NCBI RefSeq assembly: GCF_011682045.1
Contig: NZ_VVIW01000011.1
Span: forward strand, 1-64,000
Source: Massilia aquatica
Lineage (GTDB): Bacteria > Pseudomonadota > Gammaproteobacteria > Burkholderiales > Burkholderiaceae_D
DNA length: 64,000 bases
Direction: 5' to 3'
Positions 1 to 64,000 of the stretch are shown here, piece after piece. The stretch's first letter is position 1. The number at the start of each line of letters is the position of its first letter. The notes beneath the pieces were generated by a model that was not told the DNA's origin, did no database searches, and saw only the letters and a program-made list of their open reading frames with translations. Both the position numbers and the translations under genes were made by a program.

Positions 1-180
1 CTTGCAAAGCATGGGGAAGCAGCATTTGCTGATGCTGATCGTATGGAAGGTAGCTCGTCGTCATTTGACAAGTTTACCTCGTCACCATTCGGATTGCATC
101 AGTTTCTGCCGCGCAGACTCCTAGCGGTGGGCAACGCAGCAAGGCGCCGCTTATGGAAGCTCGAAATGACAAGAATTTAG
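1..180 (+). CDS. C-terminal end of an unidentified protein (cut by window edge)
   Basis: An open frame runs from the first base to a TAG at 178-180 and gives 59 residues rich in Ser, Phe, Leu and Arg, ending KLEMTRI. No start lies near the edge that would make it a complete gene, so it is read as the 3' end of a gene starting outside the window. I recognise no motif. A chance open frame of this length is possible in high-GC DNA, so confidence is low. It lies upstream of, and on the same strand as, the polysaccharide lyase gene. Confidence 0.35.
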   Translation, partial: LAKHGEAAFADADRMEGSSSSFDKFTSSPFGLHQFLPRRLLAVGNAARRRLWKLEMTRI

Positions 181-510
181 GCGCACTTACTTAGACGCCG
201 GCGTTCTGTTGTCAACGGCCCGCCCACGCACCCTTCATTAATCACTCAAGCATGTGTACAGTTTGCGAACGGCAGCAAGAAATCGATTCTGCGTTTGGGG
301 CAATGCAGGAAGTTGATCGAAGGTCCAAGCCGACCCGGGCGCCTCATCACGGACTTGGTGCACTGGCGTTTCGTTGCCGTGGAGGCCATATCGGCGTGGC
401 CTTGTACCAAGCGAAGCATGGCGGCAGGAAGTGTGTGATGGTGCGCCGAATATTGAAGAGATCGCTGTCGGGCTATGATGTGGCTGGCACAACTTCTCTC
501 ATCAATCACC
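181..510. other. Intergenic stretch before the polysaccharide lyase gene
   Basis: These 330 bases hold only short overlapping open frames on both strands with no ribosome binding site and no recognisable product. I see no tRNA, hairpin with T-tract or convincing promoter. The lyase frame is open from 475, so the last 36 bases may be coding if the upstream ATG is used. Confidence 0.5.
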
Positions 511-2073
511 ATGACGACAATCAAATTCCTCGGATGTGTTGCGCTCGGCGCGATGTCGGTATCGGGCGCGGCGCACGCCGACAGGACTGTACGCAACAGC
601 GCGGAGTGGTCCAGCGCGGTTGCCAGTGTCCAGCCCGGAGAAACGCTGCTCCTGAGCGGCCAGTCGGGTGATTATCCCGGCGCGCTGACGCTCACGGACA
701 AGGGTGACGCCACCCTTGCCCCGATCACCATCCGCACCGCGCAGCCGTCCTTGGTGCTCAAGGCGCTGGTGATCGAGGGCAGCACCAATGTGCTGGTGCG
801 CGATCTGCGATTCGCCTCGTCCAGCGCTTCCGCGCTGATCAAAATCAAGGGCTCCAGCCAGATCCGCATCAGCGGCAATGTGTTCGGCCATGCCGGCGTG
901 CAGACAAAGCAGAAGTCAGTGGAGTTTTCCACCGATGGCGAGAGCCGTGACAATGAGATTTCCTACAATCGCTTCGAGGATTTCGACCGTTCCTCGGACA
1001 GTCCCGTGATACCCGTCCCCGGCGCCGATTCGGGCGGCAAACCCGTGCCCGCCAGCTTCATCCAGACCGCATCGGCGCTCGCTACCCATATCCACCATAA
1101 CCATTTCAAGAACATCCGCCCGTTTATCCAGAACCGCTCGGTGGCGGGCGACTCCGGCCGGGAAGCGATCGCACTCGGTACCGCAAGTACCCAGCAGATT
1201 GCGGCCGGAACGATCATTGAAGCGAATCTGTTCGAGGATTGCGACGGCGAAGACGAAATCATTTCGGTAAAAACCTCGAAAAACCAGATCCGTTACAACA
1301 CCTTCAAGAACTCCTACGGCAGCCTGAGTTTGCGCCAGGGCCAGGGCACCAAGGTCTACAGCAATTACTTTTTAGGGGCCGGCGCCGGCAAGACAGCGGC
1401 AGACCCCAACTACCAGACCGGCGGCGTGCGCGCCTACGGCGCCAGCCACACCATCTATAACAACGTCTTCCACGGCCTGAGCGGCACCCAAGCGCGCAAG
1501 CCGATCCTTCTCGACGCCGGCGACATCAGCGCCACCGACCCGGATGCCCTCTCGAACAAGCACCGGGCGGCGACCCGAGTCCAGGTGCTCTTCAATACCT
1601 TGATCGATAACGCGGAAGGCATCAGCGTCGAAGCGAGCGATGCGAAATCTCCCGTTGGCGCGCAAGGCAATGTGATCGCCAATAATCTTATCGAAGGCAA
1701 GCTCGGAACCTTGTTCAACGATCGGGGCACGAATACCGTCGCGGCAAAGAACATCGCTTACCCTACCGCCAATGCCAGCCTGGGAACCTCAGGCCGCCCT
1801 CTGCCGAACCAGGCCTGGACGACGGTGGAAGTGTATGAAATCAGCGCTTCCATGGTTGCGGTCAGCAAGAACGGTTATGTGTTGCGGGCGCCAGGCAGCG
1901 GCAGCCACGCGTACGGCTATGCCAGTGCCGCGTATCCCGGCATCAAGCTCGATATCGATGGCCAGATCCGCAGCAGTGGCGTGGTCGGCGCCGACGATTA
2001 TTCCAGCGGCGTTGCCGAGTATCGCAACAAGCCGCTCACCGCGCTCGATGTGGGGCCGGCTGCAAGGCCCTAG
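511..2073 (+). CDS. Secreted polysaccharide lyase family 6 protein (alginate lyase / chondroitinase B-like)
   Basis: 520 residues from the ATG at 511. That start gives a clean Sec signal peptide (Lys5, a hydrophobic core, then a cut near AHA|D at residue 23); the ATG at 475 would add 12 residues in front of it. The rest is a right-handed beta-helix pattern with many short N-x-F/I turns. The segment ISVKTSKN followed by SLSLRQG places Lys254 and Arg275 21 residues apart, the spacing of the catalytic Lys/Arg pair in PL6 chondroitinase B (K250/R271). PL6 enzymes cleave uronic acid polysaccharides (alginate or dermatan sulfate) by beta-elimination in the periplasm or outside the cell. Substrate cannot be told from sequence. 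No other alginate genes are nearby, and no strong Shine-Dalgarno precedes either start. Confidence 0.8.
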   Translation: MTTIKFLGCVALGAMSVSGAAHADRTVRNSAEWSSAVASVQPGETLLLSGQSGDYPGALTLTDKGDATLAPITIRTAQPSLVLKALVIEGSTNVLVRDLRFASSSASALIKIKGSSQIRISGNVFGHAGVQTKQKSVEFSTDGESRDNEISYNRFEDFDRSSDSPVIPVPGADSGGKPVPASFIQTASALATHIHHNHFKNIRPFIQNRSVAGDSGREAIALGTASTQQIAAGTIIEANLFEDCDGEDEIISVKTSKNQIRYNTFKNSYGSLSLRQGQGTKVYSNYFLGAGAGKTAADPNYQTGGVRAYGASHTIYNNVFHGLSGTQARKPILLDAGDISATDPDALSNKHRAATRVQVLFNTLIDNAEGISVEASDAKSPVGAQGNVIANNLIEGKLGTLFNDRGTNTVAAKNIAYPTANASLGTSGRPLPNQAWTTVEVYEISASMVAVSKNGYVLRAPGSGSHAYGYASAAYPGIKLDIDGQIRSSGVVGADDYSSGVAEYRNKPLTALDVGPAARP

Positions 2074-2118
2074 TATCACGAGCGCATAAGTTACTCAAGC
2101 GCCAGCAAGAGCGGAAGA

Positions 2119-2427
2119 TCACAACGCGACCGCGAGCCCCCACGCGATGAGGCTCCGAACAACCTGGGGGGTGAAGACGTCACCATCCCCCTCGAACCTT
2201 GGACAGGCGGCGCGAATCCCGGGCGCGCCACGACCGCGCGAGACGACAGCAGTTCGGCTCTTATCGGGCTGACCAAGTCCGTAGCGCAAGAATAGCTCCT
2301 GATCCATCGCTGCGACGATGACCTGGACGCCATTAAACCAACCCTGATCATATTCATCAAAGCTGCGCCACAGATACACGCGTTCATCGACGCTGATGCG
2401 GCGCTTGCCTTTTGCACTGATTGCCAT
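2119..2427 (-). CDS. Conserved-looking hypothetical protein
   Basis: 102 residues with a good ribosome binding site (AGGA, 6 bases before the ATG at 2427). The N terminus (MAISAKGKRRISVDERVYLW) reads like small cytoplasmic proteins of unknown function found in many proteobacteria that begin with a basic strand and an R-x-Y-x-W motif. No signal peptide or membrane segment. The overlapping frame at 2091-2468 on the same strand is a poorer candidate because it lacks a binding site. Function unknown. Confidence 0.6.
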   Translation of the reverse strand: MAISAKGKRRISVDERVYLWRSFDEYDQGWFNGVQVIVAAMDQELFLRYGLGQPDKSRTAVVSRGRGAPGIRAACPRFEGDGDVFTPQVVRSLIAWGLAVAL

Positions 2428-2680
2428 CGTGTCCTCATTATCAACGGTGCCGACCCACTATCTACCAAGGAAATTCTATTTCAGCAACAATAAGAGGGTG
2501 TCAATGCTCATATTAACAATTATAATTTCTAAGACGAAATTTCAATCCACCGACTTCGGGTGTGATTGACCTACGCGCGCTGCCAGCGAACAGTCACTGC
2601 CATGCATTCAAGCGGTCCAACCTCATGCTCACCTGCCATGGCGCCGGACCGGTCCACCCCTTCATCGTCACCGGATCATC

Positions 2681-4858
2681 ATGCAAACCCCTGAACTGCT
2701 GCTCTCGAAATTGAACCAAGCTTTGCGCGAACTGCGTGGCGCGGCCCGGGTGCTGGACAACGACCTGCTCGACGTCCAGTTGTTGCAGGTCATGCGCCGC
2801 CTTACACTCGCGGAAATCATGAATGAGCGCTGGCTGGTCGCCGTCGGCGGCACCCAGGGCGCTGGCAAGACCACGCTGGTACGCACGCTCTACGATCTGG
2901 GCGACAACGATCCCTGGTTGCCGGCCAACGAAGGCCGCGGCGAAACGCTGCCGATCCTGATCCAGGAAAGCGCCGACCACGCCGCACCGAGAGGTTACGC
3001 CATGGTACTGCGAGCGGTCGACGATGGATCGCACCACTTCATGACGGAGGAGAGGCCGCTGGAGCCAGATGCGTTCGTGCAAGCCTGCCGTGGAAAGATG
3101 GCGGAGGTGCTGCTGCCGGTACTGCGCGTGCCGCGCCGCCACTTCCAGCACGATGGGCAGGCCCTGATCCTCCTGCCGGGCTACGAGAAGCGTAGCGCGG
3201 ACAACGGGGTCTGGCAGGACCTGATGCGCCAGGCCTTGTTGGGGGCCGCCGGTTGCATCATCGTGACCGACGCTACCCGCATGGCGAACCAGGGCCAGCA
3301 GGAAGTGGTGAAGGACATGCTCGCCAATGAACTGCGCACGGTGCGGCCCCTGATCGTGGTCGCCAAGACCGAAGCGCTGCGCGGCGATGCGCACAAGTTG
3401 ACGGAACTACGCCAGACCGCCGTCGCCACCTTCGAACTGGAGGGAGACGACGCGCTCGAACGCGTGTTCTGCGCGGGCGTTGGCACGACTGGCTCGGGCG
3501 CCGATGTTGCCGCGCCCTGGCTTGCCGACCTGTCGGCGGCCCTGCGCGACATGTCGCTGGCCGGGAGCGCATCGCGCCAGGTCCAGCTGGCCAGGCTGGA
3601 GCAGACCCTGTCGGTCGACCTTGCCGCCGTGCTGCGCGAGGTCCGGACCCACGCCACGCTGTCCTTGCGCCAGTCCGGCGGCGGCAGCGATCAGGAAGTG
3701 CTCAAGGAATGCCTCGACGCTTTTGACGACGCCTGCACCGACTTGCGCGCGAAGCACCAGCAGATGGTCATTAAGTTGACGGGAGCGCACTATGCCCAGG
3801 CTTGGGAACAGATGCAGACGCGCCTGGAAAACGAGCACGAGGGATTCTGGAACAAGATAACGGGGACGTTGGACACCGTCACAGAGACGCAGCGCAAGCT
3901 GGAACAGGATGTCCTGGCATCCTGGGACACGCCGGGACCGCTCCTGCAACAGTACACGGCCGGGCTGGCCGGGCTGACGGCAAGGGTGGCCGGGCCGGCC
4001 CTGGCGCCGGCCAACTTGCCGGCGTCGGCCACGCCACTGCAGCGCCTCGGCTATATCGACGACAAGAACCTGCCGGTGGCAGCCAGATTTACCGACGCGA
4101 CGACGCAAGCGAACCTGCGCACCTTGTTGCGCAGCCGCGCGGGCGACGTCGCCAGCGGCCCGTCCAACCGCGAGCTCGAGCGGACGGTCAGGCTACTGCC
4201 AGCCATGGTGCTCGAATACACCCGCATCGCATCGGCCCTTCCCCAACTCGTGCAGGTCAGCGCAACCACGCTGGCGCGCATGCCGCAGGCTGACCTCGCC
4301 GAATCGGCCGGCAGGATGAAGCAGCAGTTCTCCGAATTCGCCGATACCTCGGGCGGCATCCTGAAGGGGATCGCCGCCGTCATGGCAGTCGACATCGCGG
4401 CAGACGGCCATGCCGACATCATCGATACCCTGCTCTCGACGGTCGGCGTGGGGAGCAATGCGGCCGCCGCCAGCACGGGCACGGCCGCCGGTGCGGCCGG
4501 CCTCACGATTGGCGGCGCGGTAGCAGGCGCCATCGCGATCGGCTACCTTGCGCACAGCGCATTGCAGGAAGTACGGCGCCACGACGGCCAGGTGCGGGGC
4601 CTTGCCGAAAGCATGATGCAGCACATCCGCGACCACCATCAAGTCCATTTCGGCGCGCGCTACGACGACCTGATGAGCACCATGCGCAGCCACCTGAAGG
4701 ATGGCCTGCGCCGCCGCTACGGGATGGACCTGCGCCTGGAGCAACAGGACCGGCTGCAGAAAGCGCTCGCCGATGTGCGCGTGCTGCAGCAGGACCTGCT
4801 GTCGCAACTGGCCAGTTCGGGCCACACGCTGGCGCTGTTCGACACGGCCGCCGCATGA
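2681..4858 (+). CDS. Large dynamin-like P-loop GTPase, first gene of the dual-GTPase operon
   Basis: 725 residues. Walker A/G1 is GTQGAGKT at 57-64; a Thr in GRGETLP (about 89) could be switch I; a strand ending LLPG (164-167) stands where DxxG (G3) should be, so the Asp is replaced by Leu; AKTE at 228-231 is a plausible G4 (N/TKxD-like). Residues about 260-570 are helical. About 583-631 is an Ala/Gly-rich hydrophobic stretch (GAAGLTIGGAVAGAIAIGYL) like a membrane-inserting hairpin or paddle, followed by an amphipathic C-terminal helix region. This layout (GTPase head, long helical stalk, hydrophobic tip) fits bacterial dynamin-like proteins, but that is inference. The stop overlaps the next start (ATGA at 4855-4858), so translation is coupled. 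A weak ribosome binding site precedes the ATG. Confidence 0.7.
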   Translation: MQTPELLLSKLNQALRELRGAARVLDNDLLDVQLLQVMRRLTLAEIMNERWLVAVGGTQGAGKTTLVRTLYDLGDNDPWLPANEGRGETLPILIQESADHAAPRGYAMVLRAVDDGSHHFMTEERPLEPDAFVQACRGKMAEVLLPVLRVPRRHFQHDGQALILLPGYEKRSADNGVWQDLMRQALLGAAGCIIVTDATRMANQGQQEVVKDMLANELRTVRPLIVVAKTEALRGDAHKLTELRQTAVATFELEGDDALERVFCAGVGTTGSGADVAAPWLADLSAALRDMSLAGSASRQVQLARLEQTLSVDLAAVLREVRTHATLSLRQSGGGSDQEVLKECLDAFDDACTDLRAKHQQMVIKLTGAHYAQAWEQMQTRLENEHEGFWNKITGTLDTVTETQRKLEQDVLASWDTPGPLLQQYTAGLAGLTARVAGPALAPANLPASATPLQRLGYIDDKNLPVAARFTDATTQANLRTLLRSRAGDVASGPSNRELERTVRLLPAMVLEYTRIASALPQLVQVSATTLARMPQADLAESAGRMKQQFSEFADTSGGILKGIAAVMAVDIAADGHADIIDTLLSTVGVGSNAAAASTGTAAGAAGLTIGGAVAGAIAIGYLAHSALQEVRRHDGQVRGLAESMMQHIRDHHQVHFGARYDDLMSTMRSHLKDGLRRRYGMDLRLEQQDRLQKALADVRVLQQDLLSQLASSGHTLALFDTAAA

Positions 4859-6786
4859 TCAAGCGCGGCCATGCGTCTGCGCGCTGGGCCGCTATGCGCA
4901 ATGCGAACCTCGAGTGGGCCTACCGCGCCTACCGGCGTTTTATCGATGAGCTGAGCGACGACGTGCGCGCGCATCTGATGGATGGCGAGGGTGCGCGCGA
5001 ACCATACGTTGCCGTGTTCGGCAAGACCCAGGTAGGCAAGACCACCCTTCTGCTCGAATTGATGGGCCTCGGGAGCGATGCCCAGGTGCGCGTGGGCAAG
5101 GTTCTGCGCGGCGGCCGCGCAGCGGGCAAGTCGGCCACCGCCACGACCATGGAGTACCGGCGCTCGCCGGATCGCCACTGGCGTTTCGACGACGGCGCCG
5201 GCATCCGGCAAATCGACAGTGACGCCGCAATGTCCGAAGCGCTGGGCGAACTGCGCCATCGAATGAGCGTTGGCCACCTGCCGGCGGAAAAGCCAGTGGT
5301 CGTATCGATTCCTGCAGATTGCTTCGCGCAGGGTGCGGAAGGCAGCGGCCCGCGCATGCTCGACCTTCCGGGCGACAACCCGGCCGACGAACAAGAACGC
5401 AAGCACGTCGAGCGCATGGCGGCGCGCTACGTACCGTATGCCGACCTGATCCTCCTGGTCGGGCGCGGCGACGATCTGTCGTTCTTGAATCCCGATGCGC
5501 TCACCCTGCCCAGCATCGAAGATTGGCAATACGTGCCGAACCGGTTTCGCATCGTCACAACGTACTCGTTTACACCCGATACGGTACGCAAGTTTGCCCT
5601 CAACCATGAGGGCACGCTGACGGCCGAGCACTTCCGCGCGCGCCTGCGCGAGCAGATCGACACGTTTGGATTGACATTGTCCGAGGAAGCCGCGCGCTCG
5701 GAACGCTATTTTCCGGTCGAGATCGGCCAGTCGTGGCAGACCATGCTGCGCGACGACGACGCGCTCGCGCGCCGCATCGGACCGATTGTCAGGGAACTGA
5801 AGCAGTCGCTGCATGCCGACATCCGCGCCTCGGCCACGCAGACCGCTCGCTTTCGCAATGCGCTCGACGTGCATGTCGTCACACGGCGCAAGCGCGAAGC
5901 GTGCATCCGGCAAGGCCAGGAGGGGCTGGCCAAGCTGACCGGCCAGATCGACGCGGTCGATGCACTGCGCCAGAAGGCCATGGAGGGCAAGCGGCAGGCG
6001 GCCCGCCAGGCCAGCGTGGCACAGACGCGGCTGGCGCAGCGGGCAGAGGTGGAAAAAGAACTCGCCGCCGCACTCGCGATCGACCCCGCCGCGCAAATCT
6101 CCCAGGTCGACCAGCTCAACACGCACACCAGCGCCCTCTTCATCCGGATCGACGACGTCACGTCGTGGCTGCGCCAGCGCTTCCTCGACGCGGCACCGTC
6201 CAGCGGCCCTGCCCGGAAATTCCTGGGCAGCTCACGGCCGAACCTGGCGGCCAGCAGCGCCAAGGTCAAGAGCATCGCCGGGCGTGAATTTGCCGGCCTC
6301 AGCGCATCCATGGCAGGCTATCGCTTGTCCGAATACTACCCAAGCGTGTCGGACAGCTTTTCCAACGACAAGGCCAATCTCAAGCGCAACATTCGTGACG
6401 CGGCGGCCAAGACCGCCGCGCTGGCGCAGAAGGTATGGCGCGAACACGTAGCCAGGCGAGCCGCCGAGCTCGAAGCCGAGCTGGCCCAAGTCCAGGGTGA
6501 CGTCGCGAACCTGACGCAGATCGCCGCGCAGCAGCAAGCTGCATGCAACAAACTCAAGGCGCGCCGCGACAAGGTGAACGAGGAGATGGAGCACGCGCTC
6601 GCGCGGCTCGACAGCGATGAGTGCGCCGCCGCGCGCTTTGGCAGCATGCTCGATGAAGAATACCTGGCCGAACTGCGGCAGCGCCGCGCGCACATCGCCG
6701 AGGCCGCTGATCCCGGCGATGCCTTGCTCACCCTGCTCTCGGTCGCCGACATGGGCGAACAACGCGCCAAGATCAAATTATCCTGA
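4855..6786 (+). CDS. Second P-loop GTPase of the operon, with long coiled-coil stalk
   Basis: 643 residues, unlike the upstream GTPase in sequence. Walker A is GKTQVGKT at 56-63, preceded by VAVF; ATTMEYRR (96-103) is a candidate switch I; MLDLPG (168-173) is a canonical G3 with Asp170. No N/TKxD G4 motif is obvious where one is expected; that strand reads RIVTTYSFTP. Residues about 330-440 and 520-620 are strongly coiled-coil (heptads rich in Ala, Glu, Gln, Lys). No membrane segment. It overlaps the first gene by four bases and is 11 bases ahead of the third. The contrast with its neighbour (intact G3 and missing G4 here, damaged G3 and plausible G4 there) suggests the two work as a hetero-pair. 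Distant similarity to virulence-factor-type GTPases (SrfC or Leo families) is possible but unproven. Confidence 0.7.
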   Translation: MIKRGHASARWAAMRNANLEWAYRAYRRFIDELSDDVRAHLMDGEGAREPYVAVFGKTQVGKTTLLLELMGLGSDAQVRVGKVLRGGRAAGKSATATTMEYRRSPDRHWRFDDGAGIRQIDSDAAMSEALGELRHRMSVGHLPAEKPVVVSIPADCFAQGAEGSGPRMLDLPGDNPADEQERKHVERMAARYVPYADLILLVGRGDDLSFLNPDALTLPSIEDWQYVPNRFRIVTTYSFTPDTVRKFALNHEGTLTAEHFRARLREQIDTFGLTLSEEAARSERYFPVEIGQSWQTMLRDDDALARRIGPIVRELKQSLHADIRASATQTARFRNALDVHVVTRRKREACIRQGQEGLAKLTGQIDAVDALRQKAMEGKRQAARQASVAQTRLAQRAEVEKELAAALAIDPAAQISQVDQLNTHTSALFIRIDDVTSWLRQRFLDAAPSSGPARKFLGSSRPNLAASSAKVKSIAGREFAGLSASMAGYRLSEYYPSVSDSFSNDKANLKRNIRDAAAKTAALAQKVWREHVARRAAELEAELAQVQGDVANLTQIAAQQQAACNKLKARRDKVNEEMEHALARLDSDECAAARFGSMLDEEYLAELRQRRAHIAEAADPGDALLTLLSVADMGEQRAKIKLS

Positions 6787-6797
6787 ACGGAACCAGC

Positions 6798-7658
6798 ATG
6801 AAAATCGACAAGAAGCTGCAAGACCAGGAACTCCGGCACAAGATCGACGAACAGGAACAGGCCATGTCGGCCTTGCTGACACGCGTGCTGGAACGTCCGC
6901 TCACGCCTCTGCACAAGGCGATCGAGGAACTGCGCGCGCAGATCGCGGCGGTCGAGCAGGCGAGCGTCCACGCGGCGCAAACCGCCGAGGCAGGCTTGAG
7001 CGAGCTGATGGAAGGCCAGGGCAAGCGCTTGAAAAGCCAGGTCAACGATGTGCTCGACGACGTCGAGGGCCTGAAGGGTGCGTTGGCGGGCTTGTCGGCC
7101 GCGCTCGAGACGCGCCACGGCGAGCTGCTCGGGCATGACGAACGCATGCACGACAGGCTCGCCCGGCAACAGGCGCACTTCGATGACGGCCTGGGCAAGG
7201 CTGCGGCAACACTGGACACGCTCGACCACAAAGTCGCTTCCGCTGCCGATGGCATCGCCGTGGCGGCACGCATGGCGGCGAAGGTGGACGCCGACCTGGG
7301 CCTCCTGCGCCAACAAGAACAGGCGCATGCTGGAGAACTCAACGGTGGATTGGACGCACTGGTACAGCAGCTCAATCGTCACCACGCCGGCCTCGCGCAA
7401 CGGATCGAGACGGTCACGCCGGCGCTGGTACCGTTGTTCGACGCCCTCGGGGCCAGCGTCGACAAGTCGTCCAGGGAAATTGTCCAGGGACACGATACGC
7501 TGGCCCAGGCCCAACAAGCTTTGCTGACCAGCACCGTGCAGCAACAGCTCGCCCTTCAGCTCGCACCGTTCCAGGCGCGCACGACATGGCTGGCTGTCAT
7601 GTGCGCGCTCAGCTGCGCCTCGACACTGGTCCTGCTGGGCATGCAATTGATCCACTGA
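6798..7658 (+). CDS. Coiled-coil protein with C-terminal membrane anchor, third gene of the GTPase operon
   Basis: 286 residues. Nearly the whole length (about 5-255) is predicted helix and coiled coil, rich in Ala, Leu, Gln, Glu, with no enzymatic motif. The only hydrophobic stretch is at the very end (TWLAVMCALSCASTLVLLGM, about 263-282), leaving a few residues beyond the membrane: a tail-anchored topology with the coiled coil in the cytoplasm. Start is the ATG at 6798, 11 bases after the previous stop. Likely role, by inference, is to tether or scaffold the two GTPases at the inner membrane. I do not recognise a named family. Confidence 0.7.
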   Translation: MKIDKKLQDQELRHKIDEQEQAMSALLTRVLERPLTPLHKAIEELRAQIAAVEQASVHAAQTAEAGLSELMEGQGKRLKSQVNDVLDDVEGLKGALAGLSAALETRHGELLGHDERMHDRLARQQAHFDDGLGKAAATLDTLDHKVASAADGIAVAARMAAKVDADLGLLRQQEQAHAGELNGGLDALVQQLNRHHAGLAQRIETVTPALVPLFDALGASVDKSSREIVQGHDTLAQAQQALLTSTVQQQLALQLAPFQARTTWLAVMCALSCASTLVLLGMQLIH

Positions 7659-7670
7659 GGAACTGCCGCG

Positions 7671-7748
7671 ATGAAACGCGGAACCGGCCGTCCAGCAGCT
7701 CGGCCGGATGCAAAGCGCGTTGCGCCGCAGCTGCCCGAGCCGCATTGA
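7671..7748 (+). CDS. Possible 25-residue ORF at the end of the GTPase operon
   Basis: A short frame begins 12 bases after the coiled-coil gene with GAGGA correctly placed before ATG (the GAGG overlaps that gene's TGA). It encodes a basic, Pro/Arg-rich peptide (MKRGTGRPAARPDAKRVAPQ and five more residues). It may be a real small protein of the operon or just a fortuitous ATG behind the stop codon. No terminator hairpin with T-tract follows. Confidence 0.25.
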   Translation: MKRGTGRPAARPDAKRVAPQLPEPH

Positions 7749-7976
7749 CGGCATGCGCGTTGGCAGCCTGGTGGCGCCGCCGGTCCATGTTCTTCCCGAA
7801 GCGGTGCTATTTTGATTTTTTGACATGACCTGACTCGCCTGGTGGCGTGACGTATGGTCAAGATCGGCCTGCATCACGAACCGGGGAGACATGTTGGGAA
7901 TTACCCAAAATTTTTCCCATATCCGACTGCGACGTTGTGCATTAAGGCATCATGCCCTGGAAAGGCGCATGACGAT

Positions 7977-8052
7977 TGGTGCGGCTGGCGGGGATCGAAC
8001 CCACGACCCTTGGCTTCGGAGGCCAATACTCTATCCACTGAGCTACAGCCGC
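7977..8052 (-). tRNA. tRNA-Arg(CCG)
   Basis: A full cloverleaf reads on the minus strand from 8052 to 7977. The acceptor arm GCGGCTG pairs with CAGCCGC, the D-arm is GCTCAGTGGATAGAGT, the anticodon stem-loop is TTGGC-CTCCGAA-GCCAA with anticodon CCG (reads CGG, Arg), the T-arm is GTGGGTTCGATCCCCGC, and the discriminator A is followed by an encoded CCA. Length is 76. Its 3' end faces the GTPase operon, which makes it a candidate integration site. Confidence 0.97.
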
Positions 8053-8244
8053 GCTGAGGAAAATTGAACGTGAAGCGAAGGATACCGTTTTTTCTCACCC
8101 CGCGTCCATGGAAAGTGTCGCGTTACGGGGAATTTGCGTTCCATAAGAGGTGCTTTGAGTCTATAATCGCGGGTTTGGCGAGTATTTGCAAGATCAACAT
8201 GCGAACACGACCGGCAGCTTTTTGAATATTGTACTAAGGACATC

Positions 8245-9132
8245 ATGAGCGACGCACACAACGAACACGAATCCGCGATCCGGACACCCAAGCAGCTCGC
8301 CGCTGCGGTTGCCGGTTTCTTCCTGGTCACTGTCATCGGCATCATTCTGCTCGTGACGTTCGTGACGACGACGAAAACCACTGGTGCCGGCACCGAGAGC
8401 CAGAAGGCCGAAGCGGTCGCGGCGCGCCTGCGTCCGCTGGCCGACGAAGGCTTCACGCTCAAGGATGCCAATGCACCGAAAGTGTTCCTCGCTGGCGACG
8501 CCGTGTACACGGCTAACTGCGCAGCCTGCCACGCGACTGGCGCCGCTGGCGCCCCGAAGATGGGCGACGCCGGCGCATGGGGTACCCGTATTGCCCAAGG
8601 TTACGATACCCTGGTCAAGCACGCGATCGAAGGTATCCGCGCGATGCCTGCCCGCGGCGGCAATCCCGACCTCGATGATGTCGAAGTAGCGCGCGCAGTC
8701 GTGCACATGGCCAACCAGAGCGGCGCCAAGTTCAAGGAACCAGCGACCCCGGCACCAGCAACGGCCAAGCCAGCGGACGCCCCTGCCGACGCAGCAGCGC
8801 CGGCGCCAGCCGAAGCAGCCGCACCGGCACCAGTTGCAGCCCCAGCGGCGGCAGCACCAGCCGAAGCGCCGAAACTGGCCGCCGACGCAGGCAAGACCGT
8901 CTACAACGCCGCATGTATCGCTTGCCACGGCGCAGGTATCGCCGGTGCGCCGAAGTTCGGCGACAAGGCCGCCTGGAGCGCACGCATCGCCCAGGGCGCG
9001 TCGGTGCTGCATGAGCACGCGATCAAGGGCTACATCGGCAAAGCCGGTGCGATGCCTGCCAAAGGCGGCTCCTCGGCCTCCGATGAGGAAGTCAAGGCAG
9101 CGGTCGATTTCATGGTTGCCGCAGTCAAGTAA
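8245..9132 (+). CDS. Membrane-anchored diheme cytochrome c (c5-like)
   Basis: 295 residues. One N-terminal membrane helix (about 21-40) anchors it with the rest in the periplasm. Two class I cytochrome c domains follow: CAACH at 92-96 with a likely axial Met135 (AMPARGG), and CIACH at 225-229 with Met271 (AMPAKGG). They are joined by a flexible Ala/Pro linker of about 40 residues (168-210). Both domains share the GAPKxGD and AW-x-x-RIAQG pattern of cytochrome c5, so the gene is an internal domain duplication. Its role is electron transfer, probably to a terminal oxidase. AAGGA lies before the ATG at 8245 and a strong terminator follows at 9151. Monocistronic by appearance. Confidence 0.9.
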   Translation: MSDAHNEHESAIRTPKQLAAAVAGFFLVTVIGIILLVTFVTTTKTTGAGTESQKAEAVAARLRPLADEGFTLKDANAPKVFLAGDAVYTANCAACHATGAAGAPKMGDAGAWGTRIAQGYDTLVKHAIEGIRAMPARGGNPDLDDVEVARAVVHMANQSGAKFKEPATPAPATAKPADAPADAAAPAPAEAAAPAPVAAPAAAAPAEAPKLAADAGKTVYNAACIACHGAGIAGAPKFGDKAAWSARIAQGASVLHEHAIKGYIGKAGAMPAKGGSSASDEEVKAAVDFMVAAVK

Positions 9133-9150
9133 GCGTTCGCACTCAATAAA

Positions 9151-9177
9151 AACCGTCCGTCCAGGGCGGTTTTTTTT
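9151..9177 (+). terminator. Intrinsic terminator of the cytochrome gene
   Basis: An 8-bp stem (AACCGTCC / GGGCGGTT, one T-G pair) with loop GTCCA is followed by a run of T. It sits 18 bases after the cytochrome stop codon. Confidence 0.9.
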
Positions 9178-9203
9178 CGTCCGCAGATCAATAGCGCGGG
9201 CGT

Positions 9204-9231
9204 AAAAAAAGGGCCACTCGCGTGGCCCTTT
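9204..9231 (-). terminator. Intrinsic terminator of the M13 peptidase gene
   Basis: Read on the minus strand, AAAGGGCCAC-GCGA-GTGGCCCTTT is a perfect hairpin followed by T residues (the A-run at 9204-9210 on the plus strand). It lies 15 bases past the peptidase stop and faces the cytochrome terminator. Confidence 0.9.
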
Positions 9232-9246
9232 GTCATTGCAGCAGGA

Positions 9247-11289
9247 TTACCAGATCGTGACCCGGTCTTTCGGCGCCAGGTACATCTTGTCGCCTTCCTT
9301 CACGCCGAACGCTTCATAGAAGGCCGGCTGGTTCATCATGGTGCCGTTGGCGCGGAACTGGCCCGGCGAGTGCGGATCGGTCTTGACCTGCACGATCTGC
9401 TGCGCTTCGCGCATCTTCATGCGCCATACCTGGCCGAAGCCCATGAAGAAACGCTGGTCGCCGCTCAAGCCATCGATCACCGGCGCCGGTTTGCCGCCCA
9501 GCGACAGCTTGTAGGCCTTGTAAGCGATCGCCACGCCCGAGTTGTCGCCGATGTTCTCGCCCAGGGTCAGCTCACCATTGACGTTGTAGCCCTTGAGCGG
9601 GCTGTACGCGCTGTACTGCTTGACCAGCATGTCGGCCTTGGCCTGGAACTTGGCGCGGTCTTCCTTGGTCCACCATTCGCGCAGGTTGCCGTCGCCGTCG
9701 GACTGGCTGCCCTTGTCGTCGAAGCCGTGGCTGATCTCGTGGCCGATTACGGCGCCAATGGCGCCATAGTTCACCGCGTCGTCGGCGCGCATGTCGAAGA
9801 ACGGCGGCTGCAGGATCGAAGCCGGGAACACGATCTCGTTCATCGTCGAGCTGTAGTAAGCGTTCACTGTCTGCGGCGTCATGCCCCACTCTTCGCGGTC
9901 GATCGGTTTACCGAGCTTGTTGATGCCGCGGTTGTAGGCAAACTGGCGCGCGCGCATCATGTTGCCGACCAGGTCATCCTGCTTGACCGACAGCGCCGAG
10001 TAATCGCGCCATTTGCTCGGATAACCGATCTTCGGGCGGAACTTGGCCAGCTTGGCCTGGGCTTCCTTCCTGGTTTCCGGGCCCATCCAGTCGAGCGTGT
10101 CGATGCTCTGCTTGTAGGCCACCAGCAGGTTTTGCACCAGCTCTTCCATGCGCGCCTTGCGCTCGGCCGGGAAATGTTTGGCGACATATTCCTTGCCGAC
10201 CGCTTCGCCCAGCACCGTATTGACGGTCGCAACGCCGGTCTTCCAGCGCGGCTCGTTCTCCGGCACGCCCTTGAGCACGGTTTCAAAGAACGCGAAATCG
10301 GCGTCGACGAAGTCTTTCGACAGGTATTCGGAATAGCTGCTCAGCAAATGCCATTCAAAGTACGATTTCCAGGTCGCCAGATCGGTCTTGTCCAGCACCT
10401 GGTTAAAACCGGCCAGGTAGCTCGGCTGGCCGACGATGACGTAGTCGGTCTTGCCGGCAATGTTGGCCGCGCCCAGCGCGCTCTTCCAGTCGAAACCGGG
10501 GGTCAGTTCACCCAGCTTGGCGATCTCGACCTTGTTGTAGCGCTTGACCGGGTCGCGCAGGTCGACCTTGCTCCACTGTACTTCAGCCAGCGCGGTTTCC
10601 AGCGCCAGGATGGCCTTGGCGGCGCCGGCCGCATCTTTATGGCCGGCCATGCCCAGGGTTTTCTCGATGTGGCGCTCGTACTTGGCGCGCACGTCGGCCA
10701 GCTTGGTGTCGTCTTTTTTCAGGTAATAGTCGCGGTCCGGCAAGCCCAGGCCGCTCTGGCTGATGTAGGTGGCGTAGCGCGTCGATTCGCGGCTGTCCTG
10801 GCCCACGTAGATGCCGTATGGCGTACTCACGCCGATTTGCGACAGGTGCGCGATCAGGGCCGGGATGGCTTTCTTTTCACGCAGTGCGCGGATGCGCTGC
10901 AATTCGCCGGCCAGCGGCTTGTAGCCGAGCTTTTCCAGCTTGGCTTCGTTCATGTAGCTGGTGTACAGGTCGCCGATTTTCTGGGCTTCGCTGCCGGCTT
11001 TCTTGTTTTTTGCGGCCTGCGAGGCTTCGATCAGGGTGCGCAGCTGCGGCAAGGTGTCGTCGCGCAACTGGGCGAAGGTGCCCCAGCTCGACTTGTCGGC
11101 CGGAATTTCGGTCTTTTTCAGCCACACGCCGTTCAGGTAATTGAAGAAATCGTCCTGCGGGCGCACGCTGCTGTCGATGTATTGCACATCGATGCCGGAA
11201 ATCGGGCCGACGGGTTTTACCGGTTCGGCGGCGTGGGCAAAAGCGGCCGCCAGGCTCAGGGTCAGGGTGCTCAGGAGATAACGTTTCAC
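9247..11289 (-). CDS. M13 family zinc metallopeptidase (neprilysin/PepO-like), exported
   Basis: 680 residues, GTG start with AAGGA nine bases upstream. A Sec signal peptide (MKRYLLSTLTLSLAAAFAHA) directs export. The zinc site is HEISH at 517-521 within VIGHEISHGFDDKG, and the third ligand is Glu578 in ENIGDNSG; NAYYSSTMNEIVFPA is the substrate-binding motif of the family. The C terminus ends in the typical hydrophobic W. M13 enzymes cut short peptides (under about 40 residues) in the periplasm. It lies 60 bases downstream of a TonB receptor gene on the same strand, so the two could be co-transcribed and take part in peptide uptake or processing. A terminator follows. Confidence 0.93.
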   Translation of the reverse strand: MKRYLLSTLTLSLAAAFAHAAEPVKPVGPISGIDVQYIDSSVRPQDDFFNYLNGVWLKKTEIPADKSSWGTFAQLRDDTLPQLRTLIEASQAAKNKKAGSEAQKIGDLYTSYMNEAKLEKLGYKPLAGELQRIRALREKKAIPALIAHLSQIGVSTPYGIYVGQDSRESTRYATYISQSGLGLPDRDYYLKKDDTKLADVRAKYERHIEKTLGMAGHKDAAGAAKAILALETALAEVQWSKVDLRDPVKRYNKVEIAKLGELTPGFDWKSALGAANIAGKTDYVIVGQPSYLAGFNQVLDKTDLATWKSYFEWHLLSSYSEYLSKDFVDADFAFFETVLKGVPENEPRWKTGVATVNTVLGEAVGKEYVAKHFPAERKARMEELVQNLLVAYKQSIDTLDWMGPETRKEAQAKLAKFRPKIGYPSKWRDYSALSVKQDDLVGNMMRARQFAYNRGINKLGKPIDREEWGMTPQTVNAYYSSTMNEIVFPASILQPPFFDMRADDAVNYGAIGAVIGHEISHGFDDKGSQSDGDGNLREWWTKEDRAKFQAKADMLVKQYSAYSPLKGYNVNGELTLGENIGDNSGVAIAYKAYKLSLGGKPAPVIDGLSGDQRFFMGFGQVWRMKMREAQQIVQVKTDPHSPGQFRANGTMMNQPAFYEAFGVKEGDKMYLAPKDRVTIW

Positions 11290-11349
11290 GGGTGGGTGTC
11301 CTTATGGGGCAGGTAAAAAAGGGAGAGGGCTTGTGGCCGCAGCCGAATA

Positions 11350-13596
11350 CTATAACTTCATTTCAAGGCGCACGGTCCAGGTGGTATAGGTGCGGCCGGC
11401 CGAGTCCGACAATTGCGCAATGCCGCCCTTGGTCACGGTGCGGCCGGAAAGGTAATCGTCGTTCATCAGGTTGTTGGCGGAAATGCGCAGCTGGGTGGCG
11501 GCGCTGAACTTCCACAAACCGTAGATGTCGAACTGTCGTTTGACGCCCGTGGTGGCCACTTCGTCGGCGCTGGTGCGCACCAGGATCGCCGGGGTCCAGT
11601 TATAGCTGCCGCCGAGCGTCATCGGCAAGTCTTTCAGGCGCCAGTCGAGGCCGGCATTGGCGGTTTGTTTGGCTTGCTGGTCGAGCCGGTTGTCGGGGCC
11701 GGGAATGCCGTCCACGCTCGACCAGAAGCGGCTGTAGTTCGAGCGCAGGTCGATGTTCGGGGCATTGGCGACCAGGTCGGCCAGCTGGAATTTGGCTTCC
11801 AGCTCGATGCCGCTGGTGCGCGCGCTGCCGATGTTAGACGGGCTCGACAGCCAGCGCGGGCCGTCCGGGGTGTCGCGCAGGGTCAGTTCGCGCCGCATCA
11901 GGTTGTCGATTTTGCGGATAAAACCGCTGGCGCTGAGGATGCCGCCCTTGCCGAGGTAATGCTCGTAGGCCAGGTCGATACCCTGCGCCAGTTCCGGTTT
12001 CAGGTTCGGGTTGCCGGTGCGGTCGGGCCGGGTCGCGCTGTTGAGCTGCGAATAGGTCGGCACGGCGATCAGGTCGTTCAGCTGGGGTGCGCGGTAGCTC
12101 TGCGTCAGGCTGGCGCGGATCTGGTCCTTTTCAAAGCCGGGAATGCGCCAGACGCTGTGCAGCACCGGGCTCCACACGCTGCTGTTGTTGCGCACGTCGC
12201 GCCCCTGGTTGGTGGCGCTGGTGCGAATGCCTTCCCAGCGCAGGCCCACGTAGGCCGACCATTGCGGCGTGATGTCCCACTCGTCCTGCACGTAGGCGGC
12301 CACGCGGCGCGTGTCGGCCGTCATGCTCGATCCGGATTCGGCAAACTGGGCACGGCCGTTGACCAGCGCTACCGTGCTTTGCTCGCGCTGTCCGCCTTCG
12401 ATGTCCCAGCCGGCCGCCAGCAGGTGGCCCTTGGCCAGCGGCGTGCTGTACTTGCCGCCGCTGTTGAGGCTGTGGTTGCGCGAGGTGTCGACGTCGTTAA
12501 AGTAATCTTTCAGCAAGCCATTGTCGGCGTACTGCTTGCGCAAGGAGGTGCTTTCGCTGCGGCCGGCGCCGAAGCCGAACTTGACGTCGAGCTTGGCGCC
12601 AGCCTCCATCCGGTGCAGCCAGTTGCCGAAGCCGCGCAGCATGGTCATCGACGAGCTGGAGTCCGCCAGCGCCAGCGCGTATTCGCGTTGCGGCGGGCCG
12701 ATGCGCTGGGTCAGCAGGCTGTCGCTGTTGCCTTCGCTGCGGTTGTGCATCAAGAACGGCTGGAAATTGAGCGTGTCGCCATTGTCGAATTTATATGACA
12801 GGCGCGGCGTCAGGTGCAGCGAGCGCGCGCTGCGGCTGCTATGGGCGTCGACTTGCTGGTCTTTCAGCAACACGCCGGCCGGATCGCCATCGTACCTGTC
12901 CTGGTAGGTCGTCACGCTCGAGTCGGCCTGGCGGCCGGTGCCAGCCGAACCGCTCATCAGCCAGGTCAGCGCGCCCGCCTTGCCGGGCATGGTAAGCGAG
13001 ACGGTCGGGCCGTGCCGGCCATCCTCGATGCTGTCGGACAGCTTGAGCTGCATGTCTTTCTGCTGGTAACCCTCGCGCAGCACCACATTGATGGTGCCGG
13101 CAATCGCCTGGGTGCTGTGCTCGGCCACCGGGCCGCGCATGACTTCGATGCGTTCGACCTGGTCGGGCGAGAGCGATTCGAGCGAAAACCCGGCTGGCGG
13201 GCGCTCGCCGTTGACCAGCATCTGGGTGTAGCCGTTGCCCAGGCCGCGCATGCGCACGCCGCCGCCGCCGCGTCCCGGCGGCCCGCCCATGGTCACGCCC
13301 GGCAAGCGCTTGAGGATTTCGCCGACGCTGCTGTCGCCGTTGCGGTCGAGTTCCTCGCGCCCGAACACCATCTTGGCGGCGGTCGAGAGGCGACGTGATT
13401 CGGTATCGTCGGCGCGGCTGCCGTTGATGGTGACGGCCGTGACGCCCGCTGCGGGCTGGGCTGCGGCCGCCGGCTTGCCTTTGACGCCCGGCACACCTGG
13501 CGCATCGGCCGGCACGGCCGGCGCCTCCTGCGCATGGACGGAACAAGCGCTGCTGGCGAACAGGGCGGCGCAGGCGAAGGGAATCAGTTTGCTCAT
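11350..13596 (-). CDS. TonB-dependent outer membrane receptor
   Basis: 748 residues with a signal peptide cut near SVHAQ (about 22). A Pro/Ala/Gly-rich spacer leads to a plug domain with the usual markers (VGEILKRLPGV, MRGLGNGYTQMLVNGERP, ERIEVMRGP, AGTINVVLREG) and a 22-strand-type barrel region. A glycine run (PPGRGGGGVRMRG) sits in the plug. The last residues RLEMKL lack the usual terminal Phe. Ligand unknown: the plug resembles catecholate or vitamin receptors, but no Fur box is seen upstream, unlike the receptor at 17413. The neighbouring M13 peptidase hints at peptide-linked substrates. Confidence 0.9.
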   Translation of the reverse strand: MSKLIPFACAALFASSACSVHAQEAPAVPADAPGVPGVKGKPAAAAQPAAGVTAVTINGSRADDTESRRLSTAAKMVFGREELDRNGDSSVGEILKRLPGVTMGGPPGRGGGGVRMRGLGNGYTQMLVNGERPPAGFSLESLSPDQVERIEVMRGPVAEHSTQAIAGTINVVLREGYQQKDMQLKLSDSIEDGRHGPTVSLTMPGKAGALTWLMSGSAGTGRQADSSVTTYQDRYDGDPAGVLLKDQQVDAHSSRSARSLHLTPRLSYKFDNGDTLNFQPFLMHNRSEGNSDSLLTQRIGPPQREYALALADSSSSMTMLRGFGNWLHRMEAGAKLDVKFGFGAGRSESTSLRKQYADNGLLKDYFNDVDTSRNHSLNSGGKYSTPLAKGHLLAAGWDIEGGQREQSTVALVNGRAQFAESGSSMTADTRRVAAYVQDEWDITPQWSAYVGLRWEGIRTSATNQGRDVRNNSSVWSPVLHSVWRIPGFEKDQIRASLTQSYRAPQLNDLIAVPTYSQLNSATRPDRTGNPNLKPELAQGIDLAYEHYLGKGGILSASGFIRKIDNLMRRELTLRDTPDGPRWLSSPSNIGSARTSGIELEAKFQLADLVANAPNIDLRSNYSRFWSSVDGIPGPDNRLDQQAKQTANAGLDWRLKDLPMTLGGSYNWTPAILVRTSADEVATTGVKRQFDIYGLWKFSAATQLRISANNLMNDDYLSGRTVTKGGIAQLSDSAGRTYTTWTVRLEMKL

Positions 13597-13856
13597 CGAA
13601 AATTCAGTGGTGGATCAGGCTGGCTGGACGGCAACTGTCGGGCGCGTCATGAGGCTCGCGATGACCGCATTCTAGCCCCTGCATTCCGGACGGAACCACC
13701 GGCCCCGGTTTTTTTACTTTTCGATACACAAACCGCCACGGCGCTTGATCTCCGGCGCGAACAATCTCGCTGCGGGCCGGGGAATCGGGTTTATACTGGA
13801 TTCGTGCCAGCTCATCAGCGGAACTGGCGTTTTTTCTTCGCATCGTAGGTGACATC

Positions 13857-15297
<1,441 letters not shown>

Positions 15298-15308
<11 letters not shown>

Positions 15309-15603
15309 CGGCCAGGCCGCGCAGCCAGTGCGGCTTCCACGCCAGGGTGAATGCCACCGACATGGCGCCGGCGCCCAGCAACAGTACCGCCAGCAAGGTG
15401 CCGAATCCGGCGCCATGCACGGCCACGCATAGCGCGCAGCCGAGCGCCAGTCCGGCCGCTGCGCACAGGCGCTGGCGGCGCAGCGGCGGCGCGTCAGCCC
15501 GCCCCGTCACGGTCGTCCAATGCGCCTCCTGCATCAGCGCCAGCATGCCGAACGCGAGCCAGATTGCGGCAAACGCGGCCACGCTCAACAGACCATCAAG
15601 CAT
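15298..15603 (-). CDS. DUF3325 family small membrane protein of the iron-uptake cassette
   Basis: 101 residues from the ATG at 15603, which overlaps the PepSY stop by eight bases (ATGCTTGA). Three hydrophobic helices alternate with short basic loops, and the protein ends RGLAAIF. DUF3325 proteins occur almost only next to PepSY and DUF3649 genes behind siderophore receptors; their function is unknown but likely in periplasmic or inner-membrane iron reduction or transport. Longer upstream starts exist in the frame but lie inside the PepSY gene. The 3' end overlaps ctpA on the other strand by 11 bases. Confidence 0.8.
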
Positions 15604-17119
15604 CGCTGCGCCCTCCGCTGCGGCGCGCCACCATGACCGCGACGACGGCGGCGGCCAGCAGCACCGCATCCATGCCCGCCACCGCGTACAGCCCTGTGCC
15701 CAGGGTACGCAGCGGATGGTCGCCGGTACCGCTCCAGTTCAACAGCACCGCCAGCAGCGCCAGCGCGGCGATGGCCCAGGCCTGCTCGCTCCACCCTTTG
15801 GCGGGCCGCAGCCAGGCATGCGCGAACGCGGCCAGCCAGGCCAGCCAGAAGGCCCACATCTCCAGCTGCGCGCGCGCCATGCCGGCGAAGACCGCGTCCA
15901 GCGGCAGCACGCGGTTGGCGACAAAGAACGCCAGCGTCGCCAGCATGATCCCGCTGACGCTGCCGATGGCCAGCCCCTCCACCACGCGCACCCCGGCCAG
16001 TCCCTTCTTCGCATGGCTGGCGCGCCGCCCTTCGATCCAGAACAGGAAGCCGGTGGCGATCAGCACGCAGCCGCACAGGCCCGCCGCAAAGTACAGCCAG
16101 CGCAAGGTCCAGTGCTCGAAACGGATGAAATGAATGCCCGACATGAAGCGCTGCACCGTCATCACCGGCCTGGCTTCGAAGCGGTGCAGCAGCGCGCCGC
16201 TGGCGGCGTCGAAATAGATCTGGTCCAGGTTCATGGTGATGTCGGCGGCGTAGGAGCGGCGCAGCTCCACATAGCTGTTGGCGTCACCCGGATGGAACAC
16301 GCGCACGAAATACGGCCGTCCGCCGCGCCACTCGGCTTCGGCGCGCGCCTGCATGGCGTCGAGCGAGCCCAGTGTGCCGGGCGCGTTGGCTTTGGCGCGC
16401 TTGAAGCGGCCGTAGGCGTCGGCGCTGAATGCGGCCTTGGCTTTTTCGCCGCTGCCGTACACCGCCTGGTGCGCCGTTGGAAAATAGATGGTGATGAAGA
16501 TGATCAGCCCTGACAGGGTAATCATGAAGTGAAACGGCAGCGCCAGCACGCCGGTCAGATTGTGCAGGTCGAGCGCGCTGCGCTGCAGGCGCTTGCGCGG
16601 GCGGAAGGTGAAGAACTGCACAAAGATTTTTTTGTGGATCACCACGCCCGACACCAGCAGCACCAGCATGCTCATGGCGGCTGCGCCCACCAGCCATTTG
16701 CCCAGGTCCATCCACTTGACGTGCAGGCTGTAATGGAAGGGGAAGATGAAGCCCGAACCGGCCTCGGTGCCCTGCTCCGGAATGAAGGCAAGGCTGGCCG
16801 GGTCGAGCAGGCGGCTGGTGGCCTGGCCCTTGCCGTCGCGGTGCGACAAAGTCAGCACCGGTTCGCGCGCGGTCGGCAGGTCGATCCGCCACTGGGCGGC
16901 GCCGGCCGGCACCTGCGGCGTGACCGCCTGGGCGACGCGGTCGAGCGAGAGCGGTTGCGCGCTGGGCACGAGGCGTGTCTGCGGCATCATCCAGCGGTCG
17001 ATCTCCAGGTCGAACACGCTCAGAGTGCCCATCCAGAAAATCGCGAACAGCAGGCTGCCGATGGAGACGCCAGCCCAGGTGTGCAGCCAGGCCATCGACT
17101 TGGTAAAGGTGCGGTCCAT
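15596..17119 (-). CDS. PepSY-associated membrane protein, siderophore-linked (PiuB/FsqB type)
   Basis: 507 residues with an N-terminal helix (MAWLHTWAGVSIGSLLFAIFW) whose HTW motif is typical of the PepSY_TM family, then a PepSY region, and four or more further helices ending in two tandem pairs near the C terminus. Conserved His in HTW, HDL/LHNLTG and IRFEHW could bind heme or iron. These proteins are thought to reduce ferric siderophores or take part in their release at the inner membrane. It lies four bases after DUF3649 and overlaps DUF3325, so it is part of the Fur-controlled operon headed by the TonB receptor. Confidence 0.88.
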   Translation of the reverse strand: MDRTFTKSMAWLHTWAGVSIGSLLFAIFWMGTLSVFDLEIDRWMMPQTRLVPSAQPLSLDRVAQAVTPQVPAGAAQWRIDLPTAREPVLTLSHRDGKGQATSRLLDPASLAFIPEQGTEAGSGFIFPFHYSLHVKWMDLGKWLVGAAAMSMLVLLVSGVVIHKKIFVQFFTFRPRKRLQRSALDLHNLTGVLALPFHFMITLSGLIIFITIYFPTAHQAVYGSGEKAKAAFSADAYGRFKRAKANAPGTLGSLDAMQARAEAEWRGGRPYFVRVFHPGDANSYVELRRSYAADITMNLDQIYFDAASGALLHRFEARPVMTVQRFMSGIHFIRFEHWTLRWLYFAAGLCGCVLIATGFLFWIEGRRASHAKKGLAGVRVVEGLAIGSVSGIMLATLAFFVANRVLPLDAVFAGMARAQLEMWAFWLAWLAAFAHAWLRPAKGWSEQAWAIAALALLAVLLNWSGTGDHPLRTLGTGLYAVAGMDAVLLAAAVVAVMVARRSGGRSDA

Positions 17120-17123
17120 GCTC

Positions 17124-17411
17124 TTACGCCAGCAGGTACAGGACGGCGCCCATGGCCGCCATGGCCAGCGCCAGCACGCCCCACAGGCGCGCCAGGCTAG
17201 GCACGCTGAACGCCCACAGCAGCAGCGCCAGATACACGATAAAGCCCGTCATGGCGGCCAGCGCCACCGCTTCGGAACGCGCCAGCCCCGAGCGCGCCAG
17301 CAGCGCGGCCGCCGTGGTCACCGCCAGCGCGGTGACGGCATAGCCGCCGAACACCGCGCCGGTGATGCGCAGGCCCGTGCGCAAGCCGGTGGACGCCTTG
17401 GCCGCGTTCAT
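17124..17411 (-). CDS. DUF3649 family small membrane protein
   Basis: 95 residues with three hydrophobic helices (about 15-36, 47-66, 73-93). The pattern FGGYAVTALAVTTAAALL matches DUF3649, an uncharacterised family found with siderophore receptors and PepSY proteins. Start at 17411 is one base after the receptor stop and its end is four bases before the PepSY gene. Function unknown; the context says iron acquisition. Confidence 0.82.
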   Translation of the reverse strand: MNAAKASTGLRTGLRITGAVFGGYAVTALAVTTAAALLARSGLARSEAVALAAMTGFIVYLALLLWAFSVPSLARLWGVLALAMAAMGAVLYLLA

Positions 17412-17412
17412 G

Positions 17413-19545
17413 TCAGAAGTTCAGCGCGTAGCCGAGCGTGAGCACTCTTCCGCGTCCGGCGAAATAGCGCTTCGGCTCGACCAGCGCGCTTTGCGAGTAG
17501 AAGGTGATGTAATCGCGGTCCAGCAGGTTGGCCACCGCCAGCCGCACTTCGCCCTTGGCCAGCTTGTAGTTGATGGTGGCGTCGACCAGGGTGTAGCCGC
17601 TGAACTCCTTGGCCGGATCGTCGAACTCCTGGTGGAATGCGTGCTGCGCCTGGACGAACGATTTGAGCTTGCCGCCCCAAGTGGCCGCCCAGGTGGCGAT
17701 GAAGCGGTTCGGCGCCACGTTCAGGCCATCGAGGCGCGCGTCCAGCGAGCCGTTTTCGTCGCTGTCGTAGCGGCCCTTGGTGTAGGCGTAGGCCAGCCTG
17801 GCGCGGTGCGCGGCCGAGATGCGGTAGCCGGCCGCCGCTTCCACGCCTTCGATGCGGGTCTTCTCGCGCGCCATCATGAAGGCGCCGTTGACGGGAATGA
17901 CGCGCGTGCCGAAGTCGGAATCCGAGCGGAAGATGCTGGCGTCGATATCCCAGTCGCCTTTGCGGATGCGGGTGCCCAGTTCCACGCTCTTGGTCAGGAT
18001 CGGTTGCAGGTCGCGCATGCCGGCCACGTTCTGGCCCGGCGTATTAATCGAGCGCAGCACGCGGCCGATGTCGGGCATGCCGAAGCCTTCCGAATAGCTG
18101 GTGAACACGCTGACCTCCTGCACCGGCTTGTACACCAGGCCCGCGTTGAGCAGGGTCTCGTTAAATTTCAGCTTGCCGCCTTCGACCGCCACCCGCTTGT
18201 ACTGCGCCAGCGTGCGGTAGCTGTCGATAGTCAGGTCCGCCTTTTCCCTGCGTACGCCGACGTGCAGGGTCAATTGGTCGAGCAGCTTGTATTCGCCCTG
18301 GACGAACAGCGACAGGTTGCGGTAATCCGATTCCGGCACGTAGGTGCGCCCGGTGCCGTACAGGTCTTGCTTGCCCTTGTCGAACAGGGTGTCGAAGCCG
18401 CCCGTGAGCTTCACGCGCCCGCCCGGCAGGTCGGATTTGCCGAGACTGACCTTGCTGCCATACTTGGACGCCACGGACCGCGACTGGTCGTACAGGGTGC
18501 CGACCGGGGCGATCAGCGCATCCTGGAAGGTGGCCGAATTATCGGCGCCGAACAAGCCCTCGAATTCCTGGTTGAACACCATCGCCGACAGTTCCATGCC
18601 CGCCAGGTCAGCGTGGCTGTAGGCCAGGCTGGAAGTCCACACATCGTTCCACGGTGCGGTGCCGGGCGGCTTGCCCTCGACCGAAACGCTCGGCAGGCCG
18701 GTCTTGCGGTCGCCCGCCAGCACCAGGTAATTGGCTTCGGACTTGATGCGGAAGCGGTTCACCGACAATTGCAGGCGCTGCTTGTCGTCGATCCAGTAAC
18801 CGAGTTTGGCCAGCATGTCCCAGGTGCGCGAGTCCATCAGGTCGCCCTGGGTATTGTCGGTGCCGACCGCGCGGCCCTTGCCGTCGCGGTACAGGCCCTG
18901 GTCTTCAACACCGGCCGAGAACAGGTATTCCAGCTTGTCGCCGCGGCCGGAGACGCGGTAAGTGCTCTTGTAGCTCGTCACGTCGCTGCCCAGGCCCGAG
19001 GTGGGCGTGCTGGCCTGGACATCGACGTGCTGGTTGAAGGAGCCTTTTTCGGGGCGGCGGGTGATGATGTTGATGGTGCCGCCGGTCGCGCCCAGGCCAT
19101 TGACGGCGTTGGCGCCCTGGATCACTTCGATCCGGTCGACCATCGCATAGTCGATGGTGTGGGCTTCGCGCCCGGTCGGGCGCATCGGGTTCGATTGCGG
19201 CACGCCGTCGACCAGGATCAGCGGCGCGCGCCCGCGCAGGGTTTCGCCGGAACCGTTCATCTTGCCTCGGCTGGGCGTGTAGGACGGCAGCACGCTGCTC
19301 AGGAGGTCGGACGAATTGCTGGAAATGGCCATCTGGCGCTCGATCTCTTCCTTGCGGATGATGACCACCGTCTGCGGCGCCTTGTCCGCCTCGATGTTCG
19401 AACGCGAGGCCGAGACCACCACCGCCTGCATGGCCGCGTCGTCCGACTGCGCCTGCGCCATCGGCGCGGCCAGGGCGGCGAAAGCGATCATCACGGCGGC
19501 GGAAAGGGGGTGGCGTTGCGGCGGCGGGGACATCGGTGATTTCAC
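17413..19545 (-). CDS. TonB-dependent siderophore receptor
   Basis: 710 residues from a GTG at 19545, chosen because AAAGGA sits seven bases upstream; the ATG at 19533 is four codons inside. A signal peptide ends at PMAQAQ. A TonB-box-like AVVVSASR begins the plug, followed by LRGRAPLILVDGVPQSNPM, IEVIQGANAVNGLGATGGTI and NIITRRP, then a barrel ending in the classic LTLGYALNF with terminal Phe. The similarity is to ferric-siderophore receptors (PfeA/FepA/IutA class); the exact ligand cannot be told. A 16/19 Fur box lies about 175 bases upstream. First gene of the operon with DUF3649, PepSY and DUF3325. Confidence 0.92.
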   Translation of the reverse strand: MKSPMSPPPQRHPLSAAVMIAFAALAAPMAQAQSDDAAMQAVVVSASRSNIEADKAPQTVVIIRKEEIERQMAISSNSSDLLSSVLPSYTPSRGKMNGSGETLRGRAPLILVDGVPQSNPMRPTGREAHTIDYAMVDRIEVIQGANAVNGLGATGGTINIITRRPEKGSFNQHVDVQASTPTSGLGSDVTSYKSTYRVSGRGDKLEYLFSAGVEDQGLYRDGKGRAVGTDNTQGDLMDSRTWDMLAKLGYWIDDKQRLQLSVNRFRIKSEANYLVLAGDRKTGLPSVSVEGKPPGTAPWNDVWTSSLAYSHADLAGMELSAMVFNQEFEGLFGADNSATFQDALIAPVGTLYDQSRSVASKYGSKVSLGKSDLPGGRVKLTGGFDTLFDKGKQDLYGTGRTYVPESDYRNLSLFVQGEYKLLDQLTLHVGVRREKADLTIDSYRTLAQYKRVAVEGGKLKFNETLLNAGLVYKPVQEVSVFTSYSEGFGMPDIGRVLRSINTPGQNVAGMRDLQPILTKSVELGTRIRKGDWDIDASIFRSDSDFGTRVIPVNGAFMMAREKTRIEGVEAAAGYRISAAHRARLAYAYTKGRYDSDENGSLDARLDGLNVAPNRFIATWAATWGGKLKSFVQAQHAFHQEFDDPAKEFSGYTLVDATINYKLAKGEVRLAVANLLDRDYITFYSQSALVEPKRYFAGRGRVLTLGYALNF

Positions 19546-19876
19546 GGGCGGTTCCTTTATGGTGGATGCATGCAGCCATGCGCGCTGCATGGGGAAGATC
19601 CACACCAGCGCGTCCAGGCTGGCAATGTCGTCAAGGGAAAGTCCGCGGAGAGCGCCGGCAAAGCGGCTGCACAAACGACGGTCCGGCGCGTTGGAACGGG
19701 GCCGCTGGACCAGTCTATTGAGAATGATTTTCATTATCAAGTAGGAAATCGGCATTGTCAACCTGCAAGAATACGTACTGACAGCACCCGCTTTTCTCGC
19801 CACCGTGAATCTCATTGTGTAGAATCGTCGGCACCTGCCGGGTCATGCCCGGCTTACCCTATTTGAAAGCTCCACC
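19546..19876. other. Divergent intergenic region between siderophore receptor and KAS III
   Basis: 331 bases. It contains the Fur box (19720-19738) and a small GCCGGG-TCATG-CCCGGC hairpin at about 19837-19853 just upstream of the KAS III gene. No convincing ORF or RNA gene is seen. Confidence 0.6.
19720..19738. promoter_or_regulatory. Fur box of the siderophore receptor operon
   Basis: GAGAATGATTTTCATTATC matches the 19-bp Fur consensus GATAATGATAATCATTATC at 16 positions. It lies in the gap between the divergent receptor operon and the KAS III gene, about 175 bases from the receptor start and 138 from KAS III. Iron-replete Fur should repress the receptor cassette. Confidence 0.9.
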
Positions 19877-20998
19877 ATGAAACAAGTCGTCATCAGCGGC
19901 ACGGGCCTGTTCACGCCGCCCCATTCGATCTCCAACGAAGAGCTGGTTGTCGCCTTCAACGCCTACGCCGAGCTGTATAACGCCGAGCACGCCGACGCCA
20001 TCGCGGCGGGCGAGCTGACGGCCATCGAAAGCTCGAGCGCGGCGTTCATCGAAAAAGCCTCGGGCATCAAGTCGCGCTATGTGATGGAAAAAGCCGGCAT
20101 TCTCGATCCGGCGCGCATGACGGCGCGCATTCCCGAGCGCGCCGACGAAGAAATCTCGCTGCAGGCCGAAATCTGCGTGGCGGCGGCGCAGCAGGCGCTG
20201 GACCGGGCCGGACGCACCGCGGCCGACATCGACATGGTGCTGGTCGCCTGCAGCAACATGCAGCGCGCCTATCCGGCCATGGCGGTCGAGGTGCAGGAAG
20301 CGCTGGGCATCGACGGCTTCGGCTTCGACATGAACGTGGCCTGTTCCTCGGCCACCTTCGGCATCCAGACGGCGATGGCGGCGGTGCAAAGCGGGCAGGC
20401 GCGCGCGGTGCTGGTGCTCAATCCCGAAATCACCAGCGGCCATTTGAACTTCCGCGACCGCGACAGCCACTTCATTTTCGGCGACGCCTGCACCGCGATC
20501 GTGATCGAAGCGGCCGACACGGCGACCAGCGCGCACCAGTTCGAGATCCTGGAGTCGAAGCTCAAGACCAAATTCTCGAACAACATCCGCAATAACTTCG
20601 GGTTCATGAACCGGTTTGATGAGACGGGCGTGGGCAAGCCGGACAAATTGTTCCGCCAGCAGGGCCGCAAGGTGTTCAAGGAAGTGTGCCCGATGGCGGC
20701 CGAGATGATCCGCGAGACGGTCACCAACGCGGGGCTGGAAGTGGCGCAGGTATCGCGCTACTGGCTGCACCAGGCCAACCTGAACATGAACCTGCTGATC
20801 ACCCGCATGCTGCTCGGGCGCGATGCGGAACCGCAGGAAGCGCCGGTCATCCTGGACACTTATGCCAACACCTCGTCGGCCGGTTCGATCATCGCCTTCC
20901 ACAAGTACCAGGACGACATGCCGAGCGGCTCGCACGGCGTGATTTGCTCGTTCGGTGCGGGGTACTCGATCGGCTGCGTGGTGGTGCGCAAGAAGTAA
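19877..20998 (+). CDS. Beta-ketoacyl-ACP synthase III (PA3286/FabH2-like)
   Basis: 373 residues, thiolase fold. The catalytic triad is Cys156 (NVACSSATF), His298 (YWLHQANLNMN) and Asn331 (TYANTSSAG). The N terminus (VISGTGLFTPPHSISNEELV) and the insertion after it match the long KAS III subgroup represented by Pseudomonas PA3286, which condenses malonyl-ACP with medium-chain acyl-CoA from beta-oxidation, feeding octanoyl units into fatty acid synthesis. That role is inferred from family. It stands alone, divergent from the iron cassette. fadH lies about 600 bases downstream on the other strand. Confidence 0.88.
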   Translation: MKQVVISGTGLFTPPHSISNEELVVAFNAYAELYNAEHADAIAAGELTAIESSSAAFIEKASGIKSRYVMEKAGILDPARMTARIPERADEEISLQAEICVAAAQQALDRAGRTAADIDMVLVACSNMQRAYPAMAVEVQEALGIDGFGFDMNVACSSATFGIQTAMAAVQSGQARAVLVLNPEITSGHLNFRDRDSHFIFGDACTAIVIEAADTATSAHQFEILESKLKTKFSNNIRNNFGFMNRFDETGVGKPDKLFRQQGRKVFKEVCPMAAEMIRETVTNAGLEVAQVSRYWLHQANLNMNLLITRMLLGRDAEPQEAPVILDTYANTSSAGSIIAFHKYQDDMPSGSHGVICSFGAGYSIGCVVVRKK

Positions 20999-21028
20999 GC
21001 GCGCGAGCGACGGCGCCGGGGCCGTCGA

Positions 21029-21529
21029 TCAGAACAGGGTCGGCACGCCGTTGTACCGCAGTGCCGGCATCTCGTTCAATGTTTGCAGATACACCAATAT
21101 CTCGTGAGCGGATGACGGATCGCCTGGCGACAGCGCCTTGCTCAACAAGGTGATATGGTAAAAGCCGTCGTCCAGCTCCAGGCGCTGGTGGGCGGGACAG
21201 GCGGGCGACCAGTCGATGAGATCGAACAGGTCGCGGATACACAGCGACCTGTCTTTCACTGCGACGCCAAGCCGCAAGGCGCATCCGTACACATCGCGCA
21301 TGTCGGGCGGGGGATATCCGGAACGGAAAGTGAGCACAAACATCCCGGGCGAGCCCGTACTGACGCCGACAATCAGGCCTTCCAGCGCTTGCCGTTCCAC
21401 TTCGGACGGATTCTCGAAGCCGGTTTCCAGATAATCTTCCCCTTCCGCGATGCCGGCGGCGGCAAAGGGAGAATAGATGATGAAGCCGGGTCCCGCGATC
21501 TCAAGTTCCATCGATTTTTCAATGCGCAT
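21029..21529 (-). CDS. Hypothetical protein
   Basis: 166 residues, acidic, no signal peptide or membrane segment. It reads as a compact alpha/beta protein (MELEIAGPGFIIYSPFA, GMFVLTFRSGYPPPDMRD, FYHITLLSKALSPGD). I recognise no family; the composition and size would fit an immunity-type or SUKH-like protein, but that is only an impression. It lies downstream of fadH on the same strand, with a perfect short palindrome in the 54-base gap. A second possible start is Met7. Confidence 0.6.
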   Translation of the reverse strand: MRIEKSMELEIAGPGFIIYSPFAAAGIAEGEDYLETGFENPSEVERQALEGLIVGVSTGSPGMFVLTFRSGYPPPDMRDVYGCALRLGVAVKDRSLCIRDLFDLIDWSPACPAHQRLELDDGFYHITLLSKALSPGDPSSAHEILVYLQTLNEMPALRYNGVPTLF

Positions 21530-21549
21530 CGGTTTCTCGCCGCTGAATG

Positions 21550-21568
21550 CCCGGTGTCTGACACCGGG
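21550..21568. repeat. Perfect palindrome between fadH and the 166-residue gene
   Basis: CCCGGTGTCTGACACCGGG is a 9-bp perfect inverted repeat around a single T. It has no T-tract, so it is not a standard terminator. It resembles in style the GTCTG-containing repeat at 61084-61146 and may be an interspersed element or a regulator site. Confidence 0.6.
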
Positions 21569-21583
21569 TGGAATTGAAACTTT

Positions 21584-23635
<2,052 letters not shown>

Positions 23636-23798
23636 TCAGGCGTAAAGACGGATGTCGGCACTGCATGTCGAGACGACATTACAACCTACTTCTGTAGATG
23701 CCGGGTTCTAATCTTTGGCCTGGCCCTGAACCGCTATCGCGCGCACGCTTGAGCGCGCTCCCTTGTCAGGCCAGCCGCTTTCCCGTAGGCTGGGGTCC

Positions 23799-24362
23799 AT
23801 GTTTCCCCGAATCCTATTTTGTTGCCTTCTCGCCTGTTCCGAGCCCGTCCTGGCCCAATCCAGGCTGGAGGTGTCGGTCAAGCGTGTCGACGTGGCCGAC
23901 CAGCACGTGTTCGAAGTCGCGTCCAGCGGCGAGGTGAAGGCGTCGCCGGCGGCGGTGTGGAAGGTGCTGACCAATTACGACCGCATGTCCGAATTCGTGC
24001 CGGACCTGAAAACCTCCAAGGTCCTTTCACGCACCGGCAACAAGGCCATCATCGAGCAGTTCGGGGTGGCCAGCTTCCTGTTCATCCGGCGCGACATCCA
24101 TCTGATCGTGCAGGCGGCCGAGGAGCCGATGACGGCCATCGACATCAGCCTGGTCACCGGCGACATGCGCGTCTACCAGTGCCGCTGGGAGCTGGTGCCG
24201 GTGCCTGAAACGGGCGGCACGCGCATCGTCTACAGCGGCAAGCTGGTGCCGAAGTTCTACGTGCCCGGCATGCTGGGGGCGAACATCATCCGCTCCGACA
24301 TCGAGCGCATGATGAAAGCGGTGCTGGCGCGGCTGGAGCGCGGCGACAGTCCGGGTAACTGA
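23799..24362 (+). CDS. Periplasmic SRPBCC/START-like (polyketide cyclase type) protein
   Basis: 187 residues from the ATG at 23799, chosen because it begins a signal peptide (FPRILFCCLLACSEPVLAQ); an earlier ATG at 23763 adds 12 residues without improving it. The body is a helix-grip fold: SSGEVKASPAAVWKVLTNYDRMSEFVPDL is the usual START/COQ10 opening, followed by strands ending with RDIHLIVQ, and a long C-terminal helix (NIIRSDIERMMKAVLARLE). Such proteins bind hydrophobic ligands; being exported, this one may carry lipids in the periplasm. Ligand unknown. Confidence 0.8.
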   Translation: MFPRILFCCLLACSEPVLAQSRLEVSVKRVDVADQHVFEVASSGEVKASPAAVWKVLTNYDRMSEFVPDLKTSKVLSRTGNKAIIEQFGVASFLFIRRDIHLIVQAAEEPMTAIDISLVTGDMRVYQCRWELVPVPETGGTRIVYSGKLVPKFYVPGMLGANIIRSDIERMMKAVLARLERGDSPGN

Positions 24363-24383
24363 AACAGTTAACTACGCATCGCT

Positions 24384-24839
24384 TCAAGCCTGGTAGCTGT
24401 GCGGCTCGCGCAGTTCGCCGAAGCTTTCGATGCTGCCGATCTTGACCGTCACCGGATTCAAGCTCATTTGCGGCGCCATGGCGCGCCAGGCGAACTGCCA
24501 CTCGCGTTCTTCGGCTTCGGCGCTGCTCTTGGTGAAGGCCGCGCCGAGGGCTGCACGCACGCCGTATTCGACGGCGCCGTCGATCCCGGCCCAACTTGGC
24601 AAGGTACGCTGCACGGCGCGGTGCAGGCGCTCGCCGAATTCCTCGGTATTGTGGATCACCAGGCAGCAGTCGGCCGGCGAGAAGACGTCGAACAGGGCTT
24701 TGTCCCAGGCTTGCGAGAACGACAGGGTCAGGCAGTTGTTGACCGGGACCAGGCGAAACTGCCCCAGGGCCAGCGCGGCTTCGAGTTCGGCGCGCGGCGC
24801 GTAGCGGTACAGGGTCGGGGGACGTTGATAATCGTGCAT
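24384..24839 (-). CDS. Hypothetical protein
   Basis: 151 residues from the ATG at 24839 (MHDYQRPPTLYRYAPRAELE). Cytoplasmic; no known motif seen. Mixed alpha/beta pattern with LVPVNNCLTLSFSQAWDKALFDVF and REWQFAWRAMAP. It lies 16 bases downstream of the DUF2721 gene on the same strand, so they are probably co-transcribed. The longer reading frame upstream overlaps that gene and is unlikely. Confidence 0.65.
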   Translation of the reverse strand: MHDYQRPPTLYRYAPRAELEAALALGQFRLVPVNNCLTLSFSQAWDKALFDVFSPADCCLVIHNTEEFGERLHRAVQRTLPSWAGIDGAVEYGVRAALGAAFTKSSAEAEEREWQFAWRAMAPQMSLNPVTVKIGSIESFGELREPHSYQA

Positions 24840-24855
24840 AAGAAAACTCAATCTG

Positions 24856-25314
24856 TTAGTGTGGATTCGGCAGGGAGCCGGGCGGACGCACGTGGCGGCG
24901 CGAACGCAGCGTCTTGGACGCGACAAAAATTTCGACCAGCAGGTACACGAAGGCGCCGATCAGGCACAGCATCGCGATCACGAACAGGCCGGCGATGTAT
25001 TGGTCGAGCGGGACGTTGGTGGTATCGCCCAGGAACAGCAGCGCAATGACCAGGCAAATGAGCAGGCCGCAGGCGGTGCTCAGCGCAATGGCGTAGTTAA
25101 TCAGGTGCCAGCGCCGGTACAGCACGTCCAGTTCATCCATGTAGGCGTCCTGGTAGGCGATGTCGAGGCGGTCTTCCAGCACGCGCGAGCGGTCGATGAT
25201 GCGCGCCAGGCGGTTGGTCAGCACCATCAGGTTGGTGCACACGCCCGTGAGCAGGAACACCGGCGCAATGGCCAGCTGGATGACGTGGCCGATATCGGTG
25301 AGCTGGAGGTTCAT
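24856..25314 (-). CDS. DUF2721 family membrane protein
   Basis: 152 residues with three membrane helices: about 10-33, 75-95 and 105-130. Between the first and second is an amphipathic segment with the family motif TNRLARIIDRSRVLE. DUF2721 proteins are of unknown function. The start at 25314 is confident because the frame begins with the family's ITDIGHVIQLAIAP-like opening. First in a short operon with the 151-residue unknown. Confidence 0.82.
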   Translation of the reverse strand: MNLQLTDIGHVIQLAIAPVFLLTGVCTNLMVLTNRLARIIDRSRVLEDRLDIAYQDAYMDELDVLYRRWHLINYAIALSTACGLLICLVIALLFLGDTTNVPLDQYIAGLFVIAMLCLIGAFVYLLVEIFVASKTLRSRRHVRPPGSLPNPH

Positions 25315-25377
25315 AGGGCGCTGGAATCGTGGTTATGCATGGCAGCCGCTAGTGTAGCAGGGCCACCCCCGCCATCG

Positions 25378-26334
25378 CTAATCGAAGCGCCCGCTGCGCT
25401 TGAACTGCTCGGTGGCGCCCACCAGCGCCTTGGCGATGCCCGCTTCCAGCGCGCCATGGCCGGCGTCGGCCACCATGCGCATGCGCGAACCCGGCCAGGC
25501 CTGGTGCAGGCGGTGGGCCGACAGCGGCGGGCAAATCACATCGTAGCGGCCCTGCACGATCACGCACGGCAGGTGCGCGATGCGGCCCACGTCCTGCACC
25601 AGCTGGTCCTCGCGCAGAAAGCCGCCGTTGGCCATGTAGTGCGATTCGAGCCGGCCCACGCCCAGGTCGAGCGTGTCGGAGGCGGTGTCTTCCGGCTGCG
25701 GCAGCAGGAACACGCGCCGGCCTTCGAAGCGGCTCCAGGCGCGCGCCGCCGGCCAGTACACGGCCGGGTCGTCGCACAGCATGCGCGAGGTGTAGGCGGT
25801 GAGCAGGTCGGCCCGCTCGGCTTCGGGAATCGGGGCCACGAATTCGTCGTACAGCTCGGGGTAGAACCAGCGCACGCCGTGCAGGAACCAGTCCACTTCG
25901 GCCGCGGTGCACAGGAAGATCCCGCGCAGGATGAAGCCGAGGCAGCGCTCGGGGTGCGCTTGCCCGTAGGCCAGCGCCAGGGTCGAGCCCCACGAGCCGC
26001 CGAACACCAGCCACTTGTCCACGCCGAACTGGGCGCGCAGGGTTTCGATATCGTCGATCAGGAGTTGGGTGGTGTTCTCGCGCCACTCGCCCAGCGGGGT
26101 CGATTTGCCGGCGCCGCGCTGGTCGAACAGGATGATGCGGTACTGCTGCGGGTCGAAAAAGCGCCGGTGCTGGGGCGACAGGCCCGCACCCGGCCCGCCG
26201 TGCAGGAACAGCACGGGGATGCCCTTGGGGTTGCCCGCTTCCTCCCAGTAGATGGTATGGAGCGCATCGACTTGCAGCATGCCGTGCCGGGTCGGCTGGA
26301 TCGGCGGGAACAGGCAGGTCGGGATGGCGGGCAT
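25378..26334 (-). CDS. pip: Prolyl aminopeptidase
   Basis: 318 residues from the ATG at 26334, which has AGAGGA upstream. An alpha/beta hydrolase of family S33: oxyanion motif LHGGPGAG, nucleophile Ser in FGGSWGSTLALAY, and the DQRGAGKS segment. The catalytic His lies in ADAGHGALE near the C terminus. It releases N-terminal proline from peptides in the cytoplasm. Length fits the family (310-320). The frame extends upstream by 113 residues of low-complexity Arg/Ala, which I reject as non-coding. Confidence 0.93.
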   Translation of the reverse strand: MPAIPTCLFPPIQPTRHGMLQVDALHTIYWEEAGNPKGIPVLFLHGGPGAGLSPQHRRFFDPQQYRIILFDQRGAGKSTPLGEWRENTTQLLIDDIETLRAQFGVDKWLVFGGSWGSTLALAYGQAHPERCLGFILRGIFLCTAAEVDWFLHGVRWFYPELYDEFVAPIPEAERADLLTAYTSRMLCDDPAVYWPAARAWSRFEGRRVFLLPQPEDTASDTLDLGVGRLESHYMANGGFLREDQLVQDVGRIAHLPCVIVQGRYDVICPPLSAHRLHQAWPGSRMRMVADAGHGALEAGIAKALVGATEQFKRSGRFD

Positions 26335-26387
26335 GGGAGTCCTCTTGTGGTTGACAGTCGATTGTAGCGCACTGGCGCGCCGCCGCC

Positions 26388-26924
26388 CTACCCCGTGCGG
26401 ATGGCCAGTTGCTTGACTGCGGCCAGGGCGGCTGCCAGGTCGCCGCCGGCGTGCCGCTTCCACAGGAGGGCGGCGGCCGGGAATTTGCGGGCGGCGGCCA
26501 GGGCCTTGATTTGCGCGCGCACGCCGGCGTCGAGCATGGCGTATTGACGCAGTTCGGGCGACCGCGGCTCGCCGGCGCGCCCGCTCGGGTCGCGCTCCAT
26601 CAGGCAGGAATGCAGCTCGGGCAGCGGCTGCGGCGGGGCGCCGGCCAGGGTGGCCGCCAGGCGTACCTCGCAAGCGTCATCCGGCGCCACGTCCTCGTCG
26701 GGCCAGTCGATCAGCTGCGCCACGTTGTAGATGGTGTCGACCTGGGCCTCGCGGATGACGTCCACCAGATCGTGCGGGTCGACGCCGGCGGCGAGCAAGC
26801 GTGCCACGGCGCCGCCATGGCGCTGCACTGCCTCGGGCGCGGCTTCATCGATGACGGTGCTCCACAGCCCGCGCAGCAGCAGTTCGTGCAGCAGCGCCGC
26901 CGCGTCAGGCGCCGGTGTAGACAT
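26388..26924 (-). CDS. Hypothetical protein downstream of the GNAT-DUF1993 fusion
   Basis: 178 residues from the ATG at 26924; its start overlaps the end of the preceding gene by 20 bases. Mostly helical and Ala/Leu-rich, acidic, no membrane segment (LLHELLLRGLWSTVIDEAAP, DPHDLVDVIREAQVDTIYNV). I know no family. Its overlap makes it the third gene of an ATPase / GNAT-DUF1993 / unknown operon. Confidence 0.6.
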   Translation of the reverse strand: MSTPAPDAAALLHELLLRGLWSTVIDEAAPEAVQRHGGAVARLLAAGVDPHDLVDVIREAQVDTIYNVAQLIDWPDEDVAPDDACEVRLAATLAGAPPQPLPELHSCLMERDPSGRAGEPRSPELRQYAMLDAGVRAQIKALAAARKFPAAALLWKRHAGGDLAAALAAVKQLAIRTG

Positions 26925-27924
26925 GGAAGCCGTCGAAATCGGCCTTGCCGATCGCAAGGCCGTGGTGGCGCAGGATGGCGTAGGCGGCGGTCAGGTGGAA
27001 AAAGAAGTTCGGCAGCGCGTATTGCAGCAGGAAGGGCTGGCCGGCCAGGGTGACCACGGCTTCGCCGGCGCGGTCGCTGATCATGCGGCTGGCGGCGCCG
27101 TCGAACTGCGCGGGCGTGAGCGCGTCCAGGAAACCGCGCACGAAGTCGATGCGCTGGCCGAGGCCCTCGTACGTGGGCGGGAACTTGCCGCTCTCGCGCA
27201 GCACGCTGGCGGGAAAGGCGCCGCTGTCCGACAAGGCACTCCCGGCCAGCGGGGCGCAGGCGCGCACGGCGAAATTGGCCGCCACCTCGGCCTGCACGGC
27301 CAGGGTCAGCATGCCGGGCGCCAGGCGCGCTTGCAGCAGCGCGGGGCCTTGCGGATCTGCTTCGGCCAGCAGCAGCATGGCGCGCAGCCGGCCCAGGTAG
27401 CGCCGGAACACCGGCACGCTCGCTTCGTACAGATTGTCGGCCGGCGGCGCCACTTCGCGCGCGCGCTGGAGCGAATACTGGACTTCGATATCGTCTTTCA
27501 TCTTGCCGCGCTCCCAGCCCTGCGATTCATAAAAGATGTCGGCGCGCGTGTCGGCGCTGGTCGAGAGCACAATCTGCTCGTGCCCTTGCTGGAACAGGTC
27601 ATCGACCGCCAGCGCCAGCAGGCGCTTGCCGATGCCCTGCCCTTCGCGCGCCGGATCGATGAACAGCGCCCAGATCGAGCCCTGCACGTGGTCGGCGCTG
27701 GCGAAACCGGCGATGACGCCATCGTCCTCGCACACCCAGCTGCGCCCCAGGCGCCCCATATAGTCGCGGTACATGGCGAGCGTGACGCGGCCCGGGTCGC
27801 GCAGGCGGTTTTCGGTGACGGCCAGGCGGATGGCCGACATGGCGCCGATGTCGGCAACGGTGGCGAGCCTGAAGGTGAGCGTGGACGTGGTATTCAAGTC
27901 GGTGGTGTTCCTGTGGTCAGTCAT
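26905..27924 (-). CDS. GNAT acetyltransferase fused to a DUF1993 domain
   Basis: 339 residues. Residues about 15-165 are a GNAT domain with the acetyl-CoA loop REGQGIGKRLL and a final beta-bulge motif (FYESQGWERGK). From about 170 (LYEASVPVFRRYLGRLRAML) to the end (HLTAAYAILRHHGLAIGK, then FDGFHVY) is a complete DUF1993 domain, a helical family related to DinB-like four-helix proteins. Both are normally separate genes. No frameshift is seen. Start ATG at 27924 overlaps the ATPase stop by eight bases (ATGACTGA). Substrate unknown. Confidence 0.8.
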   Translation of the reverse strand: MTDHRNTTDLNTTSTLTFRLATVADIGAMSAIRLAVTENRLRDPGRVTLAMYRDYMGRLGRSWVCEDDGVIAGFASADHVQGSIWALFIDPAREGQGIGKRLLALAVDDLFQQGHEQIVLSTSADTRADIFYESQGWERGKMKDDIEVQYSLQRAREVAPPADNLYEASVPVFRRYLGRLRAMLLLAEADPQGPALLQARLAPGMLTLAVQAEVAANFAVRACAPLAGSALSDSGAFPASVLRESGKFPPTYEGLGQRIDFVRGFLDALTPAQFDGAASRMISDRAGEAVVTLAGQPFLLQYALPNFFFHLTAAYAILRHHGLAIGKADFDGFHVYTGA

Positions 27925-28636
27925 CGGCGAGCAGTTGTTTGAGGCGCTGCGGGTAGTGGTTGAGAAAATCGCGCGTGACGGCGAAGTGTTCGGTGTCTTC
28001 AAACGCCACTTCGGTGATGCCGCTGCCGTCGAACTGCAGGATTCTGGCGTTCGGGTACGACAGCAGGATAGGCGAATGGGTGGCGATAATGAACTGGCAG
28101 TCCTGCTTGACCAACTGGTCGATGGCGGACAACGCGGCCAGCTGGCGATTGGGCGAGAGCGCCGCCTCGGGCTCGTCGAGCAGGTACAGGCCGCCGGCGG
28201 AAAACTCCAGCATCACGTCCATGAAGGCTTCGCCATGCGAGCGGATGTGCTTCGATGGCCCGCCACCAGGAGGAAGGTCGTCAAGATAGCTGAAGACATT
28301 GAACAGGCTTTCAGCGCGCAGAAAGTACGACCAGGCCGGTTTACGAAAGCTTTTCACAAGTTTCAGAGAGCCGTGCAGCGACGACACATCCTGCTGCGCG
28401 CGATGGACGTGGCGGCTGCCGCCTTCGCTAGGCAGGCCCATCGCCACGGCGATCGCTTCAAGCATGGTCGACTTGCCGGCGCCGTTCTCGCCGACGAAAA
28501 AAGTCACGTCGGCGTGCAGCTCGATCACGCCCATGTCGCGCACGGCGGGGATGTTGAAGGGATAGCTGTCGAAGTCGATCTCGGCGTCGCCGGCGATCGA
28601 TATTTCGCGCAAATAGGGTTTGGCGCTGATCGCCAT
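27917..28636 (-). CDS. SMC/ABC-like AAA ATPase (predicted ATPase, COG3910 type)
   Basis: 239 residues. Walker A GENGAGKST at 49-57, a short signature SHGE (133-136), Walker B LYLLDEPEAAL (150-160) and H-loop IIATHSPIL. The lack of a long coiled coil and the compact size fit small RecF/ABC-like ATPases such as those predicted to aid DNA or phosphonate functions; the role is unproven. The start at 28636 is chosen on the N-terminal strand MAISAKPYLREISI; the frame continues upstream into phaB. It overlaps the GNAT fusion by eight bases. A hairpin terminator for phaB lies just upstream. Confidence 0.85.
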   Translation of the reverse strand: MAISAKPYLREISIAGDAEIDFDSYPFNIPAVRDMGVIELHADVTFFVGENGAGKSTMLEAIAVAMGLPSEGGSRHVHRAQQDVSSLHGSLKLVKSFRKPAWSYFLRAESLFNVFSYLDDLPPGGGPSKHIRSHGEAFMDVMLEFSAGGLYLLDEPEAALSPNRQLAALSAIDQLVKQDCQFIIATHSPILLSYPNARILQFDGSGITEVAFEDTEHFAVTRDFLNHYPQRLKQLLADD

Positions 28637-28651
28637 GACGCATCCTCGGTG

Positions 28652-28682
28652 AAAAAAAGCACCACCCGCGGGCAGTGCTTTT
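28652..28682 (-). terminator. Terminator after phaB
   Basis: On the minus strand GCACTGCC-CGCG-GGTGGTGC (two G-T pairs) is followed by a run of T, 26 bases past the phaB stop and just ahead of the ATPase start. Confidence 0.75.
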
Positions 28683-28707
28683 CGGGTCCTGCCGCTGCGT
28701 GCGGCGA

Positions 28708-29448
28708 TCAGGACATGTGCTGCCCGCCGTTGATGGCGATGTTGGCGCCGGTCACGAAAGCGGCTTCGTCCGACGACAGGTAAGCAACCAGGCCGGCGAC
28801 TTCTTCCGGCTTGCCCAGGCGCGCCATCGGAATTTGCGGGATGATCTTGGTGTCGAGCACTTCTTTCGGGATTTCCATGACCATCTTGGTGCCGATGTAG
28901 CCTGGCGAGATGGTGTTGACGGTCACGCCCTTGCGCGCCACTTCCAGCGCCAGCGCCTTGGTGAAACCGTGCATGCCGGCCTTGGCCGCCGAATAGTTGG
29001 TCTGGCCGAAGGCGCCCTTCTGTCCGTTCACCGACGAAATATTGATGATGCGGCCCCAGCCGCGCTCGACCATGCCATCGCACACCGGCTTGGTCATGTT
29101 GAAAACGGAGTCGAGGTTGGTCGCCATGACAGCGTCCCAGTTCGGCTTGTCCATTTTCTTGAACGTCATGTCGCGCGTGATGCCGGCGTTGTTGACCAGC
29201 ACGTCGATCAGGCCGACTTCGTCGCCGATCTTGGCCACGCACGCCTGCGCCGAATCGTAGTCGGCCACGTCGCACTCATACGCCTTGAAGTCGTAGCCCA
29301 TGTCCTTGGTGGTCGCCAGCCATTCGGCGACCTTTTTATTACCAGGGGAATACGTGGTGACGACCCGATACCCGAGAGCGGCCAGCTTGAAACAGACCGC
29401 CTCGCCCAAACCGCCCATACCGCCGGTCACTAATGCAACTCTAGCCAT
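28708..29448 (-). CDS. phaB: Acetoacetyl-CoA reductase (NADPH)
   Basis: 246 residues from the ATG at 29448, with GGAGAAG before it. A short-chain dehydrogenase: cofactor loop TGGMGGLGEA, NNAG motif (VNNAGITRD), catalytic Ser-Tyr-Lys in NISSVNGQKG and YSAAKAG, and the PhaB-like ending TGANIAINGGQHMS. It reduces acetoacetyl-CoA to (R)-3-hydroxybutyryl-CoA for polyhydroxybutyrate synthesis. phaA lies 151 bases upstream on the same strand. phaC is not in the window. Confidence 0.95.
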   Translation of the reverse strand: MARVALVTGGMGGLGEAVCFKLAALGYRVVTTYSPGNKKVAEWLATTKDMGYDFKAYECDVADYDSAQACVAKIGDEVGLIDVLVNNAGITRDMTFKKMDKPNWDAVMATNLDSVFNMTKPVCDGMVERGWGRIINISSVNGQKGAFGQTNYSAAKAGMHGFTKALALEVARKGVTVNTISPGYIGTKMVMEIPKEVLDTKIIPQIPMARLGKPEEVAGLVAYLSSDEAAFVTGANIAINGGQHMS

Positions 29449-29599
29449 GTTGTCTTCTCCTGTTTTTATACACCAACTCCAACCAAATCGCGGGGGCGGG
29501 ATTGGCACCGCCCGTGCTCCGCTCAAGCGCCGCCGGGTCGTGCCCGGCTGCGCTCATTGTCGCTCCGTGATACTCCATTGCGCTTGCGCGCAACGAGGC

Positions 29600-30778
29600 T
29601 CAGTCGCGTTCTACTGCCAAAGCAACTCCCATGCCGCCGCCGATGCACAGGCTGGCCAGCCCGCGCTTGGCGTCGCGGCGGATCATTTCGTGCAGCAGGG
29701 TCACCAGCACGCGGCAGCCCGACGCACCAATTGGGTGCCCAAGTGCAATTGCGCCGCCATTGACGTTGATCTTGCTGGTATCCCAGCCCATCTCTTTATT
29801 GACGGCAACCGCCTGCGCGGCGAAGGCTTCGTTAATTTCCATCAGGTCCACGTCTTCGTGCTTCCAGCCGGCCTTTTGCAGGCACAGCCTGGTCGCCGAG
29901 ACCGGGCCCATGCCCATGATGCTCGGGTCCAGCCCGGCCGACGAATAGGCCTTGATGCGCGCCAGCGGCTTGAGGCCCAGTTCCCTGGCCTTGGAGGCGG
30001 ACATCATGATCACGGCGGCGGCGCCATCGTTCAGGCCCGACGCATTGCCGGCCGTAACGGTACCAGCTTTGTCGAAAGCGGGGCGCAGGCTGGCCAGCGA
30101 TTCAAGCGTGGTGCCGTGCTTCGGATACTCGTCGGTGTCGAACACGACCGTGCCTTTCTTGGACACGATTTCGAAAGGAATGATTTCATCCTTGAACTTG
30201 CCGGCCTTTTGAGCGGCCTCGGCCTTGAGCTGCGACTGCAGCGCGAATTCGTCCTGCTCGGCGCGCGAGACGTCGTACTTCTTGGCGACGTTTTCGGCGG
30301 TCACGCCCATGTGGTACTGGTTGAAGGCGTCCCACAGGCCGTCGACGATCATGGTGTCGACCAGCTTGGCCTCGCCCATGCGGAAACCGTCGCGCGAGCC
30401 GGGCAGCACGTGCGGCGAGGCGCTCATGTTTTCCTGGCCGCCGGCGATGATGATGTCGGCATCGCCGCACTTGATGGCCTGGGCCGCCAGGTGGGTGGCT
30501 TTCAGGCCGCTGCCGCAGACTTTACCGACGGTAAACGCCGGCACCATGTCGGGCAAGCCGGCCTTGAGGGCGGCCTGGCGCGCAGGACCCTGGCCGGCGC
30601 CGGCGGTGAGCACCTGGCCGAGGATGACCTCGTTCACTTTGGCCGGATCGAGGTCGATCTTCGCCAGCAGGTGCTTGATGACGTGGGCGCCCAGTTCGGC
30701 GGCGGGGATTTTCGCCAGTGCACCGCCAAATTTACCGACTGCGGTACGGCCAGCGGCCACGATTACGACGTCTTCCAT
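29600..30778 (-). CDS. phaA: Acetyl-CoA C-acetyltransferase (beta-ketothiolase)
   Basis: 392 residues. Catalytic residues sit at the canonical places: Cys88 (KVCGSGLKA), His348 (GHPIGASG) and Cys378 (CIGGGMG); these nearly coincide with Zoogloea thiolase (C89, H348, C378). It condenses two acetyl-CoA to acetoacetyl-CoA, the first step in polyhydroxybutyrate synthesis, and can also work in the reverse direction. GGAG precedes the ATG at 30778. It is followed by phaB and preceded by a phasin-like gene on the same strand. Confidence 0.95.
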
Positions 30779-30832
30779 GTGAATCTCCGATGTGCTGTGT
30801 TCTGGCGCGGAGGCCAGTGGGTTTCAAGTGAA

Positions 30833-31144
30833 CTAGACTTTGCCGGTCGCCGTTCCCGGCGCTACGCCGGCCGGCGGCGCGTCCAACAGGGGCCGACCGA
30901 AAAATGCAAACTGCCATGCATCGCGCGGAACCGGGGTCAGCCAGTTGCTGGCGCCGCCCGCGTATTGCCATTGCCGGGTTGCGACGGTGGCCGAGGCGAG
31001 CAGGGTTCTTATCGAATCGACATTGACTTCCACTGCGGATACGGCGGCATCCATCGCTGCCTGGACACTGCGCTGATACATGCCCGCGTGGGCGTCGAAC
31101 AGTTCCCGCACGGGGCGGAAAAATGGGTCAGAACTTGAAAACAT
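30833..31144 (-). CDS. Phasin-like granule-associated protein
   Basis: 103 residues from the ATG at 31144. The middle region (FDAHAGMYQRSVQAAMDAAV, then NVDSIRTLLASATVATRQW) is an amphipathic helix pair resembling PhaP-type phasins, which coat polyhydroxybutyrate granules. The C-terminal part (residues about 70-103) is Pro/Gly/Ala-rich. It is shorter than most phasins (about 180), so this is a probable rather than certain call, strengthened by its place directly upstream of phaA and phaB. A start at 31192 would add 16 residues. Confidence 0.5.
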   Translation of the reverse strand: MFSSSDPFFRPVRELFDAHAGMYQRSVQAAMDAAVSAVEVNVDSIRTLLASATVATRQWQYAGGASNWLTPVPRDAWQFAFFGRPLLDAPPAGVAPGTATGKV

Positions 31145-31310
31145 GGTTTCCCTTTTCAGATGAACAGGCTTTGACAGCACACAGCGTGACAAAGTCCTCC
31201 ATCTTAGTTTTCCAGGTTCCGTTCGAGTTTGAGCAAAATCAATCTTATCAGCTTATTTACTAAAAACAATCGGGGATTGCCGTGCAGCCGCAAATTACCC
31301 CGCTTGGATA

Positions 31311-32219
31311 TCAGCTAAGCAAGGTGATGCCGTCGAGCGTGCGCGCGCATTGTTCGCGGATCACGCCGACGAAGTCGCTCACGTAGGCCTTGGCGGCCAG
31401 TGCCGGCGGCACCGAGACGAACAGGTCGCTCCACAGGCCGAACTCGCCCACCGGGCGCGACAGCACGTAATCGTAGTCGACGTAGTTCTTGATGGCCCAG
31501 TTGGGCAGCGCGGCCAGGCCGCGCCGGCTGGCGACGAGCTGGAGGATGGCCACGGTCAGCTCGGCGGTGCGGCGTTCGAAGCGCACATTGGCCGGGCGCA
31601 AGACTTCGCGGATCAGGTCGATCCGCTGTTCCGGCACCGGGTAGGTGATCAGGGTTTCGCCCTCGAAGTCGGGCGCTTCCAGGCGGCGCTGGGTGGCCAG
31701 GCGGTGCTTCTGGGCCAGCACCACCAGGATTTCGTAGCGGAACAGGGGGAACACGGTGTACTCGGGGCCGCCCGCCGAACCGATCACCAGGTCGGCCTGG
31801 CCTGTGCGCAACAGGTCGATCGGCTCGCTGTGAAAGCCCGACACCAGGTCGATCTCGACATCGGGCCAGCGCTGGCGGAAGGCGTCCATCACCGGCATCA
31901 GCCAGTCGAAGCAGGTATGGCATTCGAGCGCCACGCGCAACTGGCCACGGTCGCCCTGCGACAGGCGCGCCACGTCGCGTTCGGCCTGTTCGACCTCGGG
32001 CAGCACCTGGTCGGCCAGTTGCAACAGGCGCATGCCGGTGGCGGTAAACGCGATCGGCAGCGACTTGCGCTCGAACAGGGGGGCGCCGTAGCGCTCTTCC
32101 ATCAGCTTGACCTGGTGCGACAGGGCCGATTGCGTCAGGTTCAGCAGCTGGGCGGCACGCACCAGGCTGCCGGATGTGCGCAAGGCGGTGAGCGTGCGCA
32201 GGTGGCGGAGTTCAAGCAT
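31311..32219 (-). CDS. metR: LysR-type regulator of methionine synthesis
   Basis: 302 residues. N-terminal winged helix (LRTLTALRTSGSLVRAAQLL, TQSALSHQVKLME) with the MetR-like effector domain containing ALECHTCFDWLMP and GQADLVIGSAG. It is divergent from metE across 110 bases, with a perfect MetR-type palindrome in between. MetR with homocysteine activates metE. The start MLELRHL is typical of MetR. Confidence 0.92.
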   Translation of the reverse strand: MLELRHLRTLTALRTSGSLVRAAQLLNLTQSALSHQVKLMEERYGAPLFERKSLPIAFTATGMRLLQLADQVLPEVEQAERDVARLSQGDRGQLRVALECHTCFDWLMPVMDAFRQRWPDVEIDLVSGFHSEPIDLLRTGQADLVIGSAGGPEYTVFPLFRYEILVVLAQKHRLATQRRLEAPDFEGETLITYPVPEQRIDLIREVLRPANVRFERRTAELTVAILQLVASRRGLAALPNWAIKNYVDYDYVLSRPVGEFGLWSDLFVSVPPALAAKAYVSDFVGVIREQCARTLDGITLLS

Positions 32220-32232
32220 GGGTCTCGGTCAG

Positions 32233-32245
32233 TGAAAATTTTTCA
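32233..32245. promoter_or_regulatory. MetR-binding palindrome in the metR-metE gap
   Basis: TGAAAATTTTTCA matches the MetR consensus TGAA-NN(A/T)NN-TTCA exactly. It lies 13 bases upstream of the metR start and 84 upstream of metE, a suitable place for activation of metE and autoregulation of metR. Confidence 0.8.
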
Positions 32246-32329
32246 TGCGGAACTGCAAAAGGTTTCGTTTTGATTATATGACACTTTGCCGCAAACTTTA
32301 CACACCAACAATGAAATCTCGATGACATC

Positions 32330-34660
32330 ATGAAAACGCTGCACACTCACGTACTTGGCTTCCCCCGCATCGGCGCGCGGCGCGAACTGAAAACCGCCCT
32401 CGAAGCCTTCTGGCGCGGCGATATCGACGAGGCCGCTCTGGAAGCGGCCGGCGCCGCCCTGCGCGCGCGCCACTGGGCCTTGCAGGCCGGTGCCGGGCTG
32501 GAACTGGTGACCGTGGGCGACTTCGCCTTCTATGACCAGATGGCCAGCCACATCCAGCTGTTCGGCTGCGAGCCGGCGCGCTTCGGCGCCAGCGGCGCGG
32601 CCACGCCGCTGGCGCGCTATTTCGCCATGGCGCGCGGCGCGGGTGGCGCGCCGGCCGGCTGCTGCGGCCACCCGCATGCCGGGCCAGCCACCAGCCACGC
32701 GCTCGACATGACCAAGTGGTTCGACACCAACTACCATTACCTGGTGCCGGAATTCGGCCCGGATACCGCTTTCACGCTGGCCGGCGAGCGCCTGCTGGCG
32801 GAGGTGCTTGAAGCGCAAGCGCTCGGGCACCGGGTCAAGGCCAGCCTGATCGGTCCGCTCACCTTCCTGTGGCTGGGCACGGCGCGCGAGGATGGCTTTG
32901 ATCGCCTGAGCCTGCTGGAGAAGCTGTTGCCGGTCTACACGGCCCTGTTGATGAAGCTCAAAGCGCAAGGCGTGGAATGGGTCCAGATCGACGAACCGAT
33001 TCTGGGGCTGGACTTGCCGCAGGAATGGCGCAACGCTTTCGAGATCGCCTACTGGCTGCTGGCGCAGTCCGGCGCGCGCATGATGCTGGCGACCTATTTT
33101 TCACCGCTGGAAGAAAACCTGGGCCTGGCCTGCCGCCTGCCGGTGGCCGGCCTGCATGTGGACGGCGTGCGCGCGGCGCATGAACTGACCAGCGTGTGCG
33201 ACTGGCTGGCCTTACCCAAAGTGCTGTCGGTCGGCATCGTCGACGGGCGCAACATCTGGCGCACCGATCTCGACGCGGCCATCGCCGTGCTGGCGCCGCT
33301 GCTGGACAAACGCGGCGAGCTGTGGCTGGCGCCGTCATGTTCGCTGCTGCACGTGCCCCTGAGCCTGGCCGACGAAAGCGCGCTCGACCCCGAGGTACGT
33401 TCGTGGCTGGCGTTCGCCACCGAAAAGCTGGGGGAACTGGCGACCCTGAAAGCGGCCCTGAGCGGCCAAGCGGCCCCGCAGCTGATCGAGGCGCGCGCCG
33501 CGATTACCAGCCGCGCCCGCAGCAAGCGCGTGCACAGCGACGCCGTGGCGGCCCGGGTGCACGCCTTACCAAGCGGCGCCGACCGGCGCGGCGCCCCGTT
33601 TGCCGCGCGCCAGGCGGTGCAGCGCGCGCGCTTGCGGCTGCCGGCGTATCCGACCACCACCATCGGCTCGTTTCCGCAGACGGCGGCGATCCGCGCCGCG
33701 CGCGCGGCCTTTCGCCGCGGAGCCCTGCCGCTGGCGCAGTATGAAACAGCGATGCGCGCCGAAATCGCGCACGCGGTGGCGCGCCAGGAAGCCATCGGGC
33801 TCGATGTGCTGGTGCATGGCGAAGCCGAGCGCAACGACATGGTCGAGTATTTCGGCGAACAGCTCGACGGCTTCGTGTTCACGCAGCACGGCTGGGTGCA
33901 GTCGTACGGCTCGCGCTGCGTCAAGCCGCCGGTGCTGTATGGCGACGTGGCGCGCCCGCGCCCGATGACGGTGCCCTGGTCGGCGCATGCGCAAAGCCTG
34001 TCGGCGCGCCCGGTCAAGGGCATGCTGACCGGGCCGGCGACCATCCTGCAATGGTCGTTCGTGCGCGACGACCAGCCGCGCGCATTGACCGCGCTGCAGA
34101 TCGCGCTGGCCATGCGCGACGAAGTGGCGGACTTGCAGGCGGGGGGCATCGGCATCATCCAGATCGACGAACCGGCCCTGCGCGAAGGCTTGCCGCTGCG
34201 GCGCGCGCGCTGGGACGATTACCTGGCGTGGGCCGTGCGCGCGTTTCGCATCACGGCCGGCGCGGCGCGCGACGATACCCAGATTCACACGCATATGTGC
34301 TACGCCGAGTTCAACGACATCCTGCCGCAGATCGCCGCGCTCGATGCCGACGTGATCACGATCGAAACGAGCCGCTCGGACATGGCGCTGCTCGACGGCT
34401 TCGGGCAGTTTCGCTATCCGAACGAGATCGGGCCGGGGGTGTACGACATTCACTCGCCGGCGGTGCCGGGCACGGACGCCATCGAACGCCTGCTGCGCAA
34501 GGCGGCCCAGGTGATTCCGGCGGCAAATTTGTGGGTCAATCCCGATTGCGGCCTGAAGACACGCGGCTGGGAAGAGACCGAAGCGGCGCTGGTGAACATG
34601 GTGGCGGCGGCGCGGCGCATGCGGGCCCAGGAAGGTGCGGATATCAACATTCCGGCCTGA
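32330..34660 (+). CDS. metE: Cobalamin-independent methionine synthase
   Basis: 776 residues, slightly longer than E. coli MetE (753). The duplicated barrel is evident. The zinc site is in the C-terminal barrel: His655 and Cys657 (THMCYAEF), a Glu in between (TIETSRSDM) and Cys740 (NPDCGLKT); the 83-residue Cys-Cys spacing matches E. coli (C643/C726). It methylates homocysteine using 5-methyltetrahydropteroyl-triglutamate. Divergent from metR and probably MetR-activated. Confidence 0.96.
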
Positions 34661-34863
34661 GGCAGGCAACCGAACAGTCTACCGCTTGCGAGGTCTGAAC
34701 GCCGCTTTTGCAGACCGGCGTTGTAAATATATCAATTTTTAAAAGGTTGATTTTTTGATCATCATGACGTGTATATTTTCTATTGTGCGCTGAAGAAAAA
34801 CTTCACGTACGCAAACAGTCCGATGGCGCAGCATGGGCGCCGGACGGACACCGATCCATCTTG

Positions 34864-35512
34864 TTAACGACGAATGCGAGAAAATAATGTCCAAAAGCGA
34901 CCGGCCAGGTCGTACTGATTCACAATGGCGCTGCGGATATTATCGCGTTGCTCACCCAACTCGCCGATCGGGTCGTAGCGGTAATTGCGCCACCAAAGAC
35001 CCAGCCCGGCGCCATGCGCCTCGTTTTTGCGGCCGGAGGCCTGCCACAGACGCCGCCCCAGCCTATCGTAACCGAGCTTTTGTACCAGCGAACCCTGCGT
35101 ATGCGCGATCTCGCGATGCAGTTCGTCGCGCTCGAGGTCGCTGATGACATGCTCGCCCAAACGGATCTGGTGCACGTGGCCGGAGCCGTAGCTAAGCGTA
35201 TCGATACGCTGCCCATGCGGCAGGCTTAGGCTCGTGACATTGTCAAGCTCGTCGAGTTCATAGCCGACCTGGCCTTCGGCGCCGTCGTCCGAGGTCAAGC
35301 GCCCGCCTGCGTCATAGCTGAAGCGCAAGGCGCTCGCGCTGACGCCGAGCGCCGCGCCAGTCTCGGTGGGCATGCGCGCGGCACCTGTGAGGTGGGTCGG
35401 CTGCGCTCCACTCGTAACGGCTGGTCGCCGTGCCGGTCTGCTTGACCAGCAGCCGGCCCATCTTGTCACGCGCTGTGCGGCGCGTCGGATGAACAGTGCA
35501 AAGTATTCCCAT
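34864..35512 (-). pseudogene. Decayed RHS/YD-repeat fragment
   Basis: Two minus-strand frames together give RHS-type YD repeats. The upstream part reads DKMGRLLVKQTGTATSRYEW (frame of 35312-35512) and then shifts near 35390-35410 into the frame that gives RFSYDAGGRLTSD, VGYELDELDNVTSLSLPHGQ, YDRLGRRLWQASGR, YRYDPIGELGEQRDN and NQYDLAGRF, ending at a TAA near 34864. There is no signal, no RHS core end and no toxin tip, so only about 200 residues of a protein normally over 1,000 long remain. The frameshift and both missing ends mark it as a remnant. Confidence 0.75.
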
Positions 35513-35665
35513 CTAGAAAAATGCTGCGCCGACCAGCCAAAAACCGGTTTGAAGTTGCCTCGCGGAACATGCAGGCCAAGCCTCCCCTAACCCCGATTTT
35601 CACAGTAGAATGCACGAGCCTGCGCCATTTTGGGCGGTGATCCGCCCATCCCTCACGACTCGTCT

Positions 35666-36415
35666 ATGCTCAAAAGCCCGTCCCAACTGCCTATCGAAAT
35701 CAAGATCTCCACCGTGGTGGCGATCTCCACGATTCTGTATTCGGCCGACCCGCTGGCGATCGATGCGGCGCTCAAGCAGATGACGGGCGGCTCGGCCGAT
35801 TTCTTCGAAGACGAATTCGCCGTGATCGATATCAGCGCCCTGGCCGAGAACGCGCCGCGCATCGATTGGGACAAGATGGTCGCCTTGCTCAAGAAATACC
35901 ACCTGAACGCGGTGGCCGTGCGCGGCGCCCCGGCCTCCATGCACGACGCGATCCGCGCGCGCGGCCTCTCGCTCGACGACGGCGCCAGCGGCGACAAGGC
36001 GCGCAGCGAAGCGGCCGCGCCCGCGCCAAGCGCGCCGGCCCAAGCCCCGGCCACTACCCTGGTCACCCCCGGCACCATGATCATCGACACCCCGGTGCGC
36101 GCCGGCCAGCGCGTGTATGCGCGCGGCGGCGACCTGATCGTCACGGCGGTGGTCAACAACGGCGCCGAAATCATCGCCGACGGCAGCATTCATATTTACG
36201 CCTCGCTGTTCGGACGCGCGCTGGCCGGCGCCTCGGGCAACAGCGACGCGCGCATCTTCGCCATGGCGATGCAGCCCGAACTGGTCTCGATCGCCGGCGT
36301 TTACCGCACTTTCGAAGATGGCTTCGCGCCGCAGCTGGCACGCCAGCCGACGCAAATCCGCTTGATCGGCGACCGCATCGATATACTGTCGATCAGTCCG
36401 GCCTCCCGCGTTTAA
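35666..36415 (+). CDS. minC: Septum site-determining protein MinC
   Basis: 249 residues from the ATG at 35666; a longer frame from 35630 adds 12 poor residues. The N-terminal MinC_N domain (LPIEIKISTVVAISTILYSA) is joined by an Ala/Pro linker (about 115-137) to the beta-helical C domain (VRAGQRVYARGGDLIVTAVV, then DGSIHIYASLFGRALAGASG). It inhibits FtsZ rings at the poles together with MinD. First of minCDE, 27 bases ahead of minD. Confidence 0.95.
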   Translation: MLKSPSQLPIEIKISTVVAISTILYSADPLAIDAALKQMTGGSADFFEDEFAVIDISALAENAPRIDWDKMVALLKKYHLNAVAVRGAPASMHDAIRARGLSLDDGASGDKARSEAAAPAPSAPAQAPATTLVTPGTMIIDTPVRAGQRVYARGGDLIVTAVVNNGAEIIADGSIHIYASLFGRALAGASGNSDARIFAMAMQPELVSIAGVYRTFEDGFAPQLARQPTQIRLIGDRIDILSISPASRV

Positions 36416-36442
36416 ATACCAGATACGAAAAAAGGACCCCCT

Positions 36443-37258
36443 GTGGCAAGAATTATTGTTGTGACTTCCGGCAAGGGTGGCGTCGGCAAGACGACCTCCA
36501 GCGCCAGCTTTTCCACCGGCCTGGCCATGCGTGGCCACAAGACCGCCGTACTCGACTTCGACGTCGGCCTGCGTAATCTCGACCTGATCATGGGTTGCGA
36601 ACGGCGCGTGGTCTACGACCTGATCAACGTCATCAATGGTGAAGCCTCGCTCAACCAGGCGCTGATCAAGGACAAGCATTGCGACAACCTGTTCATCCTG
36701 CCGGCCTCGCAGACGCGCGACAAGGACGCCTTGTCGGAAGAAGGCGTCGAACGCGTGCTGCACGACCTGATCAACATGGGGTTCGAATACATCATCTGCG
36801 ATTCGCCCGCCGGCATCGAACATGGCGCACTGATGGCGCTCACCTTCGCCGACGAAGCGATCATCGTGACCAACCCCGAAGTGTCGTCGGTGCGCGATTC
36901 GGACCGCATCCTCGGCATCATCCAGGCCAAGTCGCGCCGCGCCCAGACCGGCGCCGAGCCGGTCAAGGAACACCTGCTCATTACGCGCTACTCGCCCAAG
37001 CGGGTCGAGAACGATGAAATGCTGTCCTATCAGGATGTACAGGAAATCCTGCGCATTCCCCTGGTCGGCATCATTCCCGAGTCCGAATCGGTGCTGCACG
37101 CATCGAACCAGGGCAATCCGGCGATTCATTTCAAGGGCACCGACGTGGCCGAGGCCTACGAAGACGTGGTCTCGCGCTTCCTCGGCGAGGACGTCCCGCT
37201 GCGCTTTACCAGCTATGAAAAACCAGGCATATTCCAGCGCATCTTCGGAGTAAAGTGA
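36443..37258 (+). CDS. minD: Septum site-determining ATPase MinD
   Basis: 271 residues, GTG start with AAAGGA upstream. A deviant Walker A (KGGVGKTT, Lys11 and Lys16), the switch motif FDVGLRNLDLIMGCERR and a C-terminal amphipathic membrane-targeting helix (YEKPGIFQRIFGVK). ATP-bound MinD dimerises on the membrane, recruits MinC, and is released by MinE. The minE start is one base after its stop. Confidence 0.97.
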   Translation: MARIIVVTSGKGGVGKTTSSASFSTGLAMRGHKTAVLDFDVGLRNLDLIMGCERRVVYDLINVINGEASLNQALIKDKHCDNLFILPASQTRDKDALSEEGVERVLHDLINMGFEYIICDSPAGIEHGALMALTFADEAIIVTNPEVSSVRDSDRILGIIQAKSRRAQTGAEPVKEHLLITRYSPKRVENDEMLSYQDVQEILRIPLVGIIPESESVLHASNQGNPAIHFKGTDVAEAYEDVVSRFLGEDVPLRFTSYEKPGIFQRIFGVK

Positions 37259-37259
37259 T

Positions 37260-37511
37260 ATGGCCCTGCTTTCATTCCTGTTCCCCTCCAAGCCGAAAAG
37301 CGCCACCGCGGCCAAGGAGCGCCTGCAGATCATCATCGCGCGCGAACGCGGTCACCGCACCGGCCCCGATTTCCTGCCGGCGCTGCACCGCGAACTGCTG
37401 GAAGTGATCTCGAAGTACACCCGCGTCAATCCGGACGACATCAAACTGTCGCTGGACCGCCAGGGAAACCTGGAAGTGCTTGAAGTAAACGTGGTGCTGC
37501 CGGACACCTGA
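37260..37511 (+). CDS. minE: Cell division topological specificity factor MinE
   Basis: 83 residues. N-terminal amphipathic segment ALLSFLFP, then the MinD-binding helix AKERLQIIIARERG, and the beta-dimer domain (ELLEVISKYTRVNPDDIKLS, then LEVLEVNVVLPDT). It stimulates MinD ATPase, producing pole-to-pole oscillation. Last gene of minCDE; a strong hairpin follows. Confidence 0.97.
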   Translation: MALLSFLFPSKPKSATAAKERLQIIIARERGHRTGPDFLPALHRELLEVISKYTRVNPDDIKLSLDRQGNLEVLEVNVVLPDT

Positions 37512-37520
37512 TGGGTTCGG

Positions 37521-37567
37521 CCTTGGCGTGCCGCATGGCACGCCAAGGCGACGCGCCAAGGCGACGC
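37521..37567. terminator. Perfect 12-bp hairpin and tandem 13-mer between minE and a convergent gene
   Basis: CCTTGGCGTGCC-GCAT-GGCACGCCAAGG is a perfect hairpin at 37521-37548, ten bases past minE. It runs into two tandem copies of GCCAAGGCGACGC (37542-37554 and 37555-37567). There is no T-tract, so it may act in both directions by Rho or as an RNA-stability element for the convergent transcripts. Confidence 0.55.
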
Positions 37568-37578
37568 AACCAAAACGC

Positions 37579-38070
37579 CTAGCCGGCGCGCGCCGCCAGC
37601 AATTCCTGCGCGACCGTGGTGCAGGCTTCCACATGGTCGTAGCCAAGCTTGCGGAACACGGTAAACCCGATCGCCGCCGACGCCAGCTGGCCGGCCAGCG
37701 GTATGAAGCGCGCAGCCGACTTGGCCAGCACCTTCGTGGCGCTGCGCTTGAGCATCCGCAGCGCCAGCTGGCGCGTGACCAGTTTCCCGACCATCATTCC
37801 ACCAAACCCCGCCGCCGCGCCGAACACAATGCGCCTGTAGGCCGGCTGCAAGTGCTCGACCTGTTCGGCAGTCAGGCCAAAGGCCGCATTGACGTCGTTT
37901 ACCAGACCGGTCAGCATGGTCAGGTCGGACATGACGTCGAGCCCCGGCACCGGCAGCGCCGATATACCGGCCGAGACAGCCGACCGGTTGCGCACCATGC
38001 GCCGGCATTCCTCGCGGACTTGCAAAATAGCTTCCGCATTGCCCGGAATGGTTGTCAAGTCATCTTTCAT
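37579..38070 (-). CDS. DUF697/EcsC-like hypothetical protein
   Basis: 163 residues. Residues about 30-65 (SAGISALPVPGLDVMSDLTM) resemble the DUF697/EcsC opening, followed by a Gly/Ala-rich hydrophobic segment (YRRIVFGAAAGFGGMMVGKL) and a second one (IPLAGQLASAAIGFTVFRKL), suggesting peripheral or hairpin membrane association. Function unknown. Convergent with minE, monocistronic. Confidence 0.65.
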   Translation of the reverse strand: MKDDLTTIPGNAEAILQVREECRRMVRNRSAVSAGISALPVPGLDVMSDLTMLTGLVNDVNAAFGLTAEQVEHLQPAYRRIVFGAAAGFGGMMVGKLVTRQLALRMLKRSATKVLAKSAARFIPLAGQLASAAIGFTVFRKLGYDHVEACTTVAQELLAARAG

Positions 38071-38310
38071 GGTGCTCCTTTCGATATGTAAATTTCCGTC
38101 AAGACTTAAAATGTCGATTGAAATCGGCGTTTTTCCAGTGTACCGTGTAATGAAACGAGGCGATGTACGACAGACCAGTTCGTTGCCGGATGTAAATTAA
38201 TGTGTTCCAATTTAGTGTTGCTTTGTAAAAGTCTGTTATATTCAGAGTAACTATTCATTAGCAATAGTAGGACACTTCCTACAACACGTTTTTACGTTCG
38301 ACACGCCACC

Positions 38311-39000
38311 ATGAGAATTGCCGTCCTAGACAATGACCGTAGCCAGGCAGACCTGATCTGCCAGGTGCTGACCTCCGCCGGGCACGTCTGTCAGTCGTTT
38401 GACAGTGGTAAAGATTTGCTCGGGCAGCTGCGTAAAGACAGCATCGACATGCTGATCCTCGACTGGCAGGTGGCCGACATGAACGGCACCGAAGTACTGC
38501 GCCGCGCCAAGGAAAAGCTGCCCTCCACCACCCCCATGATGTTCCTCACCAGTAGCTCGGCCGAAGACGACATCGTGGCTGGCATCGGCGCCGGCGCCGA
38601 CGATTACATGGTCAAGCCGCTGCGCCGCGGCGAACTGGTGGCGCGCGTGCAAGCCCTGCTGCGGCGCGCCTATCCGGCCCAGAACGGGGCTGAACAATTG
38701 CAGTTCGGACCGTATATTTTCGAAACCCGGCCGGGGCGATTGTTAATGGATGGCAACGTGATCGAGGTCACGCACAAAGAATTCTACCTGGCACTGTTGT
38801 TTTTTCGGAATATCGGCCGCCCGCTGTCGCGCGCGTATATTCATGAAGCGGTGTGGATCCGCGAAACGGCGGTGCCGTCGCGCACCATGGATACCCACGT
38901 GTCGCGCGTAAGAAACAAATTGCAGCTGCGGCCGGAGAACGGCTTCCGGCTGGTGCCGGTGTACAGCTATGGCTATCGGCTGGAAAAGCTGGGGACGTGA
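38311..39000 (+). CDS. OmpR/PhoB-type response regulator, orphan
   Basis: 229 residues. Receiver domain with acidic pair Asp7/Asp9, phosphoacceptor Asp51 (LILDWQVAD), Thr80 and Lys102 (MVKPL). C-terminal winged-helix domain about 128-226 (THKEFYLALLFFRN, RTMDTHVSRVRNKL, VYSYGYRLEKL). No histidine kinase is adjacent: upstream is a divergent DUF697-like gene, downstream is hemA on the same strand 188 bases away. The target genes cannot be told. Confidence 0.9.
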   Translation: MRIAVLDNDRSQADLICQVLTSAGHVCQSFDSGKDLLGQLRKDSIDMLILDWQVADMNGTEVLRRAKEKLPSTTPMMFLTSSSAEDDIVAGIGAGADDYMVKPLRRGELVARVQALLRRAYPAQNGAEQLQFGPYIFETRPGRLLMDGNVIEVTHKEFYLALLFFRNIGRPLSRAYIHEAVWIRETAVPSRTMDTHVSRVRNKLQLRPENGFRLVPVYSYGYRLEKLGT

Positions 39001-39188
39001 GTACAAGCGCGGCCGCCAAGGCCGCCCTTGCTGGCGCTGCCGGAACCGGCTCCCCGCAAAGGCGGGGATGAGGGGATCGACGGTCTGCCGTGCCAATCGT
39101 TGCCCACCCGCACCAAAAAACCCTCCTTTCAGTAGGTCCTTGACACATCACGGTATAATGGCGCTACCCATCCGTACACTGTAAAGCC

Positions 39189-40463
39189 ATGCAACTGCTC
39201 GCCGTCGGCCTCAATCACACCACCGCACCGGTCTCGCTTCGCGAGCAGCTGGCGCTTGCGCCCGACCAGCTCGGCCAGGCGGTGCAGGCTGCGCGCGGCT
39301 GGTTTGCCCGCATCGACAACCGTGGCGGCGACGAAGCGGCAATCCTCTCGACCTGCAACCGCACCGAGATGTACGCCGCCAGCGATGTCGCCAATCCGCT
39401 CGATGCGAGCGCCCACTTCCTGGCCGATTACCACAAGCTCAACTTCGCCGAACTGCGCCCGCATCTGTACATGCTGCCGCACGATGCCGCCGTGCGCCAT
39501 GCATTCCGGGTCGCCTCGGGGCTCGATTCCATGGTGCTGGGCGAACCGCAGATCCTCGGCCAGATGAAAGACGCGATGCGCCTGGCCGACGAAGCCGGGG
39601 GCCTGGGCACCTATCTGCACCAGCTGTTCCAGCGCAGTTTTTCGGTGGCCAAGGAAGTGCGCAGCACCACTGAAATCGGCGCCCACAGCGTGTCGATGGC
39701 GGCCGCCGCGGTGCGCCTGTCGCAGCGCATCTTCGACAAGATCTCCGACCAGAACGTGCTGTTCATCGGCGCCGGCGAAATGATCGAGCTGTGCGCCACC
39801 CACTTCGCGGCCCAGAACCCGAAAAACATCACCATCGCCAACCGCACCATGGAGCGCGGCGAAACGCTGGCGCACCGTTTCAACGGCAAGGCGATCCGCC
39901 TGGCCGCGCTGCCCGAGCAGCTGGCGCAGTTCGACATCGTCATCTCGTGCACCGCGTCCTCGCTGCCGCTCATTGGCCTGGGCCTGGTCGAACGCGCGAT
40001 CAAGACGCGCCGCCACAAACCCATGTTCATGGTCGACCTGGCGGTGCCGCGCGATATCGAGCCCGAAGTCGGCCGCCTCGACGACGTGTTCTTGTATACC
40101 GTCGACGACCTCGGACAAGTCGTCCAGACCGGGCTGGAGAGCCGCCAGGCCGCCGTGGCCCAGGCCGAGGCCATCATCGAAACGCGGGTGCAGTCGTTCA
40201 TGCACTGGATGGACGACCGCGCCATGGTGCCCGTCATCCAGGACCTGCAAGAAAACAGCGAAGCGATGCGCCTGTTCGAGCTCGAACGCGCCAAAAAAAT
40301 GCTGGCGCGCGGCGACGATGTCGACGCCGTGCTCGACGCCCTCTCCAAGGGCCTGACCGCCAAGTTCCTGCACGGCCCGCAGCAGGCGCTGCACCGCGCC
40401 CAGGGCGACGAGCGCGCCCGTCTGGCCACCTTGCTGCCCCAGTTGTTCCGCGGCCGCCGTTAG
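39189..40463 (+). CDS. hemA: Glutamyl-tRNA reductase
   Basis: 424 residues. Catalytic Cys56 in [15 protein letters not shown]-binding [13 protein letters not shown], and the C-terminal dimerisation helix ([13 protein letters not shown] to the end). It makes glutamate-1-semialdehyde, the first committed step of tetrapyrrole synthesis by the C5 path. Followed by prfA at 78 bases and then prmC, an arrangement conserved in many bacteria. A TATAAT at 39154 sits 30 bases upstream but has no well-spaced -35. Confidence 0.97.
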
Positions 40464-40540
40464 CGCTTGCGCCGCCGTTCTGCCAGGCTGCGCTCGCGCG
40501 GCCTGTCCCTGTCAGTCCCCCTCACCTTTACCTGAACCCT

Positions 40541-41617
40541 ATGAAACCATCGATGCTGGCCAAGCTGGATCAACTGGCCAACCGACTTGTCGAACTTGAC
40601 GAATTGCTCATGAGCGAAGGCGCGACCTCGAACATGGACGCCTACCGCAAGATGACGCGCGAGCACGCCGAAATCGGCCCGCTGGTGGCCTTGTTCAAGG
40701 AGTACCAGCTGGCCCAGGACGATATCGCCCAGGCGCAGGAAATGCTGGCGGACCCCGAGATGAAGGACTTCGCGCAGGAAGAAATCGAAGCCGGCAAGGC
40801 GCGCGTGGCGCAGCTGGAAATGGATCTGCAGAAGATGCTGCTGCCGAAGGACGTCAACGACGAGCGCAACATTTTTCTGGAAATCCGCGCCGGCACCGGC
40901 GGCGACGAGTCGGCCCTGTTTGCGGGCGACCTGCTGCGCATGTACGTGCGCTTCGCCGAGCGCAATCGCTGGCAGGTCGAAACGGTCTCGGAATCGGTCT
41001 CGGACCTGGGCGGCTACCGCGAAGTGATCGTGCGCCTGATCGGCAACGGCGCCTACTCCAAGCTCAAGTTCGAGTCGGGCGGACACCGCGTGCAGCGTGT
41101 GCCGGCCACCGAAACCCAGGGCCGCATCCACACCTCGGCCTGCACCGTGGCGGTGATGCCGGAAGCGGACGAAGTCGAAGACGTCAACATCAACCCGGCC
41201 GACCTGCGCATCGATACCTACCGCGCCTCGGGCGCCGGCGGGCAGCACATCAACAAGACCGATTCGGCGGTGCGCATCACCCACCTGCCGACCGGGATCG
41301 TGGTCGAATGCCAGGACGACCGCAGCCAGCACAAGAACAAGGCTTCGGCGCTGAAGGTGCTGGCGGCGCGCATCAAGGACGTGCAGCTGCGCGAGCAGCA
41401 GTCGAAGGAAGCGGCCACCCGCAAAAGCCTGATCGGCTCGGGCGACCGCAGCGAGCGGATTCGCACCTATAACTTCCCGCAGGGCCGCATGACGGATCAC
41501 CGCATCAACCTGACCTTGTATAAACTCGACTTCATCATGGACGGCGAACTGACCGAACTGACTAACGCGCTGGCGGCCGAACACCAGGCCGAATTGCTGG
41601 CGGCCCTGGGCGATTAA
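40541..41617 (+). CDS. prfA: Peptide chain release factor 1
   Basis: 358 residues from the ATG at 40541. The anticodon-mimic tripeptide is PAT (188-190) and the peptidyl hydrolysis motif is GGQ (233-235). RF1 recognises UAA and UAG. The open frame extends far upstream inside hemA, which I treat as a shadow. The Gln of GGQ is the target of PrmC, encoded two genes downstream. Confidence 0.97.
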
Positions 41618-41722
41618 GCGTTTGATAAGCACACGGTCAGCCGGACGTTGTAGACTGTGCAATGCGGCGTACCCGGGCCGCATGTCACGACATACATAAG
41701 AACACTACTAGGACTTGAAACG

Positions 41723-42196
41723 ATGCCCAACAACCGCACGATCCTGATGACCCTTTCCGCCATCTGCTTCGCCCTGCTGGGCGCGGCGCTGTATCTGCAG
41801 CACTACAAGAACATGCTGCCATGCCCGCTGTGCGTAATCCAGCGCTACGCCTATTTCTTCTGCGGCCTGGTGTGCCTGGCGGCGGCGTCGGCCAAGCAGT
41901 TCAAATTGTGGAGCTTCTTCGGCCTGGCCGGTTCCCTGGCCGGCCTGTTCTACGCCGGCAAGCAGTTGTGGGTACTGGCCCATCCGGGTCTGTCGTGCGG
42001 CATCGACCCGATGCAGACCGTGCTCAATAAAATCCCCACCGCCGTCTACCTGCCATGGATCTTCGAGGCCGACGGCCTGTGCGAAGATGCGGTCGACACC
42101 CTGCTCGGCCTGTCGATCCCGCAATGGTCGGCCCTCTGGTTCGCCATCATCAGCGCCTCGCTGCTGTTCGTGCTGGTACGGCGCGGCAGCCGCTGA
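41723..42196 (+). CDS. dsbB: Disulfide bond formation protein B
   Basis: 157 residues from the ATG at 41723, with AGGA upstream. Four membrane helices. The first redox pair is Cys34/Cys37 (PCPLC), the second Cys92 and Cys120 in the second periplasmic loop, as in E. coli DsbB. It reoxidises DsbA and passes electrons to quinone. It sits between prfA and prmC, and its stop overlaps the prmC start by one base (TGATG). Confidence 0.95.
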   Translation: MPNNRTILMTLSAICFALLGAALYLQHYKNMLPCPLCVIQRYAYFFCGLVCLAAASAKQFKLWSFFGLAGSLAGLFYAGKQLWVLAHPGLSCGIDPMQTVLNKIPTAVYLPWIFEADGLCEDAVDTLLGLSIPQWSALWFAIISASLLFVLVRRGSR

Positions 42197-43023
42197 TGGT
42201 GCTCGCCGGCCAGCGCATCGGCGCGCTGCAAACGCTGCTGCCGCTCGAGCCGCTGGAAAACCGCATCCTGGCCTGCCATGCGCTGGGCATCACGCGCATC
42301 GGCCTGATCACCCAGTCGGAACGGCTGCTCACCGACGCTGAAGCGGCCACGCTGGCGGCGCTGGTGGAGCGGCGCCTGGCGGGCGAGCCGATTGCCTACA
42401 TCGTCGGCCGGCGCGAATTCTATGGCCTCGATTTCGCCGTCAACGCGGCGGTACTGATTCCCCGTCCCGATACGGAACTGCTGGTCGAGCTGGCGCTCGA
42501 ACGCCTGCCCGTGCGCGGCCGCATGCTCGACATGGGCACCGGCAGCGGCGCCATCGCGGTGGCCGTGGCGCACACCCGACCCGACGCCGGCGTCACCGCG
42601 CTCGACGTCAGCGGCGCCGCGCTGGCCGTGGCGCGCGCCAACGCGCAAGCGAACCGCGCCGCCGTGCGCTTCGTGCAAAGCGACTGGTTCGGCGCCATCG
42701 CCGCCGAATCGTTCGACCTGATCGTCGCCAATCCCCCCTACATCGCCGACGGCGACGTCCACCTGTCCCGGGGCGACCTGCGCTTCGAGCCGGCCGGCGC
42801 GCTGACCGACCATGCCGACGGCCTGTCGGCGCTGCGCACCATTGTGGCTGGCGCGCCACACCATCTGGCGCCGGGCGGCTGGCTGCTGATGGAGCACGGC
42901 TACGACCAGGCGGCCCAGGTGCGCGCCCTGCTGGCGGCCGGCGGCTACAGCGAGGTGCAGAGCTGGCGCGACCTGGCCGGCATCGAGCGCGTGAGCGGCG
43001 CACGGGCCGGCGGCGCAACATAA
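42196..43023 (+). CDS. prmC: Release factor glutamine methyltransferase
   Basis: 275 residues, start ATG overlapping the dsbB stop. SAM-binding MLDMGTGSGAIAVA and the substrate motif NPPY (IVANPPYIADG). The N-terminal helical domain binds the release factor; EPIAYIVGRREFYGLDF is the typical linker. It methylates the GGQ glutamine of RF1 and RF2. The frame continues upstream to 42055 but that part overlaps dsbB. Confidence 0.95.
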   Translation: MVLAGQRIGALQTLLPLEPLENRILACHALGITRIGLITQSERLLTDAEAATLAALVERRLAGEPIAYIVGRREFYGLDFAVNAAVLIPRPDTELLVELALERLPVRGRMLDMGTGSGAIAVAVAHTRPDAGVTALDVSGAALAVARANAQANRAAVRFVQSDWFGAIAAESFDLIVANPPYIADGDVHLSRGDLRFEPAGALTDHADGLSALRTIVAGAPHHLAPGGWLLMEHGYDQAAQVRALLAAGGYSEVQSWRDLAGIERVSGARAGGAT

Positions 43024-43070
43024 GTTCTGCGGTGCAAGGTGCGCGCCATCCCCTTTGCTAAAATGACCAG

Positions 43071-44891
43071 ATGCGCAAACTGATCGCCACCTGTGTCCTG
43101 ATGCTCGCCCCGCTCGCCGCCGGCGCGGGTCAGGCCGCCGTACCCGAACGGGCGGCGCAAGACCGGCCGCCGGCCGAACGCCCTGTGGCCGAACGCCTGA
43201 CGGCGGACCAGCAGGCGCGCGCGCTGTTCGACGGCGACTGGGAATGGCGCCTGCAAAACCAGCCCGAATACGCCACCTCGGTGGGCGACTACCGCTACGA
43301 CGCGGCCCTGAGCGACACTACCCTGGCCGCCAGCCGCGCCGCCAATGCGCACCAGCGCAAGATGCTCGACCAGGCCAGGCAGATCGAACGCGACAAACTC
43401 AGTGCGCAGCAGCAGCTGTCCTACGACCTGTTCGTGTGGGAGAAGGAGCAGGCGGTCAAGGCGGCCGCCCTGTACCCGTTCCAGGCGCAGCCGCTGAGCG
43501 CCTACGCGGGCGTGCACATCACCCTGGCGCAACTGGCCGCGCAGATGCCGTTCGCCACCGAGGGCGACTACCGCAACTACCTGGCGCGCCTGGACGCGGT
43601 GCCGGCCCACGTTACGGGACTGATCGAGCAACTGCGCGAAGGCATGCGCAGCGGCTGGGTGGCGCCCAGGGTGACCGTGCGCGCGGTGCCGCCGCTGCTC
43701 AGGCAACTGCGCGAAAACGCGGTCGACGGCCCGCTCGGCCTGCCGTTCCGCCAGATCCCGGCGAGCATCGACAAACCGGTGCGCGACGCCCTGGCGCTGG
43801 CCGGCCCGGTAGCGCTGCGCAACCGCGTGGCGCCGGCGCTGCAGGAGCTGGAAGACTTCCTGCGCACCGAATACGTGCCGGTCGCGCGCGAGTCGATCGC
43901 GGCCAGCGCGCTGCCCTCCGGCCTCGATTACTACCTGCTGGCGGTGACGCGCCAGACCACCATCGAAATGGCGCCGGCCGCCATCCACGCGCTCGGCATC
44001 AGGGAAGTGGCGCGCCTGCGCGGCGAGATGACGGCGGCCATCGCGCGCACCGGTTTTAGCGGCAGCTTCGCCCAGTTCATCGTGTTCGCCAAGACCGATC
44101 CGCGCCTGTTCTACACCAGCGGCGACGCGCTGCTGGCGCGCTACCGGCGCATCATCACGCGCGCCAACGCGGCCGTGCCGAAACTGTTCGCGGCCGCGCC
44201 CACCCAGGAAGTACAGGTCAAGGCGGCCAGCGGCGCCGGCACCGACAAACTCGGCGCGGCCTGGTACGAAGCCGGCGCCGCCGACCGGCCGGCGGCGTTC
44301 GTGGTCAACACCTCGCTGATGGAAACGCGCCCCATGTGGGAGATGGAAACGCTGGCCCTGCACGAAGCGCTGCCCGGCCACCACCTGCAGGTGGCGCGCG
44401 CGGCCGACATCGCCGAGCTGCCGGCCTTCCGCCGCCACGGCTGGCACGGCGCGTATGGCGAAGGCTGGGCCCTGTACGCCGAGACGCTCGGCCCTGAACT
44501 GGGTTTTTACAAGGATGCATTTTCCGCCTTTGGCCACCTGAACGCCGAGATGTTCCGCGCGGTGCGGCTGGTGGTCGATACCGGCATCCACACCCAGGGC
44601 TGGACGCGCCAGCAGGCGATCGACTACATGAACGCCAACACCGCCAACGCCCCGGGCGACAACGAGCTGGAAGTGGACCGCTACATCGCCTGGCCGGCGC
44701 AGGCGCTCGGCTACAAGGTCGGGCAGCTGAAAATCCGCGCCCTGCGCGACAAGGCGCAGGCGGCGCTGGGCGACAAATTCGATATCCGGCGCTTTCACAG
44801 CGTGGTGCTCGATAACGGGCCGCTGACGCTGGCGCTGCTCGAACAGCAGGTCGACGCCTGGATCGCGGCCGCCAAAAAGCCGGCGTCCTGA
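43071..44891 (+). CDS. DUF885 family exported metallohydrolase-like protein
   Basis: 606 residues with a signal peptide (MRKLIATCVLMLAPLAAGAGQA). The family signature LHEALPGHHLQ gives a HE-x(4)-HH zinc-site candidate, and EGWALYAE downstream supplies a Glu that could be the third ligand. DUF885 proteins look like M32-type peptidases but their substrates are unknown. Likely periplasmic. 47 bases after prmC on the same strand; it may be cotranscribed. Confidence 0.88.
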   Translation: MRKLIATCVLMLAPLAAGAGQAAVPERAAQDRPPAERPVAERLTADQQARALFDGDWEWRLQNQPEYATSVGDYRYDAALSDTTLAASRAANAHQRKMLDQARQIERDKLSAQQQLSYDLFVWEKEQAVKAAALYPFQAQPLSAYAGVHITLAQLAAQMPFATEGDYRNYLARLDAVPAHVTGLIEQLREGMRSGWVAPRVTVRAVPPLLRQLRENAVDGPLGLPFRQIPASIDKPVRDALALAGPVALRNRVAPALQELEDFLRTEYVPVARESIAASALPSGLDYYLLAVTRQTTIEMAPAAIHALGIREVARLRGEMTAAIARTGFSGSFAQFIVFAKTDPRLFYTSGDALLARYRRIITRANAAVPKLFAAAPTQEVQVKAASGAGTDKLGAAWYEAGAADRPAAFVVNTSLMETRPMWEMETLALHEALPGHHLQVARAADIAELPAFRRHGWHGAYGEGWALYAETLGPELGFYKDAFSAFGHLNAEMFRAVRLVVDTGIHTQGWTRQQAIDYMNANTANAPGDNELEVDRYIAWPAQALGYKVGQLKIRALRDKAQAALGDKFDIRRFHSVVLDNGPLTLALLEQQVDAWIAAAKKPAS

Positions 44892-45034
44892 CACGGCCGC
44901 ATTGCATATAAAATAATCTTTGTTTTAAAATCCACGCCCCATCCCGGCAGGAAAACCAGACCTCAGGCGCGCTGGCCGGATTTCGGTTAATCTCGCAGCA
45001 CTTACCTATTTGGCAGTACAAGAAAGGATTCACC

Positions 45035-46627
45035 GTGTCGAACCAACTGACCCGCCGCCTGGCCCTGCTCGACGATGATGAACACCGCGCCCTGCTGGGC
45101 CAGGGCCTGCGCGGCATCGAGCGCGAAACGCTGCGCGTGGACCGCGCCGGACGCCTGGCGCGCACCCCGCACCCGGAGGCGCTGGGGGCCGCCCTGACCC
45201 ACCCGCAGATCACCACCGACTACGCCGAAGCCCTGCTCGAATTCATCACGCCGGCCGAAAACGATATCGGCACCACCCTGCACAAGCTCGACGCCATCCA
45301 CCGCTACGCCTACACCAAGCTGGGCGACGAAATGCTGTGGAGCGAGTCGATGCCGTGCGAGCTGCCGGGCGAAGCGGAAATCGACATCGCCTGGTACGGC
45401 AAGTCGAACATCGGCATGCTCAAACACGTGTACCGGCGCGGCCTGGCGCTGCGCTACGGTAAAGCGATGCAGTGCATCGCCGGCATCCACTACAACTACT
45501 CGCTGCCGGAGCAGATGTTCCAGCTGTTTTCCAGCAGCGAAGGCGTCGCCCAGGAACGGCGCAGCGCGCTGCGCGACTTCCAGTCCGAAAGCTACATCGC
45601 CCTGATCCGCAACTTCCGCCGCTACAGCTGGCTGCTGATGTACCTGTTCGGCGCCTCGCCGGCGCTCTCCACCGGCTTTTTGCGCGGCCGTGAGCACCAG
45701 CTCGAAAAACTCTCCGAAGACACCCTGTACCTGCCATACGCGACCAGCCTGCGCATGAGCGACCTCGGTTACCAGAACGATGCGCAATCGGGCCTGACCC
45801 CGCACGAGAACTCGCTCGAGAGCTACGTCAGCAGCCTGATGGACGCCGTCAACCGCCCGTACAAGCCGTACCAGGCGCTCGGCACCAAGCGCGATGGCGA
45901 ATGGATCCAGCTCTCGACCAACGTGCTGCAGATCGAGAACGAATACTATTCGACCATCCGGCCGAAACGCGTGATCCGCACCGGCGAGCGTCCGGTGCAG
46001 GCGCTGTGCAAGCGCGGCGTGCAGTACATCGAAGTGCGCTGCCTCGATGTCGATCCGTTCGAGGCAATCGGCATCAGCGTCGAAACCGGCCGCTTCATGG
46101 ATGCCTTCCTGCTGTTTTGCGCGCTCGACGAGAGCCCGCTGATCAACCACATGGAAAGCCAGGTCCACGCGCGCAATTTCGCGCGCACGGTAAAAGAAGG
46201 CCGCCGTCCCGGCTTGACCCTGACCCGCAATGGCGAAGAGATCGGGCTGCAGGCCTGGGCCAATGAACTGATCGGGCGCATCGCCCCGGTGGCGGCGCTG
46301 CTCGACAGCGCCCATAACGACGACGGCGTGCATGCCGCTTCGCTGGCGGCGCAGCGCGCCAAGGTCGCCAATCCGGGCCTGACGCCATCGGCGCGGGTGC
46401 TCGACGAAGTGCGCGCGCTCGGCTCCTCGGCCGCCTTCGGCCTGCGCCAGAGCGAGCTGCATGCGGCCGCGTTCCGCGACAGCCCCTTGATGCCGGCCGA
46501 AGCGGCGTTGTTCGACGAGATGGCGGGGGCCTCGCTGGCCGAACAGGCCATCATCGAGGAGACCCCGAGCGGCAGCTTCGACGACTTCGTGGCGGCTTAC
46601 AACAGCAGCACACTCTGTGGTGACTGA
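45035..46627 (+). CDS. gshA: Glutamate-cysteine ligase
   Basis: 530 residues, GTG start with AGAAAGGA upstream. The class I (gammaproteobacterial) GshA pattern is seen: [16 protein letters not shown] at the N terminus, [18 protein letters not shown]-like segment [20 protein letters not shown] and [10 protein letters not shown]. It joins glutamate and cysteine in the first step of glutathione synthesis. gshB is not in the window. The next gene begins 14 bases later. Confidence 0.93.
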
Positions 46628-46641
46628 CAGAGCGAGCGGTC

Positions 46642-47685
46642 GTGCTGACCTTTTATAACGAGCACCACGCCCAGCACCGCGGACGCCACGAGATGTTCCG
46701 CGGCGCCCTCGTGCCCTGCTTCGAAAAGCCGGAGCGGGTCGAGATGGTGCTGGCCGAATTCGAACGGCGCGGCCTGGGCAAGGTGGTCACGCCGCACGGC
46801 GTGTCGCTCGTTTCGCTCGAACGCATCCACACGCCGCGCTACCTGCATTTTCTGCGCAGCGCCTGGAGCGAGTGGGTCGCGCTCGACGAAGCCAATGCCG
46901 ACAAGGACGCGTTTCCGTCGGTCTGGCCGATCCGCGGCATGCGCACCGATATCGAGCCCGATAATTTCGCCGCGCGCATGGGCCTGTACTCGATGGACAG
47001 CGGCACCCCGCTCACGGCCGGCACCTGGATCGCCGCCAAGACCGGGGCCGACTGCGCGGTCAACGCCGCGCATGCGCTGCGCCTGGGCGAACGCGGCACC
47101 TTCGCGCTGACCCGCCCTCCCGGCCACCACGCGGGCGCCGATTTTTTCGGCGGCTACTGCTTCCTCAATAATGCCGCGCTGGCGGCCCAGCACCTGCTCG
47201 ACGACGGCGCCAAAAAGGTCGCCATCCTCGATCTCGACTATCACCACGGCAACGGCACGCAGAGCATTTTCTACGGCCGCAAGGACGTGCTGTTCATCTC
47301 GATCCATGCCGACCCGCGCAACGAATATCCGTTCTATCTGGGGCACGCCGGCGAGACCGGCGAAGGCGAAGGCACCGGCTACAACATGAACCTGCCGCTG
47401 GCGGCCGGATCGACCCCGGCCCAGTGGTTCCTGGCGCTGGAATCGGCCTGCGTCAAGCTGGCCAGCTTCGCGCCCGACGCGCTGGTGGTCTCGCTCGGGG
47501 TCGACACTTTCGCGGGCGATCCGCTGTCGTCGTTCACGCTGCAAAGCAGCGATTTTTTGCGCATCGGCGAACGCATCGCGCACACCGGCCTGCCGACCGC
47601 GTTCGTGTTCGAAGGCGGCTACGCGGTCAGCGAAATCGGCATCAACGTGGTCAACGTGCTCGAAGGTTTTGAAACCGCCAACTAG
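46642..47685 (+). CDS. Histone deacetylase / acetylpolyamine amidohydrolase family protein
   Basis: 347 residues, GTG start. Active-site pieces are complete: the His pair in RPPGHHAGADFFGGYCFLNN, zinc ligands Asp and His in ILDLDYHHGNGTQ, the second Asp in VSLGVDTFAGDP, and the final GGYAVSEIG motif. Class II HDAC-like enzymes in bacteria remove acetyl groups from polyamines or proteins. Start MLTFYNEHH is the usual N terminus of the acetylpolyamine subgroup. Lies between gshA and the ElaA gene, probably one operon. Confidence 0.92.
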   Translation: MLTFYNEHHAQHRGRHEMFRGALVPCFEKPERVEMVLAEFERRGLGKVVTPHGVSLVSLERIHTPRYLHFLRSAWSEWVALDEANADKDAFPSVWPIRGMRTDIEPDNFAARMGLYSMDSGTPLTAGTWIAAKTGADCAVNAAHALRLGERGTFALTRPPGHHAGADFFGGYCFLNNAALAAQHLLDDGAKKVAILDLDYHHGNGTQSIFYGRKDVLFISIHADPRNEYPFYLGHAGETGEGEGTGYNMNLPLAAGSTPAQWFLALESACVKLASFAPDALVVSLGVDTFAGDPLSSFTLQSSDFLRIGERIAHTGLPTAFVFEGGYAVSEIGINVVNVLEGFETAN

Positions 47686-47704
47686 GACAATGAAAGAAGC
47701 CACC

Positions 47705-48172
47705 ATGAGCGTCAATCCATCCATCGCCTGGGAATGGCGCCACTTCGACCAGCTCTCCGGCGCCGACCTGTACGCGGTCATGGCCAGCCGCCAGGATGTG
47801 TTCATCCTCGAACAAACCTGCTTGTATCCCGACCTGGACGGCTACGACCAGGGCGCGCACCACCTGCTCGGCTGGCACACGGTCGATGGCGCGCGCGTGC
47901 TGGCCGCCTACCTGCGCTGCATCGCCCCCGGCGTCAAGTTCGACGACATGTCGCTCGGGCGCGTGCTCACCACCAGAGGCGCGCGTGGCGGCGGCAGCGG
48001 ACGCGCCCTGCTGGCCGAAGGCATCGCCCGCGCCGAAGGCCAGCATCCGGGCCAGCGCATCCGCATCGGCGCCCAGCAGCACCTCGAAGCGTTCTACGCC
48101 AGCTTCGGTTTTGCCACCATCAGCGCGCCCTACGACGAAGACGGCATCATGCACGTCGATATGCTGCGCTAA
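47705..48172 (+). CDS. ElaA-type GNAT N-acetyltransferase
   Basis: 155 residues from the ATG at 47705 (a start at 47690 or 47669 is less likely). The ElaA opening is seen (WEWRHFDQLSGADLYAVMAS, then QDVFILEQTC) and the acetyl-CoA loop GARGGGSGRAL. The C-terminal motif FYASFGFATIS is typical of GNAT. Substrate unknown. Its 3' end overlaps the convergent HAF-repeat gene by 26 bases. Confidence 0.88.
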   Translation: MSVNPSIAWEWRHFDQLSGADLYAVMASRQDVFILEQTCLYPDLDGYDQGAHHLLGWHTVDGARVLAAYLRCIAPGVKFDDMSLGRVLTTRGARGGGSGRALLAEGIARAEGQHPGQRIRIGAQQHLEAFYASFGFATISAPYDEDGIMHVDMLR

Positions 48173-49217
48173 GGCGGCGGCGGCGCCAGCCGAGCAGGCC
48201 CAGGCCGGCCAGCAGCATGGCCCAGGCGCCCGGTTCGGGCACCGGCGCCAGTTGCAGCAGCAGGCCGCCGCAGCCGCCGCTGTCGTGGCAGCCCCAGGCG
48301 GCGATCTGGCCGTTGTCGTTGATGCCGGCGGCGCTGGTCACGGTCCAGCCGAGCGCGGGATCGATCAGCGTGTTGAGGTCGCTCATGGCGCCGTTGGCGT
48401 AGATAAACCCAAAGAACGGCACTTGCAGCGCTCCGCCCAGGTTGCCGACCACCTCGCCCCGGTTATTGAGCGCGGTGCCCCAGGCGGACAAGCCGTACAG
48501 GCTGCCCAGCACCTGGGTCATGCCGTTGGTGTACAGATAGGCGGACTCGGGCCCGTGCCAGTCGGTGCCGGTAATCTGCCCGGCCTGGTTGACGGCGTTG
48601 GCGGTGCTGCTGCCCGAGGACGAATAGTTCAGGGCCGTCATGACGCCGTTCTCGTAGATAAAGGCGGTCTGCGGCGGATGGAACTCCTGCGTTCCCAGCG
48701 AACTGCCGACCACGCGGCCGGCGTTGTTGATGCCGCTGGCCCAGATGGCGGAGCCGCCCAGGTTGCCGATATCGCGCAGTTGGCCGTCGAGGCGCACAAA
48801 GGCGCCCCAGCCGCTGGCCGGCGCGCGGAAGTCGCCCGCAATCTGGCCCAGGTCGTTGATCGCCGTGCCGCGCGTAACGTCGCCGCCGCCGATGGTGCCG
48901 AGGTCGGTCATCACGCCACGGCTGTAAAGGAAGGCGTGTTCTTCGCCGCCGGCCGTGAGCGAGCCGCCAGTCACCTCGCCGAAGCGGTTGAGCGCCATGC
49001 CGGTGCTGCTGGCGCCGCCCAGGGTGCCGAGGTCGATGCCGCCGGCGCTCGACCACAGGTAGGCGTGGTCGTTGCGGGTGCCGACGATCTGGCCGGCATT
49101 GTTGATGCCGGCCGGGGCCATTCCATCGGGCAGGACGGTGACGGTGTAGCTTGGTACGGCGGCGGCGGCTGTGGCGGCGGCGGACAGCAGCAGCGCCAGT
49201 GCAAGGTGAGTAGGCAT
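48147..49217 (-). CDS. HAF-repeat PEP-CTERM surface protein
   Basis: 356 residues with a signal peptide ending TAAAA (about 20). The body is about seven HAF-type repeats of roughly 45 residues, each with a G-I-N-x-x-G-Q/R-I/V-V/A-G motif and a xAFlYxxGxMtxLG motif (for example YLWSSAGGIDLGTLGG, FLYSRGVMTDLGTIGG, GINNAGRVVGSSLG). These form beta-propeller-like structures. The C terminus is a classic PEP-CTERM sorting signal: VPEPGAWAMLLAGLGLLG then Arg-rich tail. Sorted proteins are cut by exosortase, which is not encoded here. Confidence 0.9.
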   Translation of the reverse strand: MPTHLALALLLSAAATAAAAVPSYTVTVLPDGMAPAGINNAGQIVGTRNDHAYLWSSAGGIDLGTLGGASSTGMALNRFGEVTGGSLTAGGEEHAFLYSRGVMTDLGTIGGGDVTRGTAINDLGQIAGDFRAPASGWGAFVRLDGQLRDIGNLGGSAIWASGINNAGRVVGSSLGTQEFHPPQTAFIYENGVMTALNYSSSGSSTANAVNQAGQITGTDWHGPESAYLYTNGMTQVLGSLYGLSAWGTALNNRGEVVGNLGGALQVPFFGFIYANGAMSDLNTLIDPALGWTVTSAAGINDNGQIAAWGCHDSGGCGGLLLQLAPVPEPGAWAMLLAGLGLLGWRRRRLSAAYRRA

Positions 49218-49326
49218 GGCGAATCCTCGAAGGTGGACAAGCTGCCATCGTGCGCGCCGCAGCGCCGCGCACCCTGTGTTATGTCATGCGCGCGCCACGC
49301 CGGCCCCGCCAGGGCCGGCGCCGGGA

Positions 49327-49794
49327 TTAATTGACGCTGATCAGTTCGATCTCGAACACCATGCCGGTGTTGGCAGGCACAGGCCCCCTGCCGGACGTGC
49401 CGTAACCCTTGGACGATGGAATCGTCAGGGTGCGCTTGCCGCCCGCTTTCATGCCTGGAATGCCATCGGTCCAACCTTCGATCAGGGTGCCTTTGGTCAG
49501 CATGAAGGCGACCGGCGCCTTGCCGACGGTGCTTTCGAACTGGGTGCCCTTGTTGTCGGGCTTGGTCGAATCGTAGAGCCAGCCGGTGTAGTGCACGTTG
49601 ATGGCTTTGCCGAGGGCCGCTTCGGCGCCGGTGCCGAGCACCGTATCCTTGCTGGCAAAGGCGGCCGGGTCGGTGGTCACCACCGCCGGCGGCGGCAGCG
49701 GCGCCACCTGGACCGGGCTGTTATCGGAGCTGCCGCACGCGCTCAGGGCGAGCGTGGCGACGAAGGCGGCGGCGAGAGTAAGCTTGAGTTTCAT
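49327..49794 (-). CDS. FKBP-type peptidyl-prolyl isomerase, lipoprotein
   Basis: 155 residues from the ATG at 49794. The lipobox LSAC places the lipid-bearing Cys at 20. The rest is a single FKBP domain (VHYTGWLYDSTKPDNKGTQF, IEGWTDGIPGMKAGGKRTL, IPSSKGYGTSGRGPVPANTG, VFEIELISV). The GYG-T-x-G-x-GP loop and final VFEIEL are complete. It helps folding in the periplasm at the membrane. Lies downstream of kup on the same strand with a 123-base gap. Confidence 0.93.
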   Translation of the reverse strand: MKLKLTLAAAFVATLALSACGSSDNSPVQVAPLPPPAVVTTDPAAFASKDTVLGTGAEAALGKAINVHYTGWLYDSTKPDNKGTQFESTVGKAPVAFMLTKGTLIEGWTDGIPGMKAGGKRTLTIPSSKGYGTSGRGPVPANTGMVFEIELISVN

Positions 49795-49917
49795 GGAATC
49801 CTTGGGCGGTGACGGAAAAAGTTGCCAAAGTTTAGCAGCAGTTGCCCGTCCCCGCACTATTCGTCACGCATCAAAAGTGTCGCGCATATGTATCCATGTG
49901 TATTTCAGGCAGGCCGT

Positions 49918-51798
49918 TCAGATTTCGACCTGGGTTCCCAGCTCGATCACCCGGTTCGGTGGAATCTGATAGTAGTCGGCCGCGCCGCGCGCATTGCGCG
50001 ACATGGTCACGAACAGATGCTCGCGCCATGGCGCCATGCCGCCGCCCGGTGCCGAAATGACGGTCTGGCGCGCGATGAAGAAGGAGGTTTCCATCATCTC
50101 GAACGGCAGGCCGAGCTCGGCGCACTGGACCAGCACCTTGGGAATATCCGGTTCATCCTTGAAGCCGTAGTACACATTGATCTGGTAGCAGTTGTGGCCC
50201 AGGTCGGTCACCTTGGCCTGCTCGGCGGCCGCCACCCACGGCTCTTCCATCATGTGCACGGTGAGGAACACCACGCGCTCGTGCAGGACCTTGTTGTGCG
50301 ACAGGTTGTGCAGCAGCGCGTGCGGCACGCCGTCGCTTTCGCCGCGCAGGAAAATCGCGGTGCCGTACACGCGCGTGGGCGGCGCCACGAACAGCGACTG
50401 CAGGAAGTCTTCGAGCGGAATGGCGTGCGACTGCAGGTTCTCGAACACCAGCTGGCGCCCGCGCTTCCAGGTCATCATGCCGGTAAACAGGATCGCGCCC
50501 AGCAGCAGCGGGAACCAGCCGCCGTGGAACAGTTTCAGGGTGCTCGACGAGAACAGCATGATGTCCATCACGATGAAAAAGCCGGTCGCGCCGAAGCACA
50601 GCACCAGCGGCAGGTGCCAGCGGTAGCGCGTCACAAAGAAGGTCAGCACGGTGGTGCACAGCATGGTGGCGGTGACCGCGATGCCGTAGGCGCCGGCCAT
50701 GTCGTCGGAGGACTGGAAGATCAGCACGCCGATCAGCACCACCACCAGTTGCAGCCAGTTGACGGCCGGAATGTAGATCTGGCCGATTTCGCTTTCGGAG
50801 GTGTGCAGCACGCGCATGCGCGGCATCAGGCCCAGCGCGATGGCTTGCTTGGTCATCGAGAAGGTGCCGGAAATGGTCGCCTGCGAAGCGATCACGGCGG
50901 CCATGGTCGAGAGCAGCACCAGCGGGTAGATGCTCCAGCTGCCGAGCTGGTTATAGAAGGGGTTGCTGACGTGTTCGGGGTGCATGATCAAGAGCGCGCC
51001 CTGGCCCATGTAGTTCAGCGCCAGCGCCGGAAAGGCGATCAGGAACCAGGCGGCGCGGATCGGTTTCTTGCCGAAGTGGCCCATGTCGGCATACAGCGCC
51101 TCGGCCCCGGTCAGCGACAGCACCACCGCGCCGAGCGCGATGAAGGCGGTGTATTTGTTTTCCAGCATGAAGCGCAAGGCATGCAGGGGGTTGAGCGCAG
51201 CCAGGATCTGCGGCGCCTCGATGATGTTCACCACGCCCATCGCCGCCAGGGCGATGAACCAGGTCAGCATGACCGGGCCGAACCAGCGGCCGATGCCGGC
51301 CGTGCCGCGCCGCTGCACCGAATACAGGGCCACCAGGACCACCGCGGTAATGAGCAGCACCACCCAGTTGGGTATGCCGGGAATGGCCACTTCCAGCCCT
51401 TCGATCGCGCCCAGCACCGAAATGGCGGGGGTGATCACGCTGTCGCCGTAGAACATGGTGGCGCCGAACACGCCCAGCACCATCAACGGGAAATACCATT
51501 TGGAAGCCTTGGTCACCGAATTGAGCGCCAGCGCCATCAGCGCCATGATGCCGCCTTCGCCGCGATTGTCGGCGCGCAATATCAGGGCGACGTACTTGAG
51601 CGAGACGATCAGGGTCAGTCCCCAGAAGATCAGGGAAATGATGCCGAGCAGGTTGGGGGTATTCAGGACAAGTCCGTGGTCCTCGTGGAACACGGCCTTC
51701 AGGGTGTACAGCGGACTGGTGCCGATGTCGCCGTAGACAATCCCGACCGCCGCCAGGGTGGTGGCCGCCAGGCCGCTCTTCTTGTGTTGCGCTGTCAA
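49918..51798 (-). CDS. kup: Kup potassium uptake transporter
   Basis: 626 residues from a TTG at 51798, a length equal to E. coli Kup (622). The frame is open for 54 further residues to an ATG at 51960, but that extension has no homology-like content, and the K-x-SGLAATTLAAVGIVYGDIG N terminus belongs right after the TTG. About 12 membrane helices follow, and a cytoplasmic C-terminal domain ends MSRNARGAADYYQIPPNRVI. It imports K+ with protons. The TTG call is an inference; no strong Shine-Dalgarno lies in place. Confidence 0.9.
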   Translation of the reverse strand: MTAQHKKSGLAATTLAAVGIVYGDIGTSPLYTLKAVFHEDHGLVLNTPNLLGIISLIFWGLTLIVSLKYVALILRADNRGEGGIMALMALALNSVTKASKWYFPLMVLGVFGATMFYGDSVITPAISVLGAIEGLEVAIPGIPNWVVLLITAVVLVALYSVQRRGTAGIGRWFGPVMLTWFIALAAMGVVNIIEAPQILAALNPLHALRFMLENKYTAFIALGAVVLSLTGAEALYADMGHFGKKPIRAAWFLIAFPALALNYMGQGALLIMHPEHVSNPFYNQLGSWSIYPLVLLSTMAAVIASQATISGTFSMTKQAIALGLMPRMRVLHTSESEIGQIYIPAVNWLQLVVVLIGVLIFQSSDDMAGAYGIAVTATMLCTTVLTFFVTRYRWHLPLVLCFGATGFFIVMDIMLFSSSTLKLFHGGWFPLLLGAILFTGMMTWKRGRQLVFENLQSHAIPLEDFLQSLFVAPPTRVYGTAIFLRGESDGVPHALLHNLSHNKVLHERVVFLTVHMMEEPWVAAAEQAKVTDLGHNCYQINVYYGFKDEPDIPKVLVQCAELGLPFEMMETSFFIARQTVISAPGGGMAPWREHLFVTMSRNARGAADYYQIPPNRVIELGTQVEI

Positions 51799-52054
51799 GA
51801 TTGCACCATATTCTTGTTTTGGTGCATTGCACAATAGAAGATGGTCATGGAAAAAGCAAGCACAATTCGTTGCATCATTAATACCCCTGGTTACAGCAAG
51901 ATTGCACTTGCTTTCGAAGACGCCATGATAAACGTACTGACGGGATAAGTGCGTTCGCAATGCCGGATTAACATCACCGGCAAATGGCCGGCCGCCAGCA
52001 AGCTTCCCCTATCTGCGGGATAATGTTGATCTAATGAATTTCTGATTGTCACTC

Positions 52055-52921
52055 ATGCGTACCGGCATCCTGTCCGCCGCCCTGGCCTTCCTGTGCTGGG
52101 GTCTGTTTCCCTTGTATTTCCATGCAATCAAAGAAGTCCCGCCGGCCCAGATCATGGGCCACCGGGTGCTCTGGTCGCTGCTGTTCCTGGTAATTGTATT
52201 GACTATCCGCCAGCAATGGAAATGGCTGGGCGCGCTCAGGCAACAGCCGCGCGTGGTGGCCAGTTTCGCGCTCAGCGCCCTGCTGCTGAGCCTGAACTGG
52301 CTGCTGTACATCTGGGCCGTCAACAGCGGCCACGTGATCGAAGCGAGCCTGGGCTACTTCATCAACCCCCTGTTCAACGTGATGCTGGGTTTTCTGATCC
52401 TCAAGGAACGGCTGCGCATCGTGCAGTGGCTGGCGATCGCTCTGGCCGCCTGCGGCGTGCTGTGGCTGACCTGGCAGGCCGGGCGCATGCCCTGGATCGC
52501 GCTGGCGCTGGCCGCCTCCTTCGGCGGCTACGGCTTGCTGCGCAAGACCGCCTCGCTCGGCGCGCTGGAAGGCTTGTCGTTCGAAACCATGCTGCTGTTC
52601 CCGTTCGCGCTTGGCTTCGTGGTCTGGCTGACCATGACGGGCGACAACGCCTTTCTCAACTCGCCCTCGAACGGCACCCGCTGGTTGCTGATCGCCTCGG
52701 GGCCGATCACCGCCATTCCGCTGCTGCTGTTCGCCAGCGGCGCGCGCAAGATTCCCCTGTCGGTGCTCGGTTTGCTGCAATACATCGGCCCGACCATCCA
52801 GCTCAGCCTGGGGATCTTCCTGTTCCACGAAGCGTTCACACAGGAGCGCATGATCGGCTTTGCCATCATCTGGGGCGCGCTGGCGCTGTATGCGGCCGAG
52901 GGTTTGCTCAGGCGCAAATAG
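52055..52921 (+). CDS. rarD: EamA/RarD family drug-metabolite transporter
   Basis: 288 residues from the ATG at 52055 (a TTG at 52046 adds three). Ten membrane helices in two EamA halves. The RarD opening (GILSAALAFLCWGLFPLYFH) and the AVNSGHVIEASLGYFINPL motif are typical. RarD is named for chloramphenicol sensitivity in E. coli, but substrate is unknown. It is convergent with the sensor kinase, 15 bases apart. Confidence 0.9.
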   Translation: MRTGILSAALAFLCWGLFPLYFHAIKEVPPAQIMGHRVLWSLLFLVIVLTIRQQWKWLGALRQQPRVVASFALSALLLSLNWLLYIWAVNSGHVIEASLGYFINPLFNVMLGFLILKERLRIVQWLAIALAACGVLWLTWQAGRMPWIALALAASFGGYGLLRKTASLGALEGLSFETMLLFPFALGFVVWLTMTGDNAFLNSPSNGTRWLLIASGPITAIPLLLFASGARKIPLSVLGLLQYIGPTIQLSLGIFLFHEAFTQERMIGFAIIWGALALYAAEGLLRRK

Positions 52922-52936
52922 GCTGGCCGCAGACGC

Positions 52937-54214
52937 TTACGGCAGGCGCAGCAGGGCGCGCGTGCCGCCGGCGCCGCTGACGATCTCGAGCCCGATGCCG
53001 AAGCGCTCGCCCAGGCGGCGCGCGATCGACAGGCCCAGTCCGAAGCCGCTGCTGTGCTCGCCCTTGACGCCGCTCTCGTAGATGCTCGCGCGCAGCGCCG
53101 GGTCGATGCCCGGGCCGCTGTCGGCCACCACCAGCACGGCGCCCTCGCGCGCGATGCGGATGCTGCCCTGGTGCGTGTGGCTGAAGGCGTTGCTGACCAG
53201 GTTCGACAGCAAGATCGCCAGCACCGGGCCCGGCACCCGCGCCGTCTCGTGCGGCGCCACCTCCACCAATACCTCGACCGCCTTGCCATCGAGCAGATGG
53301 GCGAACTGCACCACGGCCGCTTCGATCAGGGGCAGCAGGGCCAGCGGCGGGCATGGCGCAGGCGCCGGCGCGGCGGTTTCCTCGCGCGCCAGCGACAGCA
53401 AGGTCTCGACCGTCTGCGTCATGTGCGCCGCCGCGCTGCGGATGCGCGCCAGCTGGGCGGCGCCGCGTTCAGGCAGCGCCTGCTGCGCCAGCAGCGCGGC
53501 GGCGCCGTCGATCACGGCCAGCGGGGTGCGCAGTTCGTGGCTGGCGTCGCGCGTGAAATGCTGTTCGCGCTCGATGAAACCGGCGATGCGCGCCAGCGCG
53601 TCGTCCAGCGCCTGCGCCAGCAGGCCGATTTCATTGTCCGGAAAGGTGCTGGCGAAGCCGCGCGGCAGCCGCTCCGGCGCGCTCTGCGCGACCAGGCCGG
53701 CGAGGCGGCGCAGCGGCGCGCTGGCGCGCCGCGCCAGCCAGTAGCCGGCGCCGAGCGAGGCGGCCAGCAGCGCCAGCGCCGACAGGCCGAGGAAAGCGAG
53801 GATGAACGGCAGGCGCGGACGCACCACCAGCTCGGCCCCGACCTCGGCCACCAGCACCAGCGGCCCGGCGCCGTCCAGTTGCAGGTGGCGCAGATGGTAG
53901 TGGCGGCCGGCGTCGCCGGGCACTTCGGTGCCGCGCGCGCCCGCCGCCAGGCGCCGCGCCAGGTCGGCCGGAAAGCCGGCCTGGCCGTGGTGCAGCGTGA
54001 CGAACGGCCGCAGCGGCGCGGCCAGGCGGCCGTCGCGCTGCCAGGCTTGGCGCTGGTGCGCCGCTTCCTGGTCGAGCAGCCTGGCGAAAAAACTGTCTTC
54101 GACCGTGTACAGGAACAGCACGCCGAGCGCGCCGAAGCACAGCGCGCTGATCATCGAGAACAGGGCAAAGGCGGCCACCATGCGCCGCTGCAGGCTGTGG
54201 GCGCGCCCCATCAT
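52937..54214 (-). CDS. Sensor histidine kinase of a two-component pair
   Basis: 425 residues, start at the first of two adjacent ATGs (54214), overlapping the regulator stop by four bases (ATGA). Two membrane helices (about 12-36 and 134-158) flank a 95-residue periplasmic sensor. HAMP region, HisKA with His226 (ASHELRTPLAVIDG), ATPase N-box NLVSNAFSHTHQG, G1 DSGPGI, and GFGLGLSIARRLG. The input signal is unknown; the small sensor and QseC/PhoQ-type layout suggest metal or peptide sensing. Confidence 0.92.
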   Translation of the reverse strand: MMGRAHSLQRRMVAAFALFSMISALCFGALGVLFLYTVEDSFFARLLDQEAAHQRQAWQRDGRLAAPLRPFVTLHHGQAGFPADLARRLAAGARGTEVPGDAGRHYHLRHLQLDGAGPLVLVAEVGAELVVRPRLPFILAFLGLSALALLAASLGAGYWLARRASAPLRRLAGLVAQSAPERLPRGFASTFPDNEIGLLAQALDDALARIAGFIEREQHFTRDASHELRTPLAVIDGAAALLAQQALPERGAAQLARIRSAAAHMTQTVETLLSLAREETAAPAPAPCPPLALLPLIEAAVVQFAHLLDGKAVEVLVEVAPHETARVPGPVLAILLSNLVSNAFSHTHQGSIRIAREGAVLVVADSGPGIDPALRASIYESGVKGEHSSGFGLGLSIARRLGERFGIGLEIVSGAGGTRALLRLP

Positions 54215-54885
54215 GCCCCCGCGTCGAGGCGCAGGCCGACCCCGTGCACGGTAAGCAGCATGGGCCGCGCAAACGGCTTGTCGAGCTTCTGGCGCAATTG
54301 ATAGCAATGGCTGCGCAGGGCGTCCGAATCGGGCGGCTCGCCCTGCCACAGGACCTGGGTCAGTTCGGAACGGGTCAGCACGCGCGGATGCGCTTCGGCC
54401 AGCGCCAGCAGGATCTGGTAGCCGGCCGGATGCAGCCCGAGCGCCTGGCCGTCCCGTGCGGCGCTGCGCGCGCGCCGGTCGAGGCGCAGGCTGCCAATGG
54501 CCAGCACATGGTCCTGGTGCAGGGTATGGCGGCGCGCCAGCACGCTGCAGCGGGCCAGCAATTCTTCCAGTGCGAACGGCTTGACCAGGTAATCGTCGGC
54601 GCCGCTGTCGAAGCCGGCCAGTTTATCGCCCAGGCTGTCGCGCGCGGTGAGCATCAGCAGCGGGATGCGGCGCGGCGCGCAAGCGCGCAGGCGGCGGCAC
54701 AGTTCCAGCCCATCCATGCGCGGCAGGCCGAGGTCGACGATCAATACATCGTAATGGTGCTGCAGCGCCAGATGCAGGCCGAGCATGCCGTCGGTGGCGA
54801 AGTCGGCGCTGTGGCCGGCCAGTTCCAGGCCATCGGCCAGGTTGCTCGCGAGCAGGGCGTTGTCTTCCACCACCAGCAGGTGCAT
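54211..54885 (-). CDS. OmpR/PhoB-type response regulator
   Basis: 224 residues. Receiver with Asp8/Asp51 (VEDN, LIVDLGLPRMDG) and Lys102 (LVKPF), then a winged-helix domain (HPAGYQILLALAEAHPRVLT and SDALRSHCYQLRQKL). Pairs with the kinase that follows, overlapping by four bases. No target box was recognised. Confidence 0.93.
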   Translation of the reverse strand: MHLLVVEDNALLASNLADGLELAGHSADFATDGMLGLHLALQHHYDVLIVDLGLPRMDGLELCRRLRACAPRRIPLLMLTARDSLGDKLAGFDSGADDYLVKPFALEELLARCSVLARRHTLHQDHVLAIGSLRLDRRARSAARDGQALGLHPAGYQILLALAEAHPRVLTRSELTQVLWQGEPPDSDALRSHCYQLRQKLDKPFARPMLLTVHGVGLRLDAGA

Positions 54886-54998
54886 GTTCGGGTCCTCTTG
54901 TTGAGCGTGGGCGCCAGCATCTTATCAAAGCCCGGCAGGCGGTGCGGATGATGCCGCAAGCGCTGTGAAAGAGATATGAAAACGTGCGCAAGGCAGGC

Positions 54999-55030
54999 AA
55001 AAAAATAGCGGCCCGCAGGCCGCTATCTTT
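54999..55030 (-). terminator. Terminator of the choice-of-anchor L PEP-CTERM gene
   Basis: On the minus strand ATAGCGGCC-TGCG-GGCCGCTAT is a perfect 9-bp hairpin followed by a run of T, 20 bases past the stop codon. Confidence 0.92.
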
Positions 55031-55045
55031 GATCAGGCAGCGAAC

Positions 55046-55819
55046 TTATGCCGCTTTTTTACGCTTGGCGACCGCCAGGCCGGCCAGGCCCAGGCCCAGC
55101 AGCGCCAGGCTGCCCGGTTCAGGCACGCCGACCGGATCGGCGGCGAAGGTGCCGCCCTGGATGAACACGCCCGAATCGAGCCTGGCATCGCCACGGTCCT
55201 GGATCAGGAATTCGAAGGTGTTCTTGCCGACCAGGCCGAACGCCTTGGCGTTCAGGACCGTGGTCAAGCCATCGTAGCCGGTTGCGATCGTGTTCTTGGC
55301 ATTGTCGCGGTAGTAGGCGGCATTGATGCCGTTGTTGACGTTATTAATCGACACAACGCCTTTGTTGCCTGGAACCAGGGCGATGTTCACGCCGTTGAGC
55401 TTGAGTTCGAACAGGTCGTTGTAGGCGGAGCCGACGTATTCGTTGTATTCCTCGGAAGCGAACACATAGTTGAAGAAGATGTTGCCGGTGGTGCTGGTGA
55501 AATCGAATTTCAGCGAGGTGGTGGTGCCGGCGCCCGAGCATTCGGCGCCGTTGTTGATGCCGGTGGCGCAGGTGGTCACGCCGGTGGTCAGCAGGATGCC
55601 CTGCTCGAAACCGATATTGCCGCCCTGGGTGAAGATGCCGCTGGCGGTCGGGGTGGCGCTGGTCAGGGTAGCGTTGCTGATGGTCACCCCGGTACCGGCC
55701 AGGGCCTTGGCCAGGGTGGTCGCGTTGGTGGAATTCGTTACAACCAGTGCATGTGCCGAGCTGGTGGCCAGAATCAGTGCGGCGGCCGACATCACGCTGC
55801 GGATCAAATTAAAAGTCAT
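55046..55819 (-). CDS. Choice-of-anchor L PEP-CTERM surface protein
   Basis: 257 residues with a signal peptide (MTFNLIRSVMSAAALILATS, cut near SAHA). The domain markers are GILLTTGVTTCATGINN, YVFASEEYNEYVGSAYND (choice-of-anchor L) and DARLDSGVFIQGG. The C terminus is a PEP-CTERM signal: GVPEPGSLALLGLGLAGL then KRKK. Exported and sorted to the surface or the polysaccharide matrix. Followed by a strong terminator. Three cysteines lie in the middle (two of them in TTCATGINNGAECSG), which may form a disulfide. Confidence 0.92.
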   Translation of the reverse strand: MTFNLIRSVMSAAALILATSSAHALVVTNSTNATTLAKALAGTGVTISNATLTSATPTASGIFTQGGNIGFEQGILLTTGVTTCATGINNGAECSGAGTTTSLKFDFTSTTGNIFFNYVFASEEYNEYVGSAYNDLFELKLNGVNIALVPGNKGVVSINNVNNGINAAYYRDNAKNTIATGYDGLTTVLNAKAFGLVGKNTFEFLIQDRGDARLDSGVFIQGGTFAADPVGVPEPGSLALLGLGLAGLAVAKRKKAA

Positions 55820-56121
55820 CGAGGTATCTTTTCAGGTAAGAGTTGGAATCTGTTTTTATTGGAGCTTGCTGCTAGTGCCAATAAAGCAATTTCCATGCCC
55901 AAAAGCAAAAGATGCGCCAAATCAATGACTTGCAGAAACATTGCGCTGCGCCATGACTTCAAGTGTAAATATTTCCGACACTTGATCATCGATACATCTT
56001 GCAGGATGCATAAAACAGGCATGCCCGGCGCGTCCGGCCAGCCGGGCGGCGCAGGAAAGAACCAAAGCCGGGGCGACTTATTGTATCCTGTTGACCTTCC
56101 GTCCCCATTTCAAGAAACTCA
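55820..56121. other. Divergent intergenic region between the PEP-CTERM gene and ettA
   Basis: 302 bases of below-average GC. I see no ORF or RNA gene. It must hold the promoters of both genes, but no -35/-10 pair stood out. A TTGTATCCT lies about 40 bases before ettA. Confidence 0.4.
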
Positions 56122-57789
56122 ATGGCCAATTACGTCTATACCATGAATCGCGTGGGCAAAATCGTCCCGCCCAAGCGTCAGATCCTCAAGGATATTTCCC
56201 TGTCGTTCTTCCCGGGCGCCAAAATCGGCGTGCTGGGCCTGAACGGCTCCGGCAAGTCGACCTTGCTGAAAATCATGGCCGGGATCGATACCGACATCCA
56301 GGGCGACGCCGTGCCGATGCCGGGCCTGAACATCGGCTACCTGCCGCAGGAACCGCAGCTCGATCCCGAGCAGACGGTGCGCCAGGTGGTCGAATCGGGC
56401 CTGGGCGAAGTGTTCGAGGCGCAAGCCAAGCTGGAAGCGGTGTACGCGGCGTATGCCGACGAAGACGCCGACTTCGATGCGCTGGCGACCGAACAGGCGC
56501 GCCTGGAAGCGATCATTTCGACCTCCGACGGCGGCAACCTGAACCTGCAGCTGGAAATGGCCGCCGACGCGCTGCGCCTGCCGCCATGGGACGCTAAAAT
56601 CGGCATCCTGTCCGGTGGCGAAAAGCGCCGCGTGGCGCTGTGCCGCCTGCTGCTGTCGAAACCGGACATGCTGCTGCTCGACGAACCAACCAATCACCTG
56701 GACGCCGAATCGGTCGACTGGCTCGAACAATTCCTGCTGCGCTTCCCCGGCACCGTGGTGGCCATCACCCACGATCGCTACTTCCTCGACAACGCCGCCG
56801 AGTGGATTCTCGAACTCGACCGTGGTCACGGCATTCCATGGAAAGGCAACTACAGCTCGTGGCTGGAGCAAAAGAGCAACCGCCTCAAGCAGGAAGAAGC
56901 GACCGAGTCCTCGCGCCAGAAAACCATCGCCAAGGAACTGGAATGGGTGCGCCAGAATCCGAAGGGCCGCCAGGCCAAGAGCAAGGCCCGCCTGGCGCGC
57001 TTTAACGAGCTGTCCGAGCACGAATACCAGAAGCGCAACGAGACCTCCGAGATCTTCATTCCCGTGGCCGAGCGCCTGGGCAATGACGTGATCGAATTCA
57101 AGAACGTCTCGAAGTCCTTTGGCGAGCGCATGCTGATCGAGAATGTGTCGTTCGTGGTGCCGCCGGGCGCGATCGTCGGCATCATCGGCCCTAACGGCGC
57201 CGGTAAATCGACCCTGTTCAAGATGATCACCGGCAAAGAGCAGCCGGACAGCGGCGAAGTGGCGATCGGCCAGACCGCGCGCGTGTCCATCGTCGACCAG
57301 AACCGCGACGACCTGGCCAATACCAAGACCGTGTTCGACGACGTGGCCGGCGGCGCCGACACGCTCACCGTGGGCCGCTTCGACATGCCGTCGCGCGCCT
57401 ACCTGGGCCGCTTCAACTTCAAGGGTTCCGACCAGCAAAAGATCGTCGGCAACCTGTCCGGTGGTGAACGCGGCCGCCTGCACCTGGCCAAGACCCTGTT
57501 GCAAGGCGGCAACGTGCTGCTGCTCGATGAACCGTCCAACGATCTGGACGTGGAAACCCTGCGCGCGCTGGAAGATGCCTTGCTGGAATTTGCCGGCAGC
57601 GTCATGGTCATTTCCCACGATCGCTGGTTCCTGGACCGTATCGCGACCCACATCCTGGCCTTCGAAGGCAACTCGCAAGTGACCTTCTTCGACGGTAACT
57701 ACCAGGAATACGAAGCGGACAAGAAGAAACGCCTGGGTGAAGAAGGCGCCAAGCCGAAGCGTATCCGCTACAAGCCGCTCACGGTGTAA
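56122..57789 (+). CDS. ettA: Energy-dependent translational throttle protein EttA (ABC-F)
   Basis: 555 residues, equal to E. coli EttA. Two ABC domains: first Walker A GLNGSGKST and signature LSGGEKRR, second Walker A GPNGAGKST and LSGGERGR, each followed by a DEP(T/S)N Walker B. Between them is the PtIM linker (about 240-320, GRQAKSKARLARFNEL). No membrane part. ABC-F proteins bind the ribosomal E site and tune translation to the ATP/ADP ratio. Confidence 0.96.
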   Translation: MANYVYTMNRVGKIVPPKRQILKDISLSFFPGAKIGVLGLNGSGKSTLLKIMAGIDTDIQGDAVPMPGLNIGYLPQEPQLDPEQTVRQVVESGLGEVFEAQAKLEAVYAAYADEDADFDALATEQARLEAIISTSDGGNLNLQLEMAADALRLPPWDAKIGILSGGEKRRVALCRLLLSKPDMLLLDEPTNHLDAESVDWLEQFLLRFPGTVVAITHDRYFLDNAAEWILELDRGHGIPWKGNYSSWLEQKSNRLKQEEATESSRQKTIAKELEWVRQNPKGRQAKSKARLARFNELSEHEYQKRNETSEIFIPVAERLGNDVIEFKNVSKSFGERMLIENVSFVVPPGAIVGIIGPNGAGKSTLFKMITGKEQPDSGEVAIGQTARVSIVDQNRDDLANTKTVFDDVAGGADTLTVGRFDMPSRAYLGRFNFKGSDQQKIVGNLSGGERGRLHLAKTLLQGGNVLLLDEPSNDLDVETLRALEDALLEFAGSVMVISHDRWFLDRIATHILAFEGNSQVTFFDGNYQEYEADKKKRLGEEGAKPKRIRYKPLTV

Positions 57790-57874
57790 GCACCCGCAGC
57801 ACACCACCGCGTGCAAGCCCGGCGCGGTGGCGCTAACCGAGAGACCAGCCCCTTCTGCCCGGCACACTGGAAAG

Positions 57875-58375
57875 ATGAATGACTATCGCGCCAACCGGGT
57901 CGCCGGTCACAGTTACTTTTTCACGGTGCGCCTGTCCGGGCGCGGCGGCACCCTGCTGACCGATCACATTGCCGCCTTCGGCGAAGCCATCCGCCAGGCG
58001 CGCGGCCGCAAACCTTTCCACGTCGATGCCTGGGTCGCGCTGCCCGACCACGCCCATGCCATCTGGACCTTGCCGCCGGGCGACCACGATTGCGCCACGC
58101 GCTGGCGCGCCGTCAAGATCGCGTTTTCCAAGTCGCTGGGCAAGTCGGGCGCGGGTGCGGGCCTGGACACGATCTGGGAACCGCACTACCAGCAGCATGC
58201 GGTCGGGGCCGGGGCCGACGACTACGCCGTCCTGGTCGATTACATCCACCACAATCCCCTGCGCCACGGCCTGTGCGCCGCGCCGCACGAATGGCAATGG
58301 TCCTCGCTGCACCGTTTCATCGCGGCCGGGATGGTGGCGCAATCAACGCCGCCTGTAAAGTCAAAGCGGCCGTAA
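57875..58375 (+). CDS. REP-associated tyrosine transposase (TnpA-REP, RAYT)
   Basis: 166 residues. The Y1 HUH signature is present: DHAHAIW with the histidine pair at 59/61 (HAH) and the catalytic Tyr123 in DYIHHNPLRHGL. The single-domain size and the final EWQWSSLHRF motif fit RAYTs, which mobilise small REP palindromes rather than classical insertion sequences. GGAAAG precedes the ATG at 57875. A short nonamer ACACTGGAA occurs both upstream (57864) and downstream (58430). A GC-rich palindrome-like segment lies at 58385-58422, which may be a REP-like target. Confidence 0.85.
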   Translation: MNDYRANRVAGHSYFFTVRLSGRGGTLLTDHIAAFGEAIRQARGRKPFHVDAWVALPDHAHAIWTLPPGDHDCATRWRAVKIAFSKSLGKSGAGAGLDTIWEPHYQQHAVGAGADDYAVLVDYIHHNPLRHGLCAAPHEWQWSSLHRFIAAGMVAQSTPPVKSKRP

Positions 58376-58523
58376 ACAAACAAAGCGCCTCCCGGTGGAT
58401 ACAGCAAGCGGAGGGGGCGCTTGCCGCACACACTGGAAGGCGCCGTGCCTGTTCCGGTCTGCAATTCTGTCAGGAGCGGTCCGGACTGCGCGCATGGCGC
58501 GTCAGCCCGGGCCCGGCCCATCC

Positions 58524-59081
58524 TTAGAAATTGTAACGAGCACCCACGGTGATGGCGTCTGCCTTGGCACCGAAGTCCTTGCTCTTGCCATAGCGCTCAT
58601 ATTCGAGCGTCAGGGCGACCTGTTTGTTGATGTTGTACTGGGCGCCAACGCCTGCATACACGCCGGTGTCGCTTTCCTTGTAGTTCAGGTTCGCCGAGGT
58701 GCTGTCGACCTTGCTGTAACCGACGCCCAGCTTGCCGTACACCGAGAACATCTCGTTCACAGGCATGGTGCCCTTGCCGGCGACGTAAGCGCGCTTGCCT
58801 TCGGTGCTGCCGGTGTAGTTGTTGTTGCCGATCTTGTAGTCGTATTCAGCCTTGCGCAGGTCGGTGTAACCGGCTTCCACGCCCCACATCGGGGTGATAT
58901 CGACGCCGCCGAAGACTTTCAGCGATGGCTTGTAACCGTCGCCGTCGAAGTCGCTGCCGCCGATTTTAAAATTGTGGTCGGACGATGCCACGCCCAGGCC
59001 GATGTACGGAGCAGGGCTTTGCGCCTGTGCGGCGGTCATTGCGGTGGCGCCGGCGATCAATGCAAAAATGAGCTTTTTCAT
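58524..59081 (-). CDS. Small outer membrane beta-barrel protein (porin/OmpA-like)
   Basis: 185 residues from the ATG at 59081, with AAAGGA upstream. Signal peptide (MKKLIFALIAGATAMTAAQA). The mature part is an eight-stranded barrel with YIGLGVASSDHNF and the terminal TVGARYNF. Loop residues are Gly/Asp/Lys-rich (GSDFDGDGYKP). Likely an OmpW/OmpA-like barrel; function unknown, perhaps adhesion or small-molecule passage. Confidence 0.85.
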   Translation of the reverse strand: MKKLIFALIAGATAMTAAQAQSPAPYIGLGVASSDHNFKIGGSDFDGDGYKPSLKVFGGVDITPMWGVEAGYTDLRKAEYDYKIGNNNYTGSTEGKRAYVAGKGTMPVNEMFSVYGKLGVGYSKVDSTSANLNYKESDTGVYAGVGAQYNINKQVALTLEYERYGKSKDFGAKADAITVGARYNF

Positions 59082-59284
59082 GCGGAATCCTTTGTTTGAA
59101 ACAGTCTGTTCCGCAATTCCCAATGAATTGCGAGGTAATCAAGATAGCACCAGCCAAAGCGCGCATGAAGGGTCATTCCGTAATACTTGTAAGCAAATGT
59201 AACGTAAAAAAGGGCGCTGCCGGGGAATAACTGACCAGATGTTCAGATATATGTATTTTTACGTTGTCGCACGTTAAGCGCAAA

Positions 59285-59878
59285 TTAAAAGATGTAGCGG
59301 AAAGTTAGGTTCACGCGCGGCCCGATGGCGCGCGTCGACTTGTTAATTCCATGCTGCCAATGCTTTTGAGTGTTTCCTGACATCACTATTAAAGTACCGT
59401 CATTTAAGCCTAGTTTAAGTGTCTGTTTTGTCCCTTTGTGGCGCAGGATGAAGGTGCGGGCGGCCCCGAAACTGAGCGATGCGATCACCGGCTGTTGGCC
59501 GAGCTCGGCTTCATCGTCGCTGTGCATGCCCATGCTGTCGCGCTCGTTGCGGTAGTAATTGAGCAGGACGCTGTTGAAACGATGCCCGCAGGCGGCCTCG
59601 ACCGCGTGCTTGAGTTCCAGCAGCAAAGGCGTGAACGGCAGCGGTTCGAGGCGCAGGCCGGAATAGGTGTAGGCGGCCTCGCCATGCCAGGCGGTCAGGC
59701 GCGGTTGCGGATGCGCCTTGCCCCACAGGGTGATCGACTCGGCGCGCCAGGCGGTCTCGGCGATCAGGCGCGCCAGCAGCTCGGCGTTGGACAGGCGCAA
59801 AGGCAGCCGGGGCAGCACCGACAAGCAGCCATCGGCGAGCGGAAAGGGCGTGAGCCGGGTTTCTTGAAACAGGTCCAT
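59285..59878 (-). CDS. AlkB-like 2-oxoglutarate/Fe(II) dioxygenase
   Basis: 197 residues from the ATG at 59878. The Fe ligands are His119 and Asp121 (MHSDDE) and His176 (HWQHGINK); 2-oxoglutarate is bound by Arg188 and Arg194 (RVNLTFR). The segment NSVLLNYYRNERDSMGMHSD is characteristic of the AlkB/ALKBH2-3 family that repairs alkylated bases. No Ada gene is adjacent. It is a lone copy on the strand opposite the next gene. Confidence 0.93.
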   Translation of the reverse strand: MDLFQETRLTPFPLADGCLSVLPRLPLRLSNAELLARLIAETAWRAESITLWGKAHPQPRLTAWHGEAAYTYSGLRLEPLPFTPLLLELKHAVEAACGHRFNSVLLNYYRNERDSMGMHSDDEAELGQQPVIASLSFGAARTFILRHKGTKQTLKLGLNDGTLIVMSGNTQKHWQHGINKSTRAIGPRVNLTFRYIF

Positions 59879-59936
59879 GGGAGGGCGGTATGGCGATATG
59901 ATGGCGGGAAGATACGAACGAGCGAGGTATTTTCGC

Positions 59937-60515
59937 ATGAAAAAACGCCACTTCCTGGGCGCTGCAATGAGTGCGGCGGCGCTGCCCGCCATCGCAGGTG
60001 CGGATGCCGGGCGCGCGCCCGGCCCCGCCCTGCTGACCCTGACCGGCGCGCTGGCGCGCAGCAACCGCGGCCCGTTCGACCCGGTGCGCGACCAGATGAT
60101 GCACAAGCAAAAGCTACGCTTCGAGAAAGCCTTCAGCATCGACTTCGGCGCCCTGCTGGCGCTGCCCGCAGTGAGCATCCGCCCGACCCTGGAATACGAC
60201 AGCCGGCCGCATACGCTGCGCGGGCCGCTGCTGCTCGATGTGGTGGCGCTCTCCGGCACGCGCCCGCGCGAGGACGGCAAACTGCTGCTGCGCGCGGTCG
60301 ATGGCTATGCGGTGGCGCTGCCGGTGGCGCAGGCGCGCGCGCAGCGCTTCATCGTCGCCACCCATCTGGACGGCAAACCGATGGCGCTGGGCGGACTGGG
60401 GCCGCTCTGGGCGGTGTACGACGCGGACCGGTTCGGGGACATGGCCGCCAGACCGGTGGCCGAACGCTTCGGCGCCTGCCCGTGGGCCCTGTATCACATC
60501 GAGGTGACAGGCTAG
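59937..60515 (+). CDS. Small exported protein with molybdopterin-oxidoreductase-like fold
   Basis: 192 residues from the ATG at 59937. The N terminus MKKRHFLGAAMSAAALPAIAGA resembles a Tat signal with KR in place of RR. The remainder shows the pattern of small SUOX-fold proteins (LRGPLLLDVVALSG, DGYAVALPVAQA, GLGPLWAVYDADRF, CPWALYHIEV). No cysteine stands at the place that ligates molybdenum in sulfite oxidase; the only Cys is near the end. It may bind cofactor weakly or not at all. Confidence 0.65.
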   Translation: MKKRHFLGAAMSAAALPAIAGADAGRAPGPALLTLTGALARSNRGPFDPVRDQMMHKQKLRFEKAFSIDFGALLALPAVSIRPTLEYDSRPHTLRGPLLLDVVALSGTRPREDGKLLLRAVDGYAVALPVAQARAQRFIVATHLDGKPMALGGLGPLWAVYDADRFGDMAARPVAERFGACPWALYHIEVTG

Positions 60516-60874
60516 GCGTAGGCTTCGGCCAGCGACATCACGCGCGGCGTGACGGTAATGCCGATGTTGCCGAACAAGGTATCGATGGCTTTCAGGTTTT
60601 CCTCGCACTCTTCGGTTTTCCAGCCTTTGAAGATGTCGGTGCCGTCCTTCTGGAAGTGCAGGTCGAGCACCTTGCCGCGGTCCTTGTGGGTATAGGCCTC
60701 GCTGTGGGTATTCTGGAAGCCCAGCTCGGCCAAGCCGGCCAGCAGGGAACTGGGCGGATTATCAGGGTCGGTGGCGAGGAATACGCCAAAAGTCTTGCCG
60801 GGCGGTTTAGCGGCAATGTCGACTTCATAAATGCCGGGCGCCTTTGTGACAGACGTACTTTTCAAAAATAGCAT
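60512..60874 (-). CDS. Hypothetical protein
   Basis: 120 residues from the ATG at 60874 (an ATG at 60907 adds 11). Cytoplasmic, mixed alpha/beta: GIYEVDIAAKPPGKTFGVFL, LAELGFQNTHSEAYTHKDRG, KVLDLHFQKDGTDIF, then WKTEECEENLKAIDTLFGN. I do not know its family. Its stop is four bases inside the convergent molybdopterin-like gene. The gap upstream contains the inverted-repeat cluster. Confidence 0.6.
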   Translation of the reverse strand: MLFLKSTSVTKAPGIYEVDIAAKPPGKTFGVFLATDPDNPPSSLLAGLAELGFQNTHSEAYTHKDRGKVLDLHFQKDGTDIFKGWKTEECEENLKAIDTLFGNIGITVTPRVMSLAEAYA

Positions 60875-61054
60875 GCTGGTCTCCCTGGTCGACGTAAGCA
60901 GCGGCATGGCGATCCCTGCCGTTTTGGCAAGTCTCCCGCAACATCACCGTAACGGTCTAGCTTATTGCGATTTTTTACGTTTGTCGATGCATGGTTGCAT
61001 CTTTTCGCATTAATGCATCAGCCGCGTTGCATAAGCGCGCCGATCGCGCTTTTA

Positions 61055-61155
61055 TTGCAAAACCGGCGGCCGGCGAACCGGGTACAGACCCCGGTTTTGC
61101 AAGTTTTACGGTGTTGCAAAACCGGGGTCTGTCCCCGGTTTTGCAAGTTTTACGG
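61055..61155. repeat. Alternating inverted-repeat cluster (four copies of a 12-bp unit)
   Basis: TTGCAAAACCGG occurs at 61055-61066 and 61114-61125, and its complement CCGGTTTTGCAA at 61091-61102 and 61135-61146, in alternating orientation. A 23-bp direct copy (CCCCGGTTTTGCAAGTTTTA plus CGG) is at 61089-61111 and 61133-61155. Two perfect, mutually exclusive hairpins result: 19 bp with an 11-base loop (61084-61102 with 61114-61132) and 14 bp with a 5-base loop (61114-61127 with 61133-61146). It follows the end of the minus-strand GNAT gene. Confidence 0.9.
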
Positions 61156-61656
61156 GGTGGCCGGCCGGATCCAGCCCATGAAAGCGTCGTCTTCGATGTC
61201 GCCGCGCGAATTCCTCACGCGCCCGCGCAGGCGGCCTTCTTCGACGAAGCCGAGCGAGGCGTACAGCGCGCGCGCCTTCACATTCGATTCGCGCGCGAAC
61301 AGCTCGACCCGCGTGATATGGGGCAGGTGCTCGCTCACCTCGGCCAGCAGGGCGCCGAACAGGGCGCGTCCCACGCCCTTGCCCTGGCATGCGGGCGCCA
61401 CGGCAATGGTGAGGTCGGTCAGCAAGTGCGACAGCGCGGCGATGCCGACACGCGAGGCGTGGATGTCGCCGCCGATCACGCCATCTTCTTCGTAGACGAA
61501 TTGGACGCCATCGGCCGCCGCTTTGCGCATGAAGGCGGTCACATAGTCGTCCGTGACTTCGTCCGGCGTGCGCGCAATGCCGTCCGGGACGCATGCCACC
61601 GCCTTGTACAGCGCCACCAGCTGCGCATGGTCCTTCGCTTCGGCTTTCCTGATCAT
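61150..61656 (-). CDS. GNAT N-acetyltransferase
   Basis: 168 residues from the ATG at 61656, which overlaps the DUF2520 stop by four bases (ATGA). GNAT features: LTIAVAPACQGKGVGRALFG (acetyl-CoA loop) and LYASLGFVEEGRLRGRVRNS (C-terminal strand). The substrate is not evident; the ending resembles RimI/RimJ-like or phosphinothricin-type enzymes. The frame runs far upstream inside the next gene, which is a shadow. Confidence 0.88.
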   Translation of the reverse strand: MIRKAEAKDHAQLVALYKAVACVPDGIARTPDEVTDDYVTAFMRKAAADGVQFVYEEDGVIGGDIHASRVGIAALSHLLTDLTIAVAPACQGKGVGRALFGALLAEVSEHLPHITRVELFARESNVKARALYASLGFVEEGRLRGRVRNSRGDIEDDAFMGWIRPATP

Positions 61657-62498
61657 GTTTTGTCCTTGCCATTGTGCTCCATCTTGCGCAGCGCAAGGTC
61701 GGCGGTCGCGGCCACCAGCGCCGCGTACAGCGCCCCGGTCGGCCCGTCCCACGCGGCCAGCGCCGCCTGCTGGCGCGCCACGGTATCCATGTCGCCGCGC
61801 GCAATCGGCCCGCTCAGCGCCGCCGCCGCGCCCAGGCGGAACACATTGGCCATGCTTTCCGACGCCAGCGGCTGCGCCAGCGCGCGCGCCACCGGCTCCG
61901 GCACGCCGGCCGCCTGGTAGGCGCGCAGGGCGGCGTCGAGCACCGTCACCAGGTAATTCGAGGCGAACACCGAGGCCGCGTGGTACACCGTTTTGGCCTG
62001 CGCGTCGATCGGCACCGGCTGCGCACCGATCGCTTCCAACGCGGGCGTGAGCACGGCCAGTGCCGCGCAATCGCCTTCGATCCCGCAAAACGTGCCGCCG
62101 AAGTGCCGCGCCACCTGCGCCGGATCGGCAAAGCTGCGGATCGGATGCACGCTCGCCGCCAGCGCCCCGGCCTGCGTGGCCGGCGCCAGTTCCGCCGCCG
62201 ATCTGGCGCCGCTGCAATGGAACACGATGGCGCCCTGTAAGGGCTGGCAGCGGGCCAGTTGCGCGCACACGGGGCCGATCTGGTCGTCGCCGACGGCCAG
62301 CATCCACACGTCGGCGCTGCGCATCCGGTCCATGGACGGCACTGCGCGCCCGGCCTTGACAAAGCCGACCGCGTCCTGCGCGCCCGCCTGCGAGCGGGTC
62401 AGCACGTCCTGCACCGCAAACGCGCCAGTGGCGGCGAACAGGCGGCCCAGCACGCGCCCCACATGGCCGGCGCCGATCAGGTTGAGCGTGCGCGCCAC
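61653..62498 (-). CDS. Rossmann-fold / DUF2520 protein (F420-like oxidoreductase family)
   Basis: 281 residues, GTG start directly after the DUF924 stop. N-terminal NAD(P)-binding motif LIGAGHVGRVLGRLF, then a second region with VFHCSGARSAAEL and HPIRSFADP, and the C-terminal DUF2520 helical domain (KTVYHAASVFASNYLVTVLD). These proteins resemble 6-phosphogluconate dehydrogenase-type dehydrogenases; their substrate is unknown. Part of a minus-strand operon. Confidence 0.87.
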   Translation of the reverse strand: MARTLNLIGAGHVGRVLGRLFAATGAFAVQDVLTRSQAGAQDAVGFVKAGRAVPSMDRMRSADVWMLAVGDDQIGPVCAQLARCQPLQGAIVFHCSGARSAAELAPATQAGALAASVHPIRSFADPAQVARHFGGTFCGIEGDCAALAVLTPALEAIGAQPVPIDAQAKTVYHAASVFASNYLVTVLDAALRAYQAAGVPEPVARALAQPLASESMANVFRLGAAAALSGPIARGDMDTVARQQAALAAWDGPTGALYAALVAATADLALRKMEHNGKDKT

Positions 62499-63077
62499 CT
62501 AGAAGCCCGACCCCGGCTGCTTGAGGAATTCGATTTCCTCAGGCGTCGACGCACGCCCCAGGATCGCGTTACGGTGCGGGAAGCGGCCGAAGCGCGCGAT
62601 TACGCCACGGTGGCGGTGCGCATAATCGAGCGCGCCTTCGAAGGCCTTGCCGTACTGCGCCAGCCCGGCAAACAGGTCCACCGCGCGCTCCTGCATGCGC
62701 GCATCCTCGGCATGCTCGAAGGGCATGTAGACGAACCAGCGCTCCAGCGGCGTCAAGGTCTTGTCGGCGCCGGTGTCGACCAGGCGCATGGCGGCGGCCA
62801 GCGCCAGCGCATCGCCCGAAAACGAGGCCGGCTGGCCACGCCAGGCGTTGCGCGTGAGCTGGTCGAGCAGCACGATGCGCGCCAGCGCCCCTTGGGGGCC
62901 TAGCTCGTCCCACTCGCGCAGGCCGCCGGCGACGGCGTGTTCGAGCAGGGGGCCGAAACGCCCGGCCACCTCGGCGTCGAAAGCGTCGCTCTTGCGAAAC
63001 CAGACCTCGCGCGCCTCGCCATGGCCTTCGGCGCCGGCGGGCAGGAACCAGAAATCGAGTATGTCTTGTGCCTTCAT
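62499..63077 (-). CDS. DUF924 family protein
   Basis: 192 residues. Opens DILDFWFLPAGAEG, has the family motifs IVLLDQLTRNAWRG and WFVYMPFEHAED, and ends RFPHRNAILGRASTPEEIEF. DUF924 proteins are cytosolic helical proteins of unknown function, related to TPR-like folds. Its TAG is followed at once by the GTG of the DUF2520 gene. 24 bases after the MgtC-type gene. Confidence 0.9.
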   Translation of the reverse strand: MKAQDILDFWFLPAGAEGHGEAREVWFRKSDAFDAEVAGRFGPLLEHAVAGGLREWDELGPQGALARIVLLDQLTRNAWRGQPASFSGDALALAAAMRLVDTGADKTLTPLERWFVYMPFEHAEDARMQERAVDLFAGLAQYGKAFEGALDYAHRHRGVIARFGRFPHRNAILGRASTPEEIEFLKQPGSGF

Positions 63078-63101
63078 GGCAGCTCCTTGGGTACGGCTTG
63101 A

Positions 63102-63848
63102 TTAATTACGGGCGTGGGAGATCTGAAAACTGTCGATGCCGTTGAACTGCGCCAGTTCGGCCGCCAGGTCCGACAGCGGCGCGCCGCTTTTTTTCGACAG
63201 TGCCAGCGCCACGAAACGCCATTCCTGCATATTGTTCTCGCTGCCGATGGTGAGCGAACCGCCGGCAATCGCGTAGCCGCGCGCCAGCGCGATGCGGCGC
63301 AGCGCATCTTCGCGCGGCACGAAGTCGTGCTTGAAGCGCATCATCACCGCCACCGCGTGGCGCGAGGGCAGCCAGGCTTCGAGCTTGGACAGGTAAATCA
63401 TGATCATCGCAGAAAAGAAGGCCAGCCCCATCGCGGCCAGGTAAAAGCCGACGCCGACCAGGATGCCGATCACCGACGAGGTCCAGATCGAGGCGGCCGT
63501 GGTCAGGCCGCTGATGTTGAACCCTTCGCGCATGATCACGCCCGCCCCCAGGAAGCCGATGCCCGTGACGATGCCCTGGATCACCCGGGTCGGATCGACC
63601 GCGGCCAGCAGGGAGGCGCCATGGCCGCCGAACCAGAAGCCCGGATAGCCGCCCACGATGGTCAGCGCGGCCGAGGCCATGCACACCAGGCCATAGGTGC
63701 GCATGCCGGCCGCGCGCCCGTGGTACGAACGCTCATAGCCGACCAAGAGCCCGAGCGCCAGGGCGCCCAGCAGATTGAGCAGGATCAGGCCATTGGTGGC
63801 AATTTCGGGTTTCGACCAGTAGGCCGCAATCAGCTCCGCGAACGACAT
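63102..63848 (-). CDS. MgtC/SapB family membrane protein
   Basis: 248 residues with five N-terminal membrane helices containing the MgtC motifs LLVGYERSYHGRAAGMRTYG and GIVTGIGFLGAGVIMREG. A C-terminal cytoplasmic ACT-like domain follows from about 150. AAGGAAA precedes the ATG at 63848. MgtC proteins modulate Mg2+ homeostasis and F1F0 ATPase; the exact role here is unknown. Lies 35 bases downstream of a partial gene. Confidence 0.93.
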   Translation of the reverse strand: MSFAELIAAYWSKPEIATNGLILLNLLGALALGLLVGYERSYHGRAAGMRTYGLVCMASAALTIVGGYPGFWFGGHGASLLAAVDPTRVIQGIVTGIGFLGAGVIMREGFNISGLTTAASIWTSSVIGILVGVGFYLAAMGLAFFSAMIMIYLSKLEAWLPSRHAVAVMMRFKHDFVPREDALRRIALARGYAIAGGSLTIGSENNMQEWRFVALALSKKSGAPLSDLAAELAQFNGIDSFQISHARN

Positions 63849-63883
63849 GCGCTTTCCTTCAGGGTGACACTCAGGGAACTTGG

Positions 63884-64000
63884 CTAGGAAGCGGGCTTCT
63901 TCTTCACCAGCTGCTTCTCGAAGGCGACATCGAGCTTGCTGACGCGGCGCGCCACCTGCGGCCCGAGCTTGTTGACAAAGGCGACGAATTGGTCGAGGTC
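63884..64000 (-). CDS. C-terminal end of an unidentified protein (cut by window edge)
   Basis: The last 38 codons and TAG of a gene read off the right edge (DLDQFVAFVNKLGPQVARRV, then KLDVAFEKQLVKKKPAS). The lysine-rich tail is typical of a cytoplasmic protein end. It is 35 bases upstream of the MgtC-type gene and may share its operon. I cannot name it. Confidence 0.55.
   Translation of the reverse strand, partial: DLDQFVAFVNKLGPQVARRVSKLDVAFEKQLVKKKPAS

Follow-up and report, generated by a model that had tools for sequence, protein, structure and literature searches.

A tail-to-tail pair of TIR elements behind a GNAT gene of Massilia aquatica and the TIRYT-like transposase locus from which it probably derives

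An array of inverted repeats behind a GNAT acetyltransferase gene of Massilia aquatica is very probably a tail-to-tail pair of terminal-inverted-repeat (TIR) elements. The likely founder copies of their family bracket a TIRYT-type transposase gene elsewhere in this genome (C11:128386-129066), from where the elements would have moved. The array lies in the window, that is, the whole stretch of 64,000 nucleotides analysed here. The window copy is best read as a non-autonomous mobile element sitting behind a stop codon.

TTGCAAAACCGG is present four times without mismatch and in alternating orientation, at 61055-61066 (+), 61091-61102 (-), 61114-61125 (+) and 61135-61146 (-). The preliminary description had claimed such a four-copy inverted repeat, which is confirmed, with two amendments: the order read on the + strand is +,-,+,- and not -,+,-,+, and the array covers 92 nt (61055-61146), slightly under the 100 bases given before. 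When up to one mismatch was allowed, four occurrences were observed compared with 0.39 expected, and four were reached in 0 of 100 shuffles. They make up the arms of two palindromes, one of them long (61055-61102) and the other short (61114-61146). The long form, TIR/REP-like element 1, runs head-to-tail on the + strand with an extra CGGCCGGCGAACC in its left arm and the core GGGTACAGACCCC, and it recurs in other clusters of the genome, for example L031, L043 and L050. The short palindromic form, TIR/REP-like element 2, has the core GGGGACAGACCCC on the - strand and stands tail-to-tail with element 1. The two tails are separated by an 11-nt spacer (61103-61113) that starts with GTTTTACGG; a second copy of GTTTTACGG at 61147-61155 forms a direct repeat with it and contains the GNAT stop codon (TAA, - strand, 61150-61152), such that GTTTTACGG stands after each unit of the array on the + strand. 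Flank and element together are nearly duplicated in a direct repeat (D1) with a 44-nt period and 86% identity. The suggestion that the array is a recombination trace was right in part, as the array consists of two elements plus a short duplicated flank.

The 19-bp and 14-bp perfect hairpins with a common arm reported previously were both found, the arm beginning at 61114. The short hairpin (61114-61127/61133-61146) has 14 perfect base pairs and a loop of 5 nt, and the long one (61076-61102/61114-61140) has 27 base pairs with one mismatch and an 11-nt loop, its inner 19 bp being perfect. The two are mutually exclusive because the two palindromes stand side by side. The array RNA (- strand, 126 nt) has a minimum free energy of -67.6 kcal/mol (z = -7.4), which was equalled in 0 of 200 shuffles; the predicted fold is the long hairpin, the joint fold being dominant. 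As single-stranded DNA, the single elements fold with about -17 to -18 kcal/mol each and the pair jointly with about -42.

The array had been placed between the end of a GNAT gene and an unknown gene, and both neighbours are borne out. The GNAT acetyltransferase gene (61150-61656, -; PF13508 and PF00583) abuts the array with its 3' end, its stop codon being 3 nt from the array end. Downstream of the array and in the same direction lies an open reading frame of 131 aa and unknown function (60512-60907, -), which has no Pfam match at E 0.001 and is conserved in M. mucilaginosa and M. atriviolacea. In these two species (L013 and L014, respectively) the array is missing after the GNAT gene and about 20 nt are found instead. 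Since TTTACGG is present in M. atriviolacea although the array is missing there, the GNAT stop codon was probably in place before the array. The stretches fetched from G002 and G009 (L162 and L184) gave no GNAT match and are therefore uninformative about the array; G002 carries GGGGTC-type repeats there. The region of about 120 nt upstream of the 131-aa reading frame (60908-61035, -) is invariant in 117 of 120 alignment columns across five genomes and is more conserved than most of the coding part; it gave no Rfam match near a gathering score and may be a regulatory leader.

In the 7.47-Mb genome, TTGCAAAACCGG occurs 77 times, compared with 0 times when read backwards as a control. A search for genome copies had been proposed in the preliminary description, and its reading of the site as an interspersed repeat array proved right. 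The copies, which we term type A, form 43 clusters on 37 stretches including the window; these were built from all TTGCAAAACCGG loci, and two cores without the 12-mer (C11:216998 and C22:547723) fall outside the count. They are dispersed as single units, dimers and groups, with a single unit or part of one in 29 of the 43 clusters by our own count from the cluster sequences; two of the clusters, L037 and L042, are lone 13-nt half-sites. According to a home-made codon-score gene finder, the calls of which are rough, the flanking genes are codirectional for 21 clusters, convergent for 17 and divergent for 3, while 2 clusters are unresolved and none is within a called gene. In the 39 clusters with an adjacent upstream stop codon, the distance to it is at most 9 nt in 20 and at most 19 nt in 24, with a median of 9 nt and a maximum of 714. 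The exact 21-mer TTGCAAAACCGGGGACAGACC was found in 2 of 392 genomes of the family, with 34 copies in M. aquatica (G000) and 2 in G009. It had no match in viral contigs, and the type-A 35-mer had none in plasmids. At L024 (2495-2545), a type-A palindrome is longer by eight flanking base pairs, GGCGATAT...ATATCGCC, and it looks as if flanking sequence had been copied back.

The type-A core is directional (ACAGA versus TCTGT). Among the 15 pairs of neighbouring cores within 250 nt, 12 are tail-to-tail, as is the window doublet, 3 are direct and none is head-to-head. For two other TIR types described below, the stretches fetched from related genomes contain 15 tail-to-tail, 3 head-to-head and 5 direct pairs (type B) and 12, 1 and 4 such pairs, respectively (type F), a tail-to-tail bias that is strong but not total. 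The gene at C11:128386-129066 has the same arrangement at its ends. It encodes a Y1_Tnp (Y1/HUH tyrosine) transposase of 227 aa (PF01797, 53.1 bits versus a cut-off of 23) with type-A copies on either side at C11:128340-128372 and C11:129156-129188. The ends are two 35-nt elements with GGGGACAG (L022 2500-2534 and 3316-3350), inverted and with their tails inward. All 12 inverted type-A neighbour pairs share this polarity, and a type-A dimer corresponds in polarity to the ends of the transposase gene minus the gene itself.

The transposase carries the motifs NHVHLL and YIELNP in alignment, and its matches in the PDB are weak ones to transposases (best E 0.0015). Its length of 227 aa compares with a median of 238 (PMC6006769), and no Pfam match to a helix-turn-helix (HTH), the C-terminal extension that goes with subclass 2.1 (see below), was listed up to E 10. 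GGGGACAG fits the motif GGGGWSAS. In strict form this motif is inverted on both sides at 20 of the 36 loci examined, which include 3 distant paralogues without it, and at 10 of 15 orthologues of the genus. In Di Nocera et al. 2013 (PMC3733652), TIRtrons are TIRYT transposases within inverted TIRs, many with GGGGWSAS, and some genomes contain TIR families. Quentin et al. 2018 (PMC6006769) assign 20 of 26 TIRYTs to subclass 2.1, which is characterised by the motifs NHVH and YIELNP and beside which they found no REP-like sequences. The closest known system is a TIRtron/TIRYT with its TIR family (PMC3733652), probably of subclass 2.1 (PMC6006769). The likeness lies in a RAYT-like Y1 transposase between inverted GGGGWSAS TIRs and in moderately repeated TIRs that occur singly, as dimers or in groups; TIRs that are self-complementary have been described as well. 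The differences are that a TIR type was traced here over 17 genomes of one genus, and that the cassette was apparently exchanged at a conserved locus. The word Massilia is absent from the main text of both papers.

Related systems resemble the array in part. REP and REPIN sequences with a RAYT (canonical GTAG or GTGG) are likewise palindromes of 20-40 nt at gene ends that occur as inverted doublets with a cognate Y1 transposase, but the hairpins here lack an unpaired GT[AG]G tag at their foot; type-A elements begin with (G)TTGC, which is paired with GCAA(C). BIMEs also contain several repeat units in alternating orientation within one intergenic gap, whereas the units here belong to a TIRYT and not to a GTAG RAYT. 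The C11 transposase was rejected as a RAYT of GTAG REPs (63.1 bits on NF047646, below the cut-off of 80) and as part of an IS200/IS605 insertion sequence (22.2 bits on NF033573 versus a cut-off of 55; several near-identical copies would be expected, and M. aquatica has one copy plus one 43% paralogue). Two other genes were dismissed as the source of the elements. The Y1-type gene in the window (57737-58375, +) is a RAYT by NF047646 (131.9 bits) but has no flanking element copies; it has HAH in the HUH motif, and no GGGGWSAS repeats were seen beside it. The second TIRYT-like gene, at C19:20467-21141 (L052), is 43% identical to the C11 gene and has no adjacent type-A copies. Matches of 35-44% occur in 17 of 17 genomes searched, and the three paralogue copies of this kind that were examined had no GGGGWSAS repeats alongside. 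An origin from a plasmid or virus was likewise rejected, the 35-mer being without plasmid matches and the 21-mer without matches in viral contigs; the 24 plasmid records with a related transposase are all below 60% identity, the 8 listed reaching at most 49.8%.

To relate TIR type to transposase, exact matches to five patterns were counted in 17 genomes of the genus, G000 included. Type A (ACCGGGGACAGACCCC) has 48 copies in G000, 6 in G006, 1 in G009 and 0 in 14 genomes. Type B (ACCGGGGTCAGAGCTYTRA) has 40 in G000, 5 in G002, 101 in G003, 35 in G005, 104 in G007, 58 in G009, 75 in G016 and 0 in 10. Type C/D (TCGGGGWCAGACCACC) has 69 in G001, 47 in G004, 73 in G010, 1 in G013 and 0 in 13; type E (TCGGGGTCAGACCTCAAT) has 56 in G013, 33 in G014, 41 in G015, 1 in G005 and 0 in 13; and type F (ACCGGGGTCTGACCTCTGATT) has 85 in G002, 54 in G005, 54 in G009, 6 in G016, 3 in G000, 1 in G003 and 0 in 11. 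The transposase is flanked by one of the five patterns in 13 genomes, and each of the 13 contains 33 or more copies of that type, counting those beside the transposase itself; these genomes have the exact pattern on at least one side of the transposase and the exact pattern or a variant on the other. The expectations for types E and F were set before counting, and types A to D had been seen first. G013 was outside the genomes predicted for type E and its flanks were noticed afterwards; its TIRYT gene (C1:3484252-3484826) is broken and retains type-E TIRs. No pattern exceeds 6 copies in G006, G008, G011 and G012. There are three exceptions to the match between type and transposase: the 40 type-B copies in G000; the 35 in G005, where one type-B copy is still found outside the type-F copies of the transposase; and, not predicted, the 54 type-F copies in G009, which has no type-F transposase.

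Six relatives (G002, G003, G005, G007, G009 and G016) have the transposase at the same locus as G000; as far as the contigs extend, it is flanked there by an oxygenase gene and, on the opposite side, an amidohydrolase gene. The flanking DNA of G000 is 87-93% identical to theirs up to the TIRs. The TIRs themselves differ in type from those of G000, and the transposase DNA is about 68-71% identical in five relatives and gave no blastn match in G016. At the protein level, G000 shares 58-60% identity with the six, which share 75-89% among themselves. Synonymous differences per site between G000 and the relatives are 0.74-0.86 for the transposase (six relatives), near saturation, compared with 0.24-0.31 for the oxygenase (four relatives) and 0.15-0.24 for the amidohydrolase (six relatives). 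On one side of the G000 cassette, the new sequence is preceded by AACCGGG, which the type-B TIR of G016 also contains. It seems from these comparisons that the G000 transposase and its TIRs were replaced as a unit. Speaking against an exchange, the G000 transposase has, apart from the gene itself, no match above 60% identity in 392 genomes of the family; the swap was thus likely one between old lineages.

These results can be accommodated if the TIRtron locus is an exchange site, where one species may take over from another a whole cassette of a transposase and its matching TIRs, the shared GGGGWSAS core perhaps serving as the place of recombination; each swap would change the repeat family that colonises the gene ends and leave the previous one as relics, and the window doublet would stem from the latest swap. 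We put this forward tentatively, as a possibility that falls somewhat short of probable. In the exchange reading, the type-B copies of G000 are such relics. The alternative that the G000 cassette was not swapped and instead evolved unusually fast in place draws on a tree in which a clade of all seven transposases is not rejected (AU test, p = 0.278) and on synonymous differences that are high among the six relatives too, at 0.39-0.56 within the four with type B, 0.41 within the type-F pair and 0.64-0.76 between these sets. A change in selection on the protein alone would leave synonymous differences unraised, and the near-saturated values of the transposase next to the low ones of its neighbours therefore argue against fast protein evolution in place, which we consider unlikely. 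As the transposase is more divergent than its neighbours among the six as well, either such exchanges take place repeatedly or the cassette as a whole evolves faster. A related phenomenon was named the orthoswitch by Nunvar et al. 2013 (PMC3686654), the only source in the literature searched in which we met the term: the REP class changes at syntenic RAYTs, which is ascribed there to mutation of the flanking REPs by a molecular mechanism that, the authors state, can only be guessed at. Both cases have syntenic transposase genes, different flanking repeat classes and an old class left in the genome; here, in contrast, the transposase changed along with its TIRs, and the genes on either side changed little.

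The gene ends occupied by type A in M. aquatica were compared with those of relatives. Of the 43 type-A sites, 24 were searched with joined flanks in three relatives, and 23 were usable in at least one; L029 was dropped for repeat-only matches, as were the rows of L019 and L021 outside the 24. At 8 of the 23 sites (L017, L018, L024, L032, L040, L046, L050 and L051), one relative or more has the loose arm pattern TTGCAAAACCGGGG (at most 2 mismatches in 14). The exact 14-mer is found at three of the 23 only, L018 and L046 (G009) and L040 (G002), and the exact 21-mer at L046 (G009) only; L034, outside the 24, is also shared with G009. Another GGGGTC-type element occupies 9 of the 23 sites in at least one relative (L017, L018, L024, L026, L028, L031, L049, L050 and L051), and the remaining sites have a short spacer of unrelated sequence, a different palindromic repeat or a longer stretch of DNA. 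In relatives, most of the compared sites are thus empty or are taken up by a degenerate related element or a different repeat, which agrees with the interspersed repeat reading, and their contents indicate that different families reuse the same gene ends repeatedly. The other palindromic repeat (CGTCGTCCCCGCGCAGGCGGGG and relatives) occupies such gene ends at L142, L166, L174, L196 and others. G009 has two type-A family sites in common with G000, yet its transposase bears another TIR type; together with the looser arm relatives at 8 of 23 sites, this suggests that some copies or their forerunners predate the present cassette. What speaks for movement is presence and absence between species, and an empty site may have arisen by deletion. 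Apart from the element itself, sites with and without it differ by about 20 nt, so that no exact target or footprint was found. Beside the element, three relatives carry extra DNA, about 2.5 kb at L040 (2501-2537) and 0.9-1.1 kb at L046 (2488-2511); at both sites the repeat may mark the end of a deletion in G000.

The stability of the predicted folds and the common direction of the GNAT gene and the 131-aa reading frame would be in keeping with an RNA switch or attenuator, in which the two exclusive hairpins decide whether transcription stops or runs on into the 131-aa gene. Such a switch-like terminator, raised in the preliminary description, is not supported. No intrinsic terminator (GC stem plus T run) was found in 60400-61800, where 1.5 were expected from shuffles; the 8 Rfam matches in 60500-61700 are all below threshold (e.g., SAM-II at 19.4 versus a gathering score of 44); about two thirds of the clusters, with one unit or part of one, lack a second hairpin; and two relatives that keep both genes lack the array. 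A switch is therefore very improbable. A more general role, in which the elements are retained for stopping transcription from both sides or for protecting mRNA 3' ends and their dispersal is secondary, has more in its favor while still being on the unlikely side. About half of the clusters with an adjacent stop codon (20 of 39) are no more than 9 nt away from it, a GC stem is followed by TTTT on both strands, and only 3 of 41 resolved clusters are between divergent genes, one of these being the right end of the transposase. Among all 120 intergenic gaps of 20 bp or more in these stretches, cluster sites included, 24 are divergent. However, selection against harmful insertions would equally leave elements at gene ends, the T run after the stem is only four long, and the terminator scan was empty. 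An effect of the array on RNA 3' ends is possible.

We propose instead that the transposase recognizes the TIR element (GTTGCAAAACCGGGGACAGACCCCGGTTTTGCAAC) as a single-strand hairpin and would move or copy it. Single TIRs and pairs would spread in this way, a pair being a TIRtron minus its gene and in that respect REPIN-like, and the elements would persist just after stop codons, where they presumably do the least harm. As a weaker suggestion, the RNA hairpin might then block 3' exonucleases or slow readthrough from the GNAT gene into the 131-aa gene. Copies could also have spread by recombination or replication slippage between palindromes without a transposase, as the 44-nt near-duplication in the window, the mosaic clusters and the direct pairs would suggest. 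Consistent with that, 7 of 40 type-A loci in G000 (a list made separately from the TTGCAAAACCGG matches and different from the 43 clusters) lie within 400 bp of a type-B copy, compared with about 0.1 expected for uniform placement and about 0.8 if 12% of the genome is assumed to be open to insertion. Recombination or slippage fails, however, to explain why the TIR type flanking each genome's own transposase is the one that multiplied, or why pairs have their polarity, and we regard it as quite improbable.

The array in the window is a further example of a known bacterial repeat kind, and TIRtrons themselves are thinly described in the literature searched. The data from this genus bear on how bacterial repeat classes change over time. 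Its orthologous transposases carry at least six TIR types, and the five patterns have each multiplied in the genomes that carry them, which makes the change of a repeat class testable. The natural pairs of transposase and TIR tell which protein should cut which hairpin.
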